DNA of 26,355 nucleotides. Source: a virus. A program made the translations under genes and the position numbers. The notes below the pieces were generated by a model. That model worked only from the letters and a program-made list of their open reading frames with translations, searched no databases and was not told the DNA's origin. The stretch spans positions 1 to 26,355 of IMG/VR virus record IMGVR_UViG_3300031565_000315, one strand, 5' to 3'. Shown piece by piece: positions 1 through 26,355 of this stretch (positions are counted from its first letter, which is position 1; each line of letters begins with the position of its first letter).

Positions 1-400
1 CAAATCCACGGATATAAGAAAAATCAGCTAATTTACATTTGTGTATAAGATTGTCCATACGATAAGGAAACCATCCAGTTCCACCAATAAATCTTTGTCC
101 TTTTATTTCAATAGCTGAATTATCTAGCCAATGTAAGTTTTTAAATTTTGCTTTGCAAGAATTTAACAATTCATGAGTTTCTTCTGGTCCTGAGTGATAA
201 TATTCATGATTACCTGCAACATAAATAATATGCTTATATTTCTTTGAAAGAAATTTAAATGCTCGATTCATATCTTTGAATATTCCTAAGTCACCAGCGA
301 TAACTAGAATGTCAGCTTCGTGAACGATTTCATTAAGAAAAGCTGCACCTTTATCTTGGTGAAACTCTAAATGAAGGTCTGAAAGATATTGTATTTTCAT
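1..400 (-). CDS. Metallophosphoesterase, calcineurin-like (C-terminus cut by window edge)
   Basis: The reading frame runs from the ATG at 400 off the left edge, so only the first 133 codons are seen. The fold is shown by the metal-binding motifs in order: DLH at residues 8-10, GDLG at 36-39 and GNHEYY at 63-68; the later histidine motif would lie outside the window. Such enzymes hydrolyse phosphodiesters or phosphomonoesters with two metal ions; the substrate cannot be inferred. The start overlaps the stop of the upstream small gene in an ATGA arrangement, so translation is probably coupled. It is a different subfamily from the second phosphoesterase at 608-1168, with little similarity outside the motifs. 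Confidence 0.85.
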   Translation of the reverse strand, partial: MKIQYLSDLHLEFHQDKGAAFLNEIVHEADILVIAGDLGIFKDMNRAFKFLSKKYKHIIYVAGNHEYYHSGPEETHELLNSCKAKFKNLHWLDNSAIEIKGQRFIGGTGWFPYRMDNLIHKCKLADFSYIRGF

Positions 401-621
401 TTATTTTTATCTAGTTCCAATTTTTTCATAATTTCTTTTGCTAATTTATTACCGTATTCAATTTCTGATTTATTTAATGGTAAAAGCTCATCAGGTATTA
501 TCATCTTTACGCATTCTCTTGTTGTTACACCTAGTACCTTAGCAGCTTCTACAAACTTCTCTCCTAGACAAGCTTCTATCTGCTCATCTGACATGTTAGC
601 TATTGATTCATAAAATCCCAT
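397..621 (-). CDS. Small unknown protein between two phosphoesterases
   Basis: A 74-residue protein starting MGFYESIANM. The frame is open further upstream to 669, but the ATG at 621 has an AAGGA ribosome site nine bases before it, lying inside the end of the upstream phosphoesterase gene (14-base overlap). The product looks helical and acidic to basic along its length, with one Cys and no recognisable catalytic motif. Both ends overlap neighbours (ATGA with the gene at 1-400), so it belongs to the same operon. Function unknown. Confidence 0.6.
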   Translation of the reverse strand: MGFYESIANMSDEQIEACLGEKFVEAAKVLGVTTRECVKMIIPDELLPLNKSEIEYGNKLAKEIMKKLELDKNK

Positions 622-1168
622 TTTCCATTTCCTTTTTTCTTTCAAGCAGCATCTCATAAATTTTGTCAATATGCAAGGGATAAAAGTTATGTTGATCTAT
701 ACCTACGTTTAAAGATCTTCCAGTCCATCTGCGCTTTTCATGAATATGACCAGTCAGAAAAAAGTCATAGGCATCTGGATCAATTGTTTTATCATGATCG
801 TTAAATGGATCTGGTGTTCCTTTTGGATAAATTGGTCTGTGGTTCATTATACAAGAAAATTCTTCTATAATAATTGGGAAACTTTGATACCATTTATCAA
901 CTGCTTGTAATGTTTTTTGTTTATCGTGGTTGCCCCTAATCAACGTTATTGTTCCATTCAACATAGAAACAAGTTCTTTCGGATCAATTTTATTATGGAA
1001 ACATAGATCACCTAAATGATAAACAGTATCTCCTGGTTGTACAACTGAATTCCAACGTTCAGTCATAACTTTGTTCATTTCATGTACCGTTTTGAATGGT
1101 CTTCCACAAAAATGGATTATATTAAAATGTGAATAATGATGATCCGAAGTTATAAAGATATTTTTCAT
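608..1168 (-). CDS. Metallophosphoesterase, phage type, complete
   Basis: A complete 186-residue calcineurin-like phosphoesterase. The metal ligands are visible in canonical order: D9 and H11 in SDHHYSH, GDLC at 53-56, GNHD at 79-82, H110 in MNHRP, GHIH at 140-143, then NVG at 154-156. Length and motif spacing fit the small phosphoesterases common in phage and bacterial genomes. The substrate is not predictable; nucleotides or nucleic-acid ends are usual guesses. Its start overlaps the stop of the deaminase-like gene by four bases and its end overlaps the next small gene, so three nucleotide-handling-type genes appear co-translated. Confidence 0.88.
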   Translation of the reverse strand: MKNIFITSDHHYSHFNIIHFCGRPFKTVHEMNKVMTERWNSVVQPGDTVYHLGDLCFHNKIDPKELVSMLNGTITLIRGNHDKQKTLQAVDKWYQSFPIIIEEFSCIMNHRPIYPKGTPDPFNDHDKTIDPDAYDFFLTGHIHEKRRWTGRSLNVGIDQHNFYPLHIDKIYEMLLERKKEMENGIL

Positions 1169-1545
1169 AGTCGCAACCTAGCAAAGCCAACATTAGTAGA
1201 AAACACAACATTACTACATCCAAGAGCTTTCAAGAAAGCATGACAACATATACAGGGCTTACTAAGCCTAAGCTCCCCTGCCTTATTCAATCTAATGTTT
1301 ATCACTTCAAAAGAACCGTCTTTTATTATTCCCCTTGCTTTTCTATAAGCATTTACTTCTGAGTGCCAACCAGAAGTTTTTGAATAACCGAGATGAATCA
1401 ATGGAGGAACCCTAGACACATTAATTCCCCACTCAACTACTTTATTCTTTTGCACGATAAAACTAAAATGATGAAAATCCGAATCTCTTTGTAGATTCTT
1501 TTCTCGGGCTATACGGACACATTCTGTTAATATAGTCTGTTTCAT
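1165..1545 (-). CDS. Cytidine/deoxycytidylate deaminase-like protein
   Basis: A 126-residue protein with the zinc site of the cytidine deaminase superfamily: H61-S-E63 (HxE, His ligand and proton-shuttling Glu) and P97-C98-x2-C101, followed by a hydrophobic strand ending VVFST as in the family. The C-terminus is short, ending in Arg/Leu-rich residues. It could act on a nucleotide, a free nucleoside or RNA; nothing in the sequence decides this. No ribosome site precedes the ATG at 1545. The 5' leader includes the right arm of the hairpin-rich element at 1556-1657, and an extended -10 sequence (TGG then TATAAT, 1586-1594) may drive it. Its stop overlaps the start of the phosphoesterase gene. 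Confidence 0.72.
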   Translation of the reverse strand: MKQTILTECVRIAREKNLQRDSDFHHFSFIVQKNKVVEWGINVSRVPPLIHLGYSKTSGWHSEVNAYRKARGIIKDGSFEVINIRLNKAGELRLSKPCICCHAFLKALGCSNVVFSTNVGFARLRL

Positions 1546-1555
1546 TTTAAAATAT

Positions 1556-1657
1556 AAAAATTAGAGAGCGGCGGGAACAACCCGAATTATACCAAAGAGG
1601 TAGTTAGCCAGGATACGAGCCTGAATTTAAATATTGTTATTCCGCTCTCTAATTTTT
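1556..1657 (-). ncRNA. Candidate structured RNA: 16-bp stem closing four hairpins (cloverleaf-like)
   Basis: Bases 1556-1571 pair perfectly with 1642-1657. Inside, read on the minus strand, are four hairpins: 1641-1630 (AATA/TATT), 1624-1608 (five pairs including one U-G, seven-base loop CTCGTAT), 1602-1590 (TACC/GGTA) and 1584-1572 (CGGG/CCCG, loop TTGTT). The linkers between them are five bases each, and the last hairpin abuts the closing stem. The order resembles a class II tRNA, with acceptor, D-like, anticodon-like, variable and T-like arms, but the D arm lacks GG and the T loop is only five bases, so it is not a normal tRNA. The U-G pair favours the minus strand. It overlaps the last codons of the 1627-2025 gene. 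It could instead be a terminator or processing signal. Confidence 0.45.
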
Positions 1658-2025
1658 TCTAGAATAGCAGTTACAATGTCAAAGGTATCAAAATTTAACT
1701 TATCTTTCTCATTGACATTAACATGTACGTTAGTCTTATACCTACGATTCTTCTCTTTATTATACCTGAGATTTTCAATATAAACATTTGAAATTTTAAG
1801 CTTTCCAGCTACACTCATTAGATGATCTGTAAAAATTCCAAACGTTATTTTTGGATTCTTGTTTCTAAGAATTGCTTTTTCCTTACCTGAAGACAATGGA
1901 AAATTATTCAGAATTGACATAAAAAATGTATGTCGTTGACGAAATGGAAGTTTAAGTATTTCTTTCGCTAAGGATTCATTGTTTTTCATAAAGTCATAAG
2001 AATCCACTATTTGTTGATGATCCAT
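1627..2025 (-). CDS. Unknown protein, first gene of its own transcript
   Basis: A 132-residue, basic protein starting MDHQQIVDSYDF. A TTG start at 2040 would be in frame, but it coincides with the predicted transcription start, whereas the ATG at 2025 follows an AAAGGAG site by five bases. The central part (FRQRHTFFMSILNNF) is aromatic and helical; the C-terminal half is rich in Lys, Asn and Arg. No family recognised. A near-consensus promoter lies at 2046-2073. The 3' end of the gene forms part of the stem-hairpin element at 1556-1657. Confidence 0.65.
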   Translation of the reverse strand: MDHQQIVDSYDFMKNNESLAKEILKLPFRQRHTFFMSILNNFPLSSGKEKAILRNKNPKITFGIFTDHLMSVAGKLKISNVYIENLRYNKEKNRRYKTNVHVNVNEKDKLNFDTFDIVTAILEKIRERNNNI

Positions 2026-2045
2026 AATGTCTCCTTTCAATAGTC

Positions 2046-2073
2046 ATTATACAATAAAAAGTCTATTTGTCAA
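2046..2073 (-). promoter_or_regulatory. Sigma-70-type promoter, 16-base spacer
   Basis: On the minus strand TTGACA (2073-2068), 16 bases ending in TTG, then TATAAT (2051-2046). Transcription should start near 2039, just before the ribosome site of the 1627-2025 gene. The -35 box lies inside the last codons of the upstream HTH gene. Confidence 0.85.
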
Positions 2074-2329
2074 CCTTTTTCTTAGTGCCTCTCCAGGGAT
2101 GAACTACTTGACGCATTATTGGTCGCATCTCTTTTGTTGTAGGATATTCAGAATTTGGGGTTTCCATATGAAGCTCACTACGGATAGCTCTTACAGTATG
2201 TAAACTCACACCAAACCTATCAGCAAGTACTCTATTAGAAAGATGAGGTTCATCTATGAGAACCTTTTTTATCCGCTCCCTGACTTGTTTTTGATGTCTA
2301 TGTACATAACCCTCAACTGGCATTGTCAT
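2063..2329 (-). CDS. Small helix-turn-helix protein
   Basis: An 88-residue protein with a helix-turn-helix at about residues 24-55: the stretch LSNRVLADRFGVSLHTVRAI fits a turn of Phe-Gly-Val between two helices, as in resolvase- or Mor-like DNA-binding domains. The C-terminal third is basic and Pro-rich. It likely binds DNA, either as a regulator or as part of a DNA transaction enzyme. The start overlaps the preceding gene's stop by four bases, with AAGGAT upstream. It sits directly downstream of another HTH protein, forming a two-gene regulatory pair. Confidence 0.7.
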   Translation of the reverse strand: MTMPVEGYVHRHQKQVRERIKKVLIDEPHLSNRVLADRFGVSLHTVRAIRSELHMETPNSEYPTTKEMRPIMRQVVHPWRGTKKKVDK

Positions 2330-2529
2330 TTAATATTATCCTTGTTTACTGAATATTTAAATAATAAGTCAAGTTTATCAAACAAAGCATATTGCATAGT
2401 TGGATGTGGTTCATTGATTCCTTGAATCCAACGTTCTACAGTTGATTTAGATGCACCAGCATAGTGCATTAGGTGCTTAATCGTAATGCCATTATTCATA
2501 TACTCAATTAATTGAGATTTAAAGTCCAT
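2326..2529 (-). CDS. Small Cro/C1-type helix-turn-helix protein
   Basis: A 67-residue protein whose residues about 14-45 read as an XRE/Cro-like helix-turn-helix: ITIKHLMHYAGASKSTVERW, then I.G...P.P....A..DKLDLL, the usual ending of this domain. It is short enough to be only the DNA-binding domain and probably acts as a dimer. Cro-like proteins in phages repress early promoters; no palindromic operator was found nearby. It forms a pair with the downstream HTH gene, with which it overlaps by four bases. Confidence 0.68.
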   Translation of the reverse strand: MDFKSQLIEYMNNGITIKHLMHYAGASKSTVERWIQGINEPHPTMQYALFDKLDLLFKYSVNKDNIK

Positions 2530-2537
2530 ATTTAATA

Positions 2538-2879
2538 TTATTCCTCAACATCGTAAACAGTACAAACTGGTTGATCGACCATCACTCTTATACGTTGTTC
2601 AAATGTACATTCAGTCAACGTTTTTATATTTTTTTCAATACATTTAAGACAGAATTGTAAATACACATCTTTTTCACCAGCATATTTTTCATATATACCA
2701 ACATTATTTACATACTCATTAATTTCAAACATTATAGCAGCTAAACACTCTTGAAGCATCTCAATCTTTAGTTCTTTAAATCTTTTTCTAGCTGTTTCTT
2801 CTGATGCACAAACATGTTTTATCTGGCTCCAATCCATTCCATCATTTGAAATAACGTATACTTTTTTCATCATGTCCAT
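2538..2879 (-). CDS. Unknown 113-residue protein
   Basis: Starts MDMMKKVYVISNDGMDWSQIKHVCASEETARKRF. The first strand plus the phrase VCASEETARKRFKEL resembles small phage proteins of the type 'receives event, then helix', but no enzyme motif is present. Three in-frame ATGs (2879, 2873, 2870) compete; the upstream Lys-rich gene ends at 2870, so start and stop are interleaved. Five cysteines are scattered and do not form a clear zinc site. Function unknown. Confidence 0.6.
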   Translation of the reverse strand: MDMMKKVYVISNDGMDWSQIKHVCASEETARKRFKELKIEMLQECLAAIMFEINEYVNNVGIYEKYAGEKDVYLQFCLKCIEKNIKTLTECTFEQRIRVMVDQPVCTVYDVEE

Positions 2880-3010
2880 TGTTTTCTTTCAATTTTATAA
2901 TTTCTGTCATTGTCTTTTATTGCTTTATCTTTTTCTTTTTTTCTTAACTTACCTTCTTCTTTTTCTTTTTTCTTTAAATACTTTTTAGATCGTTTTGTTG
3001 CTTTAGGCAT
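2870..3010 (-). CDS. Lysine-rich 46-residue protein
   Basis: A short gene between the genes at 2538 and 3003. It starts MPKATKRSKKYLKKK, and 20 of its 46 residues are Lys or Arg, with a periodic Lys/Glu pattern suggesting one charged helix. The ATG at 3010 overlaps the upstream stop (ATGCCTAA), has AAGGAAAG before it, and its TGA overlaps the next gene's start, a strong sign of a real, coupled gene. It may bind nucleic acid; this is an inference from charge only. Confidence 0.55.
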   Translation of the reverse strand: MPKATKRSKKYLKKKEKEEGKLRKKEKDKAIKDNDRNYKIERKQWT

Positions 3011-3347
3011 TTTCTTTCCTTAGTAATTTTCTATCTATTTCTTCCTTATCAAAATTCTTATATTCATCATGCTCAAATGAGTAGGAGTTAAGAAGATAGC
3101 TAAGTGCTGTAGTAATACAAGTAAGTTCTATCTTGAGCGATTCATTTTTTAATTTGGTGTTACAGTTGAAACTTATTTGAACCAGCAAATTACCCATATA
3201 TCTAAGTCTATCTTTAAAGTTTTCAGGCAATAAAGCCACATATGGACATAATCCTGCCTCAATTAGAGATTCCTGAGATATTCGATCTAAATATATTCCG
3301 CTTGGTTTCTTTATCTCTGCTAGAAGTTCTTCTTTTGATAATAACAT
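3003..3347 (-). CDS. Unknown 114-residue protein
   Basis: Starts MLLSKEELLAEIKKPSG, with a clear AAGGAG site. The protein appears mostly helical with a hydrophobic stretch in the middle (CITTALSYLLNSY) that is too polar around it to be a membrane segment. No motif recognised. It lies just downstream of the tRNA-Leu pair, which is 23 bases before its start, so the tRNAs must be cut out of the same transcript. Confidence 0.62.
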   Translation of the reverse strand: MLLSKEELLAEIKKPSGIYLDRISQESLIEAGLCPYVALLPENFKDRLRYMGNLLVQISFNCNTKLKNESLKIELTCITTALSYLLNSYSFEHDEYKNFDKEEIDRKLLRKENA

Positions 3348-3370
3348 GGTTTCTCCTTATATTAGTTATA

Positions 3371-3451
3371 TACCAGGAGCGAGATTTGAACTCGCACGCA
3401 CAAGGCACCAGATTCTAAGTCTGGCGTGTCTCCCAATTCCACCATCCTGGC
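3371..3451 (-). tRNA. tRNA-Leu (anticodon UAG)
   Basis: An 81-base class II cloverleaf. The acceptor stem GCCAGGA/TCCTGGT has a G-U first pair and is followed by discriminator A. Anticodon stem CCAGA/TCTGG closes loop CTTAGAA (anticodon TAG, codon CUA). The short variable arm is GC...GC, and the T arm is GCGAG-TTCAAAT-CTCGC. CCA is not encoded. Only four bases separate it from the next tRNA. Confidence 0.93.
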
Positions 3452-3455
3452 GTAA

Positions 3456-3534
3456 TGGCCAAGCCGAGATTCGAACTCGGACGCCGAAGCAAGGGATTTT
3501 GAATCCCTCATGTCTGCCATTCCATCACTTGGCC
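3456..3534 (-). tRNA. tRNA-Leu (anticodon CAA)
   Basis: A 79-base class II tRNA. Acceptor GGCCAAG/CTTGGCC with discriminator A; anticodon stem AGGGA/TCCCT with loop TTCAAAA (anticodon CAA, codon UUG). The variable arm is a minimal GC-TTCG-GC hairpin; the T arm is CCGAG-TTCGAAT-CTCGG. The body resembles enterobacterial tRNA-Leu(CAA). CCA is not encoded. Its 5' end lies two bases after the stop codon of the upstream gene. Confidence 0.93.
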
Positions 3535-3536
3535 AT

Positions 3537-3926
3537 TTACAGTGCTTTTAGAAAATCAAAAAACCAACTACTAAAATCACCATCTTTATTACGATGATTG
3601 TACTTCTCAATACCCATCTCTTTTACAAAATCTAATCTATCTTTAGGTGTAAGATTTATAATATTTTTTAAGTAATTCATTAAAACAGGAGCAATTCCTT
3701 TTACATTCTTAAAAAAGATAGGTCGATTATGTAAAAGACGCCATCCAGCATGTCCTCTACCTTCTTCTCTTGAAAACATATCTTTTGGATTACAGAAACT
3801 AAATCCAACCAAAAGATTAAAAGTTCCATCATCTTGTGTATGCACCATACAAGCTGCTGTAGCTGCACCATTCTTACGTCTGAAGTGCCTGTACGTGAAA
3901 AAGTATCCAGGTTTTTCTTTTTTCAT
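3537..3926 (-). CDS. Unknown 129-residue basic protein
   Basis: Starts MKKEKPGYFFTYRHFRRKNG, with a GGGAGAAG-type site upstream. It has an N-terminal beta-rich part with the phrase TAACMVHTQDDGTFNLLVGFSFC and a C-terminal helical part ending SSWFFDFLKAL. No family recognised with confidence. Its stop codon falls immediately before the tRNA-Leu(CAA) gene, so the transcript reads through into the tRNAs. Confidence 0.62.
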   Translation of the reverse strand: MKKEKPGYFFTYRHFRRKNGAATAACMVHTQDDGTFNLLVGFSFCNPKDMFSREEGRGHAGWRLLHNRPIFFKNVKGIAPVLMNYLKNIINLTPKDRLDFVKEMGIEKYNHRNKDGDFSSWFFDFLKAL

Positions 3927-3936
3927 TGTCTTCTCC

Positions 3937-4260
3937 CTATTTCAATTTTAATTCATTTGCAAGCATTTTTGCCATTTTATATTGCATATTACGTTCTGCT
4001 GCTCTAGTCATTCCTATATTACGACTTATTGAATTAAGTTTATTTCTGTTTTCTTTTATTCGCATTGATTTAAATGCTTGAAAAAACCAATACATATCCA
4101 ATAATAAAGCACCATTACGTTTATTAATTCCTGAACTTTTTACAGCTTTCATTAAATTCTTTCTAGTAAGGCGCATTCCTTTTGGAAATACACGATCAAA
4201 TTCTTTACGTCCAGAAACACAGGCTTTTTCATTTTTTAACCACTCTCTTGTGATTTTCAT
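3937..4260 (-). CDS. Unknown basic, helical protein
   Basis: A 107-residue, strongly basic protein (KITREWLKNEKACVSGRKEF at the N-terminus), helical throughout, with the phrase MTRAAERNMQYKMAKMLANEL near the end. It has a possible nucleic-acid-binding character but no known domain. The start overlaps the upstream stop by four bases (ATGA). Function unknown. Confidence 0.6.
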   Translation of the reverse strand: MKITREWLKNEKACVSGRKEFDRVFPKGMRLTRKNLMKAVKSSGINKRNGALLLDMYWFFQAFKSMRIKENRNKLNSISRNIGMTRAAERNMQYKMAKMLANELKLK

Positions 4261-4496
4261 TTTTCCATTCCTTTCAAAGCTTGATCAGCAAGTTCATTCA
4301 TTTTTCCACCAAGTAAACCCCATATATAATCAATTACAAGTTGATGTGTCTTTTCCATATTTTTAATGACTCTTTGATCAATGGAATTTAAATTTTTCCA
4401 ATCTACAAAGTTTTCATTCAATGCTTCTATCACCATTCTGACTGCTTTAGATAGTCTTAGAGCATATGCAAGTTTATTTTGTTCTCTTGTCAACAT
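4257..4496 (-). CDS. Unknown 79-residue helical protein
   Basis: Starts MLTREQNKLAYALRLSKAVR. It appears all-helical with no Cys. The ATG lies 23 bases inside the upstream gene's 3' end, and its own stop overlaps the next start, giving tight coupling in both directions. No motif recognised. Confidence 0.58.
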   Translation of the reverse strand: MLTREQNKLAYALRLSKAVRMVIEALNENFVDWKNLNSIDQRVIKNMEKTHQLVIDYIWGLLGGKMNELADQALKGMEK

Positions 4497-4815
4497 TTCT
4501 TAGATACTCTTTCTTTTCGTTGTCAATTAATTTAATGTATTCAGTACAAACTTCTAACATTTCTTTTTTTGATAGAATAATAAAATCTTTATATTGAGTG
4601 ATGTTCTTATTAGGAAATGTTGAACTTTCTCCAGTATATATTGTATTCTTACCTATTGCAATTACCGCCTCTGGATTTTTTCCTATTGCTAGATAAGGAA
4701 CTAAATATACTTGTTTTTTAACTTCTTCTAAAGATAGAGGAAATAATGCATATCCTTTAATATGCTGTGCAACTTGTTCAATTGTACATCCATATTCTTG
4801 TCTTGTAAGAAGCAT
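4474..4815 (-). CDS. Unknown 113-residue protein
   Basis: Starts MLLTRQEYGCTIEQVAQHIK, where residues 10-25 look like the first helix pair of a DNA-binding or recognition domain but without a convincing complete HTH. The middle has short strands (YLVPYLAIGKN, AVIAIGKNTIYTGE). The C-terminus is charged and helical. The start has AAAGGATC upstream. Function unknown. Confidence 0.58.
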   Translation of the reverse strand: MLLTRQEYGCTIEQVAQHIKGYALFPLSLEEVKKQVYLVPYLAIGKNPEAVIAIGKNTIYTGESSTFPNKNITQYKDFIILSKKEMLEVCTEYIKLIDNEKKEYLRNVDKRTK

Positions 4816-4833
4816 TTTGATCCTTTCATAAAA

Positions 4834-5061
4834 TTAGTCTTCTGAATTTTCTCCATACACTTTATTCATCCAAGGTACATCATGGTATGCATATTTTATT
4901 TCTCCAGTGTTTATATTCTTGTAAACCATTTGATCCATGAACTTACTATCTTTGAACATCAACCCTTGTTGTATTCGTTTCCATTCATTTCGATCAAATA
5001 AAACAGCATCTTTTTGTAGTACATCTTTTACATGATCAAGTGCTTTTTCAAACTCGTCCAT
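4834..5061 (-). CDS. Unknown 75-residue acidic protein
   Basis: Starts MDEFEKALDHVKDVLQKDAV, with a strong AGGAGG site. The N-terminal half is a helix; the C-terminal half has aromatic residues and the acidic end YGENSED. No motif recognised. It lies 25 bases downstream of the tRNA-Met gene and is the first protein gene of the 5.1 to 2.1 kb operon. Confidence 0.62.
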   Translation of the reverse strand: MDEFEKALDHVKDVLQKDAVLFDRNEWKRIQQGLMFKDSKFMDQMVYKNINTGEIKYAYHDVPWMNKVYGENSED

Positions 5062-5086
5062 CTACTCCTCCTATAACCTCAAAAAA

Positions 5087-5160
5087 TGGACCCTCCAGGA
5101 TTCGAACCTGGAATCAACCGGGTATGAACCGGACGCTTTAGCCAGTTAAACTAAGGGTCC
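5087..5160 (-). tRNA. tRNA with CAU anticodon (Met, or Ile if lysidine-modified)
   Basis: A 74-base class I cloverleaf. Acceptor GGACCCT/AGGGTCC plus discriminator A; D stem GTTT/AAGC; anticodon stem TCCGG/CCGGT (one T-T mismatch at its top) with loop TTCATAC; T arm CCAGG-TTCGAAT-CCTGG. CCA is not encoded. The first acceptor pair is G-C, so it is not a typical bacterial initiator with an unpaired C1. Elongator Met and Ile2 (CAU converted by TilS) are both possible. Confidence 0.9.
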
Positions 5161-5251
5161 ATTATTTATTTTTACCAAATTTTTAATCTTCAAATAAATT
5201 TTTAATAATTCGAACCTTTATTTTTGTTTATAATTAAAAAATTTACAATCA

Positions 5252-5280
5252 TTGACATTCTATTAATTTATTATTATATT
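5252..5280 (+). promoter_or_regulatory. Promoter for the HNH gene, probably leaderless
   Basis: TTGACA at 5252-5257, a 17-base spacer, and TATATT at 5275-5280. Only six bases lie between the -10 box and the ATG at 5287, so the predicted start of transcription is the A of the ATG or very near it. The rest of 5161-5286 is about 125 bases of AT-rich DNA with no other convincing signal. Confidence 0.6.
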
Positions 5281-5286
5281 GTTTTT

Positions 5287-5829
5287 ATGAAATGTCTATT
5301 ATGTGAAAAATATACAAAGAATAATAAATTTTGTAGTCGATCATGTGCAGCTACTTATAACAATCGAAAAAACCCTAAAAGAAAACGTAGAGTAAAATGT
5401 AAATCTTGTGATCAATTAATTTTAGCAAATAGAACATATTGTTCACTTTGTTGGGGTGGTAAAAAGACTCGAACACATAAAAATTGTCCTGATTGTGGTG
5501 AAAGACTTCTACTAGAAATGTTTCATATGATAAACGGAAAATTCCCAAGACCTTTGCGTAGATGTAAAGAATGCCATAGAAAATGGAAAAATAAACGTAA
5601 ATTAGACTTTAAGAAAAAATGCGTAAAATACAAAGGTGGAAAATGTGAAATATGTGGATATAATAAGTGTTTAGCCTCCCTTGTTTTTCACCACAAAAAT
5701 GATTATACCAAAGAGTTTGAAATAGGCACTGTATGGCCTGTAAAAAACTTAACCGAAAAAATTATCAAAGAACTAAGTAAATGTCAACTATTATGCTCTA
5801 ATTGCCATGGTGAATTGCATTTTTCTTAA
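5287..5829 (+). CDS. HNH endonuclease with several zinc-binding modules (homing-type)
   Basis: A 180-residue protein. An upstream in-frame start at 5224 would precede the promoter, so the ATG at 5287 is chosen. Cys pairs are seen at 3/6 and 16/20, 38/41 and 52/55, 67/70 and 93/96, giving up to three zinc ribbons or knuckles. They are followed by the HNH core: C120-x2-C123, H135-H136 and C170-x2-C173 with H174 and H178 (SNCHGELH). The protein is very basic. It fits free-standing HNH homing endonucleases, which often sit beside tRNA genes in phages. It is on the opposite strand to its neighbours and next to the tRNA-Met, consistent with a mobile insertion. No ribosome site is visible. Confidence 0.82.
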   Translation: MKCLLCEKYTKNNKFCSRSCAATYNNRKNPKRKRRVKCKSCDQLILANRTYCSLCWGGKKTRTHKNCPDCGERLLLEMFHMINGKFPRPLRRCKECHRKWKNKRKLDFKKKCVKYKGGKCEICGYNKCLASLVFHHKNDYTKEFEIGTVWPVKNLTEKIIKELSKCQLLCSNCHGELHFS

Positions 5830-5864
5830 TATAATTAAATCCTACTATAGTTTATCTACCCGTT

Positions 5865-6116
5865 TTATCCTTTATCGTTAGCAAATACAAAGTCATCATC
5901 TATAAAAGTAAAACGCTTATCTTTTTTACGTAAACATTTAGGACATACTAATTCATATATTTTACCACATCTTATATCAGATCCTGCAAAAACAAGATGC
6001 CAATCAATTGGAATATAAATTAAATGTTCATGTAAAACTAACTTAATACCAACCATTGATGATTTTCCACATCTATAACATTTTGGTATGGTATGTATTT
6101 CTTCAAGTTCAATCAT
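5865..6116 (-). CDS. Small zinc-ribbon-like protein
   Basis: An 83-residue protein with C-x2-C at residues 13-16 (CYRC) and a second pair CPKC near residue 58, separated by a beta-rich hydrophobic stretch (IKLVLHEHLIYIPIDWHLVF), which suggests one treble-clef or split zinc ribbon with an insertion. The C-terminus is acidic and aromatic. GAGGAG lies before the ATG. It converges with the HNH gene. It could serve as a detached nucleic-acid-binding module; function unknown. Confidence 0.65.
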   Translation of the reverse strand: MIELEEIHTIPKCYRCGKSSMVGIKLVLHEHLIYIPIDWHLVFAGSDIRCGKIYELVCPKCLRKKDKRFTFIDDDFVFANDKG

Positions 6117-6203
6117 TTATTTCTCCTCTAACAAAAAACATTACCCAACAAAAAATAAATTATAATACTATAAATACTAAGCAAAACTACAAGTACTTTT
6201 TCT

Positions 6204-6695
6204 TTATTCGTTAACTTCTTCATCGCCTTCATATACCTTTTTCTTTAAACCCTCTTTAATTTCTTCCATTTGTTTTTTTGTGAATTTATGTGATCCTGGA
6301 GAAAGGATTTCTCTTGCCCCTGCGATAATTCTAAAGAAGCATTTACTATTATGTGCCTCTGGAACATAAAAATCTGAATCATCTAGAACAGCAGCCATTC
6401 TTTTCCAACCCCATCTAACAGACATAGCACCAGCAAGAAGACATTCAAGAGCATCTTTATCTGGGTTTGATTCACCATCATCACTTATGCGCCAATCAAC
6501 ACAATCAGCTAATTTAAACGCTTCTTGTATCTGTCCTGGACCACATGATTTAAAAATCCTACTTAGCCTAACACGATTTGTTATACCTTTACTCTTTAAA
6601 AACTCATATTGTTCTCTAGCAAACTCCTTCTTATCCTTTAGTTTTTCAATAACCTGTTCAACATTTTCTTCTTCTTTTTTTTGATTCGTTTCCAT
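6204..6695 (-). CDS. Unknown 163-residue protein
   Basis: Starts METNQKKEEENVEQVIEKL. The ATG at 6695 follows AAGGAG by six bases; an upstream ATG at 6716 lies within the -10 box and cannot be used from this promoter. The N-terminal 45 residues form a charged helix or coiled coil. The remainder contains SCGPGQIQEAFKLADCVDW and LAGAMSVRWGWKRMAAVLDD, suggesting a compact helical domain, and the C-terminus is again highly charged. Its promoter overlaps the end of the primase gene, so it has its own transcript. The 87 bases after its stop hold no clear signal. Confidence 0.68.
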   Translation of the reverse strand: METNQKKEEENVEQVIEKLKDKKEFAREQYEFLKSKGITNRVRLSRIFKSCGPGQIQEAFKLADCVDWRISDDGESNPDKDALECLLAGAMSVRWGWKRMAAVLDDSDFYVPEAHNSKCFFRIIAGAREILSPGSHKFTKKQMEEIKEGLKKKVYEGDEEVNE

Positions 6696-6714
6696 CGTAT
6701 TCTCCTTGTATGTC

Positions 6715-6742
6715 ATTATACTAAAATTACCATAATTGTCAA
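6715..6742 (-). promoter_or_regulatory. Sigma-70-type promoter, 16-base spacer
   Basis: TTGACA (6742-6737), 16 bases, TATAAT (6720-6715) on the minus strand; start predicted near 6708. The TGA inside the -35 box is the stop codon of the primase gene, so the promoter and the upstream coding end are fused. Confidence 0.85.
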
Positions 6743-7473
6743 CTATTTTTTAGTGCTAAAAACTTATCTTTTCCAAATTCCTTTATAAAATCATCAGGAT
6801 CATAAGCATCTGGTAGTTCCATATTACCTCCATATATATTAAAATGTTCTAAAGTCTTTTTGGCTCTTACTTGTGCTTCCCTTCCAGCCTTATCACCATC
6901 AAAGCATGTATAAACCTCGTCTGTCCATCTTCTAAGCAATAAGGCATGTTCTTCTCTACAAGCTGTCCCACAGGTTCCAATGACGTTTCTTATTTTATTT
7001 TCTATTAAAGATAAGACATCAAAGTAGCCCTCAACCATAATTGCATAATCTAGTTTATGTATTGGTTGTTTTGCATAATCTAATATGTATAAAAGTTCTC
7101 CTTTATTATACAAAAGTGTTTCTCTTGAGTTTAGATATTTTATGTCATGATCGATTATTGTCCTTCCACCAAATCCTACAACTTGCCCATTATTAAAAAC
7201 AGGAAACATTATTCTATTAGTAAAAATCTCATAGGGTGACTTATCATCGTTTAGCTGAATTAATCCAGCCTTCAAAGCTGTATTTATTTCTATATTATTC
7301 TTTTTTAGGAAGTCGATAAGACCGCGTTTTGGAGCATAGCCTAAAAAGAACTTTTGGATTGTTTCTTTTTGTAAGCGTTTGAATAGATAAGCTTTTGCTT
7401 TATCACTTTTGTCAAGTGATTTACAAAAATACTTTAGTGCAATTTTGTTTGCTTGTAATAAAAGTTGTTTCAT
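6739..7473 (-). CDS. DnaG-like primase core (Toprim), no zinc-binding domain
   Basis: A 244-residue protein matching the RNA polymerase core of bacterial DnaG: the Toprim-N part with RIMFPVFNNGQVVGFGGR (about 88-105) and KYLNSRETLLYNKG, then the Toprim metal-binding residues E148 (VEGYFDV), D192-G-D194 (FDGDKAGREA) and DPDDF at 225-229. Its role would be RNA primer synthesis for phage DNA replication. The first residues align with the beginning of the DnaG core, so the N-terminal CHC2 zinc domain, which selects template start sites, is absent, as is the C-terminal helicase-binding domain. The missing zinc domain may be encoded elsewhere, or the enzyme may work differently. It is transcribed from the promoter at 7517-7544; the ribosome site is weak (GAGA). 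Confidence 0.85.
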   Translation of the reverse strand: MKQLLLQANKIALKYFCKSLDKSDKAKAYLFKRLQKETIQKFFLGYAPKRGLIDFLKKNNIEINTALKAGLIQLNDDKSPYEIFTNRIMFPVFNNGQVVGFGGRTIIDHDIKYLNSRETLLYNKGELLYILDYAKQPIHKLDYAIMVEGYFDVLSLIENKIRNVIGTCGTACREEHALLLRRWTDEVYTCFDGDKAGREAQVRAKKTLEHFNIYGGNMELPDAYDPDDFIKEFGKDKFLALKNS

Positions 7474-7516
7474 CTATCTCGTTTTGCTATAGTTGCTTCT
7501 TTTTATGTACACTTAC

Positions 7517-7544
7517 ATTATACAAAATTAATATGTATAGTCAA
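7517..7544 (-). promoter_or_regulatory. Promoter of the primase gene (divergent pair, minus)
   Basis: TTGACT (7544-7539), 16-base spacer ending TTG, TATAAT (7522-7517); start near 7510, giving a leader of about 37 bases. The -35 box is only eight bases from that of the plus-strand promoter, so the two probably compete or share regulation. Confidence 0.85.
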
Positions 7545-7552
7545 GAAAAATA

Positions 7553-7580
7553 TTGACACTTTTAATTAATCTTGTATAAT
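7553..7580 (+). promoter_or_regulatory. Promoter of the plus-strand operon, leaderless start
   Basis: TTGACA at 7553-7558, 16-base spacer ending TTG, TATAAT at 7575-7580, a perfect consensus. The ATG at 7587 follows after six bases, so the mRNA most likely begins at the start codon. Confidence 0.88.
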
Positions 7581-7586
7581 ACTACC

Positions 7587-7961
7587 ATGAAAGTAATAAT
7601 CGCTGGAAGTCGTAGCATTACTGATTATGGTTTAGTAATTGATGCTGTTATAAAATCAAAATTTAAAATTACGGAAGTAGTCTCAGGAACAGCCAAAGGA
7701 GTAGATACACTTGGTGAACGCTATGCAATGGACGAGTGCATTCCTATTAAACGATTCAAACCAAATTGGACAAAGTATAAAAAATCAGCAGGGTTTATAC
7801 GAAATGAAAAAATGATTCAGTATGTTCATCCTAAAGGTGGATTAATTTTAGTTTGGGATGGTATGTCTAAAGGATCAGCTCACACGCTACAATATGCCAG
7901 AGAAAAGAAAATTAAAATTTATCTTTATCTTCTTGGAGGAAAGCATGGACACATCAACTAA
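7587..7961 (+). CDS. SLOG-superfamily protein, DUF2493 (YspA/YpsA-like)
   Basis: A 124-residue Rossmann-like protein: first strand and loop MKVIIAGSRSITDY, then VVSGTAKGVDTLGERYA, FKPNWTKYKKSAGFIRNEKM and a final VWDGMSKGSAHTLQYA. These match the DUF2493 pattern (GSR, SG-x-A-x-G-x-D, W...G...RN..M, G-x-SxGT-like), a SLOG family thought to bind nucleotides or nucleotide-derived ligands. The exact reaction is unknown; SLOG domains also act as sensors in anti-phage or phage systems. It is the first gene of the plus-strand operon and is read from a promoter that leaves no leader. An alternative TTG at 7572 would overlap the -10 box and is rejected. It overlaps the next gene by 17 bases. Confidence 0.85.
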   Translation: MKVIIAGSRSITDYGLVIDAVIKSKFKITEVVSGTAKGVDTLGERYAMDECIPIKRFKPNWTKYKKSAGFIRNEKMIQYVHPKGGLILVWDGMSKGSAHTLQYAREKKIKIYLYLLGGKHGHIN

Positions 7962-8199
7962 AACACAATATCAAAAACTTACTGGTGCAGAAGAACTTTG
8001 TGTTGATTGTCCTCATAGTATTTGTCCTATGCGCGATCCAGAAGGGTATGAATGTCCTGCCAGAATTCGTGAAAGATTTTTAGAAAATGTAATTAAACTT
8101 GCGTTGTATAATTTAAACAACCATAAGAATGATTTTAAATTTATGGAAAGGGCATTACATTTACTAACTGAGGCTATTGAAGCTTCAAAAATAAAATAA
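7945..8199 (+). CDS. Small Cys-motif protein (C-x2-C-P ... C-P-A-R)
   Basis: An 84-residue protein. The ATG at 7945 has GGAGGAAAG before it, whereas the frame's earlier codons overlap the SLOG gene. Residues about 19-40 read CVDCPHSICPMRDPEGYECP followed by AR, a compact four-Cys motif, and a long helix follows. Closely related motifs occur in at least three other proteins of this window (10827, 16531, 21693). A zinc or metal site is likely; function unknown. Its place inside the SLOG/methyltransferase operon suggests it works with them or is a mobile small gene. Confidence 0.72.
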   Translation: MDTSTKTQYQKLTGAEELCVDCPHSICPMRDPEGYECPARIRERFLENVIKLALYNLNNHKNDFKFMERALHLLTEAIEASKIK

Positions 8200-8214
8200 A
8201 ATAGGACTTTTCAT

Positions 8215-8688
8215 ATGTCAAAAGCATATCTGAATAATCACTGGTGCTGCAGGTGTGGTAAAAATACTCCAACACCTTATTTACAAAAGAATACAAAACT
8301 ATTTCCAAAGACAGGAAAAGTTTTAGATATAGGTTGTGGTAATGGAAGAAATTCAAAATACATGGCACAGTTAGGCTATAAAGTAGACAGTATTGATATG
8401 GTTAGTGACTTTGGAAAGAAAATAGTTTTGGCTAAAGATCCTCTCCCTAATAAGAAATACGATATTTTCTTAGCTAATTATGTTTTCATGTTCCTAACTA
8501 AAAGAGAACGTTATAAAGTTATGGGAGAAATGAATGATAGAGCAAAGAATGGATCTATTCTGATGATTGAAATGTATCCTGCAAAGAAAGCATATAAATA
8601 TGATATGAACGATTTAATTAATTACTTTCTAAAACGTAACTGGACAAGTCTTAGGAGATCTAAGGAACGATGCATACTAAAGAGATAA
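8215..8688 (+). CDS. SAM-dependent methyltransferase, short class I
   Basis: A 157-residue protein with the class I motif I VLDIGCGNGRNSKYMAQLG (about 40-58), acidic strand end VDSIDMV after it, and a motif IV-like YDIFLANYVFMFL. This resembles TehB/UbiE-like small-molecule methyltransferases, but the C-terminal part is shorter than usual. The N-terminus has HWCCRCGKNTP, a possible zinc knuckle not typical of the family. The substrate is not predictable; in this operon a nucleotide, RNA or small-molecule target are all possible. The start at 8215 is 15 bases after the upstream stop, with AGGAC nearby. Confidence 0.8.
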   Translation: MSKAYLNNHWCCRCGKNTPTPYLQKNTKLFPKTGKVLDIGCGNGRNSKYMAQLGYKVDSIDMVSDFGKKIVLAKDPLPNKKYDIFLANYVFMFLTKRERYKVMGEMNDRAKNGSILMIEMYPAKKAYKYDMNDLINYFLKRNWTSLRRSKERCILKR

Positions 8689-8690
8689 AA

Positions 8691-9119
8691 ATGATACTCT
8701 TTTTGGATTTTGACGGAATTATCGTTCATTCTCATTGTCCTGATGCCAGAACAATAGACAAAAGTTGTCTATCATTAATTAAAGAACTATGCGATAAATA
8801 CGATGCAAAGATTGTTGTATCTTCTGCCTGGAGAATCGGACGTACAATAGAAGAACTAGATCTATTGCTTCATGAAAATGGATTAAACAAAGGAACAGTC
8901 ATAGGAAAAACAATTACAAAAATGACTGGCTTACGTGGAATACAAATTGTTGATTGGATTGAAGAGAATAAGTATACTGGAGACTATGTAGTAATAGATG
9001 ATGAAAACTTTGATCTAGGAAATATTCCAAAAGAAAAGATTATTTATGTAGAACATGGCTGGATTTCTAATGGAATACATAGAAATCATATAGATGCGTG
9101 GGAAAAGAATAGATCTTAG
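8691..9119 (+). CDS. HAD-like hydrolase of the Swiss-Army-Knife RNA-repair type
   Basis: A 142-residue protein starting MILFLDFDGIIVHSH. HAD motif I is DFDG, motif II is SSAWR (with VVSSAWRIGRT), and the acidic motif is VVIDDENFD. The combination SSxWR plus short length matches the HAD domain named from Swiss-Army-Knife RNA-repair proteins (HAD_SAK), also frequent as free-standing phage proteins. Expected chemistry is phosphate removal from a nucleotide or nucleic-acid end. An in-frame ATG at 8670 lies inside the methyltransferase gene; 8691 is preferred, just after its stop, but this is uncertain. The stop overlaps the converging gene's stop with no terminator. Confidence 0.8.
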   Translation: MILFLDFDGIIVHSHCPDARTIDKSCLSLIKELCDKYDAKIVVSSAWRIGRTIEELDLLLHENGLNKGTVIGKTITKMTGLRGIQIVDWIEENKYTGDYVVIDDENFDLGNIPKEKIIYVEHGWISNGIHRNHIDAWEKNRS

Positions 9120-9508
9120 TTTAATGGTAGATTATTTTTTAATGCTCTTTGAATAGCTCTAACACCTAAAATAAAGTTTTCTACATCTTTTTTATCAAAA
9201 GAACCAAATTTAGTTTTAGTAGAAGATATTATTAAACCTATCTGAACACCTACTTTAAGTTTATCAGACCACCATAAATCTCCGAATAAATTATGAATAC
9301 ATTTAATAGGTTCCTGTATAATCAAACCCGTACAGTCAACAACAGCTCCCCATAAAATTTCAGGTAGTTCATCAAGCTCATAACATAGAGTACACGATGG
9401 TTCTCTAGGACATTGTAAATGTCTTTTCTCACACCACTCCAAGTTTGTATTGTTATTGAACCACCTGCAACTCTCATAGTCCATCGTAGGCTTCTTTCTA
9501 GCACTCAT
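9116..9508 (-). CDS. Unknown protein with Cys-rich N-terminus
   Basis: A 130-residue protein. Residues about 14-42 contain CRWF, CEKR, CPREPSC and CTLCYEL, six Cys that may bind zinc. The rest is a mixed domain (ILWGAVVDCTGLIIQ, KVGVQIGLIISSTKTKFGSF) ending in a helix. The start overlaps the sigma factor's stop (ATGA), with AGGAGG before it, so the two are cotranslated. Its own stop overlaps the stop of the converging HAD gene. The function is unknown; a regulator of the sigma factor is conceivable from position only. Confidence 0.68.
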   Translation of the reverse strand: MSARKKPTMDYESCRWFNNNTNLEWCEKRHLQCPREPSCTLCYELDELPEILWGAVVDCTGLIIQEPIKCIHNLFGDLWWSDKLKVGVQIGLIISSTKTKFGSFDKKDVENFILGVRAIQRALKNNLPLN

Positions 9509-10146
9509 GACACCCTCCTAACCCTTCTTTGTAGTCTTTCTAGTCCTTTTTTCTCAAGCTGTCTCACACGCTCTCTAGTGAGTCCACCAAGCTTCTTTCC
9601 AATAACATCTAATGTATCCCCTTCCTGTCTATTTAGTAAAACAAACATCTCTTTTTCAGGCATGTTTTTAATGAGTTTAGATAATTTTTGTTTTGATGAG
9701 ATAAGTTCTTCTCTTTCTGGAGCAGCAGTATTGTTTAAATCAGAGAAATAATTAACATCACATCTAAAATTTGTCTTCAGAATTTCATCTTCAGTTGTAT
9801 CTAACATATCTGCAAGCTCTGTTTCATCAGGTTGATCTCCAAAAAGAGTACTATATTCTGCTTTTGCTGCAGCAATTCTATTTCTGGTTCCTTGAACATT
9901 AGATGGGATTCTAATCAAGTGAGAATTTACAACTTCTTCTTTGATCCTTTTCTTTACCCAATAAAATGCATAGGTAAAGAAAGATGCTCCATTTGATTTT
10001 GCTTCTGAGTAATGTTCAAAAGCATCTAGAAGACCTAGATTCCCTGCCTGAACTAGATCCAGGAAGTCAACTCGTTTGTTTAGATAACGCCTGGCCAGCT
10101 TTATTACTAAGCCTTGATTATTAGCAATACATTTTTCTTTGTTCAT
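9505..10146 (-). CDS. Phage-encoded RNA polymerase sigma factor (sigma-70 family)
   Basis: A 213-residue sigma factor. Region 2 spans about 10-80: DLVQAGNLGLLDAFEHY (2.1/2.2), then FFTYAFYWVKKRIKEEV (2.3/2.4, -10 recognition) and RIPSN at the region 2/3 border. Region 3 is about 85-130. Region 4 is about 150-210, with a helix-turn-helix VIGKKLGGLTRERVRQLEKKG for the -35 element. Region 1.1 is missing, so it is not a host primary sigma. It should redirect host RNA polymerase to phage promoters, for instance middle or late ones. A strong AAGGAG site precedes the ATG. It lies in the operon probably driven by the promoter at 13062-13091. Confidence 0.9.
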   Translation of the reverse strand: MNKEKCIANNQGLVIKLARRYLNKRVDFLDLVQAGNLGLLDAFEHYSEAKSNGASFFTYAFYWVKKRIKEEVVNSHLIRIPSNVQGTRNRIAAAKAEYSTLFGDQPDETELADMLDTTEDEILKTNFRCDVNYFSDLNNTAAPEREELISSKQKLSKLIKNMPEKEMFVLLNRQEGDTLDVIGKKLGGLTRERVRQLEKKGLERLQRRVRRVS

Positions 10147-10160
10147 GACTTCTCCTTTAT

Positions 10161-10721
10161 TTAATGTCCATAATTGAAACCAAGTTTATATTTTATACCT
10201 AAAACTTCTACTTCCCAATCCCTTTCTCCACAGCAACCACGTTCATATCTTTTTGTATAATCATTTTCTTCTTGTGAATTTCCTATTTGACAAACTCGAT
10301 AGTTATCTACGTATTCAAATTTTTCATTACCCTGTTCATTTTTATACATTGCAACTTTATTAAATAAATAAATTAATTGTTCTCCTACAAACTTCCCATA
10401 ACGATCAACCCACTCAATATAAAAATTATATTTATAATCTTTAGTACCATCCTTTTTTACGAAAAATATATTATCTTGTGGCATTATAAACAAATCTTCA
10501 ACATCTACTTTGTAAAGAAATTCAAATTCAACTGGAGCATTCAATGGTGCATGAATTAATGGAATTGCCAAACAAGGATATTCTCTAGGTTCATGTTGTG
10601 TCTCAACCCATTCATATCCTCCAAAAGCTTTTGCTTGTATTCTATCCCGCCAGTCATACCAACTAAATATATCTGTTAATAGAATTGAAGGACCGATGTA
10701 TGCTGTTGTCTTTTTATCCAT
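10161..10721 (-). CDS. Unknown 186-residue protein
   Basis: Starts MDKKTTAYIGPSILLTDIFSW, with GAGGGG before the ATG. It is beta-rich and aromatic (WYDWRDRI, YKYNFYIEWVDRYG, WEVEVLGIKYKLGFNYG) with a CC pair at the end and many charged residues. It has no signal peptide, membrane segment or known catalytic motif. It is the gene just upstream of the sigma factor. Function unknown. Confidence 0.62.
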   Translation of the reverse strand: MDKKTTAYIGPSILLTDIFSWYDWRDRIQAKAFGGYEWVETQHEPREYPCLAIPLIHAPLNAPVEFEFLYKVDVEDLFIMPQDNIFFVKKDGTKDYKYNFYIEWVDRYGKFVGEQLIYLFNKVAMYKNEQGNEKFEYVDNYRVCQIGNSQEENDYTKRYERGCCGERDWEVEVLGIKYKLGFNYGH

Positions 10722-10734
10722 TTAATTAGCCCCT

Positions 10735-10830
10735 CTATAATTTCCAGTGTTTAACTATAAAATATCCTATGCCAACACCAAGTGCTGATCCTATGAGTGT
10801 ACCTATTATCCATCCAAGTAATATTGTCAT
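10735..10830 (-). CDS. 31-residue glycine-zipper membrane peptide
   Basis: A very short gene starting MTILLGWIIGTLIG. Residues 3-26 form one hydrophobic helix, with Gly exactly at 6, 10, 14, 18 and 22 (G-x3-G repeated, plus Gly 20), followed by the basic aromatic tail KHWKL. This perfect glycine zipper favours tight helix packing or oligomers in the membrane. The ATG overlaps the upstream stop (ATGA), AAGGAC lies nine bases before it, and the stop is 13 bases before the next gene, so it is placed as a real operon gene. It could be a pore-forming or host-membrane-targeting peptide; that is inference. Confidence 0.6.
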   Translation of the reverse strand: MTILLGWIIGTLIGSALGVGIGYFIVKHWKL

Positions 10831-11030
10831 TTTACTTGTCCTTTTTCTTCTAAGGTATTAAAAATTTCATGAACCGCATTCCACTCTTCTTGAGATTGTG
10901 AATTAGCTAATGCCTTATACAATTTATCTATAATATTACGTTCGCTTTCACGAGCTGGACATTCAAGATCATCAGGTTCACCTAAACAAACACAGTTTTC
11001 ATTATGAGGACAATCACCACAAGTATTCAT
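10827..11030 (-). CDS. Small Cys-motif protein (C-x2-C-P ... C-P-A-R)
   Basis: A 67-residue protein starting MNTCGDCPHNENC; the Cys module runs to LECPAR and is followed by a helical segment. The module is nearly identical in layout to the one in the plus-strand gene at 7945 (CVDCPHSIC...ECPAR). Start 11030 has AAGGAG before it, placed at the very end of the upstream gene; the frame's earlier codons are rejected. Metal binding is likely. Its TGA overlaps the start of the glycine-zipper peptide. Confidence 0.7.
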   Translation of the reverse strand: MNTCGDCPHNENCVCLGEPDDLECPARESERNIIDKLYKALANSQSQEEWNAVHEIFNTLEEKGQVK

Positions 11031-11031
11031 A

Positions 11032-11406
11032 TTAATTCTCCTTGTTACATTTAGGACAAGGAACACTTCCAGGCATCCATTTAGTATCACCACAAGTTAG
11101 ACATTTAGCTACCCATGCCCCTTTATCGTTGCAAATAATCTCACCTTTTTCTACCAAGGCGTTTAGTTCATCAACATCTTCTTCAATTGGTTTTGATAGC
11201 ATACTAATACAAACAACATGACCTAATCGTGATCTTAATTCATTAATAGATAAATCGGGAAGTACAGGACATTGGTGATTTTTAAATTCACACTCAACTC
11301 GATATCCACCAGTAAGACCACCTACAACAAACGGACCTTCTGAATAAGCTCTCTTACGTTCTGTCTCGTTTGTAAAATCTTTAAAAAAGCCTACTATTTG
11401 TGCCAT
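11032..11406 (-). CDS. Unknown protein with C-terminal zinc ribbon
   Basis: A 124-residue protein starting MAQIVGFFKDF. The N-terminal two-thirds are a mixed domain (EGPFVVGGLTGGYRVECEF, LGHVVCISMLSKP). The last 25 residues, CLTCGDTK...VPCPKCNKEN, are a zinc ribbon with C-x2-C twice. The start at 11406 follows AAGGAGAAATAAA, part of a 24-base sequence repeated at the gene at 11742. A stray copy of the zinc tail is found just upstream (11408-11452). Function unknown; nucleic-acid or protein binding is likely. Confidence 0.68.
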   Translation of the reverse strand: MAQIVGFFKDFTNETERKRAYSEGPFVVGGLTGGYRVECEFKNHQCPVLPDLSINELRSRLGHVVCISMLSKPIEEDVDELNALVEKGEIICNDKGAWVAKCLTCGDTKWMPGSVPCPKCNKEN

Positions 11407-11420
11407 TTTATTTCTCCTTA
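11397..11420 (-). repeat. 24-base direct repeat, copy 1 (ribosome site plus start codons)
   Basis: Identical to 11918-11941. Read on the minus strand it covers the AAGGAG ribosome site, the spacer, ATG and codons for Ala and Gln. The shared unit suggests recombination between gene starts. Confidence 0.75.
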
Positions 11421-11455
11421 TTACATTTTGGACACGGTACATCACCTTTTTGAAT
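11408..11455 (-). pseudogene. Vestigial zinc-ribbon tail after a stop codon
   Basis: Directly after, and in frame with, the stop codon of the gene at 11456 come codons for IQKGDVPCPKCNKEK and a stop. The end closely matches the tail of the downstream gene (GSVPCPKCNKEN), including the AAGGAG that serves as the next ribosome site. No start codon allows it to be made alone. It is probably the relic of a deleted paralog, or a tail lost by a nonsense change. Confidence 0.5.
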
Positions 11456-11740
11456 TTAAACAATTACTATATGAAAACCACCAAGGTCATGAAAATATTC
11501 AAAATGTTTAAGTAGTGGATCATTAAGATCGTTATTAAACAACTCAGCTAATCGATCAGTAACATTAGCACGTACTATAGTACCGTCATTGAATTGTCCC
11601 GGATAATATTCTGGAATAGCTTCAACTATATCCTTATTTTTTCCATTTGGATAAGGTTCATTTAATTTATCTAGTATTTCTTGATCTGAATTACCAACAC
11701 CACAAACATAATGCCCTAATTTAATGATTGCCCTTTTCAT
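11456..11740 (-). CDS. Unknown 94-residue protein
   Basis: Starts MKRAIIKLGHYVCGVGNSD, with AAAGGAG before the ATG at 11740; earlier in-frame codons overlap the upstream gene and lack a ribosome site. The middle is acidic and Pro/Tyr-rich, and the end GGFHIVIV is a hydrophobic strand, so the fold may be a small beta barrel or ferredoxin-like. After the stop an in-frame zinc-tail relic follows. Function unknown. Confidence 0.6.
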   Translation of the reverse strand: MKRAIIKLGHYVCGVGNSDQEILDKLNEPYPNGKNKDIVEAIPEYYPGQFNDGTIVRANVTDRLAELFNNDLNDPLLKHFEYFHDLGGFHIVIV

Positions 11741-11741
11741 T

Positions 11742-11927
11742 TTAGTTCTCCTTTGATTCGAACCAACCGCAATAATCACCCCAACCACTATATACAGTAT
11801 TTCCTGGTTCTTTATTTTTTTCTTTAATATTACATGTACCTTTATCTTCCCATCCCTTTTGTGGATGTTTATCAGGTACAAAATTTTTGCATATTTTACA
11901 TTGTTGTTTTCGTTTTCTTTGTGCCAT
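11742..11927 (-). CDS. Small Cys-containing basic protein
   Basis: A 61-residue protein starting MAQRKRKQQCKICKNFV. It has C10-x2-C13 and two later Cys (GTCNIKEKN, GDYCGWF), a spacing that could hold one zinc ion. The N-terminus is strongly basic. The phrase CKNFVPDKHPQKGWEDKGTC resembles short bacterial and phage proteins of the type 'C-x2-C-x(10-15)-G-x-C'. Start and ribosome site are shared word for word with the gene at 11032-11406. Confidence 0.65.
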   Translation of the reverse strand: MAQRKRKQQCKICKNFVPDKHPQKGWEDKGTCNIKEKNKEPGNTVYSGWGDYCGWFESKEN

Positions 11928-11941
11928 TTTATTTCTCCTTA
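11918..11941 (-). repeat. 24-base direct repeat, copy 2 (ribosome site plus start codons)
   Basis: Identical to 11397-11420; covers the ribosome site and first codons of the 61-residue Cys protein. Confidence 0.75.
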
Positions 11942-12319
11942 ATCTAGTATTTCACCACTACTTATTTTTACGTAATCATTTTTAAGAGACTTTGCAGTAA
12001 CAACAATAGAATCACCAAACGCATATCTATCCATGTCCCTGGTTTTTTCACAAGCATCAAAATAATCATAAACAGGTTCCCAAAGTACACCATAATTTGT
12101 ATTCAAATTTTTACCTGTTCCAGTTTCACATAATTTCGATAATACTGTTGATGGATCACCTATACTTGTGCGCTCTTCTAATTTATACAACCAAATATGA
12201 GGCTCTTTTTTTAATCTATACGCCATGATCAAACAATATATTTGAGAATAATCTTTCTTTTTATAAAAGGCACCAGCTTCTCCACGAAGTTTTGGGGGTT
12301 TTCTTGATTTTGATTTCAT
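11939..12319 (-). CDS. Unknown 126-residue protein
   Basis: Starts MKSKSRKPPKLRGEAGAFYK, with AAGGAAAAT before it. The N-terminal 20 residues are basic and probably flexible, followed by a domain with IYCLIMAYRLKKEPHIWLYKLEE and TVLSKLCETG. No motif recognised. The 66 bases upstream (12320-12385) hold no gene with a normal start. Confidence 0.6.
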   Translation of the reverse strand: MKSKSRKPPKLRGEAGAFYKKKDYSQIYCLIMAYRLKKEPHIWLYKLEERTSIGDPSTVLSKLCETGTGKNLNTNYGVLWEPVYDYFDACEKTRDMDRYAFGDSIVVTAKSLKNDYVKISSGEILD

Positions 12320-12385
12320 AAGATATTTTCCTTATCTGTTTACTGTTTTTCTTATAATAGCTGATGTTGATATTAGAATCTCCCC

Positions 12386-12613
12386 TCAGTATTTTACTTT
12401 TGCCAGATATTTATCCAATATTCCTAATCTTCTTGGATTTGGAATAGATATACACCGGCTAAAGAACATATCTTCATCAGGTGTTGTTGTGAGTAAGTCA
12501 CCCATATCATCCAAATCTGTATCACTTACTACTGTCCATTCACCCCTTTTCATCTTTAACCATTTTCCCATCAAAGTGTCATTGCTATTTTTTCTTAGGT
12601 CTGTATTTTTCAT
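12386..12613 (-). CDS. Unknown 75-residue protein
   Basis: Starts MKNTDLRKNSNDTLMGKWLK, with AGGAGAAAC before the ATG at 12613. A Trp/Lys-rich strand is followed by an acidic segment (SDTDLDDMGDLLTTTPDEDM) and a basic C-terminus. No family recognised. Confidence 0.58.
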   Translation of the reverse strand: MKNTDLRKNSNDTLMGKWLKMKRGEWTVVSDTDLDDMGDLLTTTPDEDMFFSRCISIPNPRRLGILDKYLAKVKY

Positions 12614-12623
12614 TTCGTTTCTC

Positions 12624-12839
12624 CTATGATTGATATCTATCTCCCCTACCCGGAATACCAAGAATAACCATCCAACATATACGTTCGTCTAAATTCCTGT
12701 ACGTTGTTGTTAACATTACACGATGACGAATGCCTGTATTGGATAACAATCGTGCAGCACGTACCGCTCTGGAATGCGATGAGTATTGACCAATTCTTTC
12801 ATCATTACGTTTTATAAATGAAAAGGATAGTTTAGTCAT
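12624..12839 (-). CDS. Unknown 71-residue basic protein
   Basis: Starts MTKLSFSFIKRNDERIGQYS. The sequence SSHSRAVRAARLLSNTGIRHRV is Arg-rich and helical. It overlaps the upstream gene by four bases (ATGA) with GGAGAT before the start. It may bind RNA or DNA by charge; no domain recognised. Confidence 0.58.
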   Translation of the reverse strand: MTKLSFSFIKRNDERIGQYSSHSRAVRAARLLSNTGIRHRVMLTTTYRNLDERICWMVILGIPGRGDRYQS

Positions 12840-13033
12840 AACCTGATCTCCATCCTTTTTACATAAACCAATGGTACAATCCGAGTCCCTAGAAAGTTAG
12901 CACCACGATCAACTGTAGCTGCACAAAACTCTCCAAAGGGACCAACAAGATATGAGTTGACTGTGATATTGCGACCATCTTCAGTTTCGATACGTACTAC
13001 TTTTGAAGGGGCATAACGGGAATTAGATTCCAT
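12836..13033 (-). CDS. Unknown 65-residue protein, first gene of the sigma-factor operon
   Basis: Starts MESNSRYAPSKVVRIETEDG, with a strong AGGAGG site. It is beta-rich (VVRIETEDGRNITVNSYLVG, TRIVPLVYVKRMEIRL), like a small OB or SH3-type fold, but no specific family. It lies directly downstream of the promoter at 13062-13091. Confidence 0.6.
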   Translation of the reverse strand: MESNSRYAPSKVVRIETEDGRNITVNSYLVGPFGEFCAATVDRGANFLGTRIVPLVYVKRMEIRL

Positions 13034-13061
13034 AATTGTTTTCCTCCTCTATAATAAGTAC

Positions 13062-13091
13062 AGTATACTCTAGCACACCTTCGCTTGTCAA
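13062..13091 (-). promoter_or_regulatory. Sigma-70-type promoter, 18-base spacer
   Basis: TTGACA (13091-13086), 18 bases, TATACT (13067-13062) on the minus strand; start near 13055. It differs from the other promoters here in spacer and -10 box. It would drive the 13.0 to 9.1 kb operon with the sigma factor. Confidence 0.65.
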
Positions 13092-13163
13092 GTAAAAAAT
13101 GACAAAATATATAAATTTTTTTATTGAGTAAAATTAGGTAGTTATAACAAATGTGGTTGAAAG

Positions 13164-13997
13164 CTATGAATCATCAATAATAGAATCAACAGTAAAACCT
13201 ACAACATTTAAAAATTCTTCTTCTCCGATAACTTTTGTTCCAAGCGTTAAAGCCTTTTTTGATTTAGTGGTTTGTGAAGCTGGATCGGCCTGTACCAGAT
13301 AAGTAAGACCCTTCGAGACAGAAGATTTAAATTCTCCACCAAGAGATTCTACTACCTTCTTAGCATGACTACGTTTAATGTTTAATGCACCAGTAAAACA
13401 AAACGACTTACCTGTTAATTCTCCATCTTGCTTTTTCATGATCTCTACTCCATTTCGTAAGAGTTTAGCCAAAATTTTTCTTTTGTTTCTGATTCCCTTA
13501 TAAAACAAATTAGCTTTTACATTACCTATGCCTTCAAGGTTTTCTAGATCTTCTACAGACATTTCATAGATGTCGTCCAAATTGTCGAAACCAGCATTTA
13601 CTATTTTCTTACAAACTGTTCTACCTACGTTTGGGATGTTCAATCCAGCTAGGATAGTTTCAAGAGGAAGTTTTTTCTTTTTCTTTATGTTCCTAATTAT
13701 CTTAGTTGCTTTAGTTTTCTTGTAACCATCCATTAGAGTTAAATCATCTACAGTTAATCTATAAAGATCAGAAATATCTTTTACCTCAAATTCAAATAAA
13801 TTTGTGCTCATAATATCTTGTAAAAAAGCTGGACCAGCTTCTTCAATTTCTGTTACTTCTATCCATTTCAAAAAATCTCCAAGTCGTCTACCTGGACAAT
13901 CTTCGTTTGGACAAAATATATATTCACCTTCTCTAATTAATTTTGTGGAGCAGGATGGACAATCTTCAGGTGGTTTTATTTGACAACCGTTTTCCAT
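13164..13997 (-). CDS. ligB: NAD-dependent DNA ligase, C-terminal part (zinc finger, HhH, BRCT)
   Basis: A 277-residue second half of a LigA-type ligase. Four zinc ligands at C13, C16, C29 and C34; then the helix-hairpin-helix region (about 110-175, with NIPNVGRTVCKKIV and LEGIGNVKANLF); then a BRCT domain at about 195-270 (GKSFCFTGAL, VVESLGGEFKSSVSKGLTYLV). It contains no catalytic lysine, so it must assemble with the N-terminal half (14822-15922) to bind and seal nicks. The symbol follows the LigA/LigB naming of split phage ligases. It has its own AAGGAGG site, which lies inside the endonuclease gene; the overlap with that gene is 32 bases. No clear terminator follows. Confidence 0.88.
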   Translation of the reverse strand: MENGCQIKPPEDCPSCSTKLIREGEYIFCPNEDCPGRRLGDFLKWIEVTEIEEAGPAFLQDIMSTNLFEFEVKDISDLYRLTVDDLTLMDGYKKTKATKIIRNIKKKKKLPLETILAGLNIPNVGRTVCKKIVNAGFDNLDDIYEMSVEDLENLEGIGNVKANLFYKGIRNKRKILAKLLRNGVEIMKKQDGELTGKSFCFTGALNIKRSHAKKVVESLGGEFKSSVSKGLTYLVQADPASQTTKSKKALTLGTKVIGEEEFLNVVGFTVDSIIDDS

Positions 13998-14829
13998 TTA
14001 ATGCCTCCTTAAATAAATCCCTATTATTAAAACTTGACATAATAAAACTAACTTTAAGCTCTTTATCATAGTCAATCCCCAACGAATACTCTAATCTTTC
14101 AATTTCTTTTTCTTGTGTAATAATATGAGAATTCATATCATTTTTAAATGCATAATTATTTAAAGCTTTTATTTTCGCTTTATTTCTAGGATATTTCATA
14201 GCCCATTTAGGTTTTATTTCCCATAATTCTTTTATAGCACCATATTCCCATTCAAAGTAAAAATCTGGAATATATATGCGTTCTTGGTCTTCAAAAATAT
14301 AAGGAATTTGAAAAGGTTCAATAACAATTTTTGTAACTAATGGATGAGTTTCTAAAATAACAAAAATGCGCTTTTCCCAAGAAGATCTAATAATGACTGA
14401 TTTATCTGGAAATGTTTTTTCAGTTCCAGCTAATATTTCGTTATATTTTCCATATGTATAATTTCTATGTGTCTTAGCAACACCTCTAGATATTTTTATT
14501 TTTATTTCTTTTGTTCTAATATATTTTCCAGATATACCAATACCTTTTCCTTTTCTGTGCCTTTTAATTTTATTTATTGTTTCTTTGGTATGATTTCTTC
14601 CGTGCATGGGATTACCATGTGTTTTATAATACTCTTTAAAATGATACTGTACATTATTCTTTTTACTATATATTTTAGTTTTATTTATTTCTTCTTCAGA
14701 AAATACTGTTTTTAAGCCAAATTTATTTTTAAACTCATTAGTTGTAGTGTATCCATGAGACTGAATATGTTGTATAGTTAATCTTTTATATTCTTTTTTA
14801 CAAATTGGACAAATTATATATTTATGCAT
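13966..14829 (-). CDS. Homing-type endonuclease with PD-(D/E)XK-like core, inserted in the ligase
   Basis: A 287-residue protein. Residues 7-25 form a C2H2-type zinc finger (C7, C10, H21, H25). Residues about 71-120 hold two NUMOD3-like DNA-binding repeats (GNPMHGRNHTKETINKI and the basic GKYIRTKEIKIKISRG). The C-terminal half looks like a TnsA/VSR-type nuclease: E152 in RSSWEKR, EPFQIPY, P188-D189 in YIPDFYFEW and E204-I-K206 in LWEIKPK, i.e. a PD-(D/E)XK active site. NUMOD repeats are typical of homing endonucleases, although with HNH or GIY-YIG domains more often. Its start and stop overlap both ligase fragments, so it splits the ligase at the OB/zinc-finger border. The predicted target is an unsplit ligase gene at this junction. 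Confidence 0.78.
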   Translation of the reverse strand: MHKYIICPICKKEYKRLTIQHIQSHGYTTTNEFKNKFGLKTVFSEEEINKTKIYSKKNNVQYHFKEYYKTHGNPMHGRNHTKETINKIKRHRKGKGIGISGKYIRTKEIKIKISRGVAKTHRNYTYGKYNEILAGTEKTFPDKSVIIRSSWEKRIFVILETHPLVTKIVIEPFQIPYIFEDQERIYIPDFYFEWEYGAIKELWEIKPKWAMKYPRNKAKIKALNNYAFKNDMNSHIITQEKEIERLEYSLGIDYDKELKVSFIMSSFNNRDLFKEALNGKRLSNKTT

Positions 14830-15922
14830 CTATCTTTCCTTCTATATATGGTATTGTATCACCTCTTCTAGATACCAAAATCTTACAACCAATAAACAAT
14901 CCTAAATTCTGTATATTTGCATAGTTGTGTAAACTTGCTTTTCTTATATCAACACCTCCAATATGTACTTTATCAAAATGACCAACTGGTGTTAATCTTC
15001 CTGTCTTACCAACTTCCCACACTACATCACGTAAAATAGTTGATTTAGCTTTACTAGGAAACTTAAATGCTATCATCCCCTTTGGTCTGTTGTCCGTTAC
15101 ACCTAATCTATCTTGTATCTTTAAATCATTGCATTCGCAGACAAGTCCATCAATCTCATAATTTAAACTATCTCTTCGTGTCTCTTGATAGAAGTCATAA
15201 AGCTTAAATATTTCCTCAATAGAAACTACCTTATATGGTGGCATTTTTAAGCCGAGTGATTTCATAAATATTAATTGTTGTTCTTTAGTTTTAAAATCTT
15301 CTTTAGTATTAGTACAATAACAATCAAAATATTTTACTTGTAGATATTTTAATCTTTGATCTCGCTTCTTTCTACGTGTAAATCCAGCCGCTGCATTTCT
15401 AGGGTTTGAATAACCATCATCTTTGAAATGATTTTCAAAATCAGTTTTTGATATGATTACTTCACCACGTAGACTTCCAGAAAAGCCTGTTACTATCGGA
15501 TATACCCATTGTGCATGTCTAATGTTAGATGTTACGTTTTCCCCGATAACACCGTTACCGCGTGTTATAGCTTGTTTAAACTTTCCTTCTTCATAAACGA
15601 GTTCAATAGAAAGACCATCAAATTTTTCTGTTACTGCAAATACTTTTCCCCCTATTTTTTCAGCCCATTTTTTTAATTCTTCCTTTGTGTTTACTTTGCT
15701 CAAGGAATTCATGGAAATTAAATGTGCTGTTTTCGTTAAATGATTACTATGTACATCAGCACCAATGTCTTTTAATACAGGATGATCTGGATCTAGTTCA
15801 CGAAGTATGTTTTGTATACGATCAAAGCTAGAATCAGGCATAATAGGTTCACCAGTATAATAGGCTTCACTGGCTTCTCTATATAGTTTTACTAAATCAT
15901 CAATTTTTTTCTGGTGGTCCAT
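14822..15922 (-). CDS. ligA: NAD-dependent DNA ligase, N-terminal part (Ia, adenylation, OB)
   Basis: A 366-residue first half of LigA. Domain Ia carries YREASEAYYTGEP (NMN binding). The adenylation domain has the nucleophile K100 in EKFDG, SLRGEV and NPRNAAAGFTRR, IDGLVCEC and MIAFKFP (motif V). The OB fold ends RRGDTIPYIEGKIDA, just where the zinc finger begins in complete ligases. It can be adenylated by NAD+ in principle; joining needs the other half. In motif IV the Lys usual in LigA (DGxVxK) is replaced by Glu. The start at 15922 is chosen because AGGAG lies six bases before it, rather than the ATG at 15928. Confidence 0.9.
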   Translation of the reverse strand: MDHQKKIDDLVKLYREASEAYYTGEPIMPDSSFDRIQNILRELDPDHPVLKDIGADVHSNHLTKTAHLISMNSLSKVNTKEELKKWAEKIGGKVFAVTEKFDGLSIELVYEEGKFKQAITRGNGVIGENVTSNIRHAQWVYPIVTGFSGSLRGEVIISKTDFENHFKDDGYSNPRNAAAGFTRRKKRDQRLKYLQVKYFDCYCTNTKEDFKTKEQQLIFMKSLGLKMPPYKVVSIEEIFKLYDFYQETRRDSLNYEIDGLVCECNDLKIQDRLGVTDNRPKGMIAFKFPSKAKSTILRDVVWEVGKTGRLTPVGHFDKVHIGGVDIRKASLHNYANIQNLGLFIGCKILVSRRGDTIPYIEGKIDA

Positions 15923-16253
15923 CGTCATCTCCTAATACATATGATTCAGAACACAAGTCACAAAGAACACCCCAAGAAGGTAATTCATGAATCCAGGGTT
16001 CGTCTGGAGCTGCTGCCCAAGTTTTATTAAGCATTTTAGCAAGGGTGTGACCATGTTTATTTTTCTTAGCAGTCAATATAAACTCTAGATGCATATGATG
16101 ATTTATTTCTGGATTTGTTGTATTTAGATCTATTGGTAAAAAATTAGCCATTATTAGATCTATTGGTAAAAACTTAGCCATTATATCCATAAGATTTTCC
16201 CAATGTTCCTCTAAAGAAGCCCACCATTCTTTTTCGTTTTTTGGATAAGTCAT
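15900..16253 (-). CDS. Unknown protein with a 10-residue internal repeat
   Basis: A 117-residue protein starting MTYPKNEKEWWASLEEHWEN. Residues 25-44 hold two near-identical copies of IMA(K/N)FLPIDL, made by a 30-base tandem duplication. The later part has WGVLCDLCSESY (C-x2-C) and a Pro/Asp-rich end. GGAAGG precedes the ATG. It ends inside the ligase start region, overlapping it by 23 bases, so the ligase is translationally coupled. Function unknown. Confidence 0.62.
   Translation of the reverse strand: MTYPKNEKEWWASLEEHWENLMDIMAKFLPIDLIMANFLPIDLNTTNPEINHHMHLEFILTAKKNKHGHTLAKMLNKTWAAAPDEPWIHELPSWGVLCDLCSESYVLGDDDGPPEKN
16124..16183 (-). repeat. Two tandem 30-base units in coding sequence
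   Basis: 16124-16153 and 16154-16183 differ at one base (16143 versus 16173). The repeat is in frame and encodes the doubled IMA(K/N)FLPIDL segment. It is a recent slip or duplication. Confidence 0.9.
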
Positions 16254-16254
16254 T

Positions 16255-16452
16255 TTAACCTTCCTTTTTTCTATTTACATGATCGTCAACATCACAAAAA
16301 ACACAAATAGGCTGTGTTAAATTTCCTTCAATAAACACTTCCCATCCAGAATCATTAGCTTCTACAATAGGCTGTTTACACCTAGCACACAATAGTTTTT
16401 TATTACTATGTATTGGCTTTCCATTTACTGCTAATTCTTTGTCTTTGGACAT
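16255..16452 (-). CDS. Small zinc-ribbon protein
   Basis: A 65-residue protein starting MSKDKELAVNGKPIHS. CARC at 22-25 and CVFC at about 50-53 flank a hydrophobic strand pair (SGWEVFIEGNL), the classic spacing of a zinc ribbon. It is probably a nucleic-acid-binding or adaptor module. GGAGGAAT precedes the ATG. Confidence 0.7.
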   Translation of the reverse strand: MSKDKELAVNGKPIHSNKKLLCARCKQPIVEANDSGWEVFIEGNLTQPICVFCDVDDHVNRKKEG

Positions 16453-16469
16453 AATTTATTCCTCCGAAT

Positions 16470-16536
16470 GTTTATTTACTGAAACACCCCTATTTACTCA
16501 TGTAGTAAATAGGTCATATTTAGTAAATTACTATTT
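16470..16536. repeat. Cluster of TTTACT/AGTAAA elements with a 10-bp hairpin
   Basis: Between the genes at 16255 and 16531 the words TTTACT (16473-16478 and 16493-16498) and AGTAAA (16504-16509 and 16522-16527) recur, partly as inverted repeats. The best is a perfect 10-base stem (16489-16498 with 16504-16513, loop CATGT). No run of T follows on either strand. It may be an operator array or RNA processing element. Confidence 0.5.
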
Positions 16537-16836
16537 ATCCTTTACCCACGTAGTCGCTCGTCCACAAACGTCTTTTGCGTGTTTAGTTTGCATCTTAAGT
16601 GGGTCATTTATTTTACACGTCTTCAAAGGAAAACTACGTTCATATTCTTCTTTTAATAATTTTTTATCTTCATCTGTTAAAATTAAATTTCTTATAAATT
16701 CACCATTATTTTTTTCATTTCTAAGTTCTCTCAATTTTGTATTAGCCGAACACTCATTCTTGTCATCAACTATTCCAATAGGACAAGTATCTACAAATTC
16801 ACAATCGATACATGTGTGTTTTTTATCATCTGGCAT
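16531..16836 (-). CDS. Cys-motif protein, preceded by an attenuator-like hairpin
   Basis: A 101-residue protein starting MPDDKKHTCIDCEFVDTC; the Cys module CIDC...C...ECSA has the same layout as the genes at 7945 and 10827. A charged helical region and a basic C-terminus follow. Start 16836 has AAGGAG. Its promoter is at 16917-16944, and the leader contains a strong hairpin followed by five U (16850-16889) directly before the ribosome site, suggesting regulated readthrough. Confidence 0.7.
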   Translation of the reverse strand: MPDDKKHTCIDCEFVDTCPIGIVDDKNECSANTKLRELRNEKNNGEFIRNLILTDEDKKLLKEEYERSFPLKTCKINDPLKMQTKHAKDVCGRATTWVKDK

Positions 16837-16849
16837 ACTTTCTCCTTCT

Positions 16850-16910
16850 AAAAAGGCGGGAGGACCATGCAAAATTACATGGCCTTCCCTAGACAAGTTT
16901 TACCAACTCA
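16850..16910 (-). ncRNA. Candidate small RNA or attenuator leader
   Basis: From the predicted start near 16910 the RNA folds into a hairpin with 12-base arms (16889-16878 with 16869-16858; one mismatch, one G-U pair, eight-base loop), then GCC and five U (16854-16850). This has intrinsic-terminator form, yet it lies only five bases before the ribosome site of the downstream gene. Termination would give an RNA of about 60 bases; readthrough would express the Cys-motif protein. Confidence 0.55.
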
Positions 16911-16916
16911 ATGTTT

Positions 16917-16944
16917 ATTATACAAGAAAAAGTGGGTTTGTCAA
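16917..16944 (-). promoter_or_regulatory. Perfect sigma-70 promoter, 16-base spacer
   Basis: TTGACA (16944-16939), 16 bases ending CTTG, TATAAT (16922-16917) on the minus strand; start near 16910. It probably serves the Cys-motif gene and, by readthrough, the zinc proteins and ligase genes downstream. Confidence 0.88.
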
Positions 16945-16954
16945 CATTTTTTAT

Positions 16955-17028
16955 TAAAAGGCGAGAACCACAGTAGGGACAGTACTGTGGTTCTCTGAGA
17001 AATACGAAAGTCCCAAGACTTGCAGACT
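16955..17028 (-). ncRNA. Candidate stand-alone small RNA with terminator hairpin
   Basis: Between its own promoter (17035-17062) and the next promoter (16944-16917) there is no reading frame. The predicted RNA of about 73 bases holds a small hairpin (17021-17017 with 17012-17008, loop TTGG) and a perfect 13-base-pair hairpin (16995-16983 with 16975-16963, seven-base loop) followed by GCC and four U. The promoter, short RNA and terminator together form a complete sRNA gene pattern. Confidence 0.6.
16956..16995 (-). terminator. Rho-independent terminator, 13-bp stem
   Basis: Perfect 13-base arms (16963-16975 and 16983-16995), seven-base loop, then GCCTTTT on the minus strand. The U run is short, but the stem is strong. 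It also ends the long operon upstream (gene at 17064). Confidence 0.7.
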
Positions 17029-17034
17029 AATCAC

Positions 17035-17062
17035 ATTATACAACAAAAAACAGAAAAGTCAA
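17035..17062 (-). promoter_or_regulatory. Sigma-70-type promoter of the small RNA
   Basis: TTGACT (17062-17057), 16 bases ending GTTG, TATAAT (17040-17035) on the minus strand; start near 17028. It begins one base after the stop codon of the gene at 17064. Confidence 0.82.
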
Positions 17063-17063
17063 A

Positions 17064-17765
17064 TTAATCTTTATCTAACTCAACCCAAATAATAGCAGAT
17101 TCATCTAATAGTTCAAGTTGAATTGTTGCATCCCAAGAATAATCAGTGAGACAACCCCTAGTTGTTCGTACACAGTGATAATCAGATACTATATCCATTT
17201 TACATTTTGATTTGTCTATTCCAAAAATTTCATTTGGGGCAAGAAGCTCAAAAGAAAGTGTATGGGCTGTTGTACAGAGTAACATGTTTGTCACAATCCC
17301 AACATAGCCTGCAACAATTAACTCACGTTGATTTACAGGATCGATCCAACCTCCACAGTCTTCTACAACAGACTTAACTGCACATCTAGGAATATGTACC
17401 CAGACATCTTCAGCAGATGATCCTCTATCATCGAATTCTTTTCGTATGGTTTCGATTGCAGTTTTAAAGTTTTTTTGTTTTATTGATTTTCTACGAATCA
17501 AATTAATAAGTGCAGTGTCTTCTTGAAAAATAAGAGCTTGCCTTCCCCTATCTTGTTCCACCGCAAGTGTGTCTATGGTTTGATTGAAAAGATTTAATTT
17601 ATAGTTTATTAATATTTTAGGACTAGTTAATGAGCTATCTGATTCAGAACAGACCTTCCCACAAAGAGATTCATATTCTATTATTTCTTTCACGGCTGGA
17701 AGTAATGCCTCACTTATTTCAAATGGTTTACACTTATCAATAAGTTCTTGCATAGTAGCTGTCAT
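17064..17765 (-). CDS. Unknown protein, tandem paralog B; possible HK97-fold relation
   Basis: A 233-residue protein clearly related along its length to the neighbour at 17768: shared YES..GK.C, QDRGRQ..IFQED.ALI.L.R, IPR, DPV.QR.LI.AGY.G, FEL.A.NE.FGI, .ISDY.C and a final ELLD....WVELDK. The order (a QED stretch, then IPR...DPV.QR.L..AGY.G, then a terminal strand) faintly recalls the capsid or encapsulin type of HK97 fold, but this is only a pattern impression. Three insertions and extra Cys set it apart from paralog A. It is the last gene of the 24.3 to 17.1 kb operon. Start with GGGATG upstream. Confidence 0.65.
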   Translation of the reverse strand: MTATMQELIDKCKPFEISEALLPAVKEIIEYESLCGKVCSESDSSLTSPKILINYKLNLFNQTIDTLAVEQDRGRQALIFQEDTALINLIRRKSIKQKNFKTAIETIRKEFDDRGSSAEDVWVHIPRCAVKSVVEDCGGWIDPVNQRELIVAGYVGIVTNMLLCTTAHTLSFELLAPNEIFGIDKSKCKMDIVSDYHCVRTTRGCLTDYSWDATIQLELLDESAIIWVELDKD

Positions 17766-17767
17766 AG

Positions 17768-18565
17768 TTACATCCCTTTATCTAATTCTACCCAAACTAC
17801 ATTATCTTTATCTAGTAATTCAAATTGAATAGTTGCTTCCCAAAAACAACTGTTTGCTTTCTTTATGCATTTATAATCAGATATGACTTTCCTTTTACAG
17901 CTATCTTTATTTATTCCAAACAATTCATTTTGGGCAGTAAGCTCAAATATTAAAGTTCCAGCAGTTGTTATTATTTGTGTATATGGTTCACTATCTCTAA
18001 GACCACCAATGTATCCAGCCATAATTAAATCACGTTGTCGTACTGGATCAATAGCATTACTACATTCATTTACAATATCTGATACTAAACTTCTAGGGAT
18101 AAATATATAATCACATGTTAATTCTCTTTTAGCAAAGTCTTTGATGATAGTATTAAAAGCATCAGTAATATTCTTTTCTTTTTTTGGTTTTTTTCTAAGC
18201 AGATCAATTAGTGCTTTGTCTTCTTGAAAAATAATATTTTGTCTTCCTCTATCTTGTATGCGTGCTAATTTATCAATAGGAGATGTATTTAGATCTGATT
18301 CATATAAATTTAAATCATACCCAACCTTAATTTCAGTACCATTTAATTCTATTTTAGATTTAGTACATATTTTTCCATGTGTTGATTCATATTCCATGAC
18401 TTCTTTTACAGGATTAAGTAAGGCTTTTGATAATTCTAAAGTGTTACCATCATTAATAAATTCTCTAATATTATCATCTAATATTTTTGCTTGCTTTTTT
18501 TGTTCATCAGATCCAAAAATCTTTTCTATCTTCTCACATGTTTCTTTTTCTTTATCAGTTTGCAT
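17768..18565 (-). CDS. Unknown protein, tandem paralog A; possible HK97-fold relation
   Basis: A 265-residue protein, two bases upstream of its paralog. It has an extra N-terminal charged helix of about 40 residues (KEKETCEKIEKIFGSDEQKK), which could be a scaffold-like or targeting extension. The conserved core starts near residue 45. The capsid-like reading (FQEDKALIDLL, then IPRSLVSDIV, DPVRQRDLIMAGYIGGL, GTLIFELTAQNELFGI, ATIQFELLDKDNVVWVELD) is a weak pattern match. Tandem duplication of such a gene is unusual outside virion genes. It overlaps the upstream gene by 40 bases and has AAAGGT before its ATG. Confidence 0.65.
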   Translation of the reverse strand: MQTDKEKETCEKIEKIFGSDEQKKQAKILDDNIREFINDGNTLELSKALLNPVKEVMEYESTHGKICTKSKIELNGTEIKVGYDLNLYESDLNTSPIDKLARIQDRGRQNIIFQEDKALIDLLRKKPKKEKNITDAFNTIIKDFAKRELTCDYIFIPRSLVSDIVNECSNAIDPVRQRDLIMAGYIGGLRDSEPYTQIITTAGTLIFELTAQNELFGINKDSCKRKVISDYKCIKKANSCFWEATIQFELLDKDNVVWVELDKGM

Positions 18566-18795
18566 TGTTTTACCTTTCTTTGGTTATTTGAAAGTCTAGC
18601 TCTTTCTTCAGGAGAATCGATTGTCATGGTTGAGCCACAGCACTTAGACCAGCCATGGGCCATGCAATGAGCCGAATCAACACGCTGAGATCTGCCACAT
18701 TCAATACACCAGACACGATTACGCTTTAGTGCTGGAACATCTGCAACAATTTCCTTGTGTATATTCATAAATCCTTTTATTTGTTTTGCATTCAT
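18526..18795 (-). CDS. Small zinc-finger protein
   Basis: An 89-residue protein with CIECG near residue 30, H/C residues in DSAHCMAHGWSKCCGSTM, and a very basic C-terminus (KQCKLIKKKKHVRR). The Cys/His content fits a treble-clef or zinc ribbon that binds nucleic acid. The first ATG (18795) overlaps the upstream stop; a second ATG at 18768 has a better ribosome site (AAAGGATT) and is possible. Confidence 0.65.
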   Translation of the reverse strand: MNAKQIKGFMNIHKEIVADVPALKRNRVWCIECGRSQRVDSAHCMAHGWSKCCGSTMTIDSPEERARLSNNQRKVKQCKLIKKKKHVRR

Positions 18796-20096
18796 GGATT
18801 GTTCTTTTCACATTCCTGGCAATCAGTTCTATGTCCTGGCTTCAACCTACCACAACACAGTTGACGTTCTGTGTCTTCGGATTCATTTGTGGTAGTAAAA
18901 TTAGCTGCTGCTTTTTGTGCTTTATGTGCCAGTTGTTCAATATATTTGAGACAACCCATATAATCTATGTGCATCGAGCATAAGACACTATGCCAACTAG
19001 CGTGACGTTCAATGGTTTCTAGTGCAATAAACATATCTTGGATCTTAATTGTATCATCATCCATTGCTTTTCGGAGTGTATTAATTTGCCCTGCTGCCCA
19101 TTGTGGATTTGCAGTAACCATTGAATTATCTATCTCTTCTATCTTTTCTTGCAATCTCTTGTAAGCTGCATCAGGGTCAATACCTGTTGCATCCAAAACT
19201 TCAGCAGCTTCATCATCTGACATTGGTACTTCCAGGTTGATATTTTCAAAGCGTTCTAGTAAGTCAGGTGTGGTTGGATTGTCTTGAAGTGAATCATTGA
19301 CTATTTCTAATACACGTTTGCAAAGCTCCTGATACCACTCTATTACAGCAGGACCAATTTTATCTCCCTTCAATGTTCCTGCTTGGAGTTCAGAAGAACG
19401 TTGCAAACTCTCAAGTGCACCCCGCAATCTTTCGATTTCAGTCTGGGAATCATTATATGCATCTTCATATACTTCTTTGTTGTCTACAAGCTCACTCTTA
19501 AGAATGTCCAGCTTTGTTTTCATCACATCCATACCACGAATTTTTCCAAGATCATATCTATCATCCTGGAGACTTTGTATTTCAGCCTCAAGTTTTTCAA
19601 TCTTAACTTTGAGTTCTTTATTATCTATCTTTAGTCCAATTCGAAGATCATCAGCATGATTGCGATCTCGTATTGCTTTGTTAAAATCAACTAAGGCACA
19701 AGCCAGTGCATCTTTTGTGTATTCAAGCTCAGTTTTAAGTTTATCACGTTCGTCCCTTGATTTTTCAGCGGCTTCATACCAAAAGCGAGCTTCACCTTGT
19801 GAATATCCACATTCTCCATCTTCACGTTCTTCTGGACATGGTTGCTTTAGTAGTAATTCGTTGCGCTCTGCCTTTACGATCTCAAGCGCACCAATTGCAG
19901 CCCTACCAATCTTATCAACATCCTCAAGCCTTTTTATTTTGGCTTTTAGATTATATATTATATCCTGTCCTATCTCTGATGCATCTTGAATTCCTTCAAA
20001 TTCTTCTAACTGATCAATTAACCATTGTGCGTCTTCAACATCAAGACGACCTCCAAGAGCTATTCGATTATGTTTTATTTCGTCTAATCGAGTCAT
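18792..20096 (-). CDS. Long coiled-coil protein with C-terminal zinc knuckle
   Basis: A 434-residue protein, the largest in the window. Residues about 25-245 show heptad-like Leu/Ile/Lys/Glu patterns with breaks, i.e. extended coiled coils. A helical domain with acidic stretches follows (LEVPMSDDEAAEVLDATGIDPDAAYKR), then a Gln/Asp-rich part, and the last 20 residues carry LCCGRLKPGHRTDCQECE, a likely zinc knuckle. Base composition is visibly less AT-rich than neighbours. No enzyme motif. It might be a structural or scaffold-like protein or a DNA-end binding factor. Start with AAGGAAGGTGATT. Confidence 0.68.
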   Translation of the reverse strand: MTRLDEIKHNRIALGGRLDVEDAQWLIDQLEEFEGIQDASEIGQDIIYNLKAKIKRLEDVDKIGRAAIGALEIVKAERNELLLKQPCPEEREDGECGYSQGEARFWYEAAEKSRDERDKLKTELEYTKDALACALVDFNKAIRDRNHADDLRIGLKIDNKELKVKIEKLEAEIQSLQDDRYDLGKIRGMDVMKTKLDILKSELVDNKEVYEDAYNDSQTEIERLRGALESLQRSSELQAGTLKGDKIGPAVIEWYQELCKRVLEIVNDSLQDNPTTPDLLERFENINLEVPMSDDEAAEVLDATGIDPDAAYKRLQEKIEEIDNSMVTANPQWAAGQINTLRKAMDDDTIKIQDMFIALETIERHASWHSVLCSMHIDYMGCLKYIEQLAHKAQKAAANFTTTNESEDTERQLCCGRLKPGHRTDCQECEKNNP

Positions 20097-20099
20097 TAA

Positions 20100-20270
20100 T
20101 CACCTTCCTTTTATATTTAATACATTGCAAACGTTGTCATAAATCTTATTTACAAGTTGAGCTATTTTAACATCATCATTAGCCAGTAGTTTCATTTCTA
20201 TCCTAGTTTTCATGATTGAGTCATGTATTGCTGAGTAGAGTTTTGTTTTTCTTTCTGCGCTTAATTTCAT
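20100..20270 (-). CDS. 56-residue helical protein
   Basis: A small gene in a 170-base gap. It starts MKLSAERKTKLYSAIHDSIM and looks helical and basic, with one Cys and no motif. The ATG overlaps the upstream TGA by one base, AAGGAAGGTGATTG precedes it, and its own TGA lies three bases before the next ATG with the same ribosome motif. This packing makes a real gene likely. Function unknown. Confidence 0.6.
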   Translation of the reverse strand: MKLSAERKTKLYSAIHDSIMKTRIEMKLLANDDVKIAQLVNKIYDNVCNVLNIKGR

Positions 20271-20833
20271 CAATCACCTTCCTTTTCACATTTCAGACAA
20301 GGAACATTTGTTTTTACGCTTCCTGTAATCACATCGCCATCTACCGGAATCATGCGAACCTTGAAATCCTTTTGTTTCTTTATTCCGCTCCCGCCGCATT
20401 CCTGACAAGGTGTGTCTATAAACTTCTTTCGACCCTCAGAAATTATAAAATCCTTTTCTGTTCCATCACACTTTGAACATATGTCACTGTCAGGCTTGTC
20501 AGGTTGTGTGTTGTTTAGGGCTTTGTTGGCTAGAGTTCTAAGGTTTTGCGCAAGACTGCGATACCAATGAGCCAGATCACCAATGTAACAGCCAGAAGCA
20601 TCGTCAACAAGCCCATTTCCTGCAATTTCCCCAAGCGCATCACGGAGGCTTTTGTTTTCCGTCAGCATATCCTCGACGCCCTTGGCGTACGCAGTTGTAA
20701 GCTCAGACCTAAGCCAGTCAATTTCCTTCTCCAACTCCTTGACCTTGGCTGAAAGGGTGTCGCGTTCTTGTGCTGTTTTGCGCAATTCTTCCATCGCTTG
20801 TCGGCAATCGGGCCATATTGTTTTATCAGTCAT
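20270..20833 (-). CDS. Coiled-coil protein with DnaJ-type zinc motifs
   Basis: A 187-residue protein starting MTDKTIWPDCRQAMEELRKT (start 20833, GGAGGAAT upstream). Residues about 10-60 are coiled coil; then a conserved-looking segment (VDDASGCYIGDLAHWYRSLAQ). The C-terminal third has CSKCDGT, then CQECGGSG (the CxxCxGxG pattern of DnaJ central zinc repeats) and CLKCEKEGD. It may be a zinc-dependent adaptor. Local base composition is about half GC (30 of 60 at 20701-20760), unlike the AT-rich surroundings. Confidence 0.66.
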   Translation of the reverse strand: MTDKTIWPDCRQAMEELRKTAQERDTLSAKVKELEKEIDWLRSELTTAYAKGVEDMLTENKSLRDALGEIAGNGLVDDASGCYIGDLAHWYRSLAQNLRTLANKALNNTQPDKPDSDICSKCDGTEKDFIISEGRKKFIDTPCQECGGSGIKKQKDFKVRMIPVDGDVITGSVKTNVPCLKCEKEGD

Positions 20834-21294
20834 GATTCCTCCGGTAGAGGGCAAGTCTCACATCTAACATCTGGCTCCCACGGCTCCATCGTGCAACCAC
20901 ACGTTCTACAAGTTTCGTATTTACCCTCAAGCTCCTCGACCCTGGCCTCTGCTGACTCTGCGCTACACATATGCTTACACGCTTCTTCGTCTTTCAATTC
21001 TTTTATCGCATCCCATCTTTCGAGAGATTCTGTTTCAAGTTCTTCTATTACGGCACTGAGCACTCTAGCGTGTTCGATTTCTGTTGGAAGTTCAACTTCA
21101 AGCTCTGCTACTCTGGCCTCTGCCTTCTCTAGTTGTGTGTCTCTCTGCTCAAGGATGCTATATAGATCTGACCTTTCTGTCTCTGCCTTCTCAGCTCGCT
21201 CTATGAGTTGTTTGATTTGTTCTTGGAACCACTGAAAATCCGCTGTTGCATTCCTGACTTTTATTTTTACAATCTTTTTTACGTTATCATTCAT
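20830..21294 (-). CDS. Coiled-coil protein with C-terminal zinc motif
   Basis: A 154-residue protein starting MNDNVKKIVKIKVRNATADF, with a CAGGAGG site before the ATG at 21294. Residues about 15-100 are a continuous coiled coil with EARVAELEVEL and similar heptads. The end has TCRTCGCTM and RCETCPLPEES, a zinc knuckle. It overlaps the following gene by four bases. It belongs to the same GC-richer block as its neighbour. Function unknown. Confidence 0.64.
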   Translation of the reverse strand: MNDNVKKIVKIKVRNATADFQWFQEQIKQLIERAEKAETERSDLYSILEQRDTQLEKAEARVAELEVELPTEIEHARVLSAVIEELETESLERWDAIKELKDEEACKHMCSAESAEARVEELEGKYETCRTCGCTMEPWEPDVRCETCPLPEES

Positions 21295-21328
21295 TACTTC
21301 CTCCTGGTTCATATGCAAGAAGTCTTAT

Positions 21329-21706
21329 TTATTTCTTTGACTTCTTCTTAAGTAATAATTTATTTACTTTCTCTTCAAGATCTTCAAGACTAAATCCAAT
21401 ATCATTGATATTTGTATATTTTGAATTTCTATGTGGTTCTGTGTAACCACATTTGGGACATATGAGAAAACCACCCACTAGTTTTAAACGTATCGGACGA
21501 TTACCAAAATTACTAAAACCAAGATAAATTCGTTTTGTACAACCTTTAGGACATTTCTTTGTATTATCTTTTTCCTTTTCTTGTTCTTTTTCTTTTTCAA
21601 TATTTTCATTATGCTTTTCAAGCTTTTCTACTTTATTTTGAAGTGTTTGTATATAATCAAATGCTTGTTTCATTTCAGCGTTTAATTTCTTATTATTTCC
21701 CCACAT
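21329..21706 (-). CDS. Coiled-coil protein with zinc ribbon
   Basis: A 125-residue protein starting MWGNNKKLNAEMKQAF. The first 50 residues form a charged coiled coil (NKVEKLEKHNENIEKEKEQE), then a zinc ribbon with CPKGC and CPKCGYTEPH around a beta hairpin, then a Lys-rich end. AAAGGAG precedes the ATG. It has the same architecture as the two previous proteins but unrelated sequence, back to AT-rich codon use. Function unknown. Confidence 0.66.
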   Translation of the reverse strand: MWGNNKKLNAEMKQAFDYIQTLQNKVEKLEKHNENIEKEKEQEKEKDNTKKCPKGCTKRIYLGFSNFGNRPIRLKLVGGFLICPKCGYTEPHRNSKYTNINDIGFSLEDLEEKVNKLLLKKKSKK

Positions 21707-22202
21707 AATTATTCTCCTTTTTTAGTTTTTTATACGCTTCGCGTAATACACCAAAAGCTTTCTCATAACCAATAAGATCATATACTTTATTATTTGCTTC
21801 CTCAAGGTGTGATCTTACAATATCAATTGAGTAATGATCATTAATTGCACGTCTAGCAAATCCACCCATGCTTTTTGCATGTTCTCTAAGTGCTTTAAAT
21901 ATATTTTTAACCTCTAATGAATGTTCTGAAACTCTCAGAGGTTTATCTGAATCATCATTTGGATTTATTGGTGGAAAAACATAAAAAGTAACACCAGGAA
22001 ATCCTGAGTCCAAAGATAATTCCTCAAGTGCGCCCATTAATTTTACATGTTCTACTCGTTCTGCGTGCATCTCTAATTTATAGTTATGTAAATCCTCTGT
22101 ACGATCTAAAAATTTATCAATAGCAGCACAACATTTACCAAGTACTGAAAAATAGCAAGTATCTGAAAATGGACACTCACTGCATGTTTCTATTTTATTC
22201 AT
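21693..22202 (-). CDS. Cys-motif protein with helical domain
   Basis: A 169-residue protein. Residues 7-26 are CSECPFSDTCYFSVLGKCCA, a variant of the C-x2-C-P...C...C-x-A module shared by the genes at 7945, 10827 and 16531. After it come a helical region, a Pro/Asp-rich strand part (FPPINPNDDSDKPL), and more helix. AGGAT precedes the ATG. It ends inside the start of the next gene. Function unknown. Confidence 0.66.
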   Translation of the reverse strand: MNKIETCSECPFSDTCYFSVLGKCCAAIDKFLDRTEDLHNYKLEMHAERVEHVKLMGALEELSLDSGFPGVTFYVFPPINPNDDSDKPLRVSEHSLEVKNIFKALREHAKSMGGFARRAINDHYSIDIVRSHLEEANNKVYDLIGYEKAFGVLREAYKKLKKENNYVGK

Positions 22203-22211
22203 AGGTTTATC

Positions 22212-22433
22212 CTATTCAGTTAGCGTATCCAAATCAACATCTTCATTTTCTAAAATTTCAAAGAATTCTTTTTGTATATCTTCATATACTTTAGAAGCTT
22301 CATTTGAAAGATTACCATGTTTTAATCTATCTCTCAGATACTGAGCAAATTTCCATAAAGCAAGTGCCATATTTAAAGAGTGTATAATACGCCTGACTTC
22401 ACAATCATCTGTTGTTTCAAATGTTACTTTCAT
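22212..22433 (-). CDS. Unknown 73-residue acidic protein
   Basis: Starts MKVTFETTDDCEVRRIIHSL. The first strand, then helices ending in a strongly acidic tail (LENEDVDLDTLTE). AAAGGAT precedes the ATG, which overlaps the upstream stop by one base. No motif recognised. Confidence 0.6.
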   Translation of the reverse strand: MKVTFETTDDCEVRRIIHSLNMALALWKFAQYLRDRLKHGNLSNEASKVYEDIQKEFFEILENEDVDLDTLTE

Positions 22434-22912
22434 TATTTTTTATCCTTTGCTTGTTTTTTACGAAGTTTATTGACATATTTTAATGCGTTAGAGTCGCTCA
22501 TAGTCATTAAAACACCTATATCATCTCCAGAAAGAATAATATACCATAAAACCTTACGTCTTACACCAACAAATTTAGAATAATCATATCCACTTGAATG
22601 TATTTTATCAACAATTACTCTACATAGTTTTTGACTTTTTCGTGTGATAAAATGACCATACGTGTGTCCATAAAGAAGTGCATTTGCTATAGTATATCCA
22701 GCATGCATTCCTTCTTCACATAATATTGGTTTTTCATAATCATAAGGTTTTCTCCATATCTTTTTTACAGTATCTGCAGCAATAAACTTTATGCCTCTTA
22801 TCTTAAAAGATAACCATTTATTAATATGTGGTATTCTCCCATCTCTTAATTTACCATCTTCAGGTAATAAATGCCAGCCCATTCTCTTTTTTAATTTACG
22901 TCTTGTAGTCAT
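22433..22912 (-). CDS. Unknown protein resembling the phage DUF7666-type family
   Basis: A 159-residue protein. The order MGWHLLPEDGKLRDGR, then LCEEGMHAGYTIANALLYG, then LCRVIVD and VGVRRKVLWY matches a pattern seen in many phage hypothetical proteins (W..L..DG.LRDG, C..GLHAS...AL.YA, LCRVEL, KLVA.RR..L). The fold and role are unknown. GGAG stands before a short A-run and the ATG. The assignment is from remembered pattern only. Confidence 0.6.
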   Translation of the reverse strand: MTTRRKLKKRMGWHLLPEDGKLRDGRIPHINKWLSFKIRGIKFIAADTVKKIWRKPYDYEKPILCEEGMHAGYTIANALLYGHTYGHFITRKSQKLCRVIVDKIHSSGYDYSKFVGVRRKVLWYIILSGDDIGVLMTMSDSNALKYVNKLRKKQAKDKK

Positions 22913-22917
22913 TTTTT

Positions 22918-23178
22918 TTATTCTCCAAGTTCAAATTCTCTCCATCCAGAACGATAGCGCACCATTACTGTTTCTTCCCAATGAAATGGATAATCTCTAG
23001 GATTGCGTAAGCTAATATGAATATCAGTCATAAGAAAACCTTTTTCTAATAACCGCTTAATTTGTTGTTCTAATTTTTTTCTTTCTCTCATTACTTTTTT
23101 GGCTAAAGCTTCATATAGAGGACTTAACATATCACTATACTTGTAGTCAAGAGTATATTTTACAATACCAAAGTTCAT
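22918..23178 (-). CDS. Unknown 86-residue protein
   Basis: Starts MNFGIVKYTLDYKYSDMLSP. Helical middle (AKKVMRERKKLEQQIKRLLEK) and a strand-rich end (IHISLRNPRDYPFHWEETVM). AAGAAGGAT precedes the ATG, overlapping the upstream gene by four bases. No motif recognised. Confidence 0.6.
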   Translation of the reverse strand: MNFGIVKYTLDYKYSDMLSPLYEALAKKVMRERKKLEQQIKRLLEKGFLMTDIHISLRNPRDYPFHWEETVMVRYRSGWREFELGE

Positions 23179-23435
23179 TTTTTATCCTTCTTCTTAAGAC
23201 TTTTAGCAACCATTTCCACATGCTTATGTTTCTTCGCCCACTTTTCAGAATATGGGATAGGAAGTTCCTCAATTCTATTATACAAATAGTTGAAGGCTTT
23301 TGTGACTTGTCTTAGCTCTTCTTTCAAATTAATTATGTCAATTTCTAACTGTTGATGTTCATCCAACCACTTATTACCTATTTTTTGCAAACGTTTTACT
23401 TTTTCTTTTAATTTATCTATTTCGCTAAGGTGTTC
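23175..23435 (-). CDS. Small coiled-coil protein
   Basis: An 86-residue protein starting MEHLSEIDKLKEKVKRLQKI, predicted as a coiled coil over about residues 5-55 (DIINLKEELRQVTKAFNYLY) with a Lys-rich end. An in-frame ATG at 23465 has no ribosome site; 23435 has GGGGAAC, so it is preferred, without certainty. Function unknown. Confidence 0.55.
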   Translation of the reverse strand, partial: EHLSEIDKLKEKVKRLQKIGNKWLDEHQQLEIDIINLKEELRQVTKAFNYLYNRIEELPIPYSEKWAKKHKHVEMVAKSLKKKDKK

Positions 23436-23495
23436 CATTAGTTCCCCACTTTTTCCATGATACATACTGCATTTGGTTTTTTCATTAATGATTCC

Positions 23496-23750
23496 TTACT
23501 TTAGATGTTCATTTATATAATTTTTTATAACTTGTGGTCCAATTTTAGGCCAATACTTTTTCCAGGCTGCTCTTTCTAATTCATCTGGCGACCATCCTGT
23601 AAAATCTTCCATAGTTATTTTATACGTCTTTCCTCCAGGAGATTGAATCCGTATACCCCCATGGTGAATTTGATAACTCCAAATCTCAGTTGATTCAAAA
23701 TGAATTTTACGTTTGAATGGCTTAGGTAATTTTTTAGGGGTTTGTTTCAT
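23496..23750 (-). CDS. Unknown 84-residue basic protein
   Basis: Starts MKQTPKKLPKPFKRKIHFES. A basic Pro-rich N-terminus, a beta-rich middle (WSYQIHHGGIRIQSPGGKTY), then an aromatic helix (ERAAWKKYWPKIGPQVIKNY). AAAGGAC precedes the ATG. No family recognised. Confidence 0.62.
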   Translation of the reverse strand: MKQTPKKLPKPFKRKIHFESTEIWSYQIHHGGIRIQSPGGKTYKITMEDFTGWSPDELERAAWKKYWPKIGPQVIKNYINEHLK

Positions 23751-23753
23751 TAA

Positions 23754-24113
23754 TTAGTCCTTTAATTTTCCTTCGGCTTTCTTTATGGCTTTTACGTACT
23801 CACAATCTGATTGATGTCCATCGTGCTCATAAGCCAAACAAGATAAACATGTACCAGCATAATCGGGGCCATTAAGTAATACCCACTCCCTTGTTTTTAA
23901 TAGCTTGTACATTTCAGGTGATGCAGACATAATGTGGGCATTTGCAAGATTTTCTTCTGGAGTCATTGCAGAATATTTAGAACAAGCTACTATTGCTGGA
24001 TTACTTGCACCATTATGTGTTATGTCAAATGCTCCATTCAAAATAGTTAACCATTGTTCTTTATCAATATTTGAATGACTATGAACTTTCCATGGTCCCG
24101 GTGTATGTTTCAT
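23754..24113 (-). CDS. Phage Ead/Ea22-like small protein with Cys tail
   Basis: A 119-residue protein starting MKHTPGPWKVHSHSNID. The opening MKHTPGPWKV and the later ENLANAHIMSASPEMYKLLK (ANA.LI.AAPE....L pattern) are widespread in short phage proteins of the Ead/Ea22 type; their role is unknown. The last 40 residues add CLSCLAYEHDGHQSDCEYVK, a possible zinc site. AAGGAG precedes the ATG. Confidence 0.72.
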   Translation of the reverse strand: MKHTPGPWKVHSHSNIDKEQWLTILNGAFDITHNGASNPAIVACSKYSAMTPEENLANAHIMSASPEMYKLLKTREWVLLNGPDYAGTCLSCLAYEHDGHQSDCEYVKAIKKAEGKLKD

Positions 24114-24116
24114 TTC

Positions 24117-24290
24117 TTACTCCTTTATCTTTTTCGGTTTAAACCGCGTGCAATCAGTTCCCCAATGTCCACAGGTATCACATTGCTCTGCTGGAAGTTT
24201 TTTGTATTCACATATACCATTTGTAATTCTGAAAGTAATACTCTTACATTTAGGCTCATAGTATATGCAATTTGAACATTCTTTGATCAT
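24117..24290 (-). CDS. 57-residue protein with eight Cys
   Basis: A small gene at the head of the 24.3 to 17.1 kb operon. It starts MIKECSNCIYYEPKCKSITF and has Cys at 5, 8, 15 and 27, then CDTCGHWGTDC near residues 37-47, enough for two zinc sites. GGAG lies nine bases before the ATG. The predicted transcription start (near 24307) leaves a leader of about 17 bases. Function unknown; part of the Cys-rich set of this phage. Confidence 0.66.
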   Translation of the reverse strand: MIKECSNCIYYEPKCKSITFRITNGICEYKKLPAEQCDTCGHWGTDCTRFKPKKIKE

Positions 24291-24313
24291 TGGCTAGTCT
24301 CCATTCACTAGTC

Positions 24314-24341
24314 ATTATACAAGGATTAATCAATCTGTCAA
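24314..24341 (-). promoter_or_regulatory. Perfect sigma-70 promoter of the long operon
   Basis: TTGACA (24341-24336), 16 bases ending CTTG, TATAAT (24319-24314) on the minus strand; start near 24307. Sequence around the start (TATAATGACTA) equals that of the promoter at 2046-2073. Confidence 0.88.
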
Positions 24342-24354
24342 GTGTTTTTATGTT

Positions 24355-24386
24355 AAAAAGAAATGCCGCCATAAGTGGACGGCATT
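24355..24386 (-). terminator. Rho-independent terminator
   Basis: Seven-base stem (AATGCCG/CGGCATT, 24386-24380 with 24368-24362) with three more inner pairs after a bulge, followed by TCTTTTT on the minus strand. It ends the short gene at 24400-24597; the next promoter starts 14 bases further on. Confidence 0.85.
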
Positions 24387-24399
24387 GTTAGTGATTATT

Positions 24400-24597
24400 T
24401 TAATGTTCTACTTTAGGACATTTATCAACCATCTCTCCAATGTCTGCGAGACAATTCATAGCTTTTTCAAGTACATTTTCTAGTGTCTCTACTTGTGCTT
24501 TGAGCCTTTTGTTTTCATCCAGTAAAACACCTTTGATATCTTCTAACTCTTTTACCGATACTGGTAGCTCTTCTTGTTTGGTCTGTGTAGGTGTCAT
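24400..24597 (-). CDS. 65-residue coiled-coil protein, monocistronic
   Basis: Starts MTPTQTKQEELPVSVKELED, with AGGAGAA before the ATG at 24597. Residues 15-50 are a coiled coil (DIKGVLLDENKRLKAQVETL), then a short end with C and CPKVEH. It is the only gene here with both its own promoter (24646-24673) and a terminator, so it is independently controlled, perhaps strongly and early. A perfect hairpin or operator lies just after the transcription start. Function unknown. Confidence 0.66.
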   Translation of the reverse strand: MTPTQTKQEELPVSVKELEDIKGVLLDENKRLKAQVETLENVLEKAMNCLADIGEMVDKCPKVEH

Positions 24598-24618
24598 TTG
24601 TTTTTCTCCTATAAGTTT

Positions 24619-24636
24619 AGTCACGTAATTGTGACT
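24619..24636. promoter_or_regulatory. Palindrome AGTCAC-N6-GTGACT at the transcript start
   Basis: Perfect six-base arms (24619-24624 and 24631-24636). It lies at about +4 to +21 of the transcript from the promoter at 24646-24673, so it could be an operator for a dimeric repressor or a 5' stabilising hairpin. Confidence 0.5.
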
Positions 24637-24645
24637 TCTATATTA

Positions 24646-24673
24646 ATTATACTCTAAAACAGTATTTTGTCAA
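24646..24673 (-). promoter_or_regulatory. Perfect sigma-70 promoter, 16-base spacer
   Basis: TTGACA (24673-24668), 16 bases, TATAAT (24651-24646); start near 24639. The TGA in the -35 box is the stop codon of the gene at 24670-24840. Confidence 0.85.
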
Positions 24674-24840
24674 GTAGTGTTTTCAAATTTAGCTTCATAT
24701 GCAGCATCTAAAAGTGCTTCCCCAAGCTTTCTGGCCAACTGTTCCCGCGAATAACTCAAAATGTACGAACGACCGGAGATCAATTTCCTTGCTGCTTGAT
24801 TTGCTACGTTCATTTTAATACCGTTTATCAAAGTTTCCAT
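24670..24840 (-). CDS. 56-residue helical protein
   Basis: Starts METLINGIKMNVANQAARKL, with AAGGGAG before the ATG at 24840. Two helices with basic residues (SYSREQLARKLGEALLDAAY). The frame is open further upstream (to 24993), but the ribosome site and the shared repeat set the start. GC-richer than the main genome. Function unknown. Confidence 0.6.
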   Translation of the reverse strand: METLINGIKMNVANQAARKLISGRSYILSYSREQLARKLGEALLDAAYEAKFENTT

Positions 24841-24889
24841 TTGAATCTCCCTTGCGTTTTTTGCTGCGTGATTGCGGCAAAATTTGACG
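24838..24889 (-). repeat. Duplicated leader, copy 1
   Basis: Direct repeat of 25136-25186: 21 identical bases (24838-24858, ATG and ribosome site included), then a shared GATTGCGGCAAA. It serves as the leader of the 56-residue gene. Confidence 0.8.
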
Positions 24890-24916
24890 GCCGAAATCAA
24901 TCGACCGTCGAAGCCG

Positions 24917-25459
24917 TCATGCTGAAAAAGCAAATGATTTATCGGTTCGATAATAACAAACGTTGTGGTCACTGTTCCAACCGGTTTTTCCAAAATTACG
25001 ATTTGAATAAACTATCCCGGCCGGTAATTTCAAAAATTCTTTTGCATCATGGCATTCCACTTCAACAACCTGAACGCCATCCGGTAAAACATGCCAACTT
25101 TTTACTGATACAGAATTTGTCAATGCGGTAGCTTTCATTTGAATCTCCCTTGCGTTATTGTCGCGAGATTGCGGCAAAGTTTGATGCGCGGGGTTAGGCG
25201 CTTGTCTGCCCCGACCCATACCTTTTCCTTTGTCGGGTCCACCAAAAGGGCAGTCTAATGGATTTCTATTGCGCCTAAGACCACCAGGGCGTGTTTTACC
25301 TCTCCCTGTACCATTTTCTTTGTCTCGACGCTTTCTGAGGCTTTCTAAGTCTTCAGATTCTACACCATCTCCAGAAGATAAAGTTCGTGGGACATTATCA
25401 TCTGAAAGAGGTTCATTGAAAACTGCTAGATATTTTAATGATCTTTTTAAGTTTTTCAT
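24917..25459 (-). CDS. Possible fusion: basic Gly/Arg-rich N-part plus small C-terminal domain
   Basis: A 180-residue frame from the ATG at 25459, which overlaps the upstream stop. Residues 1-45 are mixed and acidic; about 48-90 are disordered and basic (TGRGKTRPGGLRRNRN, PDKGKGMGRGRQ), as in nucleic-acid-binding tails. The last 73 residues form a small domain starting MKATALTNSVSVKSWHVL, with its own strong ribosome site (AAGGGAG) and the duplicated leader at 25136-25186. So the distal part may be translated alone from 25138, or two genes became joined. GC content is high (32 of 60 at 25201-25260). Function unknown. Confidence 0.55.
   Translation of the reverse strand: MKNLKRSLKYLAVFNEPLSDDNVPRTLSSGDGVESEDLESLRKRRDKENGTGRGKTRPGGLRRNRNPLDCPFGGPDKGKGMGRGRQAPNPAHQTLPQSRDNNAREIQMKATALTNSVSVKSWHVLPDGVQVVEVECHDAKEFLKLPAGIVYSNRNFGKTGWNSDHNVCYYRTDKSFAFSA
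25136..25186 (-). repeat. Duplicated leader, copy 2
   Basis: Counterpart of 24838-24889, 298 bases apart; it includes the ribosome site and the ATG at 25138 inside the larger frame. Confidence 0.8.
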
Positions 25460-26217
25460 TAGTATAACCATTCTCCAATGTCAACAACGTCAACAGATCC
25501 ACCGCGTATATCAAGAGCAACTTGTTTAATTTCTTCCATAAGCAATACTAAATATTCAGAATCAGCAATACGATCAATACCTATTTCTTCAAGATCTTCA
25601 TAAACACCTTCTAACTCATTTAGTTTAATTATAAGTTCTGTATTTCCAGACTCTTCAAGGATACCTTCAATATTACCTAATAAGGTATCAAATTTTACAC
25701 GTAAAGCATCAAGTACTTTTTCATTATTAGGATCACCAGATACTTCAAAAAGTTGATCATATAAAGAACCACCAGGAGACATGCGTTTTGCCGGTCCCTG
25801 TAGTTCCCTCAAATCACCTTGCCCTTGAATTTCAAGATAGTCAATAACTTTATCCAAATGTTTATGTGCCTTATGAACAGCTATATCAAAATCTTCTCCA
25901 CCATCTAAATATTCTTCAACTTTATCCTCAAATATTTCCTCTACATATTGTAATCGAGTCATTGGTTTTCCAGGCTGCATTACAGTAGGTGTTGGTTGTA
26001 CACCAGTAGTTGGTGGTTCTGGAGCAAAGGGTATTGGTGGACCTTGTGGATTAGTTGTACTTGGTACTACAGCTTTCATAGAATCTACGATCTCTTGTAT
26101 TTTTTGATCGTCAAGACCAAGCTCTTTTAGTTGTATTTCAAGATCAACAACACCCTCCTCCGTTACAACACTTGGAGGAGCATCTTGTGGGGGTAGTATT
26201 TGTGCTTTTAGTTTCAT
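25459..26217 (-). CDS. Acidic protein with Pro-rich linker, possibly structural
   Basis: A 252-residue protein starting MKLKAQILPPQDAPPSVV (start 26217, GAGGT upstream; an in-frame ATG at 26232 lacks a site). Residues about 20-45 are helical, 48-85 form a Pro/Thr-rich linker (NPQGPPIPFAPEPPTTGVQP), and the rest is an acidic helical domain with MTRLQYVEEIFEDKVEEYL and GNTELIIKLNELEGVYEDLE. It resembles phage structural or scaffold-like proteins in composition only. Its stop overlaps the next start (TAATG). Confidence 0.62.
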   Translation of the reverse strand: MKLKAQILPPQDAPPSVVTEEGVVDLEIQLKELGLDDQKIQEIVDSMKAVVPSTTNPQGPPIPFAPEPPTTGVQPTPTVMQPGKPMTRLQYVEEIFEDKVEEYLDGGEDFDIAVHKAHKHLDKVIDYLEIQGQGDLRELQGPAKRMSPGGSLYDQLFEVSGDPNNEKVLDALRVKFDTLLGNIEGILEESGNTELIIKLNELEGVYEDLEEIGIDRIADSEYLVLLMEEIKQVALDIRGGSVDVVDIGEWLY

Positions 26218-26245
26218 GTTAACATACCTCATTTACTAATGATTA

Positions 26246-26355
26246 TTAAATATTGTCTCTTTCTAATTCTGCTTGTTCTAATTCTGCTTGTTCTAATTCT
26301 TCTTGTGTATAAAATTCATCTTCGTTTTCTTCTCCTTCATCATAGACATTAACTG
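26246..26355 (-). CDS. C-terminal end of an acidic protein (cut by window edge)
   Basis: Only the last 36 codons are seen, ending EELEQAELEQAELERDNI. Very acidic, with a five-residue repeat (ELEQA) caused by a 15-base tandem repeat. The start lies outside the window. Function unknown. Confidence 0.55.
   Translation of the reverse strand, partial: VNVYDEGEENEDEFYTQEELEQAELEQAELERDNI
26263..26307 (-). repeat. 15-base tandem repeat, about three copies
   Basis: Units at 26263-26277 and 26278-26292 are identical and 26293-26307 differs at two positions; in frame, they encode ELEQA repeats. Confidence 0.85.

Follow-up and report, generated by a model that had tools for sequence, protein, structure and literature searches.

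The window analyzed here, a 26,355-nt stretch of viral DNA (IMG/VR record IMGVR_UViG_3300031565_000315, positions 1 to 26,355), encodes an NAD+-dependent DNA ligase in two pieces, LigN and LigC. We take the 287-aa open reading frame (ORF) between them, with good confidence, to be a homing endonuclease gene of the free-standing kind, sitting at the ligase hinge that separates OB fold and zinc finger. The best reading of the arrangement, by analogy, is a "gene-in-pieces" like that formed by mobE in nrdA, which it matches in every testable feature.

The coordinates (Table 1) confirm the layout described in the initial annotation, in which the ligase occupies two genes and a complete nuclease ORF between them overlaps the halves by 8 and 32 bases. 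Each half also has the separate ribosome-binding site attributed to it (AGGAG for LigN, AAGGAGG for LigC). The likelier start of LigN is the ATG at 15922, which lies at a more favorable distance (6 nt) from the AGGAG ribosome site. LigN matches the Pfam profiles for the ligase adenylation domain (E 2e-47) and the OB fold (E 5e-21), and LigC matches those for HhH and BRCT. The Ia match of LigN and a weak C4 zinc-finger match of LigC fall below the cut-off, and full-length family matches are strong. The two pieces align with consecutive stretches of the phage ligase family phrog_3869 (3-382 and 386-652 of 656), and the LigA domain order Ia-adenylation-OB-Zn-HhH-BRCT, the KxDG motif and the four zinc cysteines are all present across the two ORFs. 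LigN ends in ...RRGDTIPYIEGKIDA and LigC begins with MENGCQIKPPEDCPSC; the hinge comes after R-x-D-x-IP, the conserved end of the OB fold. Each piece has its own start and stop, together they amount to the whole host protein, and both their summed length and the hinge length equal those of intact ligases, so that no ligase sequence has apparently been lost. As for the function that the initial annotation takes to be retained, what is seen are intact motifs. These features make it highly improbable that the ligase has lost its function and that the insertion is a knock-out heading to decay: motifs and lengths are intact (EKFDG, four zinc cysteines, HhH, BRCT), the ribosome site of LigC is strong, and natural two-subunit ligases of the same type exist in T5-like phages (PMC4319617).

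Table 1. Positions of the ligase pieces, the inserted nuclease and its modules in the window, and of the corresponding genes in two other contigs.
Feature	Record	Coordinates	Strand	Remarks
LigN (N-terminal ligase part: Ia, adenylation with EKFDG, OB fold)	window	14822..15928	(-)	368 aa
LigC (C-terminal ligase part: C4 Zn finger, HhH, BRCT)	window	13164..13997	(-)	277 aa
Nuclease ORF, putative homing endonuclease	window	13966..14829	(-)	287 aa, complete
Overlap of LigN stop region and nuclease start	window	14822..14829	(-)	8 bp
Overlap of nuclease end and LigC start	window	13966..13997	(-)	32 bp
LigN ribosome-binding site AGGAG	window	15929..15933	(-)	read from sequence
Nuclease ribosome-binding site AAGGA	window	14837..14841	(-)	within LigN coding sequence; read from sequence
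LigC ribosome-binding site AAGGAGG	window	14004..14010	(-)	within nuclease coding sequence; read from sequence
MucR/ROS-type C2H2 zinc finger, nuclease residues 7-25	window	14755..14811	(-)	ROS_MUCR E 5e-4, below cut-off
NUMOD3-like motif, nuclease residues 76-94	window	14548..14604	(-)	E 0.064, below curated cut-off
PD-(D/E)XK core, about nuclease residues 126-250	window	14080..14454	(-)	E152, D189, E204, K206
LigN	L099	5888-7042	(-)	first in order
335-aa ORF	L099		(-)	between LigN and nuclease
Nuclease	L099	3945-4766	(-)
134-aa ORF	L099		(-)	between nuclease and LigC
LigC	L099	2656-3459	(-)	last in order
Nuclease	L105	4866-5813
LigC	L105	5810-6607

Against a one-off assembly error speaks a separate contig, L002, which repeats the arrangement at 99.95% identity over 8,579 bp, with two differences in LigN and none elsewhere in the ligase and nuclease genes. 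At this identity L002 is not an independent lineage, and the window's own arrangement is seen in these two near-identical copies only. A search for direct DNA similarity between the window and cultured phages found none. No Rfam match up to E 1 was returned within 12500-16500, and the ORF overlaps both would-be exons, which speaks against a group I intron-encoded gene. Neither LigN nor LigC has a Hint/intein profile match, and the hinge has no extra length that would accommodate an intein. Folding of the RNA at the three gene starts gave no striking hairpins.

Profile, residues and predicted fold support the assignment of the inserted ORF to the PD-(D/E)XK nucleases of the TnsA / T4 gp4 kind. 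The protein matches the TnsA_N Pfam profile above its cut-off (E 5e-9), and in PHROGs the core matches phrog_218 (the T4 gp4 family, labeled "head closure"; E 1.5e-15), with a weaker match to phrog_15427, labeled "endonuclease" (E 3.8e-5). Since a sequence search of the PDB with the nuclease returned no match, folds were compared instead. In the AlphaFold model, only the finger and the nuclease core are well predicted (pLDDT about 77-97 over residues 141-250 and about 88-97 for the core; overall mean 69, with a poor middle of the protein). Its best solved-structure match is TnsA (Z 11.3, 2.8 A over 115 residues), which stands well above the matches that follow; I-Ssp6803I is absent among the structural matches listed. 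Profile search and structure prediction thus agree with the nuclease core proposed at the outset, and the C2H2 finger (ligands C7, C10, H21 and H25) and the motif E152, P188-D189, E204-x-K206 are all found as first described, the nuclease residues being invariant in 22 aligned sequences. Kept across this alignment of 22 relatives are R148, S149, E152, E171, Y177, Y186, P188, D189, E201, E204, K206, P207 and K208. The NUMOD3-like repeats that were also claimed are weak in the window protein but significant, above the cut-off, in several of its relatives. The core is, as had been proposed, an unusual one by the standard of textbook homing enzymes, but it is not unique, and its family occurs elsewhere in phages. 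Neither single-protein searches of bacterial genomes for the nuclease nor a search with an alignment of the window and L023 sequences gave a confirmed hit.

The nearest relatives of the window nuclease sit in split ligases. Homologous nucleases lie between ligase halves, at the same hinge, in two phages that are only distant relatives of the window phage: in the 536-kb contig L099 (IMGVR_UViG_3300009031_000221; 31% identity over 249 residues) and in the 72.8-kb contig L105 (IMGVR_UViG_3300025121_000045; 41% identity). In L105 the nuclease shares 17 bp with the end of the second LigN piece and 4 bp with the start of LigC. The LigN of this contig is additionally interrupted right behind the KxDG active-site motif. 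Intein halves (Pfam Intein_splicing, E 2e-7 for the first and 0.004 for the second) flank this break, and a DUF559/Vsr-like nuclease lies between the two, which is the layout of a so-called fractured gene. The active-site break would be spliced back; the hinge break apparently is not. In all three records the GC content of the nuclease is lower than that of the ligase pieces (25.5 vs 33% in the window, 47.8 vs 55-59% in L099, 30 vs 40-43% in L105), a foreign composition that we count in favor of a homing gene. The hinge is occupied in L099 and L105 and empty in L003, L079 and L080-L085, and the window-type nuclease is absent from 10 related-ligase records that were searched. The OB/Zn-finger hinge therefore looks like a repeated landing site for selfish genes.

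The family extends beyond ligases. A scan of viral contigs for coding DNA of the motif E-x-W-E-[VIM]-K-P-K yielded many gp4-like genes together with larger ORFs that have zinc-binding ends, significant NUMOD3 repeats and a TnsA-like core. These larger ORFs lie between tail-gene neighbors in some phages and are missing there in others: the site is occupied in L047 and L029, and the same two genes are only 13-18 bp apart in L024 and L052. L029 has two family copies, and family genes are often found near GIY-YIG genes. The window-type zinc finger is common to L108-L110, and it is joined to a DUF559/Vsr-like nuclease in L108 (62% identity to the window finger over 34 aa) and L109 (56% over 32 aa). 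The T4-like phages HY03 and PspYZU05 each have a member of phrog_15427 (E 2.8e-102 for HY03) that separates two terminase large-subunit ORFs and overlaps each of them; in JK32 the first terminase piece and the nuclease form a fusion. The broken terminase ends of HY03 read like a split intein (...DEC^VAKDTKV... / ...VESHN^CAFIP...), and they have no Pfam intein match. Settings such as these are what homing genes would be expected to show. The nuclease could alternatively have been taken over for phage functions, such as DNA processing together with the ligase or attacks on competitor phages, and have lost homing. Its co-transcription and overlap with the ligase pieces and the kinship of its core to phage head-completion gp4 nucleases would suit such a role, but low GC, sporadic distribution and modules common to homing-type genes favor a selfish gene, and we consider co-option very unlikely.

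Similar breaks at the ligase hinge are also found with other contents. The two-subunit ligase that the initial annotation mentions for T5 proved correct: the ligA and ligB genes of T5-like phages, with about 200 bp between them, divide the ligase at this same OB/Zn-finger hinge, mostly without a nuclease. In one T5-like Salmonella phage a GIY-YIG ORF fills the ligase gap and overlaps ligA by 8 bp. Vibrio relatives have other small genes in the gap, including a DprA-like one. Other genes occupy it in L076, VCPH and Athena; in L076 this is an unrelated 219-aa ORF, and the ligase of its sister L077 is intact. In L072 (436 kb) the ligase halves lie on opposite strands, and no nuclease match was found in that record.

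The ligase trees require at least three changes of the split label on well-supported branches. A single origin of all splits, T5-like ones included, is rejected (p-AU 5e-59), as are common origins of the window and T5-like splits (p-AU 6e-4) and of the window and L099 alone (p-AU 0.0025) and a clade of the three nuclease-bearing splits of the window, L099 and L105 (p-AU 0.0125), all p-AU values here being approximate because the groups were picked after the trees had been seen. With the same approximation, one origin is not rejected for the window with L072 (p-AU 0.07), with L099 and L072 (p-AU 0.058), or with L099, L105 and L072 (p-AU 0.074), and the window with L105 alone gives a p-AU of 0.23. 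Given the rejected single-origin trees, it is certain that the hinge has been broken several times independently. We favor an arrival of the window nuclease that would be independent of those in L099 and L105, rather than one old event followed by losses.

Which came first in the window, the split or the nuclease, bears on the proposal in the initial annotation that the insertion created the two-protein ligase. This proposal is supported by the nearest ligases, those of L003 and L079, which are intact relatives of the kind that the annotation asked to look for: both are single uninterrupted ORFs, and the window ligase groups with them (support 90/90) in a tree of joined halves and intact ligases. 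It is not proven, because the identical split occurs in T5-like phages and L072 with no nuclease, a finding that had been named beforehand as evidence against it; a common origin of the window and T5-like splits is, however, rejected. Because of the same nuclease-free splits, the break could be older than the nuclease here: the ligase would have been split first by another route, and the homing nuclease would have settled in the gap later. The other genes in the gaps of L076, VCPH and Athena and the single origin of the window split with L099, L105 and L072, which is not rejected, speak for this order of events. The grouping with intact ligases and the rejection of both the nuclease-bearing clade and the window-L099 pair speak against it, and the direct overlap of the ORFs, which leaves no residual DNA, is what insertion into an unbroken frame would give. 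On balance we hold the earlier split to be rather unlikely, and the nuclease insertion likely made the split in the window ligase.

Homing genes usually spread by cleavage of an empty site followed by copying through repair. If the inserted ORF is such a gene, the uninterrupted ligase hinge of a co-infecting phage would be recognized by the zinc finger and NUMOD3-like part of its product and cut by the TnsA/gp4-like PD-(D/E)XK core, and repair copied from the occupied allele would spread the nuclease gene. Insertion between two folded units, the overlaps supplying new start, stop and ribosome sites, would yield two proteins that can both be translated; this position of the break would also explain how the ligase gene survives. 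Since each piece has its own start, stop and ribosome site, LigN and LigC would be made separately and would presumably assemble into a working ligase. That they may do so is suggested by the analogy of nrdA/mobE (PMC2988022) and of the T5 ligase subunits (PMC4319617).

Gene splits by a homing endonuclease that keep the function of the host gene have been shown for few genes, namely nrdA, probably the T4 topoisomerase, and gene 43 of phage 25, for which the order of events is unclear (PMC2988022). Here, at least three to four lineages have a break at the same hinge of an essential enzyme, and what fills it ranges from related nucleases to a GIY-YIG gene, other genes or nothing. The question of how selfish genes settle on sites that a host gene tolerates becomes testable in this way, as does the idea that two-subunit enzymes, the T5 ligase among them, started out as such insertions. 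Nucleases of this type are not commonly associated with NUMOD3, and they could extend the phage homing enzymes by a catalytic class. We tentatively suggest that a zinc-finger/NUMOD3 part joined to a TnsA/gp4 core defines a distinct class of homing endonucleases with lineages for particular essential phage genes, one of which may have homed into the ligase hinge several times independently in unrelated phages. If so, the ligase hinge would be a place where selfish genes have repeatedly converted a single-chain enzyme into one of two or three pieces.

Several known systems share parts of this arrangement. I-Ssp6803I is the type of a PD-(D/E)XK homing endonuclease and resembles the putative window enzyme in this respect, but it is intron-encoded. 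The terminase-gene nucleases of phrog_15427 (HY03, PspYZU05) are like the window gene in being TnsA-like, having a zinc-binding N-terminus and overlapping both halves of an essential gene; the terminase halves read as bearing split-intein ends, whereas the window ligase has none. I-Bth0305I and the EDxHD (Vsr-like) homing endonucleases of "fractured genes" likewise sit between phage gene halves, and the catalytic domain of I-Bth0305I has the same broad fold as the window nuclease (Z 7.0), but their catalytic core is different and the window is without a split intein. The T4 gp4 head-completion nuclease family, predicted to be PD-(D/E)XK (PMC1189080), shares the nuclease core with the window protein, but its members are about 150 aa long, have no finger and NUMOD3 part, and lie among head genes. 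One review, in its list of families, names PD-(D/E)XK among six homing families (PMC6083498), and by that list PD-(D/E)XK enzymes as such are already known in homing. As homing enzymes, the TnsA/gp4 nucleases with NUMOD3 seem to be little described; in the open-access literature searched we found no description of a nuclease-split ligase, nor of the TnsA/gp4 type under homing enzymes. The NAD+ ligase of T5-like phages, described as A and B subunits (PMC4319617), is encoded by ligA and ligB (phrog_3359 and phrog_3498) and shares the point of the split, but differs in its mostly nuclease-free gap, its GIY-YIG gene in one phage and the rejection of a common origin with the window split. The closest likeness is to mobE in nrdA of Aeromonas phage Aeh1, reported as a genes-in-pieces ribonucleotide reductase (Friedrich et al. 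2007, as summarized in PMC2988022). mobE is an HNH enzyme in nrdA, whereas the window nuclease is of the PD-(D/E)XK (TnsA/gp4-like) type in an NAD+ ligase, and the function of the pieces has been shown for nrdA, whereas it is presumed for the window ligase. In both, a free-standing homing endonuclease gene, putative in the window, lies within an essential gene of DNA metabolism that is divided into two separately translated pieces, with neither an intron nor an intein.

The ligase of L105 (IMGVR_UViG_3300025121_000045), with the halves of a split intein interrupting it 3' of its KxDG motif and a DUF559/Vsr-like nuclease ORF between them, is a fractured gene within a ligase that is also split at the hinge. 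In the 536-kb phage L099, the hinge nuclease is adjoined by a 335-aa ORF that contains a DGQHR sequence and gave no matches in Pfam or PHROGs.

Arrangements of other split ligases vary (see table). The GIY-YIG ORF of the T5-like Salmonella phage vB_Sen_SG_WM_RUS_R2 shares an 8-bp overlap with ligA, and the two ORFs that make up ligA itself in INF11, another T5-like Salmonella phage, could be the product of a frameshift or sequencing error.

Coordinates of nuclease-associated, split and neighboring genes
Sequence	Positions	Strand	Feature
L105	2326-4882		ligase interrupted by split-intein halves
L105	3028-3972		DUF559/Vsr-like nuclease ORF between split-intein-bearing ligase pieces
L099	4768-5775		335-aa ORF
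vB_Sen_SG_WM_RUS_R2 (L114)	1271-1912		GIY-YIG ORF between ligA and ligB
INF11 (L091)	2977-3947		two-ORF ligA
L072 (436-kb phage contig)	3638-6116	opposite	two ligase halves, one on each strand
HY03 (L117)	1420-4272		two-ORF terminase large subunit, TnsA-like nuclease between
PspYZU05 (L116)	1926-4760		two-ORF terminase large subunit, TnsA-like nuclease between
JK32 (L115)	1738-4849		two-ORF terminase large subunit, TnsA-like nuclease fused to first piece
L029	1432-5837		gp4-like gene, NUMOD3-TnsA-like nuclease gene
L015	954-2341		gp4-like gene, NUMOD3-TnsA-like nuclease gene
Window	5224-5829	+	HNH endonuclease ORF
Window	6739-7473	-	DnaG-type primase fragment
Window	17064-18565	-	two adjoining paralogous ORFs

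Elsewhere in the window, an HNH endonuclease ORF (phrog_2255, E 3e-24) lies on the strand opposite to its neighbor genes and is possibly a second homing gene. The primase fragment covers only positions 113-362 of a 577-position family, so that the zinc-binding and C-terminal parts are either missing or located elsewhere. Of the paralogous ORFs, the second has a weak match (E 1.4e-9) to phrog_2522, a family of major head proteins, and the first has no match to it.

Terminase large subunit genes of the T4-like phages HY03, PspYZU05 and JK32 are also associated with TnsA-like nucleases, and in HY03 the broken ends of the terminase read, from their sequence, like a split intein. In the viral contigs L029 and L015, NUMOD3-TnsA-like nuclease genes are found near a gene resembling that for gp4, the head-completion nuclease of phage T4; this closeness is a hint of a possible origin of the homing core from an adjacent gp4 gene.
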